Source: Thiopseudomonas denitrificans (GTDB taxonomy: Bacteria; Pseudomonadota; Gammaproteobacteria; Pseudomonadales; Pseudomonadaceae). From it: a DNA stretch of 64,000 bases. The notes under the pieces were generated by a model. It saw nothing but the letters and a program-made list of their open reading frames with translations. It was not told the DNA's origin and ran no database searches. A program made the translations under genes and the position numbers. Position 1 is the first letter of the stretch. Every line of letters starts with the position of its first letter. Positions 1 through 64,000 of the stretch are shown here, piece by piece. The stretch covers positions 230,144-294,143 of the forward strand of contig NZ_LNJZ01000005.1 of NCBI RefSeq assembly GCF_002866065.1, read 5' to 3'.

Positions 1-575
1 TGCTCGGCCGGCTTGAGCACGATGCAGTTGCCGGCGGCCAGCGCGGGGGCCAGCTTCCAGGCGGCCATCAGCAGCGGGAAGTTCCAGGGGATGACCTGGC
101 CGACTACGCCCAGCGGCTCGCGGAAGTGGTAGGCGGCGGTGGTTTCGTCGATCTCGGCGGCGGTGCCTTCCTGGGCGCGGATGCAGCCTGCGAAGTAGCG
201 GAAGTGGTCGGCGGCCAGCGGCACGTCGGCGTTGAGGGTTTCACGCACGGCCTTGCCGTTGTCCCAGGTTTCGGCAACGGCCAGCAGTTCGAGGTTTTCC
301 TCGATGCGGTCGGCGATGCGCAGCAGGATGCGGGAACGCTCCTGCACCGAGGTCTTGCCCCAGGCGGCTGCGGCGGCGTGGGCGGCGTCCAGCGCCAGGT
401 TGATGTCATCGGCATCGGAGCGGGGGAATTCGCCACAGACCGCACCGGTCACCGGCGTGGTGTTGGTGAAGTGGTTGCCGTTGACCGGCGCGACAAACTG
501 GCCGCCGATGTAGTTGCCGTAACGTGGCTTGACGGTGAACAGGGCGCCTGGAGTACCGGGTTGTGCGTAGATCAT
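1..575 (-). CDS. exaC: NAD-dependent acetaldehyde dehydrogenase ExaC, 3' end outside window
   Basis: Oxidises the aldehyde made by the quinoprotein ethanol dehydrogenase to acetate in the cytoplasm. The first 191 codons are present, read leftwards from the ATG at 575, and the gene runs off the left edge. The visible part is the N-terminal coenzyme-binding portion of the aldehyde dehydrogenase superfamily. It includes the IPWNFP segment and the following [15 protein letters not shown] stretch near residues 162-191, which are family hallmarks. The catalytic Cys and Glu lie outside the window. It is divergent from pqqA, as in P. aeruginosa (exaC next to pqqA). Assignment to ExaC rather than another ALDH rests mainly on this context. 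Confidence 0.9.
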
Positions 576-691
576 GATGAATGGCCTCTTGTTTTTGTCG
601 GTCTCCCGCAGCGTCGGGCTGTGGGGGTTGTGACCGATCATAGAGAGGTATGCCGGGCGGGTGAATAGTATCAAAGGCGATAAATGTAGGT

Positions 692-773
692 CTTTGGTAT
701 TGGTTCCAGCGGCGAGGCGGTAAGGGCGGTGACTCGGGTTACCTGCCAAAGGCCATGCAAAACGGCACCAAGG
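692..773. promoter_or_regulatory. CTTTGG/CCAAAG motif cluster in the exaC-pqqA control region
   Basis: The 281-bp gap between exaC and pqqA carries CTTTGG at 692-697, CCAAAG at 746-751 and CCAAGG at 768-773. The last two are 22 bp apart (two helical turns), and the second is embedded in GCACCAAGGTAC. Similar motifs sit in most other control regions of the PQQ island (around 9021, 11653, 13181, 19503 and 23082). Known biology: pqqA is activated by the LuxR-type regulator ErbR/AgmR in P. aeruginosa. That this motif is the binding site is my inference. No convincing sigma70 boxes were identified. Confidence 0.4.
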
Positions 774-856
774 TACTGTTCGGTCGCGGGCGGCTTCTCG
801 CTATAAATAACTCACCGGACCAATCCGGTATTGATAACAACAACGAGGATACGACC

Positions 857-928
857 ATGTGGACCAAACCGGCATATAACGATCTGCGTATCGGCTTTGA
901 AGTAACCATGTACATCAACAACCGCTAA
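857..928 (+). CDS. pqqA: PQQ precursor peptide PqqA (23 aa)
   Basis: Ribosomally made substrate peptide from which PQQ is built: the conserved Glu and Tyr side chains are cross-linked by PqqE. The 23-residue ORF starts [19 protein letters not shown], close to the canonical Pseudomonas PqqA. Glu15 and Tyr19 are separated by three residues (E-V-T-M-Y), as required. It is preceded by an AACGAGGA ribosome site at 840-847. It is too short for ordinary ORF calling but unmistakable. A terminator-like hairpin follows directly, which fits PqqA being made in excess over the downstream enzymes. Confidence 0.97.
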
Positions 929-940
929 GGTTGCAGCAGA

Positions 941-962
941 CCCCGGCACCGCCGGGGTTTTT
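941..962 (+). terminator. Attenuator/terminator hairpin between pqqA and pqqB
   Basis: CCCCGGC-ACC-GCCGGGG (941-957) followed by TTTTT looks like an intrinsic terminator. It lies 13 bases after the pqqA stop and 30 bases before pqqB. It probably lets most transcripts end after pqqA while some read through into pqqBCDE. Confidence 0.8.
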
Positions 963-992
963 GCTTGCGGCGAACGAAAACGGGAGAGCGGC

Positions 993-1910
993 ATGCATAT
1001 TCAGGTATTGGGTTCGGCAGCGGGCGGCGGCTTTCCCCAGTGGAACTGCAATTGCCACAACTGCCACGGCTTGCGCCAGGGCACGCTAAATGCGAAGGCG
1101 CGTACCCAGTCGTCGATCGCGGTCAGCGATGATGGCGAGAACTGGATTCTGTGCAACGCCTCGCCGGATATTCGTGCACAGCTGGCGTCCTTTCCGGCGC
1201 TGCAGCCGGCGCGGGCGCTGCGTGACACCGCCATTGGCGACATTATTTTGCTGGACAGCCAGATCGACCACGTGACCGGGCTTTTAACCCTGCGCGAAGG
1301 CTGTCCGCACCGGGTCTGGTGCACTGAATTAGTGCACCAGGACCTGACCAGCGGCTTTCCGCTGTTCAACATGCTGTCATTCTGGGATGGTGGCGGGCTA
1401 CTGCACCAGCCGATCCGGCTGGATGGCGAGCCATTCGTGTTGCCGTCCTGTCCGAACCTTGAGTTTGTCGCCATCGACATCCGCAGCAACGCGCCGCCGT
1501 ATTCGCCGCACCGCGACAAGCCCCGTTCGGGCAACAACATTGCCCTGCTGATTACCGACCGGCGCAACGGTGCGACCCTGCTGTATGCGCCGGGGCTGGG
1601 CGAAATTGACGCGCAGATTTTAGCCGCTATGCAGCAGGCCGATTGCATGATGGTTGACGGCACCGTCTGGCGCGACGACGAAATGCAATTTTATGGCGTG
1701 GGCAGCAAGACCGGCCGCCAGATGGGCCACCTGCCGCAAAGCGGCGAGGGCGGCATGCTGGAAACGCTGGCGCAGTTTCCGCAGCGCCGCCACGTGCTGA
1801 TTCACATCAATAACACCAACCCCATCCTCAATGAAGACTCGCCCGAACGTGCGCAGCTGAATGCCGCAGGTATCGAGGTGGCCTTTGACGGCATGAGCAT
1901 CCAGCTCTAA
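993..1910 (+). CDS. pqqB: PQQ biosynthesis protein PqqB
   Basis: Metallo-beta-lactamase-fold protein of PQQ synthesis, thought to hydroxylate the tyrosine moiety of the PqqA-derived intermediate. It has 305 aa, the usual length. The N-terminus shows the family's [13 protein letters not shown] start followed by a Cys/His-rich CNCHNCH stretch (residues about 7-25). [10 protein letters not shown] (about 89-98) supplies the D-H metal ligands, and residues about 250-280 hold the [11 protein letters not shown] and HINNTNPIL blocks typical of PqqB. The ATG at 993 has a CGGGAG ribosome site. It is first in the pqqBCDEH run, 10 bp before pqqC. Confidence 0.97.
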
Positions 1911-1920
1911 GGAGAACCGC

Positions 1921-2673
1921 ATGTCGACAACCGCAATGACCCCGCAGGCGTTCGAGCAGGCGCTGCGTGACAAGGGTGCCTATTATCACATTCACCATCC
2001 CTACCATGTGGCGATGCATAGCGGCACAGCGAGCAAAGAACAGATCCGGGGCTGGGTGGCCAACCGCTTCTATTACCAGATCAACATCCCGATGAAGGAT
2101 GCGGCCATCATGGCCAACTGCCCTGACCGGGACATTCGCCGCGAATGGGTACAGCGCATGCTTGACCATGACGGCCTGCAGGGCGATGACGGCGGTATTG
2201 AAGCCTGGTTGCGGCTCGCCGAGGCAGTCGGGCTTGAGCGGCAGCAGGTGCTGTCGGGCGAGCTGGTGCTGCCGGGTGTGCGCTTTGCCGTGGATGCCTA
2301 TGTCAACTTCGCCCGCCGCGCCAGCTGGCAGGAGGCGGCCAGCAGCTCGCTGACCGAGCTGTTTGCGCCGCATATTCACCAGTCGCGGCTGGATGCCTGG
2401 CCTCAGCATTACCCCTGGATCGACGAGCGGGGCTATGAGTATTTCCGCAAGCGCCTGAGCGAAGCGCGGCGTGATGTCGAGCATGGCCTGAGCATTACCC
2501 TCGCGCACTACACCACTTATGAACAACAACAGCGCATGCTGGAGATTTTGCAGTTCAAGCTGGATGTGCTGTGGAGCATGCTGGACGCCATGAGCATGGC
2601 CTACGAGTTGAACCGCCCGCCGTATCACAGTGTCACCGGCGATCGGGTCTGGCACAGGGGGCTGGGGGTATGA
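1921..2673 (+). CDS. pqqC: Pyrroloquinoline-quinone synthase PqqC
   Basis: Cofactorless oxidase for the last step of PQQ synthesis: ring closure and eight-electron oxidation of AHQQ with O2. It has 250 aa, the standard length, with an all-alpha TENA/THI-4-like fold. Recognisable blocks are YHIHHPYHV near residue 20, [10 protein letters not shown] near 44, the [20 protein letters not shown] region near 125-145, and [11 protein letters not shown] near 175. GGAG at 1911-1914 precedes the ATG. The stop overlaps the pqqD start (ATGA), which suggests translational coupling. Confidence 0.97.
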
Positions 2674-2948
2674 GTACTGCCGAACTGCAACAGGTGCCCC
2701 GCCTGCGTCGTGGCTTTCGCTTTCAGTGGGAGCCGGCGCAGAACTGCCATGTATTGCTGTATCCCGAAGGGATGATCCAGCTTAACGAAAGCGCCGCGCT
2801 GATTCTGCAGCAGGTGGACGGCGTGCACACGCTGGGTGAAATCATCACGGCCCTGCAGGCGCAGTTTCCTGATGCGCCGGATCTGGCTGACGACGTGCAA
2901 CAGTTTATGGAGGTGGCCCATGGCAACTTCTGGCTTGAATGCAAATGA
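2670..2948 (+). CDS. pqqD: PqqA-binding chaperone PqqD
   Basis: Binds PqqA and presents it to the radical-SAM enzyme PqqE (a RiPP recognition element fold). It has 92 aa, the usual size. The [14 protein letters not shown] and HTLGEI segments (about residues 34-58) are typical of the family. The start ATG overlaps the pqqC stop by four bases. The 3' end overlaps pqqE by 29 bases in another frame, matching the close partnership of the two products. Free-standing PqqD is the norm in Pseudomonas. Confidence 0.95.
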
Positions 2949-4074
2949 CAAAAACTCCGTCAGCCCGCCGCTGTGGCTGCTGGCCGAGTTGACCTACCGC
3001 TGCCCGCTACAGTGCCCTTATTGCTCCAACCCGCTGGATTTTGCCCGCAGCCAGCAGGAGCTGACCACCGAACAATGGATTGAGGTGTTCCGCCAGGCCC
3101 GGGAGCTGGGGGCGGCGCAACTGGGTTTTTCCGGCGGCGAGCCGCTGGTGCGCCAGGATCTGCCGGAATTGGTCAGGGCAGCACGTGATCTGGGCTACTA
3201 CACCAACCTGATTACCTCGGGCATCGGCCTGACCGACGACAAGATCGTCTTGCTCAGCGATATGGGGCTGGACCATATCCAGGTCAGCTTCCAGGCGGCG
3301 GACGAAGAGGTGAACAACATGTTGGCCGGCTCGAAGAAGGCTTTCGCCCAGAAGCTGGCCATGGCGCGGGCGGTGAAGGCGCAGGGCTACCCGATGGTGC
3401 TCAACTTTGTTACCCACCGGCACAACATCGACCGTATCGACCGCATCATCGAGCTGTGCATCGAACTGGACGCCGACTATGTCGAGTTGGCCACCTGCCA
3501 GTTCTATGGCTGGGCCGACCTGAACAAGGCCGAGCTGTTGCCGACCCGCGAGCAGCTGCAACGGGCCGAGGCAGTCACGCAGCAATGGCGCGAGAAGCTG
3601 GCGCAGCAGAATCATCCCTGCAAGCTGATCTTCGTTGCGCCGGATTACTATGACGAACGGCCCAAGGCCTGCATGAGCGGCTGGGGCAGCCTGTTTCTGG
3701 ATATCACGCCCGATGGCACCGCCTTGCCCTGTCACAGTGCACGCCAGTTGCCGATCGAGTTCCCTAATGTGAAAGACCACAGCATCGAGCACATCTGGCG
3801 GGTGTCCGGCGGTTTCAACCATTTTCGCGGCCATGACTGGATGCCGGAGCCGTGCCGCTCCTGTGACGAGAAGGAAAAGGATTATGGCGGTTGTCGCTGC
3901 CAGGCGTACATGCTGACCGGTGATGCCGCCAATGCCGACCCGGTGTGCAGCAAGTCGCCGCACCATGACCTGATTCTGGACATCCGGGCGCAGGCGCAAA
4001 GGACGATATCCGATCCGTCACGGCTGGTGTACCGCAACGAAAAAGCCTCGCAGGCGATCATTGCCAGGGGCTGA
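2920..4074 (+). CDS. pqqE: PqqA peptide cyclase, radical SAM enzyme PqqE
   Basis: Forms the C-C bond between Glu and Tyr of PqqA, the first committed step of PQQ synthesis. The 384-aa protein carries the radical-SAM cluster motif CPLQCPYC near residues 29-36. Its C-terminal SPASM domain has the Cys ligands [27 protein letters not shown] and DPVC (about residues 250-350). I chose the ATG at 2920 because GGAGGT lies seven bases upstream and the length then matches the family. A longer in-frame extension to 2836 lies wholly inside pqqD and is unlikely. Confidence 0.96.
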
Positions 4075-4077
4075 GTG

Positions 4078-6003
4078 ATGCGCCGTGAAGCTGCTCCACC
4101 TGCCGGGTTCTGGCCGTCACGTCTGACCGCAGGGCAGGCAGCCAGCGCCATGGCCGACTTTGTCGAGCTCCGGACGGCAGCACGAGGCGTGGTGTGGAGC
4201 TGTCATGAGCCGGCCAGCGGGCGCACGTTGCTGTGGCAGGCGGCTGTCGGCGATGCTGCCCGCTGCCTGACGCCGGACGGCTTCTCTGTGCGCAGCAGGG
4301 TCTACGAGTATGGCGGCGGCAGCTTTGCCGTTTCTGGCCAGACTCTGGTGTTTGTCAACGAGGCTGACCAGCAGCTGTACCTGCAGCGGCTGGACAGGCC
4401 GGAACAGCCGCCCGTGACGCTGACCTGCCAGCCGGCCTGCCGTTATGCCGACATGCAGATTGCACCTTGTGGCAGCTATCTGGTAGCAGTGGAAGAAGAC
4501 CACGGCCGGACATCGGTACAACACCGGATTGTGTCGGTGAGGCTTGAGACTCTGCCTTGCGTACCGCAGGCGCTGGTGGCGGGTGATGATTTCTACAGCT
4601 CGCCACGGCTCAGCCCGGATGGCCGGCGACTGCTGTGGATCAGCTGGCAGAGACCGCATCAGCCCTGGACGCAGACGCAGCTATACTCTGCGCGGGCGGA
4701 CGGGCAGGGCGGCTGGCAGGCTCCGGAGTTGCTGGCGGGCGGGCAGGGCGACGCATCCATCCAGCAGCCGCTGTTTGACCACCGGCAGCGGGTGCTGGCA
4801 CTGAATGACCAGGACGGGTTCTGGCAGCCATGGCGAGAAGCTGAGGGTACCTTGCATCCCATGCAAGGGGTCGGGGCTGACCACGCCGGTGCGCCCTGGC
4901 AGATGGGTGGCTGCAACTTCCTGCCGGTGGATGAGCGTCATTGCCTGCTGAGCTGGTTTGAGCAGGGTTTCGGCAAGCTGGGCCTGTTTGACCTGCAGGC
5001 CGGGCAGCTAGTGCAGCGCTACCTGCCGGATTGCAGCCGCATGCGGCACTTGGCCATGGATGACACACACTTTTACTGCATTGCTTCGCATCCGGTGCAG
5101 GGTGCGTCCGTGATGGCGATTGATCGTCACAGTGGAGCAGAAAGGGTGTTGGCACAAACGGCAACCGGTATGGCGCCCGACCAGATATCCCGCCCGCAGG
5201 CACTGGAGTTTGCCACCAGCGAGGGGCAGCAGGCCCGGGCGTTTTTCTATCCGCCCCGTAACCCGGGTTATCAGCTGGCTGCAGGTGAAAAACCGCCGCT
5301 GGTGATTTTCCTGCATGGCGGGCCGACTTCGGCGGCTTATCCGGTGTTTGATCCCCGTATCCAGTTCTGGACGCAGCGCGGCTTTGCCGTGGCTGATCTG
5401 AACTACCGCGGCAGCACCGGCTTTGGCCGGGCCTATCGGCAGGTGCTGGCCGGGCGCTGGGGCGAGCTGGAGGTGGCCGATGTGCTGGCCCTGGTCGATG
5501 AGCTGGTGGCGCGGGAACTGGTCAATGCGCACCAGTTATGCGTGCGTGGTGCCAGCGCCGGCGGCTACACCAGTCTGCTGGCGCTGGCGGCCAGCGACCG
5601 TTTTGCCGCTGCGGCCAGCTGGTATGGCGTCAGCGATCCGCTGGCGCTCGACAAGGTGACGCACAAATTCGAGGGTGACTATCTGGGCTGGCTGCTGGGG
5701 GCGTTGACCGTAGCCAACCGCGCATCGGTCCGGCAACGCTCGCCGCTGGCGCTGGCCGGTCGCATGGTCACGCCGGTGATTTTCTTCCAGGGCGGGCAGG
5801 ATGTGGTGGTGGTGCCGGAACAAACCCGCAGCATGGTGCAGCAGCTGCGCCGTCAGGGTGTTGCGGTGGCATGCCACGAGTTTCCCGAGCAGGGGCACGG
5901 CTTTCGCAGTGCCGAACGGCTGGCATTAGCCCTGGAAGCCGAGCTGGAGTTCTACCGGCAGCAGTTTGTCCGTCGTGGTGAACGGTCTGGCAAGCATTGC
6001 TGA
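4078..6003 (+). CDS. pqqH: S9 family (prolyl oligopeptidase-type) peptidase PqqH
   Basis: Serine peptidase with an N-terminal beta-propeller and a C-terminal alpha/beta hydrolase domain. The catalytic Ser (about residue 493) lies in RGASAGGYTSL, the Asp in FQGGQDVVVVPEQ and the His in PEQGHGFRS. It follows pqqE after three bases, the same position as P. aeruginosa pqqH, which belongs to the pqq operon. A role in trimming PqqA or clearing peptide debris is plausible but not settled. An in-frame GTG directly upstream (4075) is an alternative start. It ends 28 bp from the convergent ercS. Confidence 0.9.
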   Translation: MRREAAPPAGFWPSRLTAGQAASAMADFVELRTAARGVVWSCHEPASGRTLLWQAAVGDAARCLTPDGFSVRSRVYEYGGGSFAVSGQTLVFVNEADQQLYLQRLDRPEQPPVTLTCQPACRYADMQIAPCGSYLVAVEEDHGRTSVQHRIVSVRLETLPCVPQALVAGDDFYSSPRLSPDGRRLLWISWQRPHQPWTQTQLYSARADGQGGWQAPELLAGGQGDASIQQPLFDHRQRVLALNDQDGFWQPWREAEGTLHPMQGVGADHAGAPWQMGGCNFLPVDERHCLLSWFEQGFGKLGLFDLQAGQLVQRYLPDCSRMRHLAMDDTHFYCIASHPVQGASVMAIDRHSGAERVLAQTATGMAPDQISRPQALEFATSEGQQARAFFYPPRNPGYQLAAGEKPPLVIFLHGGPTSAAYPVFDPRIQFWTQRGFAVADLNYRGSTGFGRAYRQVLAGRWGELEVADVLALVDELVARELVNAHQLCVRGASAGGYTSLLALAASDRFAAAASWYGVSDPLALDKVTHKFEGDYLGWLLGALTVANRASVRQRSPLALAGRMVTPVIFFQGGQDVVVVPEQTRSMVQQLRRQGVAVACHEFPEQGHGFRSAERLALALEAELEFYRQQFVRRGERSGKHC

Positions 6004-6031
6004 ACGCAAGGACTGTTTTGGCGGATTGCCG

Positions 6032-7777
6032 TCACTCGGGGAGTGACAGCGGGCTGCCCAGCCGCTGACTGAGAATCGCCCGCAGCTTGCTGGGCCGCAC
6101 CGGCTTGTTCAGCACCGGGATGTCCAGTTGCTTGCGCAATGCAGCCAGCTCGTCACTGTGGTCGGCGGTAATCAGCACTGCCGGGATGTCATCAGCGAAG
6201 TAATGGCGCAACTGGGCAACCACTTCCAGACCGTTGTTGCCGTCGTCCAGATGCAGGTCGGCGAGGATGATCTCCGGCGGCGCATCCTTGAGCGCCCGCA
6301 GGGCTTCGCCGAATCCGCTGGCCACACACACCTGGCATTGCCATTGTTCGAGCAGGGCCGACATGCTCAGCAGAATGTCCGGTTCGTTGTCCACCACCAG
6401 AATGCGCCGGCCCTGCAGCACATTCACCGACTGGCTGACGGCATTTGGCAGCAGGGGAGGCGGCTGTTGCTCCAGCCGGCAGACCAGCGGCACCTCAATG
6501 CTGAAACAGGAGCCTCGCCCAGGCTCCGAGCGCACTTGTATGCGGGCTTCAAGGATGTCGGCGATCCGCTCGACAATGGCCAGGCCCAGGCCAACGCCTT
6601 TGCGCACGCCGCTTTGCACCTGCGAGAACTGCCGGAATTCCTGGAACACCGCGCCCAGTTGCTCCTTGCTCAAACCGATCCCGGTATCCCAGACTTCCAG
6701 CCGCACATGGGTGCCCCGTTTGCGCACGCCGAGGAAAATCCGGCCACGCGGGGTGTAGCGGCAGGCATTGCTGACGAAGTTGCGCAGAATGCGCATCAAT
6801 AGATGGCAATCGGACCTGATCAGCAAACGGCTGGAAAATGCACCGAGCCGCAGCCCGGACTGTTGCGCGATCGGCTCGAATTCTGACAGCAGGTTTTCAT
6901 AGAGCTCGGCCACCGAGCAGGTGGCATAGGCTGGCGTGACCGCCAGCTGGTCGAGCCGGGCGATATCCAGCAGGTCATTGAGCAGGTCTTCGGCACCTTC
7001 CAGTGCCAGGTGGGCACGCTGGACCAGATGCTGCTCGGCGGCGGGCAGCTCGCGCTCCTGCAGGGTCGAAATCAGCAGCCGGGCGGCGTTTAGCGGTTGC
7101 AGCAAGTCGTGGCTGGCAGCCGCCAGATACTTGTCTTTGCTGCGGTTGGCCGCTTCGGCCGCGTCACGGGCCTCGCGCAGTGCCTGTTCGACCTGTTCGC
7201 GCTGACGAATCTGCTGCTGCAGGTGCTGGTTGCTGTCGTGCAGCTCGGCGGTGCGTTCGGTGACTCGCTGTTCCAGTTCCAGGTTGAGTTGCAGCATGCG
7301 CCGCTGGGCTTTTTTGCGTTCGCTGATGTTGGCGACAAAACCCTCGATCAGGCCGGGTTCGTCGGTGTTGAGGAACAGGTTGATGACGACATCGTGTTCA
7401 CGTCCGTCCCTTGAGCGAAAGCGTGTTTCATAGCCCTGGACGCTGCCGTCGTTCATTAGCTGGTGGTTGATCTGTTCGATTTCATTGCGCCCGCCGCAGA
7501 AGATCTGCTCTGCAATGTCGGGTCCGCCGGCCATCAGCTGTTCTGCACTGTCGTAGCCGAGCAGGTTAAGCAGGGCCGGGTTGGCCGCGCGAAAGCCGCT
7601 ATTGGCACGGGCCTGGAATACACCGTAGTTGGCATGCTCGAACAGCCACTTGTAGCGGTTGCGCTCGCGCTCCAGCTGCTGCAGCTGTTGCAGCAACTCC
7701 GGATAGTGGCTTTTGCGTGATGACTGCTCGCCTAGCCCGAGCAGGCCGGTCAGTACCTGTTCAGAGTGCTTCGCCAT
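6032..7777 (-). CDS. ercS: Hybrid sensor histidine kinase ErcS
   Basis: Cytoplasmic hybrid kinase of the ethanol-oxidation regulatory network. No transmembrane segment is visible. Order of parts: an N-terminal coiled stretch, a PAS domain (about residues 30-145), a second coiled coil, a HisKA domain with phospho-acceptor His223 in ASHDLLQPL, a HATPase domain (NFVSNACRYTPRG, DTGIGLS, GVGLGLAIVERI), and a C-terminal receiver with ILVVDNEPD and the phospho-Asp in ADLHLDD. Start chosen at 7777 (MAKHSEQ); upstream ATGs at 7792 and 7795 are possible. It overlaps the end of ercA by 17 bases and is cotranscribed with it, the ercA-ercS order of P. aeruginosa. Confidence 0.88.
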   Translation of the reverse strand: MAKHSEQVLTGLLGLGEQSSRKSHYPELLQQLQQLERERNRYKWLFEHANYGVFQARANSGFRAANPALLNLLGYDSAEQLMAGGPDIAEQIFCGGRNEIEQINHQLMNDGSVQGYETRFRSRDGREHDVVINLFLNTDEPGLIEGFVANISERKKAQRRMLQLNLELEQRVTERTAELHDSNQHLQQQIRQREQVEQALREARDAAEAANRSKDKYLAAASHDLLQPLNAARLLISTLQERELPAAEQHLVQRAHLALEGAEDLLNDLLDIARLDQLAVTPAYATCSVAELYENLLSEFEPIAQQSGLRLGAFSSRLLIRSDCHLLMRILRNFVSNACRYTPRGRIFLGVRKRGTHVRLEVWDTGIGLSKEQLGAVFQEFRQFSQVQSGVRKGVGLGLAIVERIADILEARIQVRSEPGRGSCFSIEVPLVCRLEQQPPPLLPNAVSQSVNVLQGRRILVVDNEPDILLSMSALLEQWQCQVCVASGFGEALRALKDAPPEIILADLHLDDGNNGLEVVAQLRHYFADDIPAVLITADHSDELAALRKQLDIPVLNKPVRPSKLRAILSQRLGSPLSLPE

Positions 7778-8924
7778 ACACCACTTCAACATCACGTTGT
7801 CTGGACTTGCGCGGATTGGTCAGGATGCACGGGTCTGCCATGGCATGATTGGCCAGGAAGGGAATGTCGGACAGGCTTACGCCATGCATGCTCAGGGTGT
7901 CGTTGAAGCCGACCGCCTGTTTGAGCTGGACCAGATGCTCGATCAGCCGCGCCCGTACCTGGTGCTCGGTCAGGCCGCGGCAGTCGATGCCCAGGGTTTC
8001 GGCAATGACCTTGAAGCGTTCCGGTGCAGCAGCAAAGTTGAAGGCCACCACATGCTCGACCAGTGCCGCGTTGCACAGCCCGTGCGGCAAATCGAGAAAA
8101 CCGCCCAAGCTGTGCGACATGGCATGCACCGCACCGAGAATGGCATTGGAAAAGGCCAGGCCGGCCTGCATGCTGCCGAGCATGACCTTTTCGCGCAGCT
8201 GGATATCCTGCGGGTTGGCGATCATCGGCACCAGGTTGGCATTGAGCAGGCGCATGGCTTCCAGCGCATGGGTATCGGTCAGTGGCCCGCTGCCAATCGA
8301 CACGAAGGCCTCCAGCGCATGTACCAGCGCATCAATGCCGGTACAGGCGGCCAGGAAGGGGTCCATGGTCAGGGTGGTTTCCGGATCGATCAGGGATACA
8401 TCCGGCACCACTGCCTTGCTGACAATGGAGAACTTAACCCGTTCGCTCTGGTTGGAAATGATCACGAATTGCGACACATCGGCCGAGGTGCCGGCGGTGG
8501 TCGGGATCAGCACCAGCGGCGGGCTGGGGATGTTGACGGTATCCACCCCTTCGAATTCGAGAATGCTGCGGCCGTGCGCGGCCACGATGCCGATGGCCTT
8601 GGCGCAATCCATCGGGCTGCCGCCGCCAATCGCGACAATCGCGGTGCAGCCGTACTGGTGGTATTCCTCGGCACCGAGCATGACCTCCTCGACGCGCGGG
8701 TTGGGCGAGACAGCGGTAAACAGGTGGTAGGCAATATCCTGCTCCTGCAGGCTGTGCTCCACATCCCGTACCCAGCCGGCGGCCAGCACGCCGGGGTCGG
8801 ATACGATCAGCACCTTTTTGGCACCGAAACCACTGATGAAGCTGCCAACCCGGTGGCGGCAGCCGGTACCGAAGACAATTTCGGGTGAAACAAATTTGCG
8901 TACCTGACCTAATCCGGAAGACAT
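7761..8924 (-). CDS. ercA: Iron-containing alcohol dehydrogenase-like protein ErcA
   Basis: Group III iron-dependent alcohol dehydrogenase family, 387 aa. The family signatures are GGGSPMDCAKA (NAD binding, about residue 95), PTTAGTSADVS, and the metal ligands in GIDALVHALEAF, AVHAMSHSLGG and DLPHGLCNA. In P. aeruginosa ErcA is needed for regulation of ethanol oxidation rather than for bulk catabolism. Its tight link to ercS here agrees with a sensory or modulating role. I prefer the ATG at 8924 (AAGG upstream) over the ATG at 8942, which lacks a visible ribosome site. Confidence 0.9.
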   Translation of the reverse strand: MSSGLGQVRKFVSPEIVFGTGCRHRVGSFISGFGAKKVLIVSDPGVLAAGWVRDVEHSLQEQDIAYHLFTAVSPNPRVEEVMLGAEEYHQYGCTAIVAIGGGSPMDCAKAIGIVAAHGRSILEFEGVDTVNIPSPPLVLIPTTAGTSADVSQFVIISNQSERVKFSIVSKAVVPDVSLIDPETTLTMDPFLAACTGIDALVHALEAFVSIGSGPLTDTHALEAMRLLNANLVPMIANPQDIQLREKVMLGSMQAGLAFSNAILGAVHAMSHSLGGFLDLPHGLCNAALVEHVVAFNFAAAPERFKVIAETLGIDCRGLTEHQVRARLIEHLVQLKQAVGFNDTLSMHGVSLSDIPFLANHAMADPCILTNPRKSRQRDVEVVYGEAL

Positions 8925-9020
8925 GCTCGGCCTTTGAGTCATTGACTGATATCAATAATGGGACAGTTAGCATAAGCCAGTTTGTAGTTCGGCAACAGCT
9001 AGCCGACAGTCTAGCCGGCT

Positions 9021-9026
9021 CCAAAG
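9021..9026 (-). promoter_or_regulatory. CCAAAG motif between ercA and pqqF
   Basis: The divergent ercA-pqqF gap carries CTCCAAAGTGCT, whose complement contains CACTTTGG. This is nearly the same as the motif upstream of the porin and of the CxxxCW gene. Only one copy is seen here, so the support is weak on its own. Confidence 0.3.
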
Positions 9027-9092
9027 TGCTATTGCCGGCAAGCGGAAAATCAGGGAATGTTTTTATCCATTCAATTCTGTCCGGAATATTCC

Positions 9093-11507
9093 ATGACGCT
9101 CCATCAGCCCCTCGCCACTGGCCCTTCACTCACCATGCAGCTGGCGCCCCATGTGTGCCTCAAGGTGCTGGTAACGGATGAACGCCAGCCCTGTGCCCTG
9201 GCCCTGACGCTGGCCAGTGGCAGCCATGACGAGCCGGAACAATGGCTGGGCATGGCGCACTTTCTCGAGCATCTGGTGTTCCGTGGCAGCCGGAATTTCG
9301 CTGCCGGCGATGGCCTGATGGAGTGGGTGCAGCAGGCAGGCGGGCGCGTCAACGCACGTACCGAAGCCCGCCAGACAGGGTTTCATTTTGAAGTGGACTC
9401 CGCCCGGTTTGTACCGGCACTGGCCCGTCTGGCCGACATGCTGGCATATCCGCTGCTGTGTGCGCAGACGCTGCTCAGCGAGCGTGAAGTGCTGGAGCAG
9501 GAGTACCGCATGTATGCGCGTACGCCGCGTGCATTGCTGGCTGCCAGCGCCGGGCCTTTGTTACAGCCGGGGCATCCGGCAGGCAAGTTCCACGCCGGCA
9601 ACAAAAGCACTCTGCCGGTGGAGTTGGCCGGTTTTTTGCCCGGACTACAAGACTTTCACCAGCGAGCCTACCTGCACAGCCCGCTATGCATTGCCGTATC
9701 GGTACCGGGTCGCTGGGCAGACTGGCAAACGGATGTGCTAAACGGCCTGCAGCCGCTGCTGACACAGCGCTGGCCACGGCAAGAGTCACTGCCTTCTCTG
9801 GCGTTCAAGCCGGGTGCGCGAGCCCGCATGCAGGTTGACGCTGCCGGCCACGGACTGTTGCTGCATGTGGCCATGGCGGAGCAGGCAGCCGGTTTGCCGC
9901 TGCTGGTGGAGTGGCTGGAACAGATACTGGACCAGCAGGGCGACGATTACCTGTTGACGCATCTGCAGCGGCACTTCAGTTGTAGCGGTGTTGAGGCTGG
10001 ATTGCCCTATGTCTACGGCGGACAGGGCGTGGTGACCCTGAGCTGGAAAGGCTGCAGGGAACCGGACTGGCCGCTACTGCTGGAAATGTGGCTGGACTGG
10101 CTCGGGCAGTGGCGGCACTACCTGGGCTCGCAACAGGCGCGTGATTACCTGGAACGGGCCAGGCAACACCGCTGGCTGATGGCCTCGCCGCTGGAGCGGG
10201 TGCAGCAGGTACTGCAGGAGACGGACGGGGCGGCGGCGCTGGACAGCCTGGATGCGTTGATCGGCCAGCTGCAGGCCGGCCGCTTTGCCCGGGTGGCCTG
10301 GGGCGAAGAGGCCGTCAGCGACCGGTTTGATCAGGGTTTGCCGCTGGCCATCGAGGAGCTGACCCCGGCCTTGATGCAGGTGCAGGCAACAGCCTGCAGG
10401 CGGTTTGCCGTTACCCCGCAACCGCAGCAGGTGCTGGAAGCGGCGATCAATGCAGGCAATGCCGGCCGGGCCATGAGCACCCTGTTGCCGCCCCACTGGC
10501 CAGAGGGACAGGCCTTGTGTTATCTCGGCTGGCAGGTGGGGGCGGCGCAGGCGGCATTGCCGCTAGTGCAGCAGCGGCTGGCCGGCTGGGCTCGGGCCTG
10601 GCGCTGGCACGGGATCGGCTGGCAGTTGCAGGCGGCGGGTGACATGCTGTTTCTGCGCGCGCACGGGCCGGCGGACTGTCTGGCGCTGGCGCTCAACCAG
10701 TGTTCCGGATTGCTGGAGGAGCCTTTGCCGGAGCAGACGCGAGCTGTGCAGGTCGAATCCCCGTTTGCCCTGCGCCAGTTGATGCAGCAGTTGCCGCTCT
10801 GGCTTGAAGCAGAACCGGCTGCCGGCTGGCAGCGCCGGCTCAACAGGTGTCCGCAACAGGGGCTGTGGCTGGGCAGTCCCGTCGCCATGGCAGCATTGCG
10901 GTTGAATCCGCCGGTTGCTGGCGCTAAGCCGGCCTGTCTTTCGGTACGCCCGCTGGCCGCTGGCTGGCACCATGTGCGGGAAGGCATTGCACAGGTGGAC
11001 GAGGCCCTGCTGGTGGTGCTGATTCCAGCAGCAGACGGACCGCAAGGGTTGCTGTACCAGCAGCTGGCAGCACTGCTACAAGGGCCGCTGCAGCAACGGC
11101 TGCGCAGCCAGGATGGCCTGTGTTACGCGATCTTCGCCATGCCCTGGCAGCAGGGTGCGGTGAGCGGCCTGTTGCTGGCCACCCAGTCGTCCAGCGTTTC
11201 TGCCGGCGAGCTGTTGCGGGCGTTGCGGCTGGCCATGCAGGAAAGCATGGCCAGCTTGCCGGCGCAACAGCTGCAGGAAGCCGTTGCCGCATTCCGGCAT
11301 GAGGCGGAACAGGGCCGGCTGACGCCGGAGGAATGGAGTCAGTGGTGCTTTGCCGCCTGGCAGCGCAGCGGGTATCAGGCAGTACCAGCCACGACGGATA
11401 CCGTCCTGCCGGTCACGGATGCAGCCGGTGTGACCCGTGCGCTGCAACAGGTGCTGGACGACCGTCACTGGGTGGTCCTGAGCAACCAGCCGGCTTCCGG
11501 CGCCTGA
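9093..11507 (+). CDS. pqqF: M16 family zinc metallopeptidase PqqF
   Basis: Insulinase-type protease thought to release the cross-linked Glu-Tyr unit from PqqA in PQQ maturation. It has 804 aa from the ATG at 9093. The inverted zinc motif HFLEH lies near residue 55, in the GMAHFLEHLVFRGS context, and the third ligand Glu lies in LLSEREVLEQEY about 75 residues later. Residues beyond about 400 are divergent and Leu/Gln-rich, as usual for the inactive C-terminal half of PqqF. An in-frame ATG at 9057 gives 12 more residues; I prefer 9093 because MTLHQPL resembles known PqqF starts. It stands alone, divergent from ercA. Confidence 0.88.
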   Translation: MTLHQPLATGPSLTMQLAPHVCLKVLVTDERQPCALALTLASGSHDEPEQWLGMAHFLEHLVFRGSRNFAAGDGLMEWVQQAGGRVNARTEARQTGFHFEVDSARFVPALARLADMLAYPLLCAQTLLSEREVLEQEYRMYARTPRALLAASAGPLLQPGHPAGKFHAGNKSTLPVELAGFLPGLQDFHQRAYLHSPLCIAVSVPGRWADWQTDVLNGLQPLLTQRWPRQESLPSLAFKPGARARMQVDAAGHGLLLHVAMAEQAAGLPLLVEWLEQILDQQGDDYLLTHLQRHFSCSGVEAGLPYVYGGQGVVTLSWKGCREPDWPLLLEMWLDWLGQWRHYLGSQQARDYLERARQHRWLMASPLERVQQVLQETDGAAALDSLDALIGQLQAGRFARVAWGEEAVSDRFDQGLPLAIEELTPALMQVQATACRRFAVTPQPQQVLEAAINAGNAGRAMSTLLPPHWPEGQALCYLGWQVGAAQAALPLVQQRLAGWARAWRWHGIGWQLQAAGDMLFLRAHGPADCLALALNQCSGLLEEPLPEQTRAVQVESPFALRQLMQQLPLWLEAEPAAGWQRRLNRCPQQGLWLGSPVAMAALRLNPPVAGAKPACLSVRPLAAGWHHVREGIAQVDEALLVVLIPAADGPQGLLYQQLAALLQGPLQQRLRSQDGLCYAIFAMPWQQGAVSGLLLATQSSSVSAGELLRALRLAMQESMASLPAQQLQEAVAAFRHEAEQGRLTPEEWSQWCFAAWQRSGYQAVPATTDTVLPVTDAAGVTRALQQVLDDRHWVVLSNQPASGA

Positions 11508-11650
11508 CTCCCTCCTTCCCGACAAGGCAATGAGCCATGCTCCCTGCGGCCGGACAGGTTCCGGTCGCGGACAGTCCCGTGTGCAAAAGAACAAAACAGA
11601 TCCGCTTCTGCCATCAGGAGGTGCAGCCTGGCGTCAGTGCGGGGTGTCGG

Positions 11651-11679
11651 CACCAAAGTGCAGGGGTGTAGCACCAAAG
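11651..11679 (-). promoter_or_regulatory. Paired CACCAAAG motif upstream of the porin gene
   Basis: CACCAAAG occurs at 11651-11658 and again, identically, at 11672-11679, exactly 21 bp apart. The pair lies about 145-170 bases before the porin start. The rest of the 317-bp gap (11508-11824) shows no gene. A GC-rich hairpin-like stretch, CCGGGAACCCCGG, lies at 11789-11801. The pairing on one face of the helix suggests two dimers of a LuxR-type activator; the regulator identity is inferred. Confidence 0.45.
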
Positions 11680-11824
11680 CTTATGGGCCGTAGCGGATAT
11701 TTGGCGGCAATGACAAAGATGCAGGCAATCGCTACCAACTCCCTGTATCAGCCGGCGGGCGTAATTTCAATAATCTCCCTGACGCGGCCGGGAACCCCGG
11801 TCGTTTAATACAGTGGAGAGAGAT

Positions 11825-13039
11825 ATGAACAACAATAAACTTGCCAAACGTATGTTTGTGCCGCTGGCGCTGGCAACAGCCGTGGCTGCCGTGAGCCAGA
11901 CTGCATCTGCCGAAATCGTTCTGTATGACAATGATGACACCACCTTTTCCACCGATGGCTATATCAACGCCTTCTATGTCAACAGCAAGGTCGATCGGGC
12001 AGGAGACAACTTCGACCGTCGCCAGAGCCGCGTCAAAATGGGCTTTCTGCCCAACTATATCGGCTTCAACATGGGCAAGCAGGCCGGTGATCTGAAGCTG
12101 GGTGCCCGTGCCTCGTTCTGGGTTACCATCAATGACAGTGATGACAACGGCACCGGTACCGATATTGATGTGCGCCAGTTCTATGGCACCGTCGGCAGCG
12201 ACTGGGGTGAAGTGCTGATCGGTAAGGACTTCGGCCTGTTTGCCCGTTCCAATATCTTTCTTGACGAGCTGCTGACCAGTTATGGCCAGGTCAGCGATAC
12301 CCTGGGGCTGGTGGATGGTGGCGGTGTCTCCTTTGGCAACATCGGTACCGGTTACCCTTATCCGTTTCCCAATGCACAGATCACCTATCGCTCGCCGGTA
12401 ATGAATGGCTTCCGCATTGCTGCCGGTATTCTGGATCCGTCAGATACCACCACTCGCAAAGATGCGGCCGGTAATGATCTGGGCAAGTCTTATCAGAAGA
12501 ATCCGCGTTTCGAGTCCGAAGTCACCTATCAGGTGGAGCTGGGCGAGACCAAAATCTACTCCTGGGTCAATGGCATGCACCAGACTTCCAGCAACACCGA
12601 TCGCAGCGACATTGCCGGTGACGACCAGTCCAGCAAGCTGCGCTCAAAAGGCGTCGGCTACGGTGTTCAGGTCAAGCACGGTGGCATGTCGTTAACCGCA
12701 TCCGGCTTCAAGGCCAAAGGCATCAACGGGCTGTTTACCAACAATCCGGGCAAGGCCAACCTGCGTGATATCGACAGTCGTGGCTATTTGTTGCAGGGCT
12801 CCTACAAGTTTGGTGCCAACCGCATTGCGCTGAGCACCGGCCGTACCCGTGATGACGGCAACGTACTTGGCAATGCCGCTCACTATAAAACCCGTGGTGC
12901 GGCCTACTTCCGTACCATCAACGACAACCTGACGCTGGTCGCCGAGTACAACCAGTTTGATATCGATGGCCGCAAAGGCAACAGCGCCATGGATGAGAAA
13001 ACCAGGACCATGGCTCTGGGGGCCGTGCTGACCTGGTAA
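11825..13039 (+). CDS. Outer-membrane porin of the PQQ/alcohol locus
   Basis: Outer-membrane general-porin-like protein, 404 aa, with a signal peptide that ends around ASA-EIVLYDN (about residue 29). The mature part is rich in Gly, Asp and alternating beta-strand segments, such as FYGTVGSDWGEVLIGKDFGLF, and ends in Trp (MALGAVLTW), the aromatic C-terminal signal for BAM assembly. GGAGAG at 11815-11820 supports the ATG at 11825. It is monocistronic with its own terminator. Its position inside the island and the shared upstream motif suggest uptake of alcohols or acids. The substrate is not known. Confidence 0.85.
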   Translation: MNNNKLAKRMFVPLALATAVAAVSQTASAEIVLYDNDDTTFSTDGYINAFYVNSKVDRAGDNFDRRQSRVKMGFLPNYIGFNMGKQAGDLKLGARASFWVTINDSDDNGTGTDIDVRQFYGTVGSDWGEVLIGKDFGLFARSNIFLDELLTSYGQVSDTLGLVDGGGVSFGNIGTGYPYPFPNAQITYRSPVMNGFRIAAGILDPSDTTTRKDAAGNDLGKSYQKNPRFESEVTYQVELGETKIYSWVNGMHQTSSNTDRSDIAGDDQSSKLRSKGVGYGVQVKHGGMSLTASGFKAKGINGLFTNNPGKANLRDIDSRGYLLQGSYKFGANRIALSTGRTRDDGNVLGNAAHYKTRGAAYFRTINDNLTLVAEYNQFDIDGRKGNSAMDEKTRTMALGAVLTW

Positions 13040-13078
13040 GCAGGTCGCGTTATCTCCGAAACGCTGAAGCAAGCGCTT

Positions 13079-13112
13079 GGCCGGAAACCCGCAAGGGGTT
13101 CCGGCTTTTTTT
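13079..13112 (+). terminator. Intrinsic terminator after the porin
   Basis: A GCCGGAAACCC / GGGGTTCCGGC stem with a short GCAA loop is followed by a run of T. It ends the porin transcript. Confidence 0.9.
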
Positions 13113-13180
13113 ATCCTGCAAACGGCGGTTGAATGGGTCGCCAGCACCGTCGCTGGGCTGGGGCCCAACGTGTTTTGCTA

Positions 13181-13186
13181 CTTTGG
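13181..13186 (+). promoter_or_regulatory. CTTTGG motif upstream of the FIST gene
   Basis: A single CTACTTTGG-like site (motif core 13181-13186) lies about 125 bases before the FIST gene, in an otherwise featureless gap of about 200 bases. It matches the element in the other PQQ-island control regions. Confidence 0.3.
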
Positions 13187-13310
13187 AAGCATCTGCCTGA
13201 CGCTCAAGTGCAATGGGGCGAGGATTCACCGCTTTATATAATGGGCGCAACAGCACACCGGCTACTGCAGGCAAGCAGTGCAGCCAGACAACGGCAGGAG
13301 CGAATACCCC

Positions 13311-14501
13311 ATGCAGGCATGTACAGAACACGACAACAGCATGGCGGACAACGCACTGCCGCCGGTCATGACTGCAGTGACACGGCAGTCCGGTGCGCTC
13401 AGGGCGGCGCGGGAGCTGGCTGGCCAGTTGCGCGGGCAGCCGCTGGCGCTGGTTTTATTCTTCTGCTCGGCGGAGTACGACCTTGAGGTGCTGTCGACCG
13501 GGCTGCAGCAGGAATTCGGTGTCGTCCCGGTGGTCGGTTGCACCACCGCCGGCGAGATCAGTACTGCGGGTTATGAACGCAGCAGCATTACCGCGCTGGG
13601 CTTCAGCAGCAGTCATTTCACGGTTGCCAGCGTGCTGGTGGACCGCATGGAAAGGTTTGGCCTGCATGATGCGCAGGAAGTGGTCGAGGGGCTGGTCAGG
13701 AACTGTCGCAACCATGCGCTGGCCCCGATCAAGGGGCACAGCTTCGCCCTGACCTTGCTGGACGGGCTGTCCAACCGTGAAGAGGTGGTGCTGGCCGCGC
13801 TGAGTGCGGCCATGGGCGGCATTCCGCATTTTGGCGGCTCGGCGGCCGATGACAATCACCTGAGCCTGACGTCGGTGTATTACGGCGGCCAGTTTTACAG
13901 CAATGCGGCAGTGGTGGTGCTGTTCAACACACTGCTGGAGTTCGAGGTGTTTACCACCCATCACCTGCAGCCGACCGCCGACAAGCTGGTGGTGACCCGG
14001 GTGGACAGCAGTTCGCGCCGGGTGCTGGAACTGAACGCCGAGCCGGCTGCCGAGGCCTATGCCCGCTGCGTTGGACGCAGGCCCGAAGAGCTGGACCTGT
14101 ACAGCTTTGCCAGCAATCCGCTGGCGGTGCGCATGGGCAAGCACTATTACCCGCGTTCGATCCAGCAGGTCAACAGCGACCACAGCCTGACATTTTATTG
14201 TGCGGTGGAAAACGGCATCGTGCTGACCGCCATGCGGCCCGGCTCGCTGCAGGACAACCTGCACCAGCTGTTTGCCGGCCTGCACGAGCGGCTCGGCGAC
14301 ACTTTGCTGACCATCGGCTGCGATTGCTTCTTGCGCCGCCTGGAGGCCGAGGGGCGTGGCGAGCAGGAGCAGGTGGCAGCGATACTCCGGCAATACGGCG
14401 TAACCGGCTTCAATACCTATGGCGAACAATTCAACGGCATGCACATCAACCAGACCTTTACCGGAGTGGCCATTGGACAGCGTACATTCTCCAGAACATG
14501 A
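13311..14501 (+). CDS. FIST domain signal-input protein
   Basis: 396-aa soluble protein with FIST_N (about residues 35-225; VVGCTTAGEIST and HFGGSAADD segments) and FIST_C (about 235-380; EAYARCVG and FASNPLAVR segments). FIST proteins are thought to bind small ligands, perhaps amino acids, as the sensory input of signal-transduction systems. The ATG at 13311 has AGGAG ten bases upstream; an in-frame GTG at 13278 is less likely. The 3' end overlaps the next gene, a hybrid kinase, so the two are probably coupled. The same pairing is found beside ercS' in Pseudomonas. The ligand is unknown. Confidence 0.85.
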   Translation: MQACTEHDNSMADNALPPVMTAVTRQSGALRAARELAGQLRGQPLALVLFFCSAEYDLEVLSTGLQQEFGVVPVVGCTTAGEISTAGYERSSITALGFSSSHFTVASVLVDRMERFGLHDAQEVVEGLVRNCRNHALAPIKGHSFALTLLDGLSNREEVVLAALSAAMGGIPHFGGSAADDNHLSLTSVYYGGQFYSNAAVVVLFNTLLEFEVFTTHHLQPTADKLVVTRVDSSSRRVLELNAEPAAEAYARCVGRRPEELDLYSFASNPLAVRMGKHYYPRSIQQVNSDHSLTFYCAVENGIVLTAMRPGSLQDNLHQLFAGLHERLGDTLLTIGCDCFLRRLEAEGRGEQEQVAAILRQYGVTGFNTYGEQFNGMHINQTFTGVAIGQRTFSRT

Positions 14502-17052
14502 CCGCGTTGACGAGCTGCAGGCTCTGCGCCAGGAAAATGCACGCCTGAAGCGCATCAATGCCGCGTTGATCGAGCGGGTCGAGTCGGGCCGCTCCTACCA
14601 GTCGGAAGCCTATGCCTCGTTCAAGCATTCGGTGGTGCTGGCCGAGCAGGTGCGTGAACGTACCGATGCCCTGAGTGATGCCATGCACGAGCTGAAAACC
14701 AGCAATGCCCTGCTGACGCAGGCCAGCCACCAGGCGCAGGTGGCGCACCAGCATCTGGTGGATGCCATCGACAGCATCAGTGACGGCTTTGTCCTGTTTG
14801 ATGCAGAGCGCAAGATCGTGCTGTTCAACCGGCATTTCGAGAGCTTCTGGCAGCAAAGCACCCTGCAGATCAGCAAACAGATGAGCATGCAGACCCTGAA
14901 CCGGGTGATTGCCGATAGCGGCATGATCGCCGAGAAGCTGCGCACCAGCACCGAGCAGGTGGTATACCGCCTGAGCAACGGGCGCTGGCTACAGGTCACC
15001 GAACGGCCCACCCTGGATGGCGGACTGGTGGTGGTGCATACCGACATCACCGACCTCAAACTGCGCGAAACCCGGCGGCGCGAGCGCGAGCTGGCGCAGA
15101 AAACCCGGCTGCTGCAGCAGACCGTCGACAACCTGTCCCAGGGCGTGGCCCTGGTCAGCGCCAGGGGAGTGCTGGAGCTGTGTAATTACCGTTTTTTGCA
15201 ACTGGCCAACATCGCCGGCGGCTATCGCAGCGGCATGCCCTTTGCCGAGGTGATGCGCGAGAGCCTGCTGCCCGGGCTGGGCCAGCCGGACACGCAACTG
15301 CGCGGCATGACCCGTGAACATCATCTGGACGACGGGCACGTGCTGGAAGTGCGCCTGCATGTGCTGGCGGACGGCTCCAGCGTGCATACCCTGAGTGACA
15401 TCACCGAGCGTTACCGTCATGCCGAGGCGCTGCGTGAAAGCGAGCACTGGATACGCATGATCACCGACCATGTTCCGGCCATGATCGCCTATGTCCGGCA
15501 TGACTTCACCTACAGCTTCGTCAACAAGGTATACGAACAGTGGTACAACTGGCCGCACAACAGCGCCCTTGGCTGCAGCCTGCGCGAGGCGCACCGGGAC
15601 GAGCATTTCCGGCGCCTGCAGCCGTACATCAGCCGGGCCCTGCAGGGGGAAACCCTGACCTTCGAGGTGGCAGAAACCAGCGTGGGCGGCAAGAACTGCC
15701 ACATGCAGCGCTCCTATGTGCCCAACCGGCTGGCTGATGGCAGTGTTGACGGCATCTTTGTCATGGTCAAAGACATCACCGAACGCCACAGGAATGCCGA
15801 AGCGTTGCATCAGGCCTATCAGCACCTGGAAGAGCGGGTGCGCGAGCGTACCCGCGAGCTGACCGAACTCAACGCCCAGCTGGTCGGCGAGGTGGAGGAG
15901 CGGCGGCTGGCCGAGGCCCGCCTGCGCGAGGCCAAGCACCAGGCTGACGAGGCCAACCTGTCGAAAACCAAATTTCTGGCAGCCGTCAGTCACGACCTGT
16001 TGCAGCCGCTCAACGCCGCACGACTGTTCACCAGCGCCCTGGTGGAGCATAAAAACTGCGGTGCGGATGCACAGTCGATGCTGAAGAATGTATCCAATTC
16101 GCTGGATGACGTGGAAAACCTGCTGGGCACACTGGTGGATATTTCCAAGCTGGATGCCGGCGTGATTACGGCCGATATCGGCGTCTTTGCGGTGGAGGAC
16201 CTGCTGTCGAATCTGGCGGTGGAGTACCGGGAAATGGCGCGTAGCGCCGGGCTGCAGCTGGACTTCGTATCCAGTTCGGTGCTGGTGAAAAGCGATATTC
16301 ACTTGCTGGCCCGGGTGCTGCGCAACTTCCTGAGCAATGCCATCCGTTATACCGGGCAGGGCGGGCGCATTCTGTTGGGCTGCCGCCGGACCGCCAGCGC
16401 CCTGTGGATCGAGATCTGGGATACCGGAGCCGGCATTCCCGAGGACAAGCTGGACGAGATCTTTCTGGAATTCAAACGCGGCGACAGCCAGCGCCAGGAT
16501 CGCGGACTGGGGCTCGGGCTGGCGATTGTCGACAAGATCACCCGCATTTTGCAGCACCGGCTGCGGGTGCAATCCAGGCCCGGGCATGGCTCGGTGTTTG
16601 CCATCGAGGTTCCGCTGGGGCACCGGCACGAGTTGGGCATGCGGGCCGAAGCAGAGTATCAGGGGCATGTGCTGGAGCGTTTGCAGGGTGCCCGCATCTG
16701 GGTGCTGGACAACGATGCGGCCATTTGCCAGGCCATGCAGAACCTGCTGGAAGGCTGGGGTTGCGAGGTGGTGACGGCCCTGTCCGAAGCGCATCTGGCG
16801 GAACAGACCGCCGGGCTGAGCTTGCCGGTGGATGTGCTGATCGTCGATTACCATCTGGATGACGTGGTGGATGGTGTCGGAGCCATTGCCCGTATCAATG
16901 CACAGTTGGCCGGGCCTGTGCCGGCGTTGATGATTACCGCCAATTACAGTAACGAGCTGAAACAGGAAATGCGCCAGCTGGGGCATACCCTGATGCACAA
17001 GCCGGTCAAGCCCATGCGCTTGAAGACGACACTGAATCATTTATTGGGCTGA
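14473..17052 (+). CDS. PAS-domain hybrid sensor histidine kinase, ErcS'-type
   Basis: Soluble hybrid kinase of about 859 aa. Coiled-coil regions frame three PAS modules (about residues 90-190, 210-310 and 320-440). These are followed by a HisKA domain with His507 in VSHDLLQPLNAARLF, a HATPase domain (NFLSNAIRYTGQG, DTGAGIP, GLGLGLAIVDKI), and a receiver with Asp792 in LIVDYHLDD and Lys in MHKPVKP. The kinase core is close to that of ErcS in this window. The start is uncertain: TTG at 14473 has CGGAG six bases upstream, while ATG 14419 lies deeper inside the FIST gene. In P. aeruginosa this locus encodes ErcS'. Confidence 0.85.
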   Translation: MDSVHSPEHDRVDELQALRQENARLKRINAALIERVESGRSYQSEAYASFKHSVVLAEQVRERTDALSDAMHELKTSNALLTQASHQAQVAHQHLVDAIDSISDGFVLFDAERKIVLFNRHFESFWQQSTLQISKQMSMQTLNRVIADSGMIAEKLRTSTEQVVYRLSNGRWLQVTERPTLDGGLVVVHTDITDLKLRETRRRERELAQKTRLLQQTVDNLSQGVALVSARGVLELCNYRFLQLANIAGGYRSGMPFAEVMRESLLPGLGQPDTQLRGMTREHHLDDGHVLEVRLHVLADGSSVHTLSDITERYRHAEALRESEHWIRMITDHVPAMIAYVRHDFTYSFVNKVYEQWYNWPHNSALGCSLREAHRDEHFRRLQPYISRALQGETLTFEVAETSVGGKNCHMQRSYVPNRLADGSVDGIFVMVKDITERHRNAEALHQAYQHLEERVRERTRELTELNAQLVGEVEERRLAEARLREAKHQADEANLSKTKFLAAVSHDLLQPLNAARLFTSALVEHKNCGADAQSMLKNVSNSLDDVENLLGTLVDISKLDAGVITADIGVFAVEDLLSNLAVEYREMARSAGLQLDFVSSSVLVKSDIHLLARVLRNFLSNAIRYTGQGGRILLGCRRTASALWIEIWDTGAGIPEDKLDEIFLEFKRGDSQRQDRGLGLGLAIVDKITRILQHRLRVQSRPGHGSVFAIEVPLGHRHELGMRAEAEYQGHVLERLQGARIWVLDNDAAICQAMQNLLEGWGCEVVTALSEAHLAEQTAGLSLPVDVLIVDYHLDDVVDGVGAIARINAQLAGPVPALMITANYSNELKQEMRQLGHTLMHKPVKPMRLKTTLNHLLG

Positions 17053-17185
17053 GTGTTTGTTCCCTGTCTGCGGGAATGTGTGCAGGTTTTACAGGGTGGT
17101 TGCAAGTCTGGTGCCGCCATTTTTGGCGGCATAGTCCTGCTGCATCTGTACAGCTTTTCCGCTGTGAGCCTCGTGCAACCAATCA

Positions 17186-18112
17186 TCACTCTGATAATGA
17201 CTGCCAATAGGCCTGTTCGTAGGCGGGGTAGAGGTGGCTGACGGTGCGTATCAGTTCGTATCCGGCCAGGCTGATGCCGGCAAACCGCTCCGGAACGGGG
17301 CTGCGCATGACGCGGTTCATGTCATCACCCCGGGCCGCAGCCGTGGTCAGCAGCTGGTCCAGCCAGCCCAGGTAGTCGCGCATTTGCTGAAAGGGGGCGT
17401 CATTGCCGGCGACCGGGCCATGACCGGGCACAATCACCGTCCAAGGCAGGGCGGCAAGGGTGTCGAGGTCCTGCAGCCAGACGGCAATGCCTGGCGTGTG
17501 GGCGGTGGAGACAGCCCGCTGGTAAAACACCAGATCACCGGCAAACAGCACGCCGGTCTGCGGGTCGAAGATGGCCAGATCGGCGTTGGTGTGTCCGTGC
17601 AGCTGCAGCAGCTGCAGGCGGTAATCGTCCAGCTCCAGCAGGCCCGGTTCTAGAATGCTGTCGGGCATCACCACTTCGGTGCCGCGCATCCGGTCGCCGA
17701 CCATGCGGTACATGTTTTCCGCCATCGCATCGCCTTCCTCCTGCATTAGCTGTGCCGTACTGGCCAGGGCGGCAACCCGGGCGTGCGGAAAGGCCTGGCT
17801 GCCGAGCATGTGGTCCGGGTGATGGTGGGTCAGCAGGATCGTCCCGACCGGCTTGTCGGTGATCTGCCGGATGGCTTCGGCCAGCTCGCGGCCGTAGGCA
17901 AAGGAGGGGCCGCTGTCGATCAGGATGACCTGGGTATCGGTCACGATGAATGCAATATTGACGATATTGCCGCCATTTTCTTTGCTGAAATTGCCGGTGC
18001 TGCCTTCCAGTACCCAGGTGTTGTCGGCAACCAGTTTTGGTTGCAGGTCATAGGCTGCCTGTGCCATCAGACAGTAACCCAGCAAAATAGCGCCACAGAC
18101 AAGACGTAACAT
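17186..18112 (-). CDS. Periplasmic quinoprotein-relay metallo-hydrolase (MBL fold)
   Basis: 308-aa metallo-beta-lactamase-fold protein with an N-terminal signal peptide (cleavage near AQA-AYDLQP). The zinc motif LTHHHPDHMLG lies near residue 98, with further ligands in LHGHTNAD (about 175), FAGDLV (about 195) and VPGHGP (about 230). It matches the family described as a 'quinoprotein relay system zinc metallohydrolase', found beside PQQ dehydrogenases. The true reaction is unknown. It is last in the exaB / SoxYZ-like / MBL run, 11 bp after the SoxYZ-like gene. Its export suggests action with ExaA and ExaB in the periplasm. Confidence 0.85.
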   Translation of the reverse strand: MLRLVCGAILLGYCLMAQAAYDLQPKLVADNTWVLEGSTGNFSKENGGNIVNIAFIVTDTQVILIDSGPSFAYGRELAEAIRQITDKPVGTILLTHHHPDHMLGSQAFPHARVAALASTAQLMQEEGDAMAENMYRMVGDRMRGTEVVMPDSILEPGLLELDDYRLQLLQLHGHTNADLAIFDPQTGVLFAGDLVFYQRAVSTAHTPGIAVWLQDLDTLAALPWTVIVPGHGPVAGNDAPFQQMRDYLGWLDQLLTTAAARGDDMNRVMRSPVPERFAGISLAGYELIRTVSHLYPAYEQAYWQSLSE

Positions 18113-18123
18113 GATGCTTCTCC

Positions 18124-18873
18124 TTAAAAACGGGCGTTGAACTCGTTGCCGTTGTTGTCCCGGGCCCAGAGCCGGGCTTGCTGTTCGCCCTTCAGGGCCA
18201 GGGTCAGGGTCGGGTTTTCACTGACCGAAGCAAACAGCTCGAAGTCGGCCAGCACCCGGCCGGACTCGTCACGCAGCTGGGCATGATCGACAAAGTACTC
18301 GGGGATGCCGCCGGACAGGCCGTTGTCCATCGGGTGGGAAATGCGCATGCGCAGAAAGCTGCTGTTGTCACGCAGGTGGCGTGCGCCAAAGATTTCACCC
18401 ACATGCTTTTCCCAGCCTTCCTCGGCGCGGATCACGCTGGGTGCGGTGCAGCCGCCACCGGCGGCTTCGATGTGCCCGGTGCCGACATGCCAGAGGCCGT
18501 CATCCTGCAGGAAGGCAGCACGAATAGGTGTGGCCTGCTCGACGCGGATACGCACGGCAATCAGGTTTTCCAGTTGTTCGCCGGGCGTCACCACCATGAT
18601 TTGCGGGATGGGATTGAGTTCGGCCCAGAGCATGATCTTGCGGGTGGTGCCGGGCAGGGCGCGGGCATCGATTTCGAGCGGAACCTGGCGCGCATCCTCG
18701 GCAAAGGGTGGCGTGTTGACCTGCACCCGGTCATCGAAGACGAATTCCTGGTTGTCCAGCAGGCGCTGGTGGTAGTAATCCCACATGGTGGAAGTGTGCC
18801 GGGACGTTTCCTCTGCATGGAGCAGGGTTGTGCAGGTGCCCAGGAGCAGGCCGGCTAAAAGTGATTTGTACAT
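18124..18873 (-). CDS. Quinoprotein dehydrogenase-associated SoxYZ-like carrier
   Basis: 249-aa exported protein that fuses a SoxY-like domain to a SoxZ-like domain. The signal peptide ends near LHA-EET. The GGGCTAPS sequence (about residues 140-147) corresponds to the SoxY swinging-arm GGC motif, whose Cys carries substrates covalently in sulfur oxidation. Here it sits internally, followed by the SoxZ-like half (SHPMDNGLSGGIPEYF, ending NEFNARF). GAGGT eight bases before the ATG at 18873 fixes the start over an upstream ATG. It is known from PQQ loci of many proteobacteria; what it carries is not established. Confidence 0.88.
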   Translation of the reverse strand: MYKSLLAGLLLGTCTTLLHAEETSRHTSTMWDYYHQRLLDNQEFVFDDRVQVNTPPFAEDARQVPLEIDARALPGTTRKIMLWAELNPIPQIMVVTPGEQLENLIAVRIRVEQATPIRAAFLQDDGLWHVGTGHIEAAGGGCTAPSVIRAEEGWEKHVGEIFGARHLRDNSSFLRMRISHPMDNGLSGGIPEYFVDHAQLRDESGRVLADFELFASVSENPTLTLALKGEQQARLWARDNNGNEFNARF

Positions 18874-18919
18874 GATGGTGGTACCTCGCTGGCCAGCAGG
18901 CCGGATGCCTGTAGATGAC

Positions 18920-18953
18920 AAAGCCCCGCACGCACAGGGTGCGCCGGGGCTTT
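18920..18953 (-). terminator. Partial terminator between exaB and the SoxYZ-like gene
   Basis: Read on the minus strand, AAAGCCCCG...CGGGGCTTT with an inner GCGCACC/GTGCGTG stem forms a strong hairpin with only a short T stretch. It probably reduces read-through from exaB into the two relay genes, so cytochrome is made in excess. Confidence 0.6.
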
Positions 18954-18970
18954 AGCATGGGACACGGGAG

Positions 18971-19402
18971 TTAGAGCGTGTCTTCGGCGCGTTGTTCGAT
19001 GTAGGTACGGATGGCCCAGAGTGCTTCCTGGCTCAGGTGCTCGGCCATGCGCGGCATGTAGATGGCGCCATTGCGCACCGCGCCGTTGATCACGCGCTCC
19101 TTGAACCACTCGTCGCCGTTGATGTCGGCGTCCAGCTCGCGCAGGTCCGGCGCGATGCCGCCGGACATGGCTTCCAGGCCATGGCAGCGGGCGCAGTTCT
19201 GGTTATAGGCGGAAGAACCGATCTGGATGGCGATGTCCTTGATGCCGGCATCGGCACTGCGGTAGGGGTTTTCCTCCAGCCATTCCTCGCCCAGCGGATC
19301 AAGGCCATCGGTATTGGCTCCCTGGGGAACGACATCACCGTGAGCCATGGCCAGGGTGGAGAAGGTGCCAGCCAGCAATGTGGCAAGAAGTGCTTTTTTC
19401 AT
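18971..19402 (-). CDS. exaB: Cytochrome c550 ExaB, electron acceptor of ethanol dehydrogenase
   Basis: Periplasmic monohaem c-type cytochrome of 143 aa that takes electrons from PQQH2 in ExaA. The signal peptide ends near AMA-HGDV. The haem site CARCHG is near residue 70 and the probable axial Met lies in IYMPRMAEHL near residue 115. It is divergent from exaA across a 324-bp control region, the arrangement known from P. aeruginosa and P. putida. It is followed by the two relay genes on the same strand after a hairpin. Confidence 0.93.
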   Translation of the reverse strand: MKKALLATLLAGTFSTLAMAHGDVVPQGANTDGLDPLGEEWLEENPYRSADAGIKDIAIQIGSSAYNQNCARCHGLEAMSGGIAPDLRELDADINGDEWFKERVINGAVRNGAIYMPRMAEHLSQEALWAIRTYIEQRAEDTL

Positions 19403-19502
19403 GGGTCGATACCTGTTTTGTTGTTATGCAGGAAGGCGACGGGGCGGTCCGGCGCTCGGTTGCTGGCATCTTATTGGGCGGGAGCGACCGGCAAGAAGTC
19501 TG

Positions 19503-19530
19503 CTTTGGTTGTTCGTATCTACTCCCTTGG
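19503..19530 (+). promoter_or_regulatory. Paired CTTTGG/CCTTGG motif in the exaB-exaA control region
   Basis: CTTTGG at 19503-19508 and CCTTGG at 19525-19530 are 22 bp apart, about 200 bases before exaA and 100 before exaB. The remainder of the gap (19403-19726) is AT-richer than its surroundings, with no ORF. In P. aeruginosa exaA is controlled by EraSR, and ErbR acts upstream in the cascade. Which of these would read this site is unknown. Confidence 0.4.
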
Positions 19531-19726
19531 TAGCGGGCTGGAAAGTAGTAAAAAACAGGGTAATGGTGCTAGTGCCAAATGACCCGCGGACTGGGAATTT
19601 TTCCCGTGACGATCGGGAATAAATCCGTATTCATTTTTGTGACGCTCTCACACTATGTAAGCCGTCAGGGCGAACCTCAGTGTCGCCACTGGATGACCCG
19701 AACAACAACAAATGGGAAGTATGACA

Positions 19727-21583
19727 ATGCCAAATGTAACCTTACTCGCCAAGAAGCCGCTTGCTACCGCTGTAGCCGGCTTTGTTCTGAGCGCCGGCCT
19801 GCTGGGTGCTTCTGCCGGATATGCCAAGCCCGTGACCTGGGAGGATATCGCCAACGACCACCTGACCACGTCCGACGTGCTGCAATACGGCATGGGCACC
19901 AATGCCCAGCGTTTCAGCCCGCTGGCGCAGGTCAACGACAAGAACGTATTCAAGCTGACGCCTGCCTGGTCCTATTCATTTGGTGACGAAAAGCAGCGCG
20001 GCCAAGAATCCCAGGCGCTGGTGCATGACGGTGTGGTTTATGTAACCGGCTCTTACTCGCGTATGTGGGCGCTGGATGCCAAGACCGGCGAAAAACTGTG
20101 GAGCTACAGCCACCGTCTGCCGGACGATATTCGTCCCTGCTGTGACGTGGTCAACCGTGGCGCCGCGATTTACGGCGACAAGGTTTACTTTGGTACGCTG
20201 GATGCCCGTGTGGTAGCACTGAACAAGGACACCGGCAAGGTGGTCTGGAACAAGAAGTTCGGTGATCACACCGCCGGTTACACCATGACCGGTGCGCCGA
20301 CCGTAGTAAAAGACGGCAAGACCGGCAAGGTTATGCTGATTCACGGTAGCTCCGGTGATGAATTTGGTGTGGTTGGCCAGCTGTTTGCCCGCGACCTGGA
20401 TACCGGTGAAGAGATCTGGATGCGTCCTTTTGTCGAGGGCCACATGGGTCGCCTCAACGGCAAGGACAGCACGCCGACCGGCGATGTGAAAGCACCGTCC
20501 TGGCCGGATGATCCCAACAGCCCGACCGGCAAGGCCGAAGCCTGGAGCCATGGTGGTGGCGCACCCTGGCAGAGCGCCAGCTTTGACGCGGCCAGCAACA
20601 CCATCATCGTCGGCGCGGGTAACCCTGCACCCTGGAACGGCTGGGCACGTACCGCCGAGGGCGGTGATCCGAAAGACTTCGACAGCCTGTACACTTCGGG
20701 TCAGGTGGGCGTAGACCCCAGCACCGGTGAAGTAAAGTGGTTCTACCAGCACACGCCAAACGATGCCTGGGATTTCTCCGGTAACAACGAGCTGGTTCTG
20801 TTTGACTTCAAAGACAAACAGGGCAAGAAAGGCACGGCTACCGCCCACGCCGACCGCAACGGTTTCTTCTATGTGGTGGACAGTGCTACCGGCAAGCTGA
20901 AAAACGCATTCCCTTTTGTTGACGGCATCACCTGGGCGTCCCATATCGATCTGGAAACCGGTCGTCCGGTTGAAGTTGAAGGCCAGCGTCCGCCCAAGCC
21001 CAAGGCTGGAGAAAAGCGCGGTGCATCGGTAGAGGTATCTCCGCCGTTCCTGGGTGGTAAAAACTGGAACCCGATGGCTTACAGCCAGGATACCGGCCTG
21101 TTCTACATTCCGGCCAACCACTGGAAAGAGGACTACTGGACCGAAGAAGTCAACTACAAGAAAGGCTCCGCCTACCTGGGCATGGGCTTCCGCATCAAGC
21201 GCCTGTATGACGATCACGTCGGCATCCTGCGTGCGATGGACCCGGCCACCGGCAAGGTAGCCTGGGAACACAAGGAAAAACTGCCGCTGTGGGCCGGTGT
21301 GCTGGCCACCAAGGGTAACGTAGTCTTTACCGGCACCAGTGACGGCTTCTTCAAGGCCTTCAACGCCAAAACCGGTGAAGAGCTGTGGAAGTTCCAGACT
21401 GGCTCCGGAATTATCTCTCCGCCCATCACCTGGGAACAGGATGGCGAACAGTACATCGGTGTGACCTCGGGTTACGGTGGCGCTGTTCCACTGTGGGGTG
21501 GCGACATGGCCGAGCTGACCAAGCCTGTAGCACAGGGCGGTTCGTTCTGGGTGTTCAAGCTGCCTAGCTGGGACAAGAAGTAA
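19727..21583 (+). CDS. exaA: PQQ-dependent ethanol dehydrogenase ExaA (quinoprotein)
   Basis: Periplasmic eight-bladed propeller enzyme that oxidises ethanol and other alcohols to aldehydes with PQQ. 618 aa with a signal peptide of about 33 residues ending ...GYA-KPVTW. The vicinal disulphide Cys pair sits in DIRPCCDVV, and the catalytic Asp in NDAWDFSGNNE. The residue two after this Asp is Ser, not the second Asp of lanthanide-type enzymes, so Ca2+ is expected. Repeated propeller tryptophan motifs are visible (DAKTGEKLWSY, DPATGKVAWEH, NAKTGEELWKF). Of three nearby in-frame ATGs I chose 19727, seven bases after GGGAAG. Confidence 0.96.
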   Translation: MPNVTLLAKKPLATAVAGFVLSAGLLGASAGYAKPVTWEDIANDHLTTSDVLQYGMGTNAQRFSPLAQVNDKNVFKLTPAWSYSFGDEKQRGQESQALVHDGVVYVTGSYSRMWALDAKTGEKLWSYSHRLPDDIRPCCDVVNRGAAIYGDKVYFGTLDARVVALNKDTGKVVWNKKFGDHTAGYTMTGAPTVVKDGKTGKVMLIHGSSGDEFGVVGQLFARDLDTGEEIWMRPFVEGHMGRLNGKDSTPTGDVKAPSWPDDPNSPTGKAEAWSHGGGAPWQSASFDAASNTIIVGAGNPAPWNGWARTAEGGDPKDFDSLYTSGQVGVDPSTGEVKWFYQHTPNDAWDFSGNNELVLFDFKDKQGKKGTATAHADRNGFFYVVDSATGKLKNAFPFVDGITWASHIDLETGRPVEVEGQRPPKPKAGEKRGASVEVSPPFLGGKNWNPMAYSQDTGLFYIPANHWKEDYWTEEVNYKKGSAYLGMGFRIKRLYDDHVGILRAMDPATGKVAWEHKEKLPLWAGVLATKGNVVFTGTSDGFFKAFNAKTGEELWKFQTGSGIISPPITWEQDGEQYIGVTSGYGGAVPLWGGDMAELTKPVAQGGSFWVFKLPSWDKK

Positions 21584-21595
21584 GACGTAACAACA

Positions 21596-21624
21596 AGGGG
21601 CAACCGTAAGGGTGCCCCTTTTTT
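21596..21624 (+). terminator. Terminator after exaA
   Basis: GGGGCAACC-GTAA-GGGTGCCCC followed by TTTTTT makes a strong intrinsic terminator ten bases beyond the exaA stop. It also separates exaA from the pentapeptide gene. Confidence 0.88.
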
Positions 21625-21641
21625 CACACGAGGATTGCAGC

Positions 21642-22307
21642 ATGATTCGACCACTACTGACGACACTGGCATTGAGTCTTAGCCTGGCTGTACACGCTGC
21701 CGAAGGCGATGTACAGATCAACGGCTGCACGCTGGTGCCCGGGGCGGACTGTTCCGGCAAGGATTTGCGTAATGCAGACCTGAGCAACATGGATCTGCGC
21801 CGCATCAATTTTAATGGTGCAGATTTGTCCGGTGCCGACCTGCGCCACGCCAATCTGGATCTGGCCAGCCTGGAAGAAACCAACCTGAGCCATGCCAACC
21901 TGACCCGCGCCAGTTTGCAGCAGGCCCGTTTGCGTATGGCCAATCTGTACAAGGCAAGACTGGTGGGCATTAATGCCTGGGGTATGACTGCACCTGCAGT
22001 GCGTGCGGAAAAAGCCAACTTTATGGGTGCCAATCTGCAATTTGCCCGCTTGTCCGGTGGCAAGCTGATGCATGCCAGCTTCGAGGCAGCCGATCTGGAA
22101 ATGGCCTGGTTTAACAAAACCGATATGACCCGGGCCAATATCCGGGATGCCAACCTGCAGGAAGCCAAGTTTGGCGAGGCCAATCTGCAGAAGGCAGTGA
22201 TGACCGGTGCACGCCGCCATTACGCGACTTTTGTCGGCACCTATATGGAAGGCTGCAAGGACTGCCCGCATGGCTGGGAAAAGAATATTTATTCCAAGGC
22301 CAATTAA
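21642..22307 (+). CDS. Exported pentapeptide-repeat protein of the ethanol-oxidation locus
   Basis: 221-aa protein with a signal peptide (MIRPLLTTLALSLSLAVHA) and a long run of A(D/N)LxX pentapeptide repeats (about residues 45-195), interrupted near 115-130 by an Ala/Trp-containing non-repeat segment. Such repeats form a right-handed quadrilateral beta-helix. Cys pairs flank the helix: NGC...ADC before it and GCKDCPHGW after it, so disulphides or metal binding are possible in the periplasm. A pentapeptide gene next to exaA also occurs in P. putida. The function is unknown. GAGGA lies seven bases before the ATG. Confidence 0.85.
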   Translation: MIRPLLTTLALSLSLAVHAAEGDVQINGCTLVPGADCSGKDLRNADLSNMDLRRINFNGADLSGADLRHANLDLASLEETNLSHANLTRASLQQARLRMANLYKARLVGINAWGMTAPAVRAEKANFMGANLQFARLSGGKLMHASFEAADLEMAWFNKTDMTRANIRDANLQEAKFGEANLQKAVMTGARRHYATFVGTYMEGCKDCPHGWEKNIYSKAN

Positions 22308-22320
22308 CGGTAGTACACAT

Positions 22321-22353
22321 AAAAAACCGCACCTTTTAGAGTGCGGTTTTTTA
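22321..22353. terminator. Bidirectional terminator between pentapeptide gene and eraR-like gene
   Basis: AAAAAACCGCAC-CTTTTAGA-GTGCGGTTTTTT is a symmetric hairpin with A-run and T-run flanks, serving both convergent genes. Confidence 0.93.
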
Positions 22354-22365
22354 TGTGTGTGTGGT

Positions 22366-23013
22366 TTATGAAACCCGGCTGGCCGTGTGCAGGATGCCCA
22401 GCTCCATGGCTAGATGTACCAGCTCGGCCTGATTGGCCGCCTGCAGCTTGTGTTTGACCTGGGTGCAATAGTTGGCGACTGTTTTACTGCTAATGCAGAG
22501 TTTTTCTGCAATGTGGGTGCCGGGTACGCCGCGTGCCAGCATGACAAACACTTCAAACTCACGGGCGGACAGTCCTTTGAGACGGAGGTCTTCTGCGCTG
22601 CCGCTGCCCTGACAGGCCAGTTCGGTGGCCAGGGACTGCTCGATATAGGGGTGGCCGGCCAGCAGGCGCTGAACCGCTTGAACCATGACGTGTGGTTCAC
22701 TGGCTTTGCCCACATAGCCACGTGCACCCTGAGCCATGGCCTGGCGCACCAGGGCCAGCTCGGTGTGTGCGCTAAAGAACAGTACCGGCAGCTGCGGTAA
22801 CCTTTGCAGCAGGCGACGACAGGTTTCCAGGCCGCTGATGCCGGGCAGGCTGATGTCCATGATGACCAGCCCGGGAATGCTGTGCTGCAGCAGCTCGCAA
22901 GCCTGTTCGCCACTGCCGGCCTGGCTGATATGCACGCCGGGCATGGCTGCCTCCAGTATATGGCGGCAGCCCTCGCGTACGACCGGGTGAGCATCGACCA
23001 GCAGGATTTTCAT
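22366..23013 (-). CDS. NarL/LuxR-family response regulator, EraR (ExaE)-like
   Basis: 215-aa two-domain response regulator. The receiver domain has VDAHPVVREG at the start (His where many have Asp), phospho-Asp in LVIMDISLPGI near residue 54, and the switch Lys replaced by a GYVGKASEP context near 105. The C-terminal LuxR helix-turn-helix reads LSAREFEVFVMLARG and KTVANYCTQVKHKL. In P. aeruginosa the ExaE/EraR regulator with its kinase ExaD/EraS drives exaA. The kinase gene is not adjacent here. GGAGA before the ATG at 23013 decides the start. EraR identity is inferred from position. Confidence 0.75.
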   Translation of the reverse strand: MKILLVDAHPVVREGCRHILEAAMPGVHISQAGSGEQACELLQHSIPGLVIMDISLPGISGLETCRRLLQRLPQLPVLFFSAHTELALVRQAMAQGARGYVGKASEPHVMVQAVQRLLAGHPYIEQSLATELACQGSGSAEDLRLKGLSAREFEVFVMLARGVPGTHIAEKLCISSKTVANYCTQVKHKLQAANQAELVHLAMELGILHTASRVS

Positions 23014-23081
23014 GGGTTCGTCTCCGGGCAGATGGAATCTCTGCTTCATCCTAGTGGAGGTTGCGGGACGGGCAGGCGCTA

Positions 23082-23160
23082 CTTTGGTGCCGGTTGTTTC
23101 CTGCTTTATGGCTGTTTTTTGCGTTTTGCGGGCAGATTGCGGGTAAAAACAGTACTTTGG
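23082..23160 (+). promoter_or_regulatory. Two CTTTGG motifs between eraR-like and CxxxCW genes
   Basis: TACTTTGGTGCC (core 23082-23087) and GTACTTTGGTACTG (core 23155-23160) lie in the 231-bp gap between the divergent genes, 73 bp apart (about seven helical turns). The second is nearly a perfect palindrome, GTAC...GTAC. They are the best matches to the motif seen in the rest of the island. Confidence 0.4.
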
Positions 23161-23244
23161 TACTGCCTGCGCAGGCTTAACGTACAGTTTAAGTGCCATG
23201 CCGCTTTGCTATTAAATGTAGCCAGAACCTTGGGAGGGCATGCA

Positions 23245-23811
23245 GTGAACAGGTTGGTCAGGGTTACATGGTTATGCATGGCTACGCTGATGTTGCAGCC
23301 GGTGCCGGCCCGGGGGGCGGACGGGCTGTTCAACGAGGATGGCTATCGGGCGGGCCTGTATCGCAGCCCGACGCCGCTGGAACACGAAGATGCGCAGGTG
23401 CTGGAACCGGAAGGGCTGCTGCAGCTGTTGCGCGAGCAGCCCGGCGTGGTGTTGATCGATGCCTACCGCAATCCATGGTTGCATGGCCGCTACACCCTGC
23501 CGGAAGAGCACCGCAATCTGCCGGGTTCGCTTTGGCTGGCCAACTGCGGTGATGGCAACCTGAGCAGCGACTGGGAGCGCCATTGTCGTGAGGCTTTGCA
23601 GCAGGCGACACGTGGCAATCGGGCACATCCACTGGTATTTTACTGCAGGTCCGATTGCTGGCTGGGCTGGAATGCGGCAAAGCGTGCCGCCAGCTGGGGC
23701 TACAGCCGGCTGTACTGGCTGCGCGATGGTATCGAGGCTTGGGAACAGGCGGGCCAGACACTGGAGCCGTCGCAACCGGTGCCGTACGCCGGGTCACAAC
23801 AAGAATTTTAA
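23245..23811 (+). CDS. PQQ-dependent catabolism-associated CxxxCW (rhodanese-like) protein
   Basis: 188-aa exported protein of the family named for PQQ-associated catabolism, with a rhodanese-like fold. The signal peptide is followed by GADGLFNEDGYRAG near residue 25 and the VVLIDAYRNPWL segment near 80. The redox/rhodanese loop FYCRSDCWLGWNAAKRA (about 135-151) has Cys-x3-Cys-Trp. GTG at 23245 is chosen because GGGAGG lies seven bases upstream and a good signal peptide follows; the reading frame is open much further upstream. It stands just before erbR and is probably cotranscribed. A role in redox maintenance of quinoproteins is only a guess. Confidence 0.83.
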   Translation: MNRLVRVTWLCMATLMLQPVPARGADGLFNEDGYRAGLYRSPTPLEHEDAQVLEPEGLLQLLREQPGVVLIDAYRNPWLHGRYTLPEEHRNLPGSLWLANCGDGNLSSDWERHCREALQQATRGNRAHPLVFYCRSDCWLGWNAAKRAASWGYSRLYWLRDGIEAWEQAGQTLEPSQPVPYAGSQQEF

Positions 23812-23829
23812 ATAGTGAGGGCAAGGGCC

Positions 23830-24492
23830 ATGTATAACATCTTGATAGCGGACGACCATCCGTTGTTTCGCGAAGCGATCTGCAGTGTCATCCGTGGCGG
23901 GTTTCCGGATTGCGAACTGGTCGAAACCGACAACCTGGACAATGCACTGGCAATTGCCCTGGAGCGGGATGACCTTGATCTGATCCTGCTGGACCTGAAC
24001 ATGCCGGGCATGCAGGGCCTGAATGGCCTGATGAGCATCCGCAACGAGGCACCGACCATTCCGGTGGTGATTGTATCGGCCGAGCAGGACAAGCATATTG
24101 TGCTGCAGGCCATCACCTACGGTGCCGTCGGCTTCATCACCAAGTCGACGCCACGCGAGCAGATGACCGCTGCGCTGGAGCAGGTCTTGCAGGGCAATGT
24201 GTACCTGCCGGCGGAGATCATCCGCGCCGAGAAATCTGCGTCGGTGCGTACACCCCGGGAAACCACAATTTCGCCCGAGCTGTTGCAGGCCCTGACTCGC
24301 CGCCAGCTGCTGGTGCTCGAACGCATGGCCAAGGGCGAGTCGAACAAGCAGATTGCCTATGCGCTGGACATTGCCGAAACCACGGTCAAGGCCCACGTGT
24401 CGGCGATTTTGCGCAAGCTCAATGCCACCAACCGGGTGCAGGCGATCCTGTCGGTCGGGGATATCGATTTTTCGACCTATTTACGACGCTGA
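23830..24492 (+). CDS. erbR: LuxR-type response regulator ErbR (AgmR)
   Basis: 220-aa NarL-type regulator that activates pqq genes and the ethanol oxidation cascade in P. aeruginosa (ErbR, formerly AgmR). The receiver has [12 protein letters not shown] at the start, phospho-Asp in [11 protein letters not shown] near residue 56, and Lys in [12 protein letters not shown] near 106. The LuxR helix-turn-helix is [24 protein letters not shown]...[13 protein letters not shown] near 155-200. It closely resembles the AgmR family over its full length. ATG 23830 is preferred to the in-frame GTG at 23815. It is followed by an intrinsic terminator. Confidence 0.9.
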
Positions 24493-24507
24493 CGGCTGAT
24501 GTCGCAT

Positions 24508-24537
24508 AAAAAATCCCCGTCACTGACGGGGATTTTT
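24508..24537. terminator. Bidirectional terminator after erbR
   Basis: AAAAATCCCCGTCA / TGACGGGGATTTTT is a near-perfect hairpin between erbR and the convergent OsmC-like gene. Confidence 0.93.
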
Positions 24538-24554
24538 GCATGTTGCAGAACAGG

Positions 24555-24992
24555 TTATCCAGCCAGCCGGCTGACCACCGGTGTCTCGTTGGCCAGATTG
24601 TCCAGAATCGGGCAACGGGCCTCGATACGTTGCAGAAAATCCTGTTTGGCGGCATCGTCCAGATCAGCGTCGATCTCGACATTCAGGCGAATTTGCTGGA
24701 AGCCGGTGCGGGCGCTGGTTTCGCGGCCCAGCAGGCGGTCCGGATCGTAATCGGCTTCCACTTCAAAGCGCATGCCGCGCAGGTTGATTTTTTCCTGGTG
24801 GGCCATGATGCGGCCAATGCTGCCGACGCAGCCGGCATAGGCAGCCAGAATCAGTTCGGGCGGTGCCGGGCCAAGGTCGGCACCGCCGGCATTTTTGGGC
24901 TGGTCCATGAAGACTTTATGCTCGCCGCACATGATCTCGATGGTCATGCCGGCACCCATGTGGCCGGTGGCACGCAGGGTTTTCAACGCCAT
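24555..24992 (-). CDS. OsmC/Ohr family protein
   Basis: 145-aa OsmC-like protein, a family of small thiol-dependent peroxidases and related proteins. The GPAPPELILAAYAGCVG segment (about residues 42-58) carries the conserved Cys of the family, and RCPILDNLAN (about 128) carries the second C-terminal Cys with CP. This two-Cys pattern suggests a peroxide-reducing role, but many YhfA/OsmC paralogues are uncharacterised. It is a single gene convergent with erbR, marking the right border of the PQQ island. Confidence 0.8.
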   Translation of the reverse strand: MALKTLRATGHMGAGMTIEIMCGEHKVFMDQPKNAGGADLGPAPPELILAAYAGCVGSIGRIMAHQEKINLRGMRFEVEADYDPDRLLGRETSARTGFQQIRLNVEIDADLDDAAKQDFLQRIEARCPILDNLANETPVVSRLAG

Positions 24993-25147
24993 GATGTATT
25001 CCTCGCAGTTGAACGGTTATGTATCCGGATGGCGGGGAATTATATTGTGTATTTATATATTATGCAAATTGCATGTTTTTGTGCCCGCCCCGTTCCACTG
25101 CAGGAGCCAGGGCTGCAAGTGGCTGATCAGTCTGGCTGCCAGCGGCA

Positions 25148-25867
25148 TCAGCGAGCCAGCCCCCTGACCGGCTGACCATTAACCCGGCCATCCTGCAGCA
25201 TGATGGTGTATTCCTTGCCGTCGCGTTCGACCTGGTTCAGCTGCACCAGTAAATAGCCCCAGTCCCTGGCAAACCAGAGGGTGGTTTTGCGCTTGTTCTG
25301 GCCGGGGTCGCGGACCCGTTCGACCTTGACCGTATTCAGCGTGCCCAGCGGGGTTTCGATTGCCTCGTCGCCCAATATGCGGAAGTCGTAGGTGTCGAGG
25401 TCGTCACCGTCGAGCACTATATAGCTCAGGCTGTCTGCGCCCTGTGCCACATCCTGCTGCAGCGCCAGCTGGTAGCTGGATTTGTCCAGCACGCCGGCAT
25501 GCAATGGCAACTGATAGTCGCCATCCTTGTCCTTGCCGCTGACTTGCAGGGTGCTCCAGTCAAAGCTCTGACGGCTTTTTTTCGGTTTGCCCAGACCGGT
25601 GCGGTCGTATTTGTAGTGCAGAGGTTGCAGCTGGTTGTCCTGCAGGCGGAAGATGCTGGATTCGCTGACTCCGGCGACCAGCATCGAAGCCTTGAACGTC
25701 AGCTCCCAGTTGCCGTCGGCCTGTTGCCGGAGCGAGCGCTCGGCAGTGCCGGTGAAGGGCAGCTGCTTCCAGTCAGCGGTATAGCTGGCCTGAAAGGGTT
25801 GCAGGGGCTGGGCGTGCAGCACTGCGCTGAACGTCAGAAACAACAGGGGCAGAAAAGCACGCAACAT
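25148..25867 (-). CDS. DUF3108 periplasmic protein downstream of purN
   Basis: 239-aa exported protein with a signal peptide (cleavage near LHA-QPLQPF). Beta-rich body typical of DUF3108: the FQASYTADWKQLPFTGTAERSL start and the late LNTVKVERVRDPGQNKRKTTLWFARDWGYLLVQ block (about residues 180-215). It lies 17 bp after purN on the same strand, the same purM-purN-DUF3108 order as in P. aeruginosa. The function is unknown. Confidence 0.8.
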   Translation of the reverse strand: MLRAFLPLLFLTFSAVLHAQPLQPFQASYTADWKQLPFTGTAERSLRQQADGNWELTFKASMLVAGVSESSIFRLQDNQLQPLHYKYDRTGLGKPKKSRQSFDWSTLQVSGKDKDGDYQLPLHAGVLDKSSYQLALQQDVAQGADSLSYIVLDGDDLDTYDFRILGDEAIETPLGTLNTVKVERVRDPGQNKRKTTLWFARDWGYLLVQLNQVERDGKEYTIMLQDGRVNGQPVRGLAR

Positions 25868-25884
25868 TGGGGATAATCCTTAGG

Positions 25885-26544
25885 TCAGTCTGGGGGAGTG
25901 GAGCTGAACGGCTGTCCGCCGGACGGCAGGACAGTACCATCAAGGACAACGGTACCGGCTTCGAGTTGCAGGCGGCCGTCAACAAACCACTGGGCGGCCA
26001 GCGGGTAGATGCGGTGTTCCAGCTGGTGCACTCTCTGTGCCAGGTTCTCGGCGCTGTCACCGGGCAGGATAGGGGTACGGGCCTGGATGATGACCGGGCC
26101 GCCATCCAGCTCGGAGGTGACGAAGTGCACGCTGCAGCCATGCTCTGTATCGCCGGCATCCAGTGCGCGCTGATGGGTATCCAGCCCCTTGTATTTGGGC
26201 AACAGCGAGGGGTGGATGTTGAACAGGCGGCCGATGTAGCGATCGGTGAACTCCGGCGTCAGGATGCGCATGAAACCGGCCAGGACCACCAGGTCGGGCT
26301 GATAGCGGTTGATCACTTCGGCCAGCGCCCGGTCAAAGCTGGGCCGGTCCGGATAGTCGCGATGTGACAGCACATGGGCCGGTACGCCGGCGGCTTTAGC
26401 CCGCTCAAGACCATAGGCATCGGCCCGGTTGCTGATGACGGCACTGATCCGTGCCCGTTCGGGCTGGTCGGCGAAGTGGTCCAGCAGCGCCTGCAGGTTG
26501 CTGCCGGAGCCGGAGATCAGCACGACAATGGATTTGGCCGGCAT
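25885..26544 (-). CDS. purN: Phosphoribosylglycinamide formyltransferase PurN
   Basis: Transfers a formyl group from 10-formyl-THF to GAR, step three of purine synthesis. 219 aa. The N-terminus IVVLISGSGSNLQALLDHF binds phosphate. The folate loop and catalytic residues are in LAGFMRILTPEF (about 87), NIHPSLLPKYKGLDTHQRAL (about 108, with catalytic Asn and His) and HFVTSELDGGPVI (about 137, catalytic Asp). The gene starts two bases after the purM stop, so the pair is surely one operon. Confidence 0.96.
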   Translation of the reverse strand: MPAKSIVVLISGSGSNLQALLDHFADQPERARISAVISNRADAYGLERAKAAGVPAHVLSHRDYPDRPSFDRALAEVINRYQPDLVVLAGFMRILTPEFTDRYIGRLFNIHPSLLPKYKGLDTHQRALDAGDTEHGCSVHFVTSELDGGPVIIQARTPILPGDSAENLAQRVHQLEHRIYPLAAQWFVDGRLQLEAGTVVLDGTVLPSGGQPFSSTPPD

Positions 26545-26546
26545 GC

Positions 26547-27608
26547 TCAGTGCTGCTTGAGGTTGTTCAGGACGATCGCCGGGGCATCAGCTGCGGCTGC
26601 ATTGATCTGGCCGATCACCCAGGGTTGTTCGCCGCTGGCTTGCAGGTGCTCCAGTACGCGCTGCTGGTCTTCGGCGGCAACACAGATGATCATGCCGACG
26701 CCGCAGTTGAGCACGCGGTGCATTTCGGTTTCGTCAACGTTGCCCTGTTCCTGCAGCCAGTCGAAAATCGCCGGACGCTGCCAGCTGGCCACATCCACCA
26801 CTGCCTGGGCGTTGGCCGGCAGCACACGGGGAATGTTCTCCAGCAGGCCGCCACCGGTGATATGGGAAATGGCCTTGACCGCACCGGTCTCGCGGATCAG
26901 CTTGAGCACCGGCTTGACGTAGATGCGGGTCGGCTCCAGCAGTAGTTCGACCAGCGGCTTGCCGTCTACCTGTGTGCTATTGATGTCGGCGCCGGCCACC
27001 TCGATGATCTTGCGTACCAGCGAGTAGCCGTTCGAGTGCGGGCCGGACGAGGGCAGGGCGATCAGCACGTCGCCGGCAGCGACCTTGCTGCCGTCGATGA
27101 TGTCGGCCTTTTCCACCACGCCGACGCAGAAACCGGCCAGGTCGTAGTCTTCGCCTTCATACATGCCGGGCATTTCCGCGGTTTCACCGCCCACCAGCGC
27201 ACAACCGGCCTGCTCGCAGCCTTCACCAATACCGGTGACCACGTCTGCGGCGACATCCACGTTGAGCTTGCCGGTAGCGTAGTAGTCGAGGAAAAACAGC
27301 GGCTCGGCACCGCAGACCACCAGGTCGTTGACGCACATGGCGACCAGGTCGATGCCGATTTTCTCGTGGCGATTGAGGTCGATGGCCAGGCGCAGCTTGG
27401 TGCCGACACCGTCAGTGCCGGAGACCAGCACCGGCTGCTTGTAACCGGCAGGGATTTCACACAGGGCACCAAAACCGCCCAGCCCGCCCAGCACTTCGGG
27501 GCGGGCGGTACGCTTGGCCACGTGCTTGATGCGCTGGACCAGGGCTTCACCGGCGTCGATGTCGACACCGGCGTCTTTGTAGCTCAGGGAGGGTTTTTGA
27601 GTGCTCAT
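26547..27608 (-). CDS. purM: Phosphoribosylformylglycinamidine cyclo-ligase PurM
   Basis: AIR synthetase, step five of purine synthesis. 353 aa, the normal length. Conserved blocks: [16 protein letters not shown] at the N-terminus, [22 protein letters not shown] (about 66), [25 protein letters not shown] (about 94), [10 protein letters not shown] (about 142), and [16 protein letters not shown] (about 250). It stands upstream of purN. The next gene on the same strand is 62 bp upstream and belongs to the holC-pepA cluster, an arrangement not found in P. aeruginosa. Confidence 0.96.
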
Positions 27609-27670
27609 GCGGGAACCTTGCCGTAGGAAAAACAGAAAGGCGCAATTTTAGCAGGCTTGGCTGCAAGGGG

Positions 27671-28000
27671 CTACGGCGGGAAGGGATTGTCCTGTGATTG
27701 CGACAGGTGCAGCTGCTCCTGCTCGCGGATCAGTTGTTGCAGGTGCTGGTGCAGGCGTTTTTCCAGCTCGGCGGTGATTTGCGGGGTAAAGTCGCGGATG
27801 ATCTCCTGCAGCAGGCTTTCTGCTTGCTGCATCAGCAGCGGGCGCAGGCTGTGCAGGGGGTCGGCAGGCGTGGCCGGTGCGACCACATCCTGCAGCAGGG
27901 GAATGGCGCCGAGGTCACAGGCAGGGTCCGCCAGCATGTCGTGCAGGCCGGTCAGTTCGGCCAGCAAGTCGGCGGGACGGGAATTGTCGTCAGGCTCCAT
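27671..28000 (-). CDS. Small conserved protein downstream of holC
   Basis: 109-aa protein without a recognised domain, predicted to be largely helical. It has a Gln/Leu-rich C-terminal helix (LLMQQAESLLQEIIRDF through HLQQLIREQEQ) that may be a coiled coil. It follows holC after eight bases. In other Pseudomonas a similar small gene sits between holC and valS; valS is absent here. I assign no function. Confidence 0.65.
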   Translation of the reverse strand: MEPDDNSRPADLLAELTGLHDMLADPACDLGAIPLLQDVVAPATPADPLHSLRPLLMQQAESLLQEIIRDFTPQITAELEKRLHQHLQQLIREQEQLHLSQSQDNPFPP

Positions 28001-28008
28001 GACACACC

Positions 28009-29920
<1,912 letters not shown>

Positions 29921-30005
29921 TCAAGACAAAGGATGCAAGATGCTGGATAATAACAGGCTGTCGCCCATTAATGCATCCCTGCCCGCTGTACACGGAGTGG
30001 ATTCC

Positions 30006-31133
30006 TTGATTGTTTTTCGTTATCTGGCCAGAGAAGTATTCCTGACCCTGAGTGCGGTCAGCGTGGTATTGCTGGTCATCATCATGAGTGGCCGTTTCAT
30101 CAAGTATCTGGCCCAGGCCGCTCAGGGGCTGCTTGACCCGGGCGTACTATTCTTGATCATGGGTTACCGGATTCCCGGCTTCCTGCAGCTGATCCTGCCG
30201 CTTGGTCTGTTCCTTGGCATATTGCTGGCCTATGGCCGGCTCTATCTGGAAAGCGAAATGACGGTGCTGACGGCCACCGGCATGAGCCAGACCCGGTTGC
30301 TGGGTTACACGCTGATTCCGGCGACGCTGATTGCACTGCTGGCCGCGCTGCTCAGTTTTTCCCTGACCCCGATGGGTGTGCGCGAGGTGGCGACCATCCT
30401 GCAGGAGCAGGATGCCCTGACCGAGTTCGATACCCTGGTACCGGGCCGTTTCCAGTCGATGAAGGACGGTGTGCGGGTAACCTATGCCGAAGACCTGACT
30501 GGCGGGCGTGAACGCCTGCAGGGCGTGTTCATCAGCGATCTGGGCAAGAACACCCGGGGTGAGGACAACAAGATCACCCTGCTGGCTGCCCCCACCGGGT
30601 ACCAGCAGGTGCTGGAAGACGGCAGCCGCTACCTGGTCCTGGAGGACGGCTACCGCTATGACGGCAATCCCGGCGAAGCCGATTACCGCATGATCAAATA
30701 CGACACCTATGCCGTGCTGCTGCCCAAACCCTCGGTGGTCCTGGCTTCCAGTGACCGCGAAAGCATGCGTACCAGCGAGCTGATGGCGAGTACCCAGCAA
30801 AAAATGCGCACCGAGCTGCAATGGCGGTTGTCGATTCCGCTACTGACTTTTGTAGTTACCCTGCTGGCGGTTCCGCTGTCGCGGGTCAACCCGCGCCAGG
30901 GCCGCTTCCTCAAACTGCTGCCGGCGATTTTCCTCTATATGGCCTACCTGGGGCTGCTGATTGCCAGCCGTGATGCGCTGGACAAGGGCCGCATACCGTC
31001 GGCGCTGGGCATGTGGCCGGTGCACGGCCTGTTCCTGCTGATCGGGCTGGGCCTGATGTACTGGGACAACCTGCGGCTGTTGCTGGCGCGCCGGGGTTCG
31101 GCCAGCCGGCTGAAGGAGGCGCAACATGCGTAA
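30006..31133 (+). CDS. lptF: LPS export ABC permease LptF
   Basis: Inner-membrane permease that with LptG and LptB extracts LPS for transport to the outer membrane. 375 aa with three N-terminal TM helices, a periplasmic beta-jellyroll domain (about residues 120-270) and three C-terminal helices. I chose the TTG at 30006, which has ACGGAG eight bases upstream and gives the canonical MIVFRYLAREV start; the in-frame ATG at 29940 would add 22 unusual residues. The last eight bases overlap lptG. Confidence 0.93.
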   Translation: MIVFRYLAREVFLTLSAVSVVLLVIIMSGRFIKYLAQAAQGLLDPGVLFLIMGYRIPGFLQLILPLGLFLGILLAYGRLYLESEMTVLTATGMSQTRLLGYTLIPATLIALLAALLSFSLTPMGVREVATILQEQDALTEFDTLVPGRFQSMKDGVRVTYAEDLTGGRERLQGVFISDLGKNTRGEDNKITLLAAPTGYQQVLEDGSRYLVLEDGYRYDGNPGEADYRMIKYDTYAVLLPKPSVVLASSDRESMRTSELMASTQQKMRTELQWRLSIPLLTFVVTLLAVPLSRVNPRQGRFLKLLPAIFLYMAYLGLLIASRDALDKGRIPSALGMWPVHGLFLLIGLGLMYWDNLRLLLARRGSASRLKEAQHA

Positions 31134-32190
31134 GCTGGACCTGTATATCGGCACCACCGTGCTCTGGTCGATTGTTGCCGTGCTGCTGGTGATCACCGGA
31201 CTGGCGGTGCTGTTTGCCTTCATTGACCAGCTGGGTGACCTGGAAGGCGGTTATACGCTGAAGGAAGCGCTGATTTATGTAGCTCTGACCACGCCTCGGC
31301 GGCTGTATGACGTGCTGCCGATGTCAGCGTTGATCGGTTGTCTGGTCGGGCTTGGCAGCCTGGCCAGCAGCAGCGAGCTGACCGTGATGCGGGCTGCCGG
31401 TGTATCGCTGACGCGGATTGTCTGGGCGGTGATGAAACCGCTGCTGTTGCTGATGGCGCTGGGGCTGGTGATTGCCGAATACGTGGCACCCTGGAGCGAG
31501 GTGCAGGCGCAGGCACGCCGCTCGCTGATCCAGGCCGAGGGCAAGACGCAAAGCTCGAAGCACGGCATGTGGCATCGTCAGGGCCACGAGTATATCCACA
31601 TCAACTCGGTGCAGCCCGATGGCCGGCTGATTGGCGTCACCCGTTACGAGTTTGATGACGAGCGCCAGCTGGTGCGTTCCAGCTTCGCCCGTGAGGCCCG
31701 CTTCGTAGATGACGGCCAGTGGCTGCTCAAGCGCGTGGCGGCAACCCGCCTGTTCGAGCGTCACAGCGAGGTTGAGCAGCTGGCCGAGGAGCGCTGGAAC
31801 ATAGCCCTGACGCCGCGGCTGCTCAATACCGTGGTGATGGAGCCGGATGCGCTGCCGATTTCCGGTCTGTGGAGCTATGGCCGTTATCTGGCCGACCAGG
31901 GCCTGAGTGCCGGGCGTTACTGGCTGGCGTTTTGGGAGAAGCTGTTGCAACCGGTGGTGACCGGGGTGCTGGTGCTGATGGCGATTTCCTTCATTTTCGG
32001 CCCGTTGCGTTCGGTGACGCTGGGCCAGCGGCTGTTCACCGGTGTGGTGGTGGGTTTTGTCTTCCGCATCGTACAGGACCTGCTGGGGCCGGCCAGCCTG
32101 GTGTTCGGTTTTGCGCCGCTGGTGGCGGTGCTGGTGCCGGCGGCGGTGTGTGCCGTGATCGGGCTTTGGTTGTTGCGGCGGGCAGGCTAA
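31126..32190 (+). CDS. lptG: LPS export ABC permease LptG
   Basis: Partner of LptF in the LptB2FG complex, 354 aa with six TM segments. Typical features: MRKLDLYIGTTVLWSIV at the start, the GSLASSSELTVMRAAGVS coupling segment (about 80-97), a periplasmic domain, and the FGPLRSVTLGQRLFTGVVVGF block near residue 290. It overlaps lptF and forms a two-gene operon. No clear terminator follows; a REP palindrome lies 120 bases downstream. Confidence 0.94.
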   Translation: MRKLDLYIGTTVLWSIVAVLLVITGLAVLFAFIDQLGDLEGGYTLKEALIYVALTTPRRLYDVLPMSALIGCLVGLGSLASSSELTVMRAAGVSLTRIVWAVMKPLLLLMALGLVIAEYVAPWSEVQAQARRSLIQAEGKTQSSKHGMWHRQGHEYIHINSVQPDGRLIGVTRYEFDDERQLVRSSFAREARFVDDGQWLLKRVAATRLFERHSEVEQLAEERWNIALTPRLLNTVVMEPDALPISGLWSYGRYLADQGLSAGRYWLAFWEKLLQPVVTGVLVLMAISFIFGPLRSVTLGQRLFTGVVVGFVFRIVQDLLGPASLVFGFAPLVAVLVPAAVCAVIGLWLLRRAG

Positions 32191-32309
32191 GAGTTTTTTG
32201 TTTGCCTGTGGTGTCGCGTGCCGTGTGAGTCCTGCGCAAAGCTGACGCTGACGCTGCCACAGCCTGCGGCCATGGCGCTGATGCTTTAATTTACGGTATG
32301 GCGTGTAAT

Positions 32310-32327
32310 GTGCGAATGAATTCGCAC
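32310..32327. repeat. REP palindrome
   Basis: GTGCGAATGAATTCGCAC is a perfect palindrome apart from its centre. It belongs to the same REP class as the copies around the RAYT gene at 60269-60924. It lies between lptG and zapE. Confidence 0.8.
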
Positions 32328-32420
32328 CCGAAGGACCCCGGCAGCAAACGGCTGCAGTTGCCAAACAAAAACCTGCTGGTTAAAGTGGCTCCCCCTGATT
32401 TTTTGCTTAAGAACACTTAG

Positions 32421-33521
32421 ATGACTCCTCTCGAACGCTATCAGCAAGACTTGCAACGTCCGGACTTCTTTCGTGATGCCGCCCAGGAAAATGCGGTGCG
32501 TCACCTGCAGCGCCTCTATGACGACCTGCTGAGGGTCGAGCCGCCGCAAAAGAAGAGCGCGCTGGCCCGCATGCTGGGACGCAAGGAAACGGCAGCACCG
32601 GTCAAGGGGTTGTATTTCTGGGGCGGAGTCGGGCGTGGCAAGACCTATCTGGTCGATACCTTTTTCGATGCCCTGCCATTCGAAGACAAGATGCGCACCC
32701 ACTTCCACCGTTTCATGAAGCGGGTGCATGAAGAGCTGCGCAAGCTGGCCGGCGAGAAGAACCCGCTGACCACCATTGCCCGCCGCTTTGCCAACGAGGC
32801 GCGGGTGATCTGCTTTGACGAGTTTTTCGTTACCGACATCACCGATGCCATGATTCTGGGCGGACTGTTCGAAGAGCTGTTCAGAAATGGCGTGACGCTG
32901 GTCGCCACCTCCAACATAGTGCCGGACGGTCTGTACAAGGATGGCCTGCAGCGCGCCCGCTTTTTGCCGGCCATCGCCCTGATCAAGGAACACACCGAAG
33001 TGGTCAACGTCGACAGCGGCATCGACTACCGCCTGCGTGCGCTGGAGCAGGCCGAGCTGTACCACTGGCCATTGTCGCCGGAAGTGGACGCCAAGCTGGA
33101 CCAAAGCTTCCGCAGCCTGCTGCTGGAAAACTGCAAGATTCTGGAAAACGAGACCCTGATCGTCGAGAATCGCGAGATCGTCGCACGCAAGATCGGCAAT
33201 GATGTTGCCTGGTTCGATTTTCGCGCCATCTGTGACGGGCCGCGCAGCCAGAACGACTACATCGAGCTGGGCAAGATCTACAGCGCGGTGATCCTGTCCG
33301 GCGTCGAGCAGATGGACAGCTACAAGGAAGACGTGGCGCGGCGCTTCATCAACCTGGTGGACGAATTCTATGACCGCAACGTCAAGCTGATCATTTCCGC
33401 CGAGGTGGAGCTGAAAGACCTCTATACCGGCAACCGTCTGCAGTTCGAGTTCCAGCGCACCCTCAGCCGTTTGCTGGAAATGCAGTCGCACGAGTTTTTG
33501 GCGCGGCCGCACAAGCCGTAG
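32421..33521 (+). CDS. zapE: Cell division ATPase ZapE
   Basis: AFG1-like AAA+ ATPase reported to act on the FtsZ ring under stress. 366 aa. Walker A is in YFWGGVGRGKTYLVDTFF (about residues 72-90) and Walker B in VICFDEFFVTDITDAMILGGL (about 130). The sensor/arginine region is TLVATSNIVPDGLYKDGLQRARFLPAI. The ribosome site before the ATG at 32421 is weak, but length and N-terminus fit. It is a single gene; a 291-bp gap without a visible feature follows. Confidence 0.93.
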   Translation: MTPLERYQQDLQRPDFFRDAAQENAVRHLQRLYDDLLRVEPPQKKSALARMLGRKETAAPVKGLYFWGGVGRGKTYLVDTFFDALPFEDKMRTHFHRFMKRVHEELRKLAGEKNPLTTIARRFANEARVICFDEFFVTDITDAMILGGLFEELFRNGVTLVATSNIVPDGLYKDGLQRARFLPAIALIKEHTEVVNVDSGIDYRLRALEQAELYHWPLSPEVDAKLDQSFRSLLLENCKILENETLIVENREIVARKIGNDVAWFDFRAICDGPRSQNDYIELGKIYSAVILSGVEQMDSYKEDVARRFINLVDEFYDRNVKLIISAEVELKDLYTGNRLQFEFQRTLSRLLEMQSHEFLARPHKP

Positions 33522-33812
33522 TTACAGGGTTTTTGCACTGCGGTTGCGGGCAGGCCATAGCACTCCCGGCAGGCTGCGCTGGTTCGGCCTGCGGCCAAAC
33601 CGCTAAATGCCTGCAGGAGCCCTCCGGCCTGTCCAGGCCCACCTTGTGCGGGGTGGAGGAATTTGGCCCGCCATTGGCGGGCTGCTGTCGCGTGCAGCGT
33701 TTCGGGCGCAGCGCATTGGTAGGGCGTATGCTTGTATAACTTCGTACGCAACGACGAAACAGGCTTCATCCATTCTGCGAATCATTTTTCAGGCTAACCA
33801 AAGGACATCACC

Positions 33813-34655
33813 ATGGCCAATATTGGCGTAATCAATCAACTGACCATTTTGCGTCATGTGGATTTTGGCCTCTATCTGGATGGTGGCGACAGCGGCGAGA
33901 TCCTGCTGCCGCGCCGGGAAATACCCAAAGACGCCGATACCAGTGTCGGCAGCCAGCTGGATGTGTTCATCTATCACGACAGCGAAGACCGTTTGGTGGC
34001 CACCGGGCGCAAGCCTCGGGCGATGCTGGGCCAGTTTGCCGCCCTGCGCGTGGTGGATATCAACCGCACTGGCATCTTTCTTGACTGGGGGCTGACCAAG
34101 GACTTGTTCATGCCGCACTCGGAAGAGAAACGCCCGCTGCAAACCGGTGATACCGTGCTGGTGCATGTCTATCAGGACGTACATACCGGGCGTCTGCTGG
34201 CCTCGGCGCAGCTGGACCGCTTCGCCAGCAGTGATGCCGCTGACAGTGGCTATACCGTCAACCAGCCGGTCAGCCTGTGGGTGGCCGAGCGCAATGAACA
34301 TGGTTACCTGTGTCTGGTCAACGAGACGTATCTTGGTTTGCTGCATCACCACGAGGTGTTCAAACCGGTCAAGATCGGGCAGGGCATGCCGGGCTATGTG
34401 CGTGAGTTGCGCCCGGACGGTCGTCTGAGTCTCAGCCTGCAGATGCAGGGTCAGGCGGTACGTGATGAGCTGTCAGAGCGCATTCTGGCCGAACTGGAGG
34501 CGCGTGGTGGTGTGCTGGAGTTGAGCGACAAGAGCACGGCCGAGGCCATCGCTGCCGTGTTTGGCGTGAGCAAGGGCAACTACAAGAAGGCCACTGGCGG
34601 GTTGTTCAAGCAGGGCCTGATCGAGATCGAACCGCAGCAGATCCGGCTTAAATAG
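33813..34655 (+). CDS. CvfB family S1-like RNA-binding protein
   Basis: 280-aa protein of the CvfB/YitL family: three S1-like RNA-binding beta-barrels followed by a winged-helix domain. Visible blocks are LTILRHVDFGLYLDGGDSGEILLP (S1-1, about 8-31), NRTGIFLDWGLTKDLFMP (S1-2, about 82), and GQGMPGYVRELRPDGRLSLSL (S1-3, about 190). The C-terminal winged helix reads STAEAIAAVFGVSKGNYKKATGGLFKQGLI. AAAGGA precedes the ATG. The family is linked to virulence regulation in Staphylococcus; the RNA target here is unknown. Confidence 0.88.
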   Translation: MANIGVINQLTILRHVDFGLYLDGGDSGEILLPRREIPKDADTSVGSQLDVFIYHDSEDRLVATGRKPRAMLGQFAALRVVDINRTGIFLDWGLTKDLFMPHSEEKRPLQTGDTVLVHVYQDVHTGRLLASAQLDRFASSDAADSGYTVNQPVSLWVAERNEHGYLCLVNETYLGLLHHHEVFKPVKIGQGMPGYVRELRPDGRLSLSLQMQGQAVRDELSERILAELEARGGVLELSDKSTAEAIAAVFGVSKGNYKKATGGLFKQGLIEIEPQQIRLK

Positions 34656-34740
34656 CGGAGCGTTGGCCGTACTTGTCGCTGTCGCTAGGGGCTTCGTGCA
34701 TGCTGCAGGCCCGAGTCCATCCGTTTGAAGGCTGTTTATT

Positions 34741-34764
34741 GTGCGAATGAACCTGGACCTACAG
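34741..34764. repeat. Degenerate REP half-element
   Basis: GTGCGAATGAAC followed by CTGGACCTACAG keeps one arm and the conserved (C)CTACAG flank of the REP element seen elsewhere in the window. The second arm is decayed. It lies between cvfB and the convergent hydrolase. Confidence 0.5.
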
Positions 34765-34777
34765 GCTGGCCCTGTTT

Positions 34778-35662
34778 TCATGAATCGGGTTGCGGATCGG
34801 GCGGCACGGCATGGAATGCGTCCAGTTGTGCAAGGATATCCTGCCAGATGAGCTGGTAGCTGCGGCGAAAATAGCCGAAGTGGCCGACTTTGTTACCGGG
34901 CATGTCGGCCGCACGGTAACGGGTGAAGGTGATCGGCTGGCTGCTGTGAATGTGCTTCCATAGATTGGCCAGATTTTTCTCGGTGGAGATTTCATCGTCA
35001 TCCGCGGTGATGACATGAACCGGAAACCGGTAGTGGTGGAAATAGGGATCACCCGGATAAGCGGCAATAACTTCCGGATCGAAAAGAAAGTCCTTTTTGC
35101 CGCACCAGTAGCCCCATTCCCGCGCCAGTTGTGGCGGCAGATCTTCCATCAGTCCCAGGGATTTCGCCTTGACGTAGCCGAACAGTGCGCTGGACAGCGG
35201 TGCAATCAGTTTGAAGAACAGCAGGGCCTTGAACCGGTAGACCGGTGGCATGTTCCAGAAGTAGCCGGTGGACGAGGCGACCGCAACCAGCCCGCGCAGC
35301 TGGTTACAGTTGGCTGCAAAGCCCAGCTGCTGCCCGCCCGCGCTATGAGCCACGCAATACAACGGCAAGCCGGCAAACAGCTCGCCAGCCTTGTCGAGTG
35401 CCGCCGGAATGTCGAGGCGGCCAATATCGGAAAAACGGATTTTACTGCCGGCCAGACGTTCGTTGCGTGACTCGCAAAAGCCACGGTAATTCCACAGCAT
35501 CACACTGTAGCCGTGTTCGGCGAGAAATTCGGCGAAGGGAGCATAAAAACCGGTCCAGGTGGCTGTGCCGGGGTTGAGCAGCACAGCCGCTTTCGGGTTT
35601 TTCGCCGGGAAGACACGGCCTTTCAGCAGGGTGCCATCCTGTGCGTTGAATTCTATGTTCAT
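34778..35662 (-). CDS. Alpha/beta hydrolase of unknown substrate
   Basis: 294-aa alpha/beta hydrolase similar to predicted hydrolases of the COG4757 type. Oxyanion-hole region VLLNPGTATWTGFYAPFA (about 29-46), WNYRGFCES (about 57), and nucleophile Ser in VAHSAGGQQLGF (about 104). The acid lies in VITADDDEIST (about 218) and the base in KVGHFGYFRRSYQ (about 258). There is no signal peptide. The substrate cannot be judged. It has its own transcription unit, convergent with cvfB and divergent from the ABC exporter genes. Confidence 0.8.
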   Translation of the reverse strand: MNIEFNAQDGTLLKGRVFPAKNPKAAVLLNPGTATWTGFYAPFAEFLAEHGYSVMLWNYRGFCESRNERLAGSKIRFSDIGRLDIPAALDKAGELFAGLPLYCVAHSAGGQQLGFAANCNQLRGLVAVASSTGYFWNMPPVYRFKALLFFKLIAPLSSALFGYVKAKSLGLMEDLPPQLAREWGYWCGKKDFLFDPEVIAAYPGDPYFHHYRFPVHVITADDDEISTEKNLANLWKHIHSSQPITFTRYRAADMPGNKVGHFGYFRRSYQLIWQDILAQLDAFHAVPPDPQPDS

Positions 35663-35872
35663 TGTTGTTGTTATCCGGATGTTGCGTGTTGCGCGATGTT
35701 AGCAGCTTGATGTGCCTGTTTCTAATGCAGAACCGGATCGTCATAAAGGGACCGGCGATCGCATCTGTCATCGCCGGGAATTGCGTCATGCACAAGCCCG
35801 GCAAAGGCAGCCCGTGATCCGCCGCTTTTTGTTAGACTGCACACCTTTTACTGCAATTGAATATGGCGGTCG

Positions 35873-37039
35873 ATGATGCGGCGTGGGTTGATCATTGCTG
35901 GTGTGGTGTTGCTGCTGGTGGTACTGGGCCGGGAATACTGGCGCGGCGTCGAAGTGCAGGCTCTGGAACTGCAGTTGCAGCCGTTGCAGCAGTGGGTGGT
36001 AGCCAGTGGCCAGGTACGCAACCAGTCACTGGCGCGCATCGGCAGCGAAATCACCGGTACCGTGGCCCGGCGTTATGTGCGCGAAGGGGACCAGGTGCAG
36101 GCGGGCGACCCGCTGATCAGCCTGCGCCGCGACGAGCTGCAGGCCCAGTACGAACAGGCGCAAACCGCGCTGGTGCAGTTGAACAGCCAGCTGTATCCGC
36201 AAGCCCGGCAAAGCGCGCAGGAAGCACGTCTGGCCTGGCAGCAGGCCGTGCGTGAAGCCGAACGCCGCAAGACGCTGGCCGGGCAGGGAATGATCTCTGC
36301 CGAACAGGCGGAACAGGCCGCTCATCTGGCGCAAACACGTAAAACGGTATTGGCCCGTGCCGAACTGGCCGAACAGGCACTCCAGCCCGGTGGCAATGAG
36401 GAGCAGCTGCTGCAACAACGCCTGCGCAATGCCCGGGCCAATCTGGACAAGACCGAAATCGTTGCCCCCTTTGCCGGCAAGGTGCAGACCCGTAATGTCG
36501 AGCCGGGCGACCAGGTGCAGCCGGGCAAGGTGCTGCTGGAGATCGCGCGCAGTGACGGCCTGGAAATCATTGCCGCCGTTGATGAAAAACATATTGCGCC
36601 CTTGCAGCTGGGCCAGCAGGCGGTGGTGATTGCCGATGCCTGGCCCGGGCATGAGTTGCCGGCGAGTATCAGCTTCATGGCTCCGGCGGTGGACGAAAGC
36701 AGCGGCACACTGGATGTGCATTTGCAGGTCGAAGACGGCGAACAGTTGTTGCGGCTGGGCATGACCGTGTCCGTCACCGTATACACCGCCCGCAAGGAAC
36801 GGGCGCTGGTGGTGCCGCGTGACTATCTGCAGCATGACAGGAACGGCTGGTATGTGCTGATACTGCAGGACATGCAGGCCGAGCGCCGCCCGGTGCAACC
36901 GGGATTGCAGGCAGGCACGCAGGTGGAGCTGGCCAGTGGCGTGCAGGAGGGTGATTTGTTGCTGTTGCCCGAAGCCGTGCCAAAGAAAAATCGCCGCTTG
37001 CGCCTCGCGCAAATGCCGGACAGTGGAGCAGGGCAATAA
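35873..37039 (+). CDS. Periplasmic adaptor (HlyD/MacA/DevB-like) of an ABC exporter
   Basis: 388-aa membrane fusion protein. N-terminal membrane anchor (about residues 5-21), lipoyl/biotinyl-like halves around IGSEITGTVARRYVREGDQVQAGD (about 55-80) and EIVAPFAGKVQTRNVEPGDQV (about 197-218), with a long alpha-hairpin between (about 85-195, Gln/Ala/Glu-rich). A beta-barrel domain follows and the C-terminus is basic. The stop overlaps the permease start, so the three genes 35873-38941 form one operon in the order adaptor, permease, ATPase, like devBCA. The substrate is unknown. Confidence 0.85.
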   Translation: MMRRGLIIAGVVLLLVVLGREYWRGVEVQALELQLQPLQQWVVASGQVRNQSLARIGSEITGTVARRYVREGDQVQAGDPLISLRRDELQAQYEQAQTALVQLNSQLYPQARQSAQEARLAWQQAVREAERRKTLAGQGMISAEQAEQAAHLAQTRKTVLARAELAEQALQPGGNEEQLLQQRLRNARANLDKTEIVAPFAGKVQTRNVEPGDQVQPGKVLLEIARSDGLEIIAAVDEKHIAPLQLGQQAVVIADAWPGHELPASISFMAPAVDESSGTLDVHLQVEDGEQLLRLGMTVSVTVYTARKERALVVPRDYLQHDRNGWYVLILQDMQAERRPVQPGLQAGTQVELASGVQEGDLLLLPEAVPKKNRRLRLAQMPDSGAGQ

Positions 37040-38250
37040 TGCTCGCGCGTTTCTGGATCGAGCGCCGCATCGCCTGGCGCTTCATGGTGGAAAACCCGCT
37101 GCAAACCCTGCTGATCAGCATCGCCATTGCCGTGGGCACGGCCGTGATCATTTTCATTACCACCCTGATGAACGGCCTGCAGCAAAACACCATCAACAAG
37201 ACCCTCGGCAGCCAGCCCCATGTCAGGCTGGAAGCCACCCGGCTGTATAACCGCTTGCCGGCAGTGCGGGACGGTCAAATATTGCAGCTGGAGACCATGC
37301 GGGCCCAGCCGCTGCAGCGCATCGACAGCTGGCAGGCGCTGGTGGCCGATCTGGACGCGATTCCCCAACTGATGGCGGTATCGCCGGTGGTCACGGGGCC
37401 GGCGCTGGTGCAGAAGGGGCGGGCGACCGCTTCGGTGGTGGTCAACGGCATTGACCCGCAGCGCTATGAGAAAATCATCAACCTGCCCGGCCACATGGTG
37501 CAGGGGCGCTTCCAGGTCGGCAGCGAGGATGTGCTGGTCGGCAGCGAGCTGGCGCGTGATCTGGGCCTGCAAGCCGGTGACAAGCTGCGCCTGCAGGCCG
37601 GTGATGGCCGTACCGCCCTGTTGCGGGTGGCCGGCATTTTCAGCATGGGAGTGCAGGAACTGGACACCCGCCAGCTGTATGTCGACCTGAAACAGGCGCA
37701 GACACTGCTTAATCTGAGCGGTGGCATTACCGCGCTGGACGTCAAGATCAGCGATATTTTCACCGCCCGGGAATGGGGTGGTCGCCTGCAGCGCCTGACC
37801 GGGCTGCACGTGAAAAACTGGATGGACAACAACAGCCAGCTGCTCAACGCCCTGCGCTCGCAGAGCATGACCACACAGATGATCCGAGGTTTTGTCGGCC
37901 TGGCGGTGGGGCTTGGTATTGCCAGCGTGCTGGCGGTCAGCGTGGTGCAGCGCACCCGCGAAGTCGGCATCCTGCGGGCAATGGGCAGCACCCGCGACCA
38001 GATCCTGCGGGTGTTCCTGACCCAGGGCGCGATGCTCGGTGCCATGGGTGCGGTGTTCGGCATGGCCGGCGGCTATGGCCTGATTTATCTGTTCAACAAC
38101 TTCGGCTCGCGGCTGTTTTCGGTGTCGGTCCAGGCCGAGGTCACCATCACTGCGCTGTTCATCGCCATCGGCAGTGGCATCCTGGCGGCTGCATTGCCGG
38201 CGCGGCGGGCCTCGCGTTATGACCCGGCCGAGGCGATCCGCTATGTCTGA
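37039..38250 (+). CDS. ABC transporter permease, FtsX/MacB/LolC-like
   Basis: 403-aa permease with one N-terminal TM helix (about residues 20-42), a large periplasmic MacB-like domain (about 45-270) and three C-terminal TM helices. The FtsX-family block VQRTREVGILRAMGSTRDQILRVFL lies near 309-333, and the last helix is followed by [17 protein letters not shown], the typical end. Type VII ABC architecture: probably a mechanotransmission exporter rather than an importer. It overlaps the ATPase gene by eight bases. Confidence 0.88.
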   Translation: MLARFWIERRIAWRFMVENPLQTLLISIAIAVGTAVIIFITTLMNGLQQNTINKTLGSQPHVRLEATRLYNRLPAVRDGQILQLETMRAQPLQRIDSWQALVADLDAIPQLMAVSPVVTGPALVQKGRATASVVVNGIDPQRYEKIINLPGHMVQGRFQVGSEDVLVGSELARDLGLQAGDKLRLQAGDGRTALLRVAGIFSMGVQELDTRQLYVDLKQAQTLLNLSGGITALDVKISDIFTAREWGGRLQRLTGLHVKNWMDNNSQLLNALRSQSMTTQMIRGFVGLAVGLGIASVLAVSVVQRTREVGILRAMGSTRDQILRVFLTQGAMLGAMGAVFGMAGGYGLIYLFNNFGSRLFSVSVQAEVTITALFIAIGSGILAAALPARRASRYDPAEAIRYV

Positions 38251-38941
38251 GGTGGTGCTGCGGCTGCAGGATGTGAACAAGGTTTTCGAGCCAGATACGC
38301 CTCGGGCGGTGCATGTGCTGCATGACATCAGCCTTGAGCTGCATGCCGGCGAGCTGACCGCACTGATCGGCCCGTCCGGTTCCGGCAAGAGCACCTTGCT
38401 CAACCTGATGGGGCTGCTGGATACGCCCAGCAGCGGCGAATTATGGATTGACGGGCAGGCCACGGCACGGCTGGACGATGCCGGCCGCACCCGGCTGCGG
38501 GCGCACCATATCGGCTTCGTGTTCCAGTTTCACCACCTGATCGGCGCCTTCAGTGTGCTCGACAACGTGCTGATGCCGTTGATGCTGCAACAAGGCAAGC
38601 CCGCTACCGCACAACTGGATTATGCACGCCACCTGCTTGATGCCGTCGGCTTGCCGAACATAGAGCAGCGCTCGGCCAAGGCACTGTCGGGCGGGCAGCA
38701 GCAGCGGGTGGCAATTGCCCGTGCGCTGGTCGGCAAGCCGGCGCTGCTGCTGGCAGACGAGCCGACCGGCAACCTGGACACCCAGACCGCCGAAGAGGTG
38801 TTTGCCCTGTTTGAGCAGTTCAACCGCGACACCGGCTGCGCCACCCTGATCGTCACCCACGACCCGCGCCTGAGTGCCCGTTGCCCACGGGTGATCGAGC
38901 TGCTTGATGGCCGCATCGTTTCGGAGCCTGGCGCATTATAG
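38243..38941 (+). CDS. ABC transporter ATP-binding protein, LolD/MacB-like
   Basis: 232-aa ATPase. Walker [10 protein letters not shown] (about residue 41), Q-loop [17 protein letters not shown] (about 92), signature [15 protein letters not shown] (about 147), Walker [13 protein letters not shown] (about 170), H-loop IVTHDPR (about 202). The sequence around the signature places it in the LolD/MacB group that pairs with FtsX-like permeases. The ATG lies within the last codons of the permease gene. It is last in the operon. Confidence 0.9.
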
Positions 38942-39057
38942 ACTGGTATCCGGATGCCTTTTGATGCTTTCGTGGTGGAGTCAATTTTTCGTCTTTGGCG
39001 ATTTTAGAAAAACTACTGGCTGCGTAACCTGCTGAAAACAATCTTAAAAATACCTGT

Positions 39058-39074
39058 TGGCACAAGCATTGCTT
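39058..39074 (+). promoter_or_regulatory. Sigma54 (RpoN) promoter of flgBCDE
   Basis: TGGCACAAGCATTGCTT matches the -24/-12 consensus TGGCAC-N5-TTGCW exactly, with the right spacing. It sits 38 bases before flgB. Class II flagellar operons in Pseudomonas depend on RpoN with FleQ. Confidence 0.88.
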
Positions 39075-39111
39075 TGTCTGTGCCAAGAGAGATTTCAGCA
39101 GGAGATGCAAC

Positions 39112-39519
39112 ATGAGCATCAGTTTCAGCAAGGCATTGGGCATCCATGAGCAGGCCCTGGGTTTTCGTGCCCAGCGTGCTGAAGTGCTGGCCAACAACAT
39201 TGCCAACGCGGATACGCCCAACTTCAAGGCCCGTGACCTGGACTTTGCCAGCGTGCTGGCCAGCCAGGCCCAGCGGCAGGTCGGTGGCGGCACCTCGCTG
39301 GAACGCACCCGCTGGCAGCATTTTGATGCCGATGGCGTGGAGCTTGCCGACCCGGCGCTCAGGTTCCGCAATCCGCATCATGCATCCATTGACCAGAACT
39401 CGGTCGACCTGCAGGTCGAACAGTCCCATTACGCCGAAAACGCGGTCCAGTTCCAGGCCAGCTTCACCCTGCTCAACAACAAGTTCAAAGGGCTGGTGAC
39501 GGCCCTGCGTGGCGAATAA
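39112..39519 (+). CDS. flgB: Flagellar basal-body rod protein FlgB
   Basis: Proximal rod protein, 135 aa, exported through the flagellar type III system. The N-terminal rod signature is HEQALGFRAQRAEVLANNIANADTPNFKARDLDF (about residues 10-43, cited as a range) and the C-terminal helix AENAVQFQASFTLLNNKFKG lies near 107-126. CAGGAG precedes the ATG. First gene of an operon led by a sigma54 promoter; no flgA or flgM lies upstream. Confidence 0.95.
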   Translation: MSISFSKALGIHEQALGFRAQRAEVLANNIANADTPNFKARDLDFASVLASQAQRQVGGGTSLERTRWQHFDADGVELADPALRFRNPHHASIDQNSVDLQVEQSHYAENAVQFQASFTLLNNKFKGLVTALRGE

Positions 39520-39533
39520 GCGAGGTATTCATC

Positions 39534-39983
39534 ATGTCCTTATCCAGTGTTTTCCATATTGCCGGTAGCGGCATGAGTGCCCAGAGCACCCGGCTGAATA
39601 CCATTTCCAGCAACATTGCCAATGCCGAAACGGTGTCATCGAGCATCGACGAAACCTACCGTGCGCGTCACCCGGTGTTCGCCACCGTGTTTGCTGAAAA
39701 CCTGAAAGGCAATGCCAGCCAGCCATCGCTGTTTGCCGAGCATGACCAGGCCGGCAAGGGCGTACAGGTGCGCGGTATCGTCGAAGACCAGAGCGAACTG
39801 CAGATGCGCTACGAACCGGACCATCCGGCCGCCAACGATCAGGGGTACGTGTTCTACCCGAACGTCAACGTGGTGGAAGAAATGGCCGACATGATCTCGG
39901 CCAGCCGCGCCTTCCAGACCAACGTCGAAATGATGAATACCGCCAAACAGATGATGCAGCGTGTGCTCACCCTGGGCCAGTAA
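39534..39983 (+). CDS. flgC: Flagellar basal-body rod protein FlgC
   Basis: 149-aa rod protein. The N-terminal heptad region contains MSAQSTRLNTISSNIANAET, and the conserved NVNVVEEMADMISASRAFQTN block spans about residues 104-124 before the final helix. It lies 14 bases after flgB. The family is short and well conserved, so the call is safe. Confidence 0.95.
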   Translation: MSLSSVFHIAGSGMSAQSTRLNTISSNIANAETVSSSIDETYRARHPVFATVFAENLKGNASQPSLFAEHDQAGKGVQVRGIVEDQSELQMRYEPDHPAANDQGYVFYPNVNVVEEMADMISASRAFQTNVEMMNTAKQMMQRVLTLGQ

Positions 39984-39997
39984 CGAGGAGATAGACC

Positions 39998-40675
39998 ATG
40001 ACAGCTTCGGCAGTAGGTGCAGCAAGCACGATATGGGACGAGTACAGCCACAAGGTTGACCGCGAGGTCAACAAGGACCTGGGCAAGAACGAGTTTCTTG
40101 AACTGCTGGTGGCCCAGCTCAACAACCAGAACCCGCTCGACCCCCAGGACAACGGCGAATTCGTCGCCCAGCTGGCACAGTTCAGTACCCTGGAGGGCAT
40201 CGAAAAGCTCAATGACAGCATGGGCGATATCATCAGCAGTGTGCACTCCTCGCAGGCGCTGCAGGCGTCCAGCCTGGTCGGACGCAGCGTCATCTTTGCC
40301 GGCGAGAAGGCGGTGGTGAACACCGACGAGGAGTTCAAGGGCAGTGTGCTGGTGCCGCAAAGCTCGAGCAATATTTTTGTCAGCGTCTATGACGAAGCAG
40401 GCACCCTGGTCAACCGCATCAACCTTGGCGCGCAGGAAGCCGGCAACCAGAGCTTTACCTGGGATGGCACCAACAGTGATGGCGAGCAGATGCCGTCAGG
40501 TACCTACAAGTTCAAGGCCGAAGGGTCCTTTGATGGTGAAACCCAGGGGCTATACACCATGCTGCCGGCCCGGGTGGAAAGCGTCACCCTCAATCCGCAA
40601 GGCGGGGACATGCTGTTGAATATCGCCGGGTTGGGCACCTTGCCCCTGTCACAAGTGCAGATTATCGGTCAGTAA
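39998..40675 (+). CDS. flgD: Flagellar hook assembly scaffold FlgD
   Basis: 225-aa hook-capping protein that lets FlgE subunits assemble and then leaves. The N-terminal block LGKNEFLELLVAQLNNQNPLDPQDNGEFVAQLAQFSTLEGI (about 28-68) is the family signature. Tudor/FnIII-like domains follow, with TWDGTNSDGEQMPSGTYKF near 156-174. AGGAG precedes the ATG. It is in operon with flgC. Confidence 0.95.
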   Translation: MTASAVGAASTIWDEYSHKVDREVNKDLGKNEFLELLVAQLNNQNPLDPQDNGEFVAQLAQFSTLEGIEKLNDSMGDIISSVHSSQALQASSLVGRSVIFAGEKAVVNTDEEFKGSVLVPQSSSNIFVSVYDEAGTLVNRINLGAQEAGNQSFTWDGTNSDGEQMPSGTYKFKAEGSFDGETQGLYTMLPARVESVTLNPQGGDMLLNIAGLGTLPLSQVQIIGQ

Positions 40676-40714
40676 CAATTTTTAGCCGTCGCCCCGGGCG
40701 ATCAAGGAGTCAAC

Positions 40715-42268
40715 ATGTCGTTCAATATCGGTTTAAGCGGCTTGCGTGCCGCCACCAAAGACCTCAACGTAACCGGTAACAACATTGCCAACGCCGGCAC
40801 CGTGGGCTTCAAGCAGTCCCGGGCCGAGTTTGCCGATGTCTATTCAGCCACGGTGATGGGAACCGGCAAGAACCAGCAGGGCAGCGGTGTGCTGCTGGGC
40901 AATGTGTCGCAGCTGTTCAACCAGGGCAACATCAACTACACCCAGAACCCGATGGACCTGGCCATTAACGGCAACGGTTTCTTTCAGGTCAGTAATAACG
41001 GTGCCTTGAGTTATACCCGTGCCGGCTTTTTTGGTACCGACAAGGATGGCTTCATTGTCGACAACTTCGGCTATAACCTGCAGGGCTACCGGGTTGACAA
41101 TAATGGTCACTTGCAAACCGGCGTCATTGGCAATTTGCAAATCCAGAAGGCCAGCCAGGACCCCAAGGCAACCTCGGAAATTCGCCAGGCCTACAACCTG
41201 AACTCGACCAGCAACGTGCCGCCGAATTCTCCTTTCCTGGCATCCGACCCGGGTACCTACAACTCGTCGACCTCAACCAATATTTATGACAGCCAGGGTA
41301 ATGCCCACACCTTCAGCCAGTATTTTGTCAAAACCGGCCCCAACAACTGGACCATGAATGTGCTGATTGATGGTGCGCACCCGCATGCCGGTGTCGCCAA
41401 CCTGGCAGCGAAAACCGCGAAAGAGCAGGCAGGCTCCACGCCGCAGGATATAGCCAATGCGGCGATCAACGCGCTGGACCCGACCTCGGATTTTGGTATC
41501 CGCATGACGACCGAGCTGAACGCGTTGATGGCGCAAACCCCGCCGCCATCGGCCGAGCAGGTAATGGCAGCCATTACCCGGGTCGGCAACAACTCGCCGA
41601 TCAGCCTGAATGTGGCCTTTGACAGTGCGGGCAAGATGCTGCCGATTGATCCGGCAACCAACCCTTCATTGTTTGACCCCGCGGCGGGTGGTGCTGCCAC
41701 TGTTGACCAGTTCTGGGAGCTGAATCCTGACGGTACCGTGACGTTGCGTGCGGGGCAGTGGACGCCGGCGACCATGAGTGATGACAAGCCGCCTGTGGCA
41801 CTGGCCAACGGCTCGGTGATGAATGCCACCGGGGTGTTGCTCGACATGCGCAGCGCCAGCCAGTTTGCCAGCGCTTTTGCCGTCACCGAGGTGGCGCAGG
41901 ACGGTTACACCACCGGTGAGCTGTCAGGCGTCGAGATTGATGATACCGGGATGATCTTTGCCCGTTACACCAACGGGCAGTCGAAGGTGCAGGGGCAGGT
42001 CATTCTGGCCGATTTTGCCAACGTGCAGGGCCTGACCCCGGTGGGCAAGACGCAATGGGTGCAGTCGCTGGAATCCGGCGAGCCGGTACGTAACCCGGGC
42101 CGCACCGGCACCCTGGGAGCGATCCAGTCGGGTGCGCTGGAAGACTCCAACGTCGAGCTGTCGGACCAGCTGGTTAATTTGATCGTGGCGCAGCGCAACT
42201 ACCAGGCCAACGCCAAGACCATTGAAACCAACAGCGCCATCACCCAGACCATCATCAATATCCGTTAA
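40715..42268 (+). CDS. flgE: Flagellar hook protein FlgE
   Basis: 517-aa hook subunit. N-terminal signature [31 protein letters not shown]-like [11 protein letters not shown] near residue 85, and the C-terminal block [24 protein letters not shown] near 480-503. It is longer than the roughly 460-aa P. aeruginosa FlgE. The extra length is an Ala/Gln-rich stretch around residues 225-300 in the surface-exposed middle. It ends 14 bases before an intrinsic terminator, so the operon stops here without flgF-L. Confidence 0.94.
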
Positions 42269-42281
42269 TGGTCCCGGAATG

Positions 42282-42317
42282 AAAAAGCGCGCCCTGTTTT
42301 GCAGGACGCGCTTTTTT
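42282..42317. terminator. Terminator after flgE, also serving ppiA
   Basis: AAAAAGCGCG-CCCTG...CAGGA-CGCGCTTTTTT forms a long hairpin with A and T tails between the convergent flgE and cyclophilin genes. Confidence 0.93.
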
Positions 42318-42345
42318 GTGTCTGTCGCTTGGGATTGGCCGGGCG

Positions 42346-42903
42346 TCAGTCCTGTACGCGGCGGGCCTTGAGGATGACCACCTGTTCGGCAGGAACATTC
42401 TGGTGCATGCCATAGTTGCTGGTCGGCACTTCGGCGATTTTGTCCACTACATCCATGCCGCTGACCACCTTGCCAAATACCGCGTAACCGAAATCTCGGC
42501 CGCCATGGTTGAGGAAGTCATTGTTGCCGTGGTTGATGAACCACTGCGAGGTGGCGGAGTCGACCGCCTGGGTGCGGGCCATGGCAATGGTGCCACGATC
42601 GTTTTTCAGGCCGTTGTCGGCCTCGTTCTTGATCGGTTTGTTGGTGGGGCGCTGCTGCATGTACTTGTCAAAACCGCCACCCTGGATCATGAAACCCTTG
42701 ATGACGCGATGGAAGATGGTGCCGTCGTAGCGCTCTTCGTCCACATAGCTGAGGAAGTTCTCGACGCTGAGCGGAGCTTTTTCCGCGTTCAGTTCCAGTT
42801 CGATGTCGCCCAGGCTGGTGCTGAGCAGGACACGGGGATTGTCGGCGGCCCACAGCGGGCTGGACAGGATCAGGGTGCTGGCAAGCAGGATTTTTTTCAG
42901 CAT
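42346..42903 (-). CDS. Periplasmic peptidyl-prolyl cis-trans isomerase (cyclophilin, PpiA-type)
   Basis: 185-aa cyclophilin with a signal peptide ([19 protein letters not shown]). The catalytic Arg lies in [16 protein letters not shown] (about residues 65-80), and the substrate groove in [20 protein letters not shown] (about 105-124). [21 protein letters not shown] follows near 145. Signal peptide and size point to the periplasmic PpiA type rather than cytosolic PpiB. Single gene. Confidence 0.92.
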
Positions 42904-43188
42904 GGCAAGTACTCTTGGATGCGCCCGGGCGCAATCTGGTGATTGAAGGACAATGGCCCATTGACCAGCCGATGGCGGGCGGGTTCCCCTGTCCGTTGTT
43001 TTCAGTGGGGAATTCTAGCCTGAAAGAGCAACGGCGTCAGCGGCCTGTGCCGTCAATTTTCATGTTGTCGCCCATTGGCTGTGGCAGCACCTGCCAGCAA
43101 TCCGCTTGCGCTGGCGGCTGTAGTGCTCAGCAGCGGTGGTAAAACCGCTATACTCTGCGCCCCATTTGAGACGAAGCGCGGAGATTCC

Positions 43189-44202
43189 ATGCAGGCTGTC
43201 CCCCTGACCCGGATTGACGAGGAAAAAAACTGGCAAACGATACTGGCCGAAGCGGTACGTGACGGACACGAATTGTTGCGCCTGTTGCAACTGGAGCACA
43301 GTGAGCTGGCCGGTCAACTGGGCGGTGATGGGGATTTTCCGGTGCTGGTGCCGCGCCCCTTTGTCGCCCTGATGCAACAGGGCGATGTCCGGGACCCGCT
43401 GTTGCGGCAGGTGCTGGGCCAGCAGGAAGAAAACCGGCAGGTGCCCGGTTACGTGACCGATCCGCTGGGCGAGCAGCCGGCCAATGTGCGGCCGGGCGTG
43501 GTACACAAATACCATGGCCGCGTGCTGCTGATTGCAGCCGGCGGCTGCGCGGTGAATTGCCGCTACTGCTTCCGCCGCCACTTTCCCTACGCCGACAACC
43601 GGGTAGGGCGCAAACAATGGCAGGAAGCGCTGGAATATGTCGCCGCCGATGCCAGCATCAGCGAGGTGATCCTCAGTGGCGGTGACCCCCTGCTGCTGGA
43701 TGATGCCGCACTGGCGAGGCTGTGCGGACAGATCGCCGATATCGGCCATGTCCGCCGCCTGCGCATTCACACCCGGGTGCCGGTGGTGATTCCGCAGCGC
43801 CTGACACCGGCACTGACCGGGATGCTGGCCGACTCGTGCCTGCAGGCGACGGTGGTGCTGCATGTCAACCATCCGGCCGAGATTGGCCATGAGCTGGTGC
43901 GGCGCCTGGAGCCGATGCGCCGGCAGGGCGTGACCCTGCTTAATCAGAGCGTTTTGCTGCAGGGCGTGAATGATGATCCGGAGGTGCTGTGCCAGCTGAG
44001 CGAGGCGCTGTTTGCCGCCGGAGTGTTGCCGTATTACCTGCATCGTCTGGACCGGGTGCAGGGCGCGCACCATTTTGCCCTACCGGACGAACGTGTTGGC
44101 GAGCTGTATCGTTACATGAAAGAACACCTTCCGGGGTACCTGCTGCCACGGCTGGTTTGCGAAGAAGCCGGCCAGCCGCACAAGACCCTGCTGATGGTCT
44201 GA
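43189..44202 (+). CDS. epmB: EF-P beta-lysylation protein EpmB (lysine 2,3-aminomutase-like)
   Basis: Radical SAM enzyme that converts alpha- to beta-lysine for modification of elongation factor P. 337 aa. The [4Fe-4S] motif is in AGGCAVNCRYCFRRHFPY (about residues 117-134, Cys-x3-Cys-x2-Cys), followed by EVILSGGDPLLL (about 158) and the LNQSVLLQGVND block near 250. GCGGAG precedes the ATG at 43189. TATACT at 43149-43154 may be its -10. Neither efp nor epmA lies in the window, although epmB often neighbours efp. Confidence 0.9.
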   Translation: MQAVPLTRIDEEKNWQTILAEAVRDGHELLRLLQLEHSELAGQLGGDGDFPVLVPRPFVALMQQGDVRDPLLRQVLGQQEENRQVPGYVTDPLGEQPANVRPGVVHKYHGRVLLIAAGGCAVNCRYCFRRHFPYADNRVGRKQWQEALEYVAADASISEVILSGGDPLLLDDAALARLCGQIADIGHVRRLRIHTRVPVVIPQRLTPALTGMLADSCLQATVVLHVNHPAEIGHELVRRLEPMRRQGVTLLNQSVLLQGVNDDPEVLCQLSEALFAAGVLPYYLHRLDRVQGAHHFALPDERVGELYRYMKEHLPGYLLPRLVCEEAGQPHKTLLMV

Positions 44203-44240
44203 GGCCGGCTGCCCGGCGGCGTCCCGGATTGTCGGGGCGG

Positions 44241-45167
44241 TCAGGCAATTTCCGGCAGGCGGATTTCGTCGCTGCGGGTGCAGCCTTCGGTCAGCTGGGT
44301 GCACAGCTGCAGAAACTCCTGCATGGCACGGGTCTGGAATTTCTGCTGGTGCCAGATGAAGGAGAACGGCCGGCCCAGCTCCAGCTCGGGTGTTTCCAGC
44401 GCCACCAGGCTGCCGCGCCGGAAGGCATCACGCAGAGCCAGACGGGAGATGCAGCCGATGCCCAGCCCGGACTCGACCGCCCGCTTGATTGCCTCGGTGT
44501 GCTCCAGCTCCAGCAGGGGCTTGAGGTGCAGGTCGTGGGGCAGCAGGGCGTTTTCGAAAGTGCGCCGGGTACCGGAGCCCTGTTCACGCAGAATCCACAC
44601 TTCCTGCTGCAGCTCCTGCAGGCTGGCCTGTCCGGCAGCGGCCAGGCGGTGGCCCGGTGCGCAGAACACCACCAGTTCATCATGCACCCAGGGCGTAACC
44701 TGCAGATCGGGATGCTGGCACTGGCCCTCGATCAGGCCCAGGTCGAGGCTGAACTCGCTGACCTGCTCGATGATGTGTTCGGTATTGTTGACGTGCAGGC
44801 GCATCTTGCATTCCGGGTGGCGCTGCATGAAATGGCTTACCAGCAGGGTGGCAAGGTAGTTGCCAATGGTCAGTGTTGCCCCCACATTGAGGGAGCCGAA
44901 GCCTTGCTGCCCCCTGAGCAGGGCATCAATGGCCTGGGCCTGTTCCAGCAGGGCGCGTGCCTGTGGCAGCAGCTCCAGACCAAGGGCGTTGATCAGCAGG
45001 CGTTTGCCGGCACGGTCAAACAGCTGACAGTTGTAGTTGCGTTCCAGCTCGTTGAGTGCGGTACTGGCAGCCGGTTGAGACATGGCCAGACGTTCGGCGG
45101 CGCGGGAGACGTTCTCCTGCCGGGCGATTTCGGTAAATACCTGAAGCTGGCGCAGCGTCAATCTCAT
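44241..45167 (-). CDS. finR: LysR-type regulator FinR of fpr
   Basis: 308-aa LysR-type regulator. N-terminal winged helix-turn-helix LRQLQVFTEIARQENVSRAAERLAMSQPAASTALNELE (about 4-41) and a C-terminal LysR substrate-binding domain (about 90-295). It is divergent from fpr over 107 bp. In Pseudomonas FinR activates fprA in response to superoxide-type stress, and the pairing is conserved, so the name rests on neighbour plus length. An inverted repeat in the gap may be its operator. Confidence 0.85.
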   Translation of the reverse strand: MRLTLRQLQVFTEIARQENVSRAAERLAMSQPAASTALNELERNYNCQLFDRAGKRLLINALGLELLPQARALLEQAQAIDALLRGQQGFGSLNVGATLTIGNYLATLLVSHFMQRHPECKMRLHVNNTEHIIEQVSEFSLDLGLIEGQCQHPDLQVTPWVHDELVVFCAPGHRLAAAGQASLQELQQEVWILREQGSGTRRTFENALLPHDLHLKPLLELEHTEAIKRAVESGLGIGCISRLALRDAFRRGSLVALETPELELGRPFSFIWHQQKFQTRAMQEFLQLCTQLTEGCTRSDEIRLPEIA

Positions 45168-45181
45168 ATTCGTTATCCTGA

Positions 45182-45233
45182 TAAGCTCTATATTTTTAAT
45201 TCATTTATCAAATTTAGAGCTTAAGCCTATAAT
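45182..45233 (+). promoter_or_regulatory. finR-fpr control region: inverted repeat and fpr promoter
   Basis: TAAGCTCTA (45182-45190) and TAGAGCTTA (45215-45223) are perfect inverted arms around a 24-bp AT-rich centre. TATAAT (45228-45233) with TTATCA 17 bp upstream (45205-45210) forms a plausible sigma70 promoter for fpr overlapping the right arm. This is the layout expected for a LysR-type activator; binding is inferred. Confidence 0.6.
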
Positions 45234-45274
45234 ACCGGGTACGCAATCACCCTCTTCACTAAAGGAAGCCCGTC

Positions 45275-46054
45275 ATGAGCAATCTCAACACTGAGCGCGT
45301 ACTCAGCGTACACCACTGGAATGATAGCCTGTTCAGTTTCAAGACGACCCGTGACCCGGGCTTGCGTTTTGAAAACGGCCAGTTTGTCATGATCGGCCTT
45401 GAGGTGGAAGGACGGCCGTTGATGCGGGCTTACTCCATTGCCAGCCCCAACTATGAAGACCATCTGGAGTTCTATTCGATCAAGGTGCCCAACGGGCCGC
45501 TGACCTCGCGCCTGCAGCACTTGCAGGTCGGGGACAATATCCGTATCAGCAAGAAGCCTACCGGCACACTGCTGCTCGACGACCTGCGTCCTGCCAAGCA
45601 CCTGTACCTGCTGGCGACCGGCACCGGGCTGGCACCTTTTTTGAGTCTGATCCAGGAACCGGAAGCCTACGAGCGCTACGAAAAGGTGATTCTGGTGCAC
45701 GGCGTGCGCTTTGTCAGCGAGCTGGCCTATGCCGAGTTCATCACGCAGCAGCTGCCCGAGAACGAGTTTTTCGGCGAACAGGTGCGTGACAAGCTGATCT
45801 ACTACCCGACGGTGACCCGCGAACCGTTCCGCAATCAGGGCCGGATTACCGAACTGATGCGCAGCGGCAAGCTGTTCGAGGACATCGGCCTGCCCCGCAT
45901 CAACCCGCAGGATGATCGCGCCATGCTGTGTGGCAGCCCGGCGATGCTGGATGACCTGGACCAGATGCTGACCAATGAGTTCGACCTGAAAGTCTCGCCA
46001 CGGCTGGGTGAGCCGGGTGACTTTGTCATCGAGCGGGCGTTTGTCGAGAAGTGA
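45275..46054 (+). CDS. fpr: Ferredoxin/flavodoxin-NADP+ reductase Fpr
   Basis: 259-aa FAD enzyme exchanging electrons between NADPH and ferredoxin or flavodoxin. FAD-binding RAYSIASPNYED (about 50-61) and KVPNGPLTSRLQHL, NADP-binding ATGTGLAPFLSLI (about 112), and the CGSPAMLDDL segment (about 213). It ends in AFVEK, the bacterial class I type seen in Pseudomonas FprA. AAAGGA lies nine bases before the ATG. It is followed by a terminator. Confidence 0.95.
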   Translation: MSNLNTERVLSVHHWNDSLFSFKTTRDPGLRFENGQFVMIGLEVEGRPLMRAYSIASPNYEDHLEFYSIKVPNGPLTSRLQHLQVGDNIRISKKPTGTLLLDDLRPAKHLYLLATGTGLAPFLSLIQEPEAYERYEKVILVHGVRFVSELAYAEFITQQLPENEFFGEQVRDKLIYYPTVTREPFRNQGRITELMRSGKLFEDIGLPRINPQDDRAMLCGSPAMLDDLDQMLTNEFDLKVSPRLGEPGDFVIERAFVEK

Positions 46055-46125
46055 TTCCTGACAGCTGCTGTGTGCCGGGAGCCGGCACATGGCAGGCCCG
46101 GTTTCCATGGTTCCCGGGCCTGAAC

Positions 46126-46158
46126 AAAAACGCCGTGCAAATCTGCACGGCGTTTTTG
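46126..46158. terminator. Bidirectional terminator after fpr
   Basis: AAAAACGCCGTGCA / TGCACGGCGTTTTT hairpin between the convergent fpr and DUF4197 genes. Confidence 0.93.
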
Positions 46159-46170
46159 TTTGTGTGGCAA

Positions 46171-46866
46171 TTACTTTCTGAAAGCTTCCAGCACACCCTT
46201 GAGCAGGCTGCCGGTGGCCTTGGCCGGGTTGGCACGGAGGCTGGCTTCCTGCTCGCCCAGCACGCCAAACAGGGCGTCCAGCGCCTTGTCGGTGACATAG
46301 TCCTCGGCTGACAGGCTCTGTTTCTTGCCCAGCCCCAAGCCCAGCCCGCTGGCCTGGCCGGCGAGCTGATTGTACTGGCTGATCAGCGGCGAGCCGGCGG
46401 TGGTCTGTTTCACGATCGGCAGGAAGCGCTCGCGCAGCTGCTCGCGGCTGGTGCGGCTGAGGTACTCGGTGGCCGCCGTCGGATGGCTGGACAGGATCTG
46501 GCTGGCGTCCTGCAGCGTCATCTGGCGGATGCTGTTGACCAGCAGCTCACGGGCATGCGGAATGGCTTGCTCGGCGGCGCTGTTCAGGTTGTTTTCCAGC
46601 TCGTCGACCATGGCTCCCTGGCCCAGGTTGCGCATCAGTTTGGCCGGCTTGTCCAGGGCCTTGGGCAGCGGTATGCGCCATTTCGCGTTCTGGCTGAAGC
46701 CACCGCTTTGGCCCAGCTGGCTGATGGCCAGCTCACTGCCCTGTTCCAGCAGGGCTTTCAGGCCATCGGCGGCCTGCTTGCCGGTCAGTGCCGTTGCCGC
46801 CAATGCCTGGCTGCACAGCAGCACCAGCAGAAAGGCGGCAGAACTTTTACCGAGTTTAGTCAACAT
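46171..46866 (-). CDS. DUF4197 exported protein
   Basis: 231-aa protein with a signal peptide (cleavage near ALA-ATALTG) and a largely helical DUF4197 body: GLKALLEQGSELAISQLGQSGGF (about 27-49), MTLQDASQILSSHPTAATEYL (about 108-128), and DYVTDKALDALFGVLGEQEASLRANPAKATGSLL at the end. The function is unknown. The start at 46866 overlaps the last 11 bases of nagB on the same strand, so the two may be cotranscribed. A longer in-frame version to 46908 lies inside nagB and is less likely. Confidence 0.8.
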   Translation of the reverse strand: MLTKLGKSSAAFLLVLLCSQALAATALTGKQAADGLKALLEQGSELAISQLGQSGGFSQNAKWRIPLPKALDKPAKLMRNLGQGAMVDELENNLNSAAEQAIPHARELLVNSIRQMTLQDASQILSSHPTAATEYLSRTSREQLRERFLPIVKQTTAGSPLISQYNQLAGQASGLGLGLGKKQSLSAEDYVTDKALDALFGVLGEQEASLRANPAKATGSLLKGVLEAFRK

Positions 46867-47605
46867 GATGCAAAGCCTCCGCTGGCAGTCTGGACGCCGC
46901 TGCCGCATCCAGGTAGATGCGCACGTTGGGGTGAAGCTTGAGGGCCGATGCCGGCATTTTCGGGTCGGCCGGTGTGCGGTATAGCAGGTTCATGACGTCG
47001 GCTTTGTGCTCTCCGGTGGCGACCAGGACAATTTCCCTGGCATCGAGAATGTCCTTGATGCCCATGGTGATGGCGTGAGTCGGCATTTCGTCGGTATTGT
47101 CAAAGAAGCGGCTGTTGTCGAGACGGGTGTTTTCCGACAGCTCGATGACGTGGGTCAGGCTGTCAAAGGGGGTGTCGGGTTCGTTGAAGCCGATATGGCC
47201 ATTGGTGCCCACGCCCAGCAACTGGAAGTCCAGGCCGCCGGCACTGGCAATGGCCGCGGAATAGTTCCGGCATTCGTGGTCCGGATCGCTGCTCATGCCG
47301 TCGGGCAGATGAATCTGGCTGTCATCCAGGCCGAGCCGGTCAAACAGGTGATGGTGCATGTAATAGTTGTAGCTTTGCGGGTGGCTGGCCGGCAGGCCGA
47401 TATATTCGTCGAGGTTGAAGGTGGTCAGGCGGGACAGGTCGGGAGCGTCTTTTTGCATGCGCTGCAGGAGTCGCGCGTAAACCGGCTCCATGGTGCTGCC
47501 GGTGGCCAGGCCGAGCCTGCAATCGGGCTTGTTGCGGATCAGTTCGACAAGGTGCTGGCTGAGATGGTCGGCAATGGCGGCTGGGGAGGAAAAAACGAAA
47601 AACAT
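46856..47605 (-). CDS. nagB: Glucosamine-6-phosphate deaminase NagB-like
   Basis: Converts glucosamine-6-P to fructose-6-P and ammonia. 249 aa. Phosphate loop GLATGSTMEPVY (about 32-43), catalytic Asp in TFNLDEYIGLP (about 63), GVGTNGHIGFNEPDTPF (about 127-143, with catalytic His), and the GIKDILDAREIVLVATGEHKA block (about 182). No other nag gene lies nearby. The ATG at 47605 lacks a clear ribosome site. Related 6-phosphogluconolactonases are excluded by the catalytic blocks. Confidence 0.9.
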   Translation of the reverse strand: MFFVFSSPAAIADHLSQHLVELIRNKPDCRLGLATGSTMEPVYARLLQRMQKDAPDLSRLTTFNLDEYIGLPASHPQSYNYYMHHHLFDRLGLDDSQIHLPDGMSSDPDHECRNYSAAIASAGGLDFQLLGVGTNGHIGFNEPDTPFDSLTHVIELSENTRLDNSRFFDNTDEMPTHAITMGIKDILDAREIVLVATGEHKADVMNLLYRTPADPKMPASALKLHPNVRIYLDAAAASRLPAEALHHVD

Positions 47606-47756
47606 GGGAGTGGTCCACTTCTGGCAGAAGATCAATGGGTGAATGCAGTATACAGACCGCCGTTTTTAGCGTCAGTTGTTTTTAGTGTGAACAGCCGCGC
47701 AGATTTCATGCAGGCGGCGCTGTACGGGTTGCTGGATCAAACCGGCAGGTGCCGTC

Positions 47757-48188
47757 TTATTTGACATGGGTAGTGCTTGGCGTGACAGCGGGCAGTGGAT
47801 CATGCGCCAGCCCCTGCAGGATGCCGCATTCTGCCGCCGGATGCTCGTCCAGACACAGGGCACGCAATGTGTGCAGTTGGCGGGCCAGCTCTTGCAGCTC
47901 GCGGATGCGGGCCTCGACATGACCAATATGCTCGTCAAGTACCTGGTTGGCAGTCAGGCAGGTTCCAGCCGGGTTGTCACGTACTTCGAGCAGGGCGCGG
48001 ATTTCCTGCAGCGACAGGTCCAGTGCGCGGCACTGGCGAATGAATAACAGGCGCTCCAGCTGGGGCTGGCCATAATGGCGATAATTGGCCGCTGTGCGGG
48101 CGGGCTCCGGCAGCAGTTGCTCGCGCTCGTAATAACGGATGGTTTCGACCGGGATGCCGGCTTGTCGCGCCAGTTCTCCAATACGCAT
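47757..48188 (-). CDS. cadR: MerR-family cadmium/lead-responsive regulator CadR
   Basis: 143-aa MerR protein. Winged helix-turn-helix MRIGELARQAGIPVETIRYYE at the N-terminus (range 1-21), a dimerisation helix, and metal ligands Cys77 in AGTCLTAN, Cys112 in RALCLDEHP and Cys119 in AAECGI, the CadR pattern. The tail is short and lacks the His-rich extension of P. putida CadR. It is divergent from cadA, with a MerR-type overlong promoter between them. Confidence 0.92.
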   Translation of the reverse strand: MRIGELARQAGIPVETIRYYEREQLLPEPARTAANYRHYGQPQLERLLFIRQCRALDLSLQEIRALLEVRDNPAGTCLTANQVLDEHIGHVEARIRELQELARQLHTLRALCLDEHPAAECGILQGLAHDPLPAVTPSTTHVK

Positions 48189-48190
48189 GC

Positions 48191-48221
48191 TTGACTCTGT
48201 AGTGGCTTCAGGGTTTTAAAT
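48191..48221 (+). promoter_or_regulatory. CadR operator with 19-bp-spaced cadA promoter
   Basis: TTGACT (48191-48196) and TTAAAT (48216-48221) are 19 bp apart, the overlong spacer activated by MerR proteins. Between and over them lies the dyad ACTCTGTAGTGGCTTCAGGGT (48194-48214, given as two halves ACTCTGTAG and CTTCAGGGT), close to known CadR sites. Confidence 0.85.
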
Positions 48222-48273
48222 ACTGGCATCAACGTTGCGTGGTGGCCAGCCGGCTGCTGCTAAAGGAGGACGC

Positions 48274-50469
48274 ATGTCCGATTCACATCATCACGACGAC
48301 CGGTGCTGTGCACCGGATCTTGCGCCGCACCCGGCAGGGCCGGAACCGGCAGCGCAAGCAGGTCATGAAAAGAGTACCCTGCAAATCGAGCAGATGGACT
48401 GCCCGACCGAAGAGCGCCTGATCCGTGACCGGCTGGCGCGCAACCCGCATGTCAGCGCCCTGCATTTCAACCTGTTGGAACGCCTGTTGCAGGTGCATCA
48501 TGCCCCCGGCCAGCTCGACTCGGTGGTGGCCGATATTGCCGCAGTCGGCATGCAGGCGCTGCCTTTGCAGGCCGGCACCGGTGCACCGGGCGCGGAAGAG
48601 GGCAGCAACAGGGGCGAGATCTGGCGGCTGGCTGTTGCCGGGCTGCTGGCGGCCATAGCCGAGGGTGCCGAGCTGATGCAGGCGGGCAACATGCTGTGGA
48701 CTTTGCTGCCGGCGCTGGCCAGCGTGCTGCTGATTGGCGGGCCGATCATCCGCAAGGGCTGGATTGCCATCGCCAATCGCAACCTGAACATCAACGCCCT
48801 GATGAGCATTGCCGTCACCGGCGCTTTCCTGATCGGTCACTGGCCGGAGGCGGCCATGGTCACCTTCCTGTTTGCCCTGGCCGAGCTGATCGAGGCACGC
48901 TCGCTGACCCGGGCCCGCGATGCGGTACGCAGCCTGATGGTGATGACACCGGACAGCGCGCTGGTGCAGCAGCCTGACGGCAGCTGGCAAGAGCAGGCGG
49001 TCGCGGTAGTTGCCGTTGGCAGCCTGATCCGTCTGGCACCGGGCGGACGGGTGGCACTGGACGGCGAGATTGTCGAAGGCAGCTCGGCGTTCGACCAGTC
49101 CTCGATTACCGGTGAAAGCCTGCCGGTCGAGCTGGAGGCGGGTGACCGCATCCATGCCGGCTCGCTCAATACCAGCCACGAGGTGCTGTATCGCAGCACG
49201 GCGCGGGCTGATGACAGCCTGCTGGCCAAAATCATGCACCGGGTGCAGGAAGCCCAGGCCAGCCAGGCACCAACCCAGCGCTTTGTCGATGCCTTCGCCC
49301 GCATCTATACGCCGGTGGTGGTGATCATCGCCATGCTGGTAGCACTGTTGCCCCCGTTGTTTGCCGGTGGCAACTGGCTGGACTGGCTGTATAGCGCCCT
49401 GGTGTTGCTGGTCATCGCCTGCCCTTGTGCGCTGGTGATATCGACTCCGGTGGCCGTGGTCAGTGCGCTGGCGCAGGCGGCACGGGCCGGCATCCTGGTC
49501 AAGGGCGGTGTTTATCTGGAGCAGGCACGGCTGCTGGACGCGGTGGCCTTTGACAAGACCGGCACCCTGACCATTGGCCAGCCACAGCTGGTACGGCACC
49601 AGGAAGTGCGGACAACGACACTGCCGGTGGAACAGCTGGCGGCAAGCCTGGCTGCCCGCTCCGACCATCCGGTTTCCCGTGCCATTGCGGCCGGCCTGGC
49701 ACAGCCCGGCTTGCTGGCGGTGGAGAGCTTTGCCGCCCTCGCCGGGCGTGGCGTGCAGGGCATGATTGATGGCCGGCAGTACTGTCTGGGCAATCAGCGC
49801 ATGCTGCAGGAACAGCAGCTGCTGCATGACGACGAGATTCGACAGCTTGCCGGCTTGCAGGAACAGGGCCTGAGCGTCAGCCTGCTGGCCGACAGCGACG
49901 GGTTGCTGGGCTGGTTTGCCGTGCAGGACCCGCTCAAGCCGGCAACCGCCGATGCAGTCCGCGAGCTGCACGGGCTGGGCCTGCAGACCCTGATGCTCAG
50001 TGGCGACAACCGGCAGGTGGCCGGCAGCATTGGCGTGGCTGCAGGCATTGAGCGGGTGCATGCCGAGCTGTTGCCGGAAGACAAGCTGCAGCTGATTGGC
50101 GATTTGCAGCGACAGGGGCTTAAGGTGGCCATGGTCGGCGACGGCATCAACGATGCACCGGCGCTGGCCCGGGCCGATATCGGCGTGGCCATGGGCGCGG
50201 CCGGTACCGATACTGCGGTGGAAACGGCGGATGTCGCCCTGATGGATGACGACCTGCACAAACTGGCGCAGCTGATCCGCCTGTCACGGCGTACAGCGCT
50301 GATCCTGCGGCAGAACATCAGCGTGGCGCTGGGCCTGAAAGTGGTCTTTTTGCTGCTGGCGCTGGCCGGCCAGGCCACCATGTGGATGGCGGTGTTTGCC
50401 GATGCCGGTGCCAGCCTGCTGGTTACGCTGAATAGCCTGCGCCTGTTGCGCAAGCAAGCTGGCAAATGA
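48274..50469 (+). CDS. cadA: Heavy-metal P1B-type ATPase CadA (Cd2+/Zn2+/Pb2+)
   Basis: 731-aa efflux ATPase. His/Cys-rich N-terminus (SDSHHHDDRCC), then a metal-binding-like domain with MDCPTEE (about 40-46) instead of GMxCxxC. Phosphatase motif TGES, CPC ion site in VIACPCALVIS (about 385), phosphorylation site DKTGTLT (about 427), SDHPVSRAI HP motif (about 470) and GDGINDAPALA hinge (about 625). The MDCPTEE and CPC combination fits Zn/Cd/Pb pumps. AAAGGAGGA precedes the ATG. The 3' end overlaps an antisense small gene. Confidence 0.94.
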   Translation: MSDSHHHDDRCCAPDLAPHPAGPEPAAQAGHEKSTLQIEQMDCPTEERLIRDRLARNPHVSALHFNLLERLLQVHHAPGQLDSVVADIAAVGMQALPLQAGTGAPGAEEGSNRGEIWRLAVAGLLAAIAEGAELMQAGNMLWTLLPALASVLLIGGPIIRKGWIAIANRNLNINALMSIAVTGAFLIGHWPEAAMVTFLFALAELIEARSLTRARDAVRSLMVMTPDSALVQQPDGSWQEQAVAVVAVGSLIRLAPGGRVALDGEIVEGSSAFDQSSITGESLPVELEAGDRIHAGSLNTSHEVLYRSTARADDSLLAKIMHRVQEAQASQAPTQRFVDAFARIYTPVVVIIAMLVALLPPLFAGGNWLDWLYSALVLLVIACPCALVISTPVAVVSALAQAARAGILVKGGVYLEQARLLDAVAFDKTGTLTIGQPQLVRHQEVRTTTLPVEQLAASLAARSDHPVSRAIAAGLAQPGLLAVESFAALAGRGVQGMIDGRQYCLGNQRMLQEQQLLHDDEIRQLAGLQEQGLSVSLLADSDGLLGWFAVQDPLKPATADAVRELHGLGLQTLMLSGDNRQVAGSIGVAAGIERVHAELLPEDKLQLIGDLQRQGLKVAMVGDGINDAPALARADIGVAMGAAGTDTAVETADVALMDDDLHKLAQLIRLSRRTALILRQNISVALGLKVVFLLLALAGQATMWMAVFADAGASLLVTLNSLRLLRKQAGK

Positions 50470-50581
50470 AGCCGTCCAGCTGCAGCAGGCTCAGCCCGGC
50501 CTGCGACCAGCCCCACCAGGCCAGTGCCAGCAAGGCAAGCAACAATAGCGAGGTCAGGACGTAGACAAGCTGTTTGCGCAT
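50423..50581 (-). CDS. Small single-span membrane protein, overlapping cadA 3' end
   Basis: 52-aa ORF with one strong TM helix (LVYVLTSLLLLALLALAWWGW, residues about 4-24) and a short C-terminal tail with two Cys (FICQLAC). GGAGGG lies seven bases before the ATG, and the start overlaps the last 28 bases of the MFS gene on the same strand, so the two are probably translated together. The tail is antisense to the last 47 bases of cadA. No family recognised with certainty; the function is unknown. Confidence 0.6.
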   Translation of the reverse strand: MRKQLVYVLTSLLLLALLALAWWGWSQAGLSLLQLDGFICQLACATGAGYSA

Positions 50582-51774
50582 GGGATGTCCCTCCGTACCG
50601 GTTGTTCCCTGATCGGCAGGTTGAGCAGCGCGGCGATCAGGCTGAGAACGATCGACACCTGCCACACCAGGTCATAGCTGCCGCTCTGGTCATACACCCA
50701 GCCGCCCAGCCAGCCGCCGGCAAAGGAGCCCAGCTGGTGGAACAGAAAGGCGATGCCGGCCAGCATCGACAGGTGCTGTACGCCAAACAGCGTGGCAATG
50801 GTGCCGTTGGTCAGCGGCACCGTCGACAGCCAGAGCAGCCCCATGGTGATGCCGAACAGGTAAGCGGAAGTTTCGCTCAATGGCAGGAAGATGAACAGGC
50901 TGATCACGATTGAACGGCTGAAATACAGGATGGCCAGCAGTCGGGGTTTGGCGAAACGTCCGCCGAGCCAGCCGGCAACCCAGGTGCCGGCAATGTTGAA
51001 CAGGCCGACCAGTGCCAGCACCATGGTCCCGGTTTGTGCCGACAGCTGCTGGTCGATCAGGTAGGACGGAATGTGTACTCCGATGAACACCACCTGGAAA
51101 CCGCACACGAAATAACCCAGTGACAGCCACCAGAACGGCTTGTGCCGGCCCGCCTCCAGCAATGCGGCACCCAGCGCCTGGCGCTGTCCGCCGCTGCCAT
51201 CGTGTAGCGGTTTTTCCCGCAACAACGGCACCAGCGGCACGATCAGCATGATCAGCATGGCGCAGGCCAGCAGCGCTGCCGACCAGCCCAGCCACTCGAT
51301 CAGCCCGAGGGTGCCCGGCAGCATGGCGAACTGGCCGAATGAGCCGGCGGCACTGGCAATACCCATGGCCATGCTGCGTTTTTCCGGGGCAACGCTGCGC
51401 CCGACCACTGACAGCAGCACAGCGAAGGAAGTACCGGACAGGCCGAATCCGATCAGCAGGCCGGTACTCAGGTAAAGGACGCCGGGCGAGGAAGCGACCG
51501 ACATCAGCGCCAGCCCGGCAACGTAGGCCAGCGCGGTGACCAGTACGGTCGGGCGCACCCCGTAGCGGTCGGCAAAGGCACCGGCAAAGGGCTGCACCAA
51601 CCCCCAGACCAGGTTTTGCAGGGCAATGGCAAAAGCAAAGGTTTCCCGTCCCCAGCCGAACTCCAGGCTCATCGGCTGCAGGAACAGGCCAAAGGCATGA
51701 CGCACGCCAAGCGACAGGGCAAGAATGATGGCGCAGCCCGGCAGCAGCCAGCGGGTACTGTGATGAAATTTCAT
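50554..51774 (-). CDS. MFS transporter (monocarboxylate/oxalate-type)
   Basis: 406-aa permease with twelve predicted TM segments. The start HAFGLFLQPMSLEFGWGRETFA (range about 26-47) and the motif-A-like FAGAFADRYGVRPT (about 63) are typical of the OFA/MCT-like branch of the major facilitator superfamily, and the C-half repeat reads GWLGGRFAKPRLL. It is divergent from the transglycosylase gene. Close relation to monocarboxylate carriers suggests organic-acid transport; the substrate is not known. Confidence 0.85.
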   Translation of the reverse strand: MKFHHSTRWLLPGCAIILALSLGVRHAFGLFLQPMSLEFGWGRETFAFAIALQNLVWGLVQPFAGAFADRYGVRPTVLVTALAYVAGLALMSVASSPGVLYLSTGLLIGFGLSGTSFAVLLSVVGRSVAPEKRSMAMGIASAAGSFGQFAMLPGTLGLIEWLGWSAALLACAMLIMLIVPLVPLLREKPLHDGSGGQRQALGAALLEAGRHKPFWWLSLGYFVCGFQVVFIGVHIPSYLIDQQLSAQTGTMVLALVGLFNIAGTWVAGWLGGRFAKPRLLAILYFSRSIVISLFIFLPLSETSAYLFGITMGLLWLSTVPLTNGTIATLFGVQHLSMLAGIAFLFHQLGSFAGGWLGGWVYDQSGSYDLVWQVSIVLSLIAALLNLPIREQPVRRDIPCANSLSTS

Positions 51775-52063
51775 GGTGTTTTCCTGTAATGCAGCAGCAG
51801 AGGTTAAACCAAAACAGGCCGATTGTCTGTGTGCAGCTGCCGGGCGGGTCTGTTGGTGTTGCTGTCGGATGTGTATCATTTATGTCCGGCTGTGCTGCGG
51901 GGCTGTTGCATGCAGCAGGCAGATGGCAGGACAGGGTAAACTTGTCATGTACAAAGGTGATCTGGTTCAACATCCGGGCTGGCAAAATCAGGTAAGTTGT
52001 CAGCCGGTATCTGGGCAGGCATGCGGCGTGCGAATTCAGGACACAGGGGGCAAAACGGAAGCG

Positions 52064-52912
52064 ATGATAACGGATAACAGGAACAGATTTTGTCTGGCCA
52101 TGCTCTTGCTGGTCTCGGCGACTGCCCTGTCTGCTGCCGAGCGGCGCAGCATCATTGCGCCGGGAGTGGAGAAGATCATCCATGCCAACGGCACGGTGGA
52201 ATACCGCCAGGTGGCAATCCCCGAACCGGCAGGGGAAACCGCTGCAGCAACGGCAATGGCGGTACCGGCGGCAGCACCCGGCAACCTGCCGGAAGCCCCG
52301 CCTGCAGCATCGGCAAAAACCACTTCGCAGCCGGTGACACAGGCTGTGGTCCCGGCACCGCAGCTCAAGATCTACAAGTTTCGTGACAAGAATGGCGTGG
52401 TTACCTACCAGAGCAGGGCGCCCGGTGGCGGCCTGGCATACACCGAATTCAAGCCGCGCCCCGACTGCTTCGCCTGCGCCACCGGCTCCGGGGTCAACTG
52501 GGAAACCACCCCCCTGTTTGCCGGCCGTTACGAGCAGGAAATCCTTCACCATGCCAATCTGCACGGCATCAGTCCTGCGCTGGTCAAGGCAGTCATCCAT
52601 GCCGAATCGGCTTTCAATCCGCAGGCCCGTTCCAGGGTTGGAGCCCAGGGCCTGATGCAGTTGATGCCGGCCACGGCAGCCGAGCTGGGTGTAGCCAGCC
52701 CGTTTGACCCGGCACAGAATATCGATGGCGGTGTGCGTTACCTGGCGATGCTGATGAAGATGTACAACCAGGACGTGCGACTGGCAACTGCCGCCTACAA
52801 TGCCGGGCCGGGAGCGGTGCGGCGTTACAACGGTGTTCCGGCCTACCCGGAAACCCGGGCCTATGTGCAGCGGGTCGCCATTCTCGAGCGTCGTTACCGC
52901 CAGGGCAACTGA
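52064..52912 (+). CDS. Lytic transglycosylase with N-terminal DUF4124
   Basis: 282-aa exported murein-cleaving enzyme. Signal peptide (FCLAMLLLVSATALSA), Pro/Ala-rich linker (about 55-95), a DUF4124-like segment KIYKFRDKNGVVTYQSRAPGG (about 103-123), and a C-terminal SLT domain (about 155-280). The catalytic Glu lies in IHAESAFNPQA (about 180), with GLMQLMPATAAELGV and ATAAYNAGPGAVRRY. The start at 52064 is preferred; the frame is open far upstream. It is convergent with the FtsZ-like gene across a terminator. Confidence 0.88.
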   Translation: MITDNRNRFCLAMLLLVSATALSAAERRSIIAPGVEKIIHANGTVEYRQVAIPEPAGETAAATAMAVPAAAPGNLPEAPPAASAKTTSQPVTQAVVPAPQLKIYKFRDKNGVVTYQSRAPGGGLAYTEFKPRPDCFACATGSGVNWETTPLFAGRYEQEILHHANLHGISPALVKAVIHAESAFNPQARSRVGAQGLMQLMPATAAELGVASPFDPAQNIDGGVRYLAMLMKMYNQDVRLATAAYNAGPGAVRRYNGVPAYPETRAYVQRVAILERRYRQGN

Positions 52913-52956
52913 CCGCAGCCTTGCCGGCGCTGCCGGCACATCGAATCCATGGATAC

Positions 52957-52985
52957 AAAAACGGCAGCCCGGGGGCTGCCGTTTC
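52957..52985. terminator. Bidirectional terminator after the transglycosylase
   Basis: AAAAACGGCAGCCC-GGGGGCTGCCGTTT forms a strong hairpin between the convergent transglycosylase and FtsZ-like genes. Confidence 0.88.
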
Positions 52986-53001
52986 TACCATCCGGAACCG
53001 C

Positions 53002-53553
53002 TCACTCCGCCAGCAACTTTTGCACGTCAACGGCAATGTCGGCCGAGGCCTTGTTGTAATAATCGAGCAGGGCCTTGCCGGGCTGCAGGGCTTTGGCATG
53101 GTCATGCAGGATGAGCCTGATGTTTTTCTTTTCCAGCAAGGCCAGTGCTTCCTGTGCTGCGGCGCGTTGCGGCTTTTCAAAATCAAAGGGCAGGGTGGCG
53201 ACCATGATCACTTCGATTCCCATCTCCAGCGCCAGGTCAACAATCACCGGTGAGGCACCGCTGGCAGTACCGCCACCCAGACCGGTCAGCAGGATCAGGC
53301 GGTCGGCACCGCGAATGGAGTAGCGCAGGTCTTCCAGGGACTCTTCTGCCGCCAGCTGGCCGCGGTGTACTGACTGGGCCGGTTTGCCTTCGCAGCTGCT
53401 GGCACCGATTTGCAGGCGCTGGTCAAAGGGGCTGGAGGCCAGTGTTGCAGCATTGGTGTTGACCGCCAGAATGTCGCAGCCCAGCTCCTGCTTGACGCGG
53501 CTGGCAATGTTCATGCCGGCGCCGCCCAAGCCCATTACTAGAGTTTTACGCAT
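53002..53553 (-). CDS. Short FtsZ-like GTPase-domain protein, lacking the T7 loop and C-terminal domain
   Basis: 183-aa protein resembling only the nucleotide-binding half of FtsZ/tubulin. T1 loop GLGGAGMN (residues 8-15), T2-like ILAVNTNAATL (28-38), T3-like RLQIGAS (46-52), tubulin/FtsZ signature LGGGTASGASPVI (92-104; FtsZ has GGGTGTG), and T5-like ATLPFDFE (119-126). A C-terminal helix LLDYYNKASADIAVDVQKLL (162-181) corresponds to the start of core helix H7. Absent are the catalytic T7 loop and the whole second domain. GGAGG eight bases before the ATG supports expression. It cannot be the cell's main FtsZ. The function is unknown; capping or modulating FtsZ is a hypothesis. Confidence 0.85.
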   Translation of the reverse strand: MRKTLVMGLGGAGMNIASRVKQELGCDILAVNTNAATLASSPFDQRLQIGASSCEGKPAQSVHRGQLAAEESLEDLRYSIRGADRLILLTGLGGGTASGASPVIVDLALEMGIEVIMVATLPFDFEKPQRAAAQEALALLEKKNIRLILHDHAKALQPGKALLDYYNKASADIAVDVQKLLAE

Positions 53554-53769
53554 GGAAAACCTCCAACAGGGATAAAAGAATGTACAAACGCCGTAAAGTG
53601 CCTGGCGTTATTTCGGATACCGATACCAGCTCTGTGGCCGTCCGGTGTGCCAGGCCGGACATGATGCGGGCGTGTGCCGCCCGTCGGACCCTGGTGCCGC
53701 AGCTGCAGATAAAATCGGCACATCATTTTCCGGCTAACATAAGCGAAGGGCGGCTTGATGTAAATACTA

Positions 53770-54246
53770 TCAATGGCTTGCCGGCGGCGGGGTAGCCCGT
53801 TCCGGCTCGACCACCAGCAGCCCGCCGTCAACGGCAGTCACCACCACGGGCAGGCCTTCGCTCAATGCAGCGCTGTTGCAGACGGCGGCGTAGGTGCTGT
53901 CTTCCAGATATACCCGCCCCTGGCCGTGTACAAATGCCTGGCTGACGCGGGCGCTCCGGCCGATAAAGCCTTCCAGCCCCAGATTGAGGGACTGCGGTTG
54001 CCGGTGCAGCAGTTTTTTCTGCCACTTGAGGCCGGCAGCGACCGCAATGCAGATGCTGGCCGCCAGTGCCAGCAGTTGCCAGGCCGGATCAGCCCCGGGT
54101 ACCAGCAGCAGGAACAGGCCGACCAGTGCTGCGCCGAGCCCGAGCCAGATCAGGAAAATCCCGGGAATGATGATTTCCAGGATCAGCAACAGTGCGGCGG
54201 CAATCAGCCAGTACCAGTGCGAGGCAAAAATCAGCTCAAGCATCAT
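53770..54246 (-). CDS. NfeD family membrane protein
   Basis: 158-aa protein with TM helices at about residues 11-30, 34-52 and 56-74 and a C-terminal OB-fold NfeD domain (about 88-150: GLEGFIGRSARVSQAF, GRVYLEDSTYAAVCNSA, GLPVVVTAVDGGLLVVEP). It partners SPFH proteins in membrane quality control. Its ATG lies inside the stop of the SPFH gene, so the two are coupled. It lacks the N-terminal ClpP-like protease of long NfeD forms. Confidence 0.9.
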   Translation of the reverse strand: MMLELIFASHWYWLIAAALLLILEIIIPGIFLIWLGLGAALVGLFLLLVPGADPAWQLLALAASICIAVAAGLKWQKKLLHRQPQSLNLGLEGFIGRSARVSQAFVHGQGRVYLEDSTYAAVCNSAALSEGLPVVVTAVDGGLLVVEPERATPPPASH

Positions 54247-55157
54247 TTGGCCTGCGTATTCTTCAGCAGTTCGGTGATGCCGGCGACTGCACCAGTGACA
54301 CCGGAGGCTTCCAGCGGCATCAGCACCAGCTTGCTGTTGTCACCCTGGCCGATCTGCTGCAGGGCTTCGACATACTTGATGCCGAGAAAGTATTGCAGCG
54401 CCTGCACATCGCCCTCGCTGATTGCCTGCGACACCACGCGGGTGGCCTTGGCTTCGGCCAGAGCCTCACGCTCGCGGGCCTCGGCATTGAGGAAGGCGGC
54501 TTCTTTTTCGCCCTGGGCCTGCAGCACCTGTGCTTCACGCTGACCCTGCGCCTGCAATACGGCGGCTTCCTTGTCACCATTGGCCTTGGTAACCACGGCG
54601 CGGCGGTGGCGTTCGGCGGTCATCTGCAGGTTCATCGCTTCCTGCAGCTCGGGTGACATGCTCAGGTCGCGGATCTCGATGCGGGTGACCTTGATGCCCC
54701 AGGGCGTGGTGGCCAGGTCAACGGCAGCCAGCAGGCGCTCGTTGATCTCCTCGCGATTGGACAGCATGTGGTCCAGCTCCATCGAACCCAGCACCGAACG
54801 CAGGTTGGTAATGGTCAGGTTGACGATGGCATAGGTCAGGTTGTTGACCTGATAGGCGGCCTTGGCGGCCTCCATGATGCGGTAGAACACCACGCCGTCG
54901 GCGGTGACGGCGGCGTTGTCCTTGGAAATCACGGTTTGCGAGGGGACGTCCAGCACCGACTCCATCATTGACAGGCGAAAGCCGATGCGGTCAACAAAGG
55001 GAATGATCAGGTTCAGGCCCGGCTCCAGTGTCGCGGTGTAGCGGCCGAAGCGCTCGACCGTCCACTGCTGGCCCTGGGGGACCACCTTGACACCGGCAAA
55101 GAAAAACACCACAACCAGTGCCAGCAAGACGGCAAAGAAGGGAAGTAACGCATCCAT
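54243..55157 (-). CDS. SPFH/Band 7 membrane scaffold, QmcA-like
   Basis: 304-aa stomatin-like protein. N-terminal TM helix (about 5-23), then the SPFH domain: VVPQGQQWTVERFGRYTATLEPGLNLIIPFVDRIG (range about 26-60), the TTPWGIKVTRIEIRDL block (about 152-167), and an Ala/Glu/Gln-rich coiled coil (about 180-245, DKEAAVLQAQGQREAQVLQAQGEKEAAFLNAEA region) that drives oligomerisation. QmcA in E. coli forms membrane microdomain assemblies. It is in operon with nfeD. Confidence 0.92.
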   Translation of the reverse strand: MDALLPFFAVLLALVVVFFFAGVKVVPQGQQWTVERFGRYTATLEPGLNLIIPFVDRIGFRLSMMESVLDVPSQTVISKDNAAVTADGVVFYRIMEAAKAAYQVNNLTYAIVNLTITNLRSVLGSMELDHMLSNREEINERLLAAVDLATTPWGIKVTRIEIRDLSMSPELQEAMNLQMTAERHRRAVVTKANGDKEAAVLQAQGQREAQVLQAQGEKEAAFLNAEAREREALAEAKATRVVSQAISEGDVQALQYFLGIKYVEALQQIGQGDNSKLVLMPLEASGVTGAVAGITELLKNTQAK

Positions 55158-55413
55158 AACAGACTCCTTGGAAATAATGGGCGGCTTGAGCCGGATGTCC
55201 AGAACCCGGGAATTATTATGCTTTTGGTGAAAAAATCAAACCATGTTTTGCGACAAAGGGGTTACCGGGGCCAAAAAACCGCTCAGAGCGTTGCCGGGGA
55301 TGTCGTGACCAGCGCCCGGTTGTCAGGTTGTATCTGCCGTTTGAACCGGATGGTCACATACAGACCCGTTAGACTTTTGTGGGGTGTTGGCGCTCGTCGC
55401 AGGGGCGTATAGT

Positions 55414-55507
55414 GCAACTGTCTACCTCCTGCGAGAAGACATATTCATGCGTAGCGTTCCTCCCTGGAACGTGTTTGAAGACGGCCTCTTGGCCGTCTTT
55501 TTTTTGC
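55414..55507 (+). ncRNA. Candidate small regulatory RNA with C-rich hairpin loop
   Basis: The 411-bp gap between qmcA and the GNAT gene holds no ORF I can support in 55158-55407. It ends in a unit that looks like an sRNA gene: TATAGT (55408-55413) as a -10 box and about 90 bases of transcript. This contains a hairpin CGTTCC-TCCCT-GGAACG (55455-55471) whose loop is anti-Shine-Dalgarno-like, and an intrinsic terminator AAGACGGCC-TCTT-GGCCGTCTT with seven Ts (55478-55507). The -35 is poor, as in RpoS promoters. RpoS-dependent Pseudomonas sRNAs such as RgsA are the first comparison; I do not claim identity. Confidence 0.5.
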
Positions 55508-55568
55508 GTGCAGAAAATCTTGTGCTGTGTATGCTGGGTGTGAATGCATCTACAAGGAGCTGAGTGAC

Positions 55569-55841
55569 ATGACAACGACACACAAGGTTACCCATAACGA
55601 GCAGGCGGGAAGTTTCGAGGTGTTTGTTGAAGGGCATCGCGCCCATCTGGACTATCGCAAGGTGGACGACAACACTCTGGATTTTTGCCACACTTTTGTA
55701 CCCAACGAATTACGCGGCAAGGGGCTGGCTGCGGTGGTCACGGCTGCGGCACTGGAATATGCCCGCGACAAGGGTTTTGAAGTCATTCCCAGCTGCAGCT
55801 ATGTCGAGGTGTATCTGAAGCGTGAGGCCGGCAAGGCCTGA
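55569..55841 (+). CDS. Small GNAT-family N-acetyltransferase (YjdJ-type)
   Basis: 90-aa mini-GNAT of the COG2388 type. The acetyl-CoA site is in HTFVPNELRGKGLAAVVTAAAL (about 42-63) and the likely catalytic Cys in VIPSCSYVEVYLKRE (about 72-86). AAGGAG ten bases upstream fixes the ATG. Members acetylate unknown small targets. It is a single gene ending at a terminator shared with the DAHP synthase. Confidence 0.85.
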   Translation: MTTTHKVTHNEQAGSFEVFVEGHRAHLDYRKVDDNTLDFCHTFVPNELRGKGLAAVVTAAALEYARDKGFEVIPSCSYVEVYLKREAGKA

Positions 55842-55867
55842 GCAGGCTGCTGCAGCGTCTGAATCAA

Positions 55868-55895
55868 AGAAGCCCCGGAATTGGGGCTTCTTTTT
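55868..55895. terminator. Bidirectional terminator after the GNAT gene
   Basis: AAGAAGCCCC-GGAATT-GGGGCTTCTTTTT hairpin between convergent genes. Confidence 0.92.
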
Positions 55896-55914
55896 GTGCC
55901 TTGAGCTGTGCAGC

Positions 55915-56991
55915 TTAGCCGCGCTGGCGCTTGGGCAGCACATCCTTGAGCTTGTCACGCATGGCGCGCAGGGAGCGCTCCGTGGTGTCCCAGTCGATGC
56001 AGGCATCGGTAATCGAGATGCCGTACTTGAGCTGGCTGATGTCCTCGCAAATGGACTGGTTACCCCAGCCCAGATGGCTTTCAATCATCAGGCTGCTGAT
56101 CGAGCTGTTGCCGTCGACAATCTGGGTGGTGATGTTTTCCAGCACCAGCGGCTGCAGGGCCGGGTCCTTGTTGGAGTTGGCATGGCTGCAGTCGATCATG
56201 ATGTTTGGAGTGATCTTGTTCTTGACCAGCTCCTGCTCGCACAGGGCAACGCTGACCGAGTCGTAGTTGGGCTTGCCGTTGCCGCCGCGCAGCACCACGT
56301 GGCCGTAAGGATTGCCTTTGGTGGTGACGATCGATACCTGGCCGCTCTGGTCGATGCCAAGAAAGCGGTGCGGGCTGGAAACCGACTGCAGCGCGTTGAT
56401 CGCAACGGTCAGGCCGCCGTCGGTGCCGTTCTTGAAGCCGACTGCCGAAGACAGGCCGGAGGCCATTTCACGGTGAGTCTGGGATTCGGTGGTACGTGCG
56501 CCAATGGCCGACCAGCTGATCAGGTCCTGCATGTACTGTGGCGTGATCGGGTCCAGCGCTTCGGTCGCGGTCGGCAGGCCTTTCTCCGCCAGGTCCAGCA
56601 ACAACTGGCGACCGATATGCAGGCCGTCCTCGATGCGGAACGAGTCATCCAGATAGGGGTCGTTGATCAGCCCCTTCCAGCCGACCGTGGTGCGCGGTTT
56701 TTCAAAGTAGACCCGCATGATGATGTACAGCGTATCGGACAGCTCGTCGGCCAGAGCCTTGAGACGGTCGGCGTATTCGTGGGCAGCCTTCAGGTCATGG
56801 ATGGAGCAGGGGCCGATGACGATAAACAGGCGGTGATCCTTGCCATCCAGAATATCACGCACCACCTGGCGGCCTTCGCTAACGGTCTGGCGGGCCTTGT
56901 CGGTAAGCGGGATTTTCTTTTTCAGCTGATCGGGCGTGATCAGCGCGATATTGGAAGAAATGTTCAGGTCACTGATGGGTAAATCGGCCAT
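55915..56991 (-). CDS. 3-deoxy-7-phosphoheptulonate synthase (DAHP synthase, class I)
   Basis: First enzyme of the shikimate pathway, 358 aa. PEP/metal site FIVIGPCSIHDLKAAHEYADRL (range about 55-76), YFEKPRTTVGWKGLINDP (about 93), GARTTESQTHREMASGLSS (about 163), GFKNGTDGG (about 187), and MIDCSHANSNKD (about 268). The type I-alpha family (AroF/AroG/AroH) is certain; which feedback class (Tyr, Phe or Trp) cannot be read with confidence. ATG 56991 fits the family start; the frame is open further upstream. Confidence 0.93.
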   Translation of the reverse strand: MADLPISDLNISSNIALITPDQLKKKIPLTDKARQTVSEGRQVVRDILDGKDHRLFIVIGPCSIHDLKAAHEYADRLKALADELSDTLYIIMRVYFEKPRTTVGWKGLINDPYLDDSFRIEDGLHIGRQLLLDLAEKGLPTATEALDPITPQYMQDLISWSAIGARTTESQTHREMASGLSSAVGFKNGTDGGLTVAINALQSVSSPHRFLGIDQSGQVSIVTTKGNPYGHVVLRGGNGKPNYDSVSVALCEQELVKNKITPNIMIDCSHANSNKDPALQPLVLENITTQIVDGNSSISSLMIESHLGWGNQSICEDISQLKYGISITDACIDWDTTERSLRAMRDKLKDVLPKRQRG

Positions 56992-57275
56992 TTGGGTCAC
57001 TCGCTGGAGGTGATTTTGAAATCTTGAAAATAATAACAGCAAACCATAACCTTTTGCAGGCAGGAGCGAAAGGGCCGGCTGAAAACAGCCGTCAGCCTTG
57101 TGCTGCAGTGGTCCCGGCACCGAAAGCTGGCCATTTTGCCCCGACAGGCAAGCCGCGCTGCGCCTGCAGGCGCAACAGGCGCATTGACGGCAAGCCGGGC
57201 GATGTGCTTTTCATTGGTCAGATGGCGACTAAAGCAGTACAATCCCGCACTTGATCCGTTTTCCATCAGGAGTCC

Positions 57276-57893
57276 ATGGTGGCTGTCGTTTTTGTTGCCG
57301 CTTCAAAATTGCCCACCCCGTTTGCCGAGTTCACCATGCATGGTTTTCTGGATGAGGAAACCGGCAAGGAGCACGTGGCCCTGACGCTGGGCGATGTCGC
57401 AGATGGCGAGCCGGTGCTGGGCCGCCTGCACTCCGAATGCCTGACCGGCGACGCCCTGTTCAGCCAGCGTTGCGATTGCGGCGCCCAGCTTGAGGCGGCC
57501 CTGCATGCCATTGCCGCAGAGGGCCGTGGCGTATTGCTGTACCTGCGCCAGGAAGGCCGTGGCATCGGCCTGCTCAACAAGATCCGCGCCTACCAGCTGC
57601 AGGATGGCGGTGCCGATACGGTCGAGGCCAATGAACAACTCGGCTTTGCCGCCGACCTGCGTGACTACTCGATCTGCAAACCGATGCTTGACCATCTGGG
57701 CATCCACTCCCTGCGCCTGATGACCAATAACCCGCGCAAGGTCAACGCAGTACAGGGCTTTGGTGTAGTTGTTAGTGAACGCAAGCCGCTGCAGGTGGGC
57801 GAGAATTCCCACAACAGGCTGTATCTGGCTACCAAGGCCAACAAACTGGGGCACTGGCTGGGTCGCGAGCACCAGGACGAGCATCACGACTGA
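57276..57893 (+). CDS. ribA: GTP cyclohydrolase II RibA
   Basis: Opens the imidazole ring of GTP, the first step of riboflavin synthesis. 205 aa, stand-alone (not fused to RibB). Zinc ligands are in [21 protein letters not shown] (range about 50-70, Cys-x10-Cys-x-Cys), the GTP/catalytic block is [17 protein letters not shown] (about 88), and LMTNNPRKV is near 148. CAGGAG precedes the ATG. GTACAAT at 57236-57242 may hold its -10. It ends two bases before a small membrane gene. Confidence 0.95.
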
Positions 57894-57895
57894 CC

Positions 57896-58312
57896 ATGCA
57901 GACAGGTTCCTTGCGTCTCCGTTCCGCCGGACAGTGGTGGCTGGCATTGCTGGTATTGGCGGCAATCCTGCTGGTTCCGTTGCCGTTCCGGTTGACAGCC
58001 TTGCTGCAACATTCGCTGGCCGGGCTGATCTTTTTCGTTGCCGGCCTGCTGACGGTGTTTTTTAGCCGTTCGCCTTTCAATACCTTCAAGTCTGTCCTGG
58101 TCGAGTTTTCGGTCGCGGTGCCCCAGCGCTTGCCAAAACTGTGGCAGACCTACTTTCTGGTGCGCCGCCGGGCCCTGCTGACCGCAATGTTGCCGGCCGT
58201 TGCCGCTTTGCTTGGCCGCCTGTCGGGGCTGGAGCAGACACCAGTACTTCTGTTGTGCCTGACCAGCATGCTGCTGCTCTGGCTGTACCGCACACCCAGG
58301 CAGCTGTGGTAG
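57896..58312 (+). CDS. Small membrane protein downstream of ribA
   Basis: 138-aa protein with four hydrophobic segments: WWLALLVLAAILLVPLPF (about 14-31), LAGLIFFVAGLLTVFF (about 41-56), LLTAMLPAVAALLG (about 94-107) and VLLLCLTSMLLLWLY (about 117-131). A basic/amphipathic loop with LVRRRAL lies between. No family recognised. It follows ribA by two bases, probably the same transcript; a similar gene follows ribA in other Pseudomonas. Confidence 0.7.
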   Translation: MQTGSLRLRSAGQWWLALLVLAAILLVPLPFRLTALLQHSLAGLIFFVAGLLTVFFSRSPFNTFKSVLVEFSVAVPQRLPKLWQTYFLVRRRALLTAMLPAVAALLGRLSGLEQTPVLLLCLTSMLLLWLYRTPRQLW

Positions 58313-58379
58313 GCCGCAGGGCTGCTGTCAGGATGTTTTCGTAGCGGGTGACGCAGCGATCGATTTCCGGAGTTGATCT

Positions 58380-59564
58380 ATGAATTTTGTTTACAGTGCA
58401 CGCAGTCGTGCCATTGAGCCTTTTCATGTCATGGCCCTGCTGCAGCGGGCCAACGAGCTGCAGGCGGCTGGCCATGACGTGATCCACCTGGAAATCGGCG
58501 AGCCGGACTTCAGCACTGCCACGCCGGTGAAGGACGCCGCCCGGGCCGCGCTGGATGCCGGCGCAACCGCCTATACCCCGGCGCTGGGCTTGCCACAATT
58601 GCGTGAAGCAATTGCCGGGCTCTATCAGCAGCGCCACGGGCTGCAGCTCGATCCGGGCCGGATCGTGGTCACCCCGGGCGGCTCCGGTGCCTTGCTGCTG
58701 GCCAGCGCCCTGCTGGTCGACCCGGGCAAGCACTGGCTGCTGGCCGATCCGGGCTATCCGTGCAACCGCCATTTCTTGCGCGTGGTGGAGGGCGGTGCCC
58801 AGCTGGTTCCGGTCGGACCAGAAACCAATTACCAGCTGACCGCCGACCTCGTACAGCGTTACTGGGATGCCGATTGCGTCGGCGCGCTGGTCGCTTCACC
58901 GGCCAACCCGACCGGTACCGTACTGGCGCGGGACGAGCTGGCCAGCCTGAGCCAGGCGGTGCAGGCACAGCGCGGAGTGCTGCTGGTGGACGAGATCTAC
59001 CACGGCCTGACCTACGGCATGGACGCGCCCAGCGTGCTGGAAGTGGACAACAACGCCTTTGTGCTCAACAGCTTTTCCAAGTACTTCGGCATGACCGGCT
59101 GGCGGCTGGGCTGGCTGGTGGCGCCGGAAAACGCCGTGCCCGAACTGGAGAAACTGGCGCAGAACCTGTTCATCAGCGCACCGACCCTGGCACAGCATGC
59201 GGCGCTGGCCTGTTTCACGCCGGCGGCGCAGGACATTTTCGAGCAGCGCAGGCACGAATTTGCCGCCCGCCGCGACTACCTGTTACCGGCGCTGCGCGAG
59301 CTGGGCTTCAGGATCGAGGTCGAACCACAGGGCGCGTTTTACCTGTATGCGAATATCTCCGCCTTTGGTGGTGATTCCTACGAATTCTGCCGCTATTTCC
59401 TCGAAGAACAGCACGTCGCGCTGACTCCGGGAATCGATTTTGGCCGTCACCGTGCTGCCGAGCACGTGCGCTTTGCCTATACCCAGCCAATACCCCGTTT
59501 GCAGCAAGCCGTGGCGCGTATTGCTGCCGGCCTGAGCGCATGGAAAGCCCGTCATGCAGTTTGA
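58380..59564 (+). CDS. PLP-dependent class I/II aminotransferase
   Basis: 394-aa fold-type I aminotransferase. Substrate loop [14 protein letters not shown] (about 36-49), phosphate-binding [11 protein letters not shown] (about 95), [11 protein letters not shown] (about 170), PLP Asp in [13 protein letters not shown] (about 203), and Schiff-base Lys in [16 protein letters not shown] (about 230). Arg binding the substrate carboxylate is near [11 protein letters not shown]. An aspartate or aromatic-like aminotransferase is likely; the substrate is not deducible. CGGAG nine bases before the ATG. Its end overlaps sfsA by 11 bases. Confidence 0.9.
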
Positions 59565-60264
59565 TGCAGCGCTAGAGCAGGGGCGTCTGCTGAAACGCTA
59601 CAAGCGCTTTTTTGCCGACATGGAAGCTGCCGATGGCGAGCTGGTGACGGCACACTGTCCGAATACCGGCTCGATGCTCAATTGCCTGCAAGAAGGCGCA
59701 ACCGCCTGGTTTGTGCGCAATGACGACCCCGGACGCAAGCTCAAGGCCACGCTGGAGATTTTGCAGACGCCCCATGGCCGGCTGGCCTGCGTCAACACCG
59801 GCCGCGCCAATGCGCTGGTCGAGGAAGCGCTGCAAAACGGGGTGATCAGTGAACTGGCCGGTTTCGACCGTTTGCGCCGTGAAGTGCGTTATGGCGAAGA
59901 AAACAGCCGTGCCGATTTTTGTCTGGAGTTTGGTGAAGAGCAGGTGTTTGTCGAGGTGAAAAGCGTGACTCTCGGTTTTCCTGATTCTGATATTGCAGCT
60001 TTTCCTGATGCGATAACCGAGCGCGGCACCAAACACCTGCGCGAACTGACCCGCCTGGCCCGGGCCGGCCAGCGTACCGTATTGCTCTATTGCGTGAATC
60101 TGACCGGTATCACCGGGGTGCGTGCCGCCGCCGAAATCGACCCCGCCTATGCCGCTGCACTAGCCGAAGCCAAGGCCGCTGGCGTTACAGTATTGGCCTA
60201 CGGCGTTGACATCCTGCCGGATGAGGGACGTATCGAAGTGGTTCGTCAATTGCAACTGGTTTGA
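59554..60264 (+). CDS. sfsA: SfsA, DNA-binding/nuclease-like sugar fermentation stimulation protein
   Basis: 236-aa protein. N-terminal OB-like part with [14 protein letters not shown] (about 11-24) and [15 protein letters not shown] (about 36-50), and a C-terminal nuclease-like fold with Glu-x-Lys in [10 protein letters not shown] (about 132-141) and [28 protein letters not shown] (range about 170-197). In Pseudomonas sfsA normally precedes dksA; here REP elements and a broken RAYT follow instead. The role in E. coli is only loosely known. Confidence 0.92.
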
Positions 60265-60268
60265 TATT

Positions 60269-60382
60269 GTGCGAATTCATTCGCACATGCATCTTGCCCC
60301 GGGCGTGACAGGTTGCGCGGATGTTCGAATGAATTCGAACCTACAAAGCCGGGCTGTTGTGTAGGTGCGAATTCATTCGCAC
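60269..60382. repeat. REP palindrome cluster downstream of the RAYT pseudogene
   Basis: Three 18-bp palindromes: GTGCGAATTCATTCGCAC at 60269-60286 and 60365-60382, and GTTCGAATGAATTCGAAC at 60323-60340. The spacers share similar (C)ATGxATCTTGC(A/C)CCGGG(C/T)GTGAC sequence. The middle copy has matching C-to-T and G-to-A style changes in both arms, which keeps the stem. This forms a BIME-like array next to the RAYT gene. Confidence 0.88.
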
Positions 60383-60417
60383 ATGGATCTTGCACCGGGT
60401 GTGACCGAGGCTGCTCT

Positions 60418-60870
60418 TTATAACCATGCAGCATCCCAGTGGGGGTAATCCTTCACGCTGCTCACCAATCCGGCCCGCAGAGGGTTGGCAATGATGTACC
60501 TTGCGATCTTCCGAAGGTCCTCTTCTTTGCGTATGGCGCGATCAAAATAGGCTTTTTGCCAGACAGGTCCGGTGCGTTTCAGGCAGGTGTTAATGGATTG
60601 CGCCGAGCGGGCCTTCAGTTTTTTCATGACGACGCCAAGGGATTCGGCATCACCCAGCTGGAACAGCCAGTGTAAATGATCAGGCATGACAACCTAGGCG
60701 AGTGACGAAACCAAAGACTGGTCATGCAGCCTGCGCATTTCGTGGATGACCTCGCGTGCGCACGTCAAGTCGTAAAACAGTGGCTGGTCGCGCCTGGCCA
60801 GTACGGTAGTGACAAAGTAAATGCGGCCGCTTTCGCTATGGCGGCCTTTAAGAAGCTCTGAATAAGACAT
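60418..60870 (-). pseudogene. REP-associated tyrosine transposase (RAYT), amber-interrupted
   Basis: Read from ATG 60870 the frame gives a full RAYT of about 150 codons with a TAG at codon 59 (60694-60696). The upstream part has RIYFVTTVLARRDQPLFYDL and AREVIHEMRRL; the downstream part has VVMPDHLHWLFQLGD (HUH-like H-x-H), WQKAYFDRAIRKEEDLRKIARYIIANPLRAG and PHWDAAWL. RAYTs usually have Trp at the TAG position (AWVVMPDH), so TGG to TAG is the likely change. An internal ATG (60687) could make only the second half. It is flanked by REP palindromes on both sides. Confidence 0.85.
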
Positions 60871-60906
60871 GATCCTTATGTCTCCTGTTAGGTATCAATC
60901 CGTTTT

Positions 60907-60924
60907 GTGCGAATAAATTCGCAC
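60907..60924. repeat. REP palindrome upstream of the RAYT pseudogene
   Basis: GTGCGAATAAATTCGCAC with the conserved CTACAG flank, 37 bases before the RAYT start, giving REPs on both sides of the gene. Beyond it, a small hairpin GTCCGGC-AAA-GCCGGAC lies at 60973-60989. The rest of 60925-61077 has no gene I can support. Confidence 0.85.
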
Positions 60925-61077
60925 CTACAGGTCAATAACCAAGGCTCGGGGTCTGATCATTGGAGCGGCAGCAGTCCGGCAAAGCCGGACCAGAATCCCT
61001 CCAGTCGCACGGTGTGCAGGGCGGGGAGGACCGTAGCAAAGCCTTGTCGACATGTCCGGCTTGCCGGGCGTGGCGAC

Positions 61078-61293
61078 GCGAGCTTTGCGGAGTGTTCTCT
61101 CCGCCCTTGGTACCTAAGTGCTAAAAATCCCCCGCGAGCTTTGCGGAGTGTTCTCTCCGCCCTTGGTACCTAAGTGCTAAAAATCCCCCGCGAGCTTTGC
61201 GGAGTGTTCTCGCCCTTGGTACCTAAGTGCTAAAAATCCCCCGTGAGCTTTGCGGAGTGTCTTTCCCACCCAATCACCACAAGTGCAAAAACC
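61078..61293. repeat. Four tandem copies of a roughly 56-bp unit downstream of recN
   Basis: Copies at 61078-61133 and 61134-61189 are identical 56-mers beginning GCGAGCTTTGCGGAG. Copy 3 (61190-61242) has lost three bases in the central CTCTCCGC stretch. Copy 4 (61243-61293) is diverged and abuts the recN stop. Each intact unit holds a hairpin GCGGAG-TGTTCT-CTCCGC, a GGTACC site, and AAGTGCTAAAAATCCCCC. On the recN strand these might act as repeated 3' processing or termination elements. They are not CRISPR: there are no unique spacers. Confidence 0.9.
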
Positions 61294-61295
61294 AA

Positions 61296-62960
61296 CTACC
61301 CGGCCAACATCTTTCTGGCATGCGCCAGCGACTCTTCCGTCATTTCGACACCACCGAGCATCCGCGCCACCTCTTCGGTGCGTTGTTCCGGTGCCAGCTC
61401 GCGCACCGCAGTCGAGGTGCTGTCCTTGCCGCGCTGCTTATAGACGAACAGGTGTTGATGCCCCTGTGCCGCCACCTGCGGCAGGTGAGTCACGGTCAGC
61501 ACCTGCCCGGTTTCGCCGAGTTGACGCAGCAACTGGCCGACAATTTCGGCAGTGGGGCCGCCAATGCCGACATCCACTTCGTCGAAGACCAGCGTCGGCA
61601 CGCGCGAGGTCTGGGCGGTAATCACCTGGATGGCCAGGCTGATGCGTGACAGCTCGCCACCGGAGGCAACGCGGGCCAGTGCTTTGACCGGTTGGCCCGG
61701 GTTGGCGCTGACCAGAAATTCGATGCTTTCCAGACCATGCACCACCGGCTGCGAACTGTCACTGGTGCTCAGGCAGATCTCGAAGCGTCCGCCCGGCATG
61801 CCCAGCCCCTGCATGCGTTCGCTCACGGCCTTTTGCAGCTTCTTCGCTGCTCCGGCCCGTTTGCTGCCCAAGGTAGCGGCCTTGGTGGCATAGGTGGCGG
61901 CCAGCTGTTCCAGCTCGGTAGCCAGTGTTTCCAGCTGGCCGTCCTCGCCCTGCAGCCCTTCCAGGTCCTGCAGCAGTTGCTGGTGCAACTCGCTCAGCTC
62001 GTGCGGCTGCACGCGGTGCTTGCGGGCCAGGCTGTAGATGCTGTCCAGCCGTTCATCCACCCACTGCTGGCGCTCGGGGTCGCAATCAAAGTTGTCGATG
62101 AAACGGTTCAGTTCGCCGACCGCTTCCTCGATCTGGATCTGGGCGCTGGTCAGCAGCTCGTTGCATTGCAGCAGGGCGGCCGGCGGCTGGCTGAAGGCAC
62201 GGCCACGGTTCAGGCCGCTGGCCAGTGCGGCCAGCACGGTACTGCCTTCGCCCTCGCTGCACAGGTCGATGATGAAACGGCAATGCTCCAGCAGCTGACC
62301 TGCCTGGGACAGGGTTTGCTGCTCCTGCTCCAGCGCTTCCAGCTCGTCCTCGCCCAGCGACAAGGCATCCAGCTCTTCCAGCTGGTAGCTGAGCAGCTGG
62401 ATGCGCGACTGCTGTTCCTCGCTGTTGCTGGACAGGCGTTGCAACAGGCTGTTTTTCTGTTGCCACTGGCGGGCGATCTGGCTGACCTCCTGGCTCAGGG
62501 GCAGCACATTGGCATACTCGTCCAGCAGGCGGCGATGGGTATCGGTTTTCAGCAGCGACTGATGTTCGTGCTGGCTGTGGATGTCGATCAGCAGCGCACC
62601 CAGCTCGCGCAGGTCGGCCTGGGTGCAGGGCGTGCCGTTGATGTAGCCGCGTGAGCGGCCTTCGGCGGTGATGACCCGGCGCAGCAGGCACTGCCCGTCA
62701 TTGTCCAGGTCGCGTTCGGCCAGCCAGGCAGCGGCTTCGGGAATCGACCGGATGTCGAAGCTGGCCAGAATGTCCGCCTTGTCTGCACCGGGGCGCACCA
62801 CGCCGCTATCGGCGCGGGCACCCAGTGTCAGGCTGAGGGCGTCGAGCATGATCGACTTGCCGGCACCGGTCTCGCCGGTGATCACGCTCATACCCGGTTT
62901 CAGCTCCAGATCCAGGTGATCGACAATGGCATAGTTGTGTACGGTCAGTTGCAGCAGCAT
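61296..62960 (-). CDS. recN: DNA repair protein RecN
   Basis: SMC-like ATPase for double-strand break repair, 554 aa. Walker A in MSVITGETGAGKSIMLDAL (about 25-43), long coiled coils (about 150-220 and 280-360), ABC signature ALARVASGGELSRISLAIQ (about 427), and Walker B TLVFDEVDVGIGG (about 453). The ATG at 62960 gives the conserved MLLQLTVHNYAIVDHL start. A LexA box lies 24 bases upstream, so SOS induction is expected. It is divergent from grpE-dnaK. Confidence 0.96.
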   Translation of the reverse strand: MLLQLTVHNYAIVDHLDLELKPGMSVITGETGAGKSIMLDALSLTLGARADSGVVRPGADKADILASFDIRSIPEAAAWLAERDLDNDGQCLLRRVITAEGRSRGYINGTPCTQADLRELGALLIDIHSQHEHQSLLKTDTHRRLLDEYANVLPLSQEVSQIARQWQQKNSLLQRLSSNSEEQQSRIQLLSYQLEELDALSLGEDELEALEQEQQTLSQAGQLLEHCRFIIDLCSEGEGSTVLAALASGLNRGRAFSQPPAALLQCNELLTSAQIQIEEAVGELNRFIDNFDCDPERQQWVDERLDSIYSLARKHRVQPHELSELHQQLLQDLEGLQGEDGQLETLATELEQLAATYATKAATLGSKRAGAAKKLQKAVSERMQGLGMPGGRFEICLSTSDSSQPVVHGLESIEFLVSANPGQPVKALARVASGGELSRISLAIQVITAQTSRVPTLVFDEVDVGIGGPTAEIVGQLLRQLGETGQVLTVTHLPQVAAQGHQHLFVYKQRGKDSTSTAVRELAPEQRTEEVARMLGGVEMTEESLAHARKMLAG

Positions 62961-62984
62961 GGTGTGTGCTCCGGTCTTTTTATG

Positions 62985-63000
62985 CTGTGTATTTATACAG
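62985..63000 (-). promoter_or_regulatory. LexA (SOS) box of recN
   Basis: CTGTGTATTTATACAG matches the CTG-N10-CAG SOS consensus with an AT-rich centre. Its position just upstream of recN is the expected one. Confidence 0.92.
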
Positions 63001-63047
63001 TGAATTGTTTTTGCGTACAAGCATTGCAGTAAAAATCGTGCCGGTTG

Positions 63048-63076
63048 CTTGAACTGTTGTCGCTACGTCCCCATAT
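63048..63076 (+). promoter_or_regulatory. Sigma32 (RpoH) heat-shock promoter of grpE
   Basis: CTTGAA (63048-63053) and CCCCATAT (63069-63076) separated by 15 bp match the RpoH consensus. They lie about 70 bases before grpE. Confidence 0.92.
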
Positions 63077-63147
63077 AGGCGTCACTTTGGATATTCGGCA
63101 TGCGCCTGCGGGCGGCATGTGGTTACAGACAGCAACGAGGAATGATG

Positions 63148-63720
63148 ATGACAGACGAACAGCAACAGGATCAGGACGCACCGCTCAGCGAAGAACAGGT
63201 CGCGCAGGAACTGGAGCAGGGCGGCCTGCAGGCCCGTGTCGAAGAGCTGGAGGCGCAACTGGCCGAAGCCAGGGACCAGGCGCTGCGTGCGGTTGCCGAA
63301 ATGCAGAACATCCGCCGCCGTAGCGAGCAGGATGTCGAGAAGGCCCACAAGTTCGCGCTGGAAAAATTCGCCGGCGACATGCTGGCCGTGGTCGACTCGC
63401 TGGAGCGGGGCACCCAGGTGGCCGATCAGGCCAATGAGGCGGTCAAGCCGATGCTCGAAGGTATGCAGCTGACCCTCAAGCAGTTGCTCGATACCCTCAG
63501 GCGCTTTCAGGTCGAGCGGGTCGATCCGCTGGGTCAGCCGTTCAACCCCGAGCTGCATCAGGCCATGGCAATGGAAGAAAGCACCAGCGCCGAGCCCGAC
63601 AGCGTGCTCAAGGTGTTCCAGTGCGGCTACACCCTCAACGGCAGGCTGCTGCGCCCGGCCATGGTGGTGGTGAGCAAGGCACCCAGCGAAGCGCCGGTGA
63701 AAATTGACGAACAGGCTTGA
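63148..63720 (+). CDS. grpE: Nucleotide exchange factor GrpE
   Basis: Releases ADP from DnaK. 190 aa. Acidic/Gln-rich N-terminus, long coiled coil (about 30-90: [44 protein letters not shown] given as a range), [15 protein letters not shown], then the beta domain with [17 protein letters not shown] (about 130) and [21 protein letters not shown] (about 155-175). Three consecutive in-frame ATGs occur (63142, 63145, 63148); I chose 63148, six bases after CGAGGA. It is transcribed from a sigma32 promoter, with dnaK next. Confidence 0.95.
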
Positions 63721-63774
63721 AAAGCCGGTTTGCAGCCCCATTAAGTGTCCATCAGTTTCAAACATTGCCATTAG

Positions 63775-64000
<226 letters not shown>

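Follow-up and report, generated by a model that had tools for sequence, protein, structure and literature searches.

FtsZ and tubulin are two-domain proteins in which the second domain of a neighbouring subunit completes the GTPase site. In FtsZ, loops T1 to T4 contact the phosphates of the nucleotide and T5 the ribose, and T6 contributes to guanine binding, according to the available text of PMC8936486. The two subdomains are described as able to fold independently (PMC7320174, available part), and in Escherichia coli FtsZ the C-terminal subdomain starts at residue 201 (PMC7010359, available part). A described protein with an FtsZ-like N-terminal domain and no FtsZ C-terminal domain is FtsZl1 (Makarova and Koonin 2010, PMC2875224), which PMC9871819 places in Pfam Tubulin_2, as far as the available text of both goes.

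The window, that is the whole 64,000-nucleotide stretch of Thiopseudomonas denitrificans DNA analysed here, carries a gene whose product resembles the first FtsZ subdomain and stops before the second. The gene, its signals and its neighbours are as follows.

51773-52912, plus strand: SLT-domain lytic transglycosylase (PF01464, by Pfam), convergent neighbour
52957-52986, minus strand: terminator hairpin followed by a T run (folding energy)
53002-53553, minus strand: short FtsZ gene, 183 aa, N-terminal nucleotide-binding subdomain plus core helix H7 (open reading frame, Pfam, structure model)
53008-53070, minus strand: core helix H7 (residues 162-182), at which the protein ends, before T7 (structure model)
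53095-53103, minus strand: DHA (residues 151-153), replacing the FtsZ guanine loop T6, which reads PN then E or D (alignment)
53257-53283, minus strand: T4 G-box GLGGGTASG (residues 91-99; alignment)
53509-53532, minus strand: T1 loop GLGGAGMN (residues 8-15), the same in all four members of the genus
53560-53564, minus strand: ribosome-binding site GGAGG (read from the sequence)
53736-53764, minus strand: promoter TTTACA, 17 nt, TATGTT (hexamers and spacing identical in all four genus members)
53770-54246, minus strand: NfeD (PF01957, by Pfam), upstream neighbour
54243-55157, minus strand: SPFH/Band 7 protein (PF01145, by Pfam), upstream neighbour

The frame runs from an ATG to a TGA with no internal stop in its 183 residues, and the original prediction of an intact FtsZ-like frame with its own ribosome site, ending before T7, held throughout. 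The likeness to FtsZ is far above chance: Pfam Tubulin (PF00091) matched residues 5-143 at 5.6e-20, with 72.9 bits against a curated cut-off of 33, solved FtsZ chains matched down to 2.1e-23, and the NCBI ftsZ model (TIGR00065 equivalog) matched at E 1.3e-28, although its 100.3 bits lie below the 295.2 needed. Tubulin_2 (PF13809) gave only 13.4 bits against a cut-off of 27 (E 0.046), and the protein, which ends after H7, has no coiled coil or helical C-terminal domain of the FtsZl1 type. The protein belongs to the FtsZ/tubulin superfamily, being neither FtsZ proper nor FtsZl1.

The AlphaFold2 model, built from an alignment of the four genus members only, has the nucleotide-domain fold with H7 (pLDDT 79.7, pTM 0.81), the worst-modelled stretch being the T3 region, where pLDDT falls under 50 at residues 52-59. 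In VIA-align it superposed on residues 10-199 of E. coli FtsZ (6umk) with a Z of 26.8 and an rmsd of 1.9 Å over 182 residues at 33% identity, and the best 50 structure matches listed were all FtsZ. Since the model aligns up to residue 199 and the C-terminal subdomain begins at 201, the stop lies at the C-terminal end of H7, on the domain border, and not within the helix as had been proposed; a stable 183-aa protein is plausible, given that the subdomains are described as folding independently (PMC7320174, available part). The loops follow each other in the expected order, T1 GLGGAGMN, T2 VNTN, T4 GGGTASG and T5 TLPFDFE being recognisable, while the T3 that had been read with them is only loosely kept.

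The T7 loop and the C-terminal subdomain are missing, and no remnant of them follows: the terminator hairpin (-28 kcal/mol, z -4.0; absent from the list of a separate pattern scan) comes after the stop, and the transglycosylase ends at 52912. Upstream, the four genus members align over the gap between NfeD and the short gene with a mean column identity of 52%. Judged from the promoter position, the transcript would start with some 170-180 leader bases (53554-53736 in the window), poorly conserved in sequence between species, and no RNA element reached its Rfam gathering score in 52900-53800.

The short gene was present in all four Thiopseudomonas genomes examined, and the four proteins end at the same place within two residues, so that the reading of the gene as something other than a recent truncation was upheld in its close relatives. 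The dN/dS ratio was 0.123, 0.082 and 0.134 in three of the six pairs, the other three being saturated at synonymous sites; the frame is under purifying selection. Identity to the three relatives was 86, 83 and 74% for the short protein, compared with 92, 86 and 78% for FtsZ, 76, 63 and 58% for NfeD, and 65, 67 and 55% for the transglycosylase, which places its conservation near the level of FtsZ and above that of both neighbours. The genome's full-length FtsZ lies on another contig (398 aa, with NVDFAD at T7 and the C-terminal peptide DYLDIPAFLRRQAD) and holds its sole FtsZ_C domain. A split FtsZ with its C-terminal half encoded elsewhere was ruled out, as each of the six genomes that carry forms of this gene's group has exactly one FtsZ_C match.

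Outside the genus, none of 55 other Pseudomonadaceae genomes had a second match, two of the 55 having no match at all. Conservation of the short form across the family was thus not supported; within the genus, the flanking genes are the same in all four members. Larger, overlapping samples (369 genomes of the class, 398 of the phylum, 390 of the order, 77 relatives of G413 and 76 of G165) contained short forms, among the matches listed, in the genomes G413 and G165. A closer look at 44 genomes, most of them with several matches, and at stretches from eight of these added six more, in G690 (199 aa), G616 (196), G658 (197), G559 (192), G710 (200) and G1198 (185); in the alignment all six end within or just after H7, and four reach or pass the Pfam Tubulin cut-off, with G710 and G1198 just below it. 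Thus at least eight scattered short relatives of 185-200 aa, G413 and G165 included, occur elsewhere in Pseudomonadota. These counts are lower bounds, 8 or 9 first-look candidates having been scored in many genomes, and they leave out 17 multi-match genomes (14 of the phylum sample plus G477, G522 and G538) as well as an additional FtsZ-like gene each in G1076 (a frame of 338 aa) and G1094 (352 aa). The matches in G070 and G444 and a 180-aa frame in G052 sit at contig ends; the last was rejected as a short form, being an ordinary FtsZ with PN at T6 that adjoins an ftsA-like frame. Judged by these sequences, short FtsZ proteins form a scattered class in Pseudomonadota, and Thiopseudomonas is, with counts that are lower bounds, the only sampled place where every species examined has one.

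When the genus profile was used as query, G413 scored highest of the listed matches from outside the genus, at 122.9 bits compared with 95 for the best FtsZ. G165 scored 84.4 bits, below many FtsZ, and its link to the group comes from the search with G165 itself as query and from the trees. In that search of 229 class genomes, a set listing the window's genome and neither G413 nor the other genus members, the best non-self match was the window's gene (77.6 bits, residues 3-187), the others reaching at most 65.4 bits and the FtsZ of the window's genome 54.7. The genus, G413 and G165 grouped together with support of 100/99 in one tree and 99/99 in another, and a second group united G710, G616, G559, G690 and G658 (98/90). 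A single clade of all 12 short forms did not appear in the tree, which requires three changes, and was not rejected (p-AU 0.269); when the degenerate relative from G082 was added, the six forms of this gene's group needed two changes. These trees used 25 of the 47 FtsZ rows (group and G082 trees) or 19 (the tree of 12 short forms), and their branches are long enough for the tool to warn of false joins.

Half of an FtsZ is missing from this gene, as would be the case in a truncated copy decaying without function. However, dN/dS ratios near 0.1, an end shared by four of four genomes, a conserved promoter and FtsZ-like conservation all speak against decay, as does the separation of the group from all sampled FtsZ in both trees (100/99 and 99/99). 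We consider this explanation refuted on present evidence and give it hardly any credence. A recent truncation was ruled out by the dN/dS ratios, the presence in all four genus members and the position in the trees.

Residues were counted in an alignment of the six forms of the group (four genus members, G413 and G165) with 47 FtsZ sequences; this count leaves out L001, which duplicates L040, every piece shorter than 340 aa, and the FtsZ-like gene on the plasmid. E. coli numbers were assigned by a presumed offset relative to the Aeromonas FtsZ of L053, and they agree with the residue ranges of the superposition. All six forms keep the T4 glycines 91, 93, 94 and 99, the T5 residues T120, P122, F123 and E126, R130 (R142 in E. 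coli FtsZ, R143 in Staphylococcus aureus) and the equivalent of FtsZ L178. The T1 Asn is kept in four and is Ser in G413 and G165, and the T4 Thr has become Ala in G413. T6, which has P and N in all 47 FtsZ rows, reads DH then Ala in six of six. At D187 of H7, a presumed guanine contact that is Asp in 36 of the 47 FtsZ, the six forms have A, A, A, E, E and R. T3 is shortened in all six, where a shorter GKPAQS stretch roughly corresponds to GAGANP of FtsZ, and the H6-H7 loop is three residues shorter in four.

With T1, T4 and T5 largely kept and T6 replaced, the pocket thus seems preserved for phosphate and ribose and changed for the base. Of the nucleotide loops, on whose conservation the FtsZ-like reading had been staked, those for phosphate and ribose are largely kept, apart from T3, and the guanine loop is replaced; the GTP-sensor role suggested earlier is therefore no more than a possibility. 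The DHA loop is missing from all six short forms of the other groups, in which T4 is further altered (GLGGVIGTW and similar) and four of which have ND at T6; nucleotide binding and DHA are thus not general traits of short FtsZ proteins.

Our preferred explanation, held tentatively and at somewhat less than even odds, is that the gene encodes a stand-alone FtsZ N-terminal domain, separate and selected, which does not polymerise and works through one face as a nucleotide-dependent binding module whose base recognition is altered. Its observed basis is the FtsZ nucleotide-domain fold with H7, the absence of T7 and of a C-terminal domain from the gene, the purifying selection, the conserved promoter, the terminator and the presence of an intact FtsZ alongside it. 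The nucleotide would be held by those phosphate and ribose loops that are kept (T1, T4 and T5). As no T7 is present, FtsZ-type self-filaments and hydrolysis are not expected from established FtsZ biochemistry: copies of the short protein would supply one another with no T7 loop to complete the site. Base recognition is probably altered by the change of T6 to DHA and the loss of D187 in H7, and the ligand may be something other than GTP, or GTP differently held. The protein would then present its nucleotide face, in a nucleotide-dependent manner, to a candidate partner, of which FtsZ is the likeliest single one.

A more specific proposal, ranking next after this binding module and in our view unlikely, makes the protein a cap for FtsZ filaments: at the growing end, its nucleotide face would dock on the bottom face of FtsZ, where T7 is exposed, and block growth, as MciZ, SulA and Gp0.4 do there. 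Keeping the nucleotide domain while lacking T7 would make any such contact one-sided, and T7 is of the usual kind in the genus's FtsZ. In the available text of PMC8936486, bottom capping lowers filament growth in a model, and in that of PMC13423816 phage Gp0.4 is assigned to this face from prediction and from mutants. On the short protein itself, the equivalents of L178 and R142 are present in six of six group forms and T5 is largely kept. However, of the four contact regions that the available text of PMC8936486 lists, T3, the H6-H7 loop and D45/Q47 of H2 are altered. The same source gives D46, Q48 and R143 as the key nucleotide-domain residues of S. aureus FtsZ and reports, in its available part, that D46A stops assembly while Q48A still assembles, so the loss of Q47 alone would be no bar. 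At D45 (S. aureus D46), Asp in 47 of 47 FtsZ, all four genus members have Asn, while G413 has Asp and G165 Glu; Q47 (S. aureus Q48), present in 47 of 47 FtsZ, is kept in none of the six and replaced by A, D, E or K. With D45, Q47 and T3 mostly changed, the filament face is mostly unlike that of FtsZ, which weakens the capping idea. Also against it, the four FtsZ sequences of the genus differ from 16 family sequences by five fixed changes, none of them in T7. The earlier suggestion that the protein offers one filament face is weakened in the same way: R143 is retained in six of six forms, D46 is Asp in one of six, Q48 in none, and T3 is shortened.

The surroundings of several scattered relatives are as follows. 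At L052 (6593-7797, minus strand) the short gene of G165 shares 4 bases with a 179-aa ORF that has, by eye, a GIY-YIG-like pattern and no Pfam match, and is preceded by hsdM (partial in the fetched stretch), hsdS and a RhuM-Fic gene. The ORF overlapping the short gene of G1198 (L112, 5408-7672) is 221 aa long, with no Pfam match. In L108 (1297-4744, minus strand), the G690 gene lies 38 bases after a 701-aa AAA+ gene and is followed by two genes that by eye resemble an AbrB/PIN toxin-antitoxin pair. L036 (4193-5455, plus strand) holds two tandem ORFs, one of 216 aa that matches Tubulin weakly and below cut-off and one of 196 aa that looks related by eye, both opening with N-termini that by eye resemble twin-arginine signals; beside them lie genes for an Hsp70/MreB-like protein, a YgjP-type metallopeptidase and the R subunit of a type I restriction system.

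The short FtsZ proteins could be mobile accessory genes of conflict or defence, sensing or countering phages or plasmids, one of which became fixed in Thiopseudomonas; we judge this doubtful. The idea derives from the scattered distribution and from the restriction, WYL and AAA+ genes beside some relatives, not from the window itself. In G165 the short gene has hsdS and hsdM next to it, converges with hsdR and overlaps a small ORF; in G1198 it likewise overlaps a small ORF, and a WYL-domain regulator is transcribed divergently from it; in G690 the AAA+ gene before it partly matches the PADLOC models IetA and TRIP13; and in G082 a type I R-subunit gene is close to the degenerate relative of 216 aa. 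Against it, AAA+ and WYL matches are common, P0001, P0002 and P0003 matched no PADLOC family at E 0.1, nor did P0005 at E 0.01, and P0004 had a single weak match (E 0.0014). The gene also keeps a stable chromosomal place in four of four Thiopseudomonas genomes, ORFs read by eye near the G413 gene include no restriction genes, and two scans of viral_contigs returned no relative, which led us to reject a viral source.

Searches of plasmids and phages by tblastn found FtsZ or FtsZ-like genes wherever a feature was named, among the matches listed, many records being unannotated; of the other such searches, one gave two weak partial matches and three gave none. A plasmid-labelled match in Aeromonas caviae proved to be an ordinary FtsZ in a division cluster (L053, 5911-7062, plus strand) on pKAM479_3, a 4.9 Mb record labelled as a plasmid that looks like a chromosome. 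On a Marinomonas plasmid (L054, 4328-6909, plus strand) a 320-aa full-length FtsZ-like gene overlaps a PcfJ-domain gene near an HsdR gene.

The neighbours in the window offer a further proposal, that the protein is a partner of the SPFH-NfeD membrane scaffold and organises membrane together with both upstream proteins. SPFH-NfeD and the convergent transglycosylase flank the short gene in all four genus members, with the two membrane proteins directly upstream, and a 323-aa relative in G311 has, by eye, a hydrophobic N-terminal stretch before an FtsZ domain ending after H7. The protein of G311 (L114, 4320-5291, plus strand) lacks T7 and looks by eye like a membrane-anchored short form. However, a conserved promoter of its own precedes the short gene in the gap after NfeD, so that adjacency to SPFH-NfeD alone does not imply shared function, and with the transglycosylase on the opposite strand the neighbours are weak evidence for an envelope role. 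SPFH homologues also occur in genera without the short gene; at L079, the one case inspected, NfeD follows SPFH and is itself followed by a gene on the opposite strand; and no SPFH or NfeD adjoins the G413 or G165 genes in ORFs read by eye. The scaffold partnership is in our view improbable.

The form reported here is new within the FtsZ kind, and the open-access literature searched holds no description of it. Natural genes under selection that encode just the first domain uncouple nucleotide binding from assembly, and with them the effect of the isolated domain on filaments can be tested directly. To our knowledge, nucleotide specificity is otherwise very stable in the FtsZ/tubulin superfamily, and the invariant replacement of the guanine loop in this group suggests a change of ligand within it. 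Combining the binding module with such a switch gives a bolder version, to which we attach a quite small probability: a natural one-faced FtsZ that binds a non-GTP nucleotide through its DHA loop and, once loaded, docks on the growing end of FtsZ. If true, cell division would be read out against that nucleotide by a regulator made from the regulated domain; this regulator would be one branch of a scattered class of FtsZ proteins cut down to their first domain.

Among the closest known systems is the N-terminal subdomain of E. coli FtsZ (10-199), which shares the fold, the order of T1, T2, T4 and T5 and helix H7, while the short protein lacks T7, the C-terminal subdomain and the C-terminal peptide, has a shortened T3 and DHA in place of T6, and is 33% identical. 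FtsZl1 resembles it in having an FtsZ-like N-terminal domain without the FtsZ C-terminal domain; however, the available texts (PMC2875224, PMC9871819) give FtsZl1 a coiled coil and a helical C-terminal domain with no recognisable T6-H7, whereas the short protein has T6-H7 and nothing after it. The FtsZ of Nitrosopumilus maritimus can be likened to it as one that does not polymerise (PMC3684127); the available part of that article does not describe it as ending after H7, and its organism has CDV proteins. MciZ, SulA and Gp0.4 bind the T7 face and are alike only in a possible mode of action, being small proteins and not FtsZ domains in the available accounts (PMC8936486, PMC13423816). The phage tubulin PhuZ (phrog_4733) shares the superfamily, with viral structure matches and an E of 6.1e-6, yet this match is far weaker than that to FtsZ (1.3e-28 for the ftsZ model); PhuZ proteins are full-length phage proteins, and the short protein, at 183 aa, falls outside the PhuZ/TubZ tubulins of phages and plasmids.
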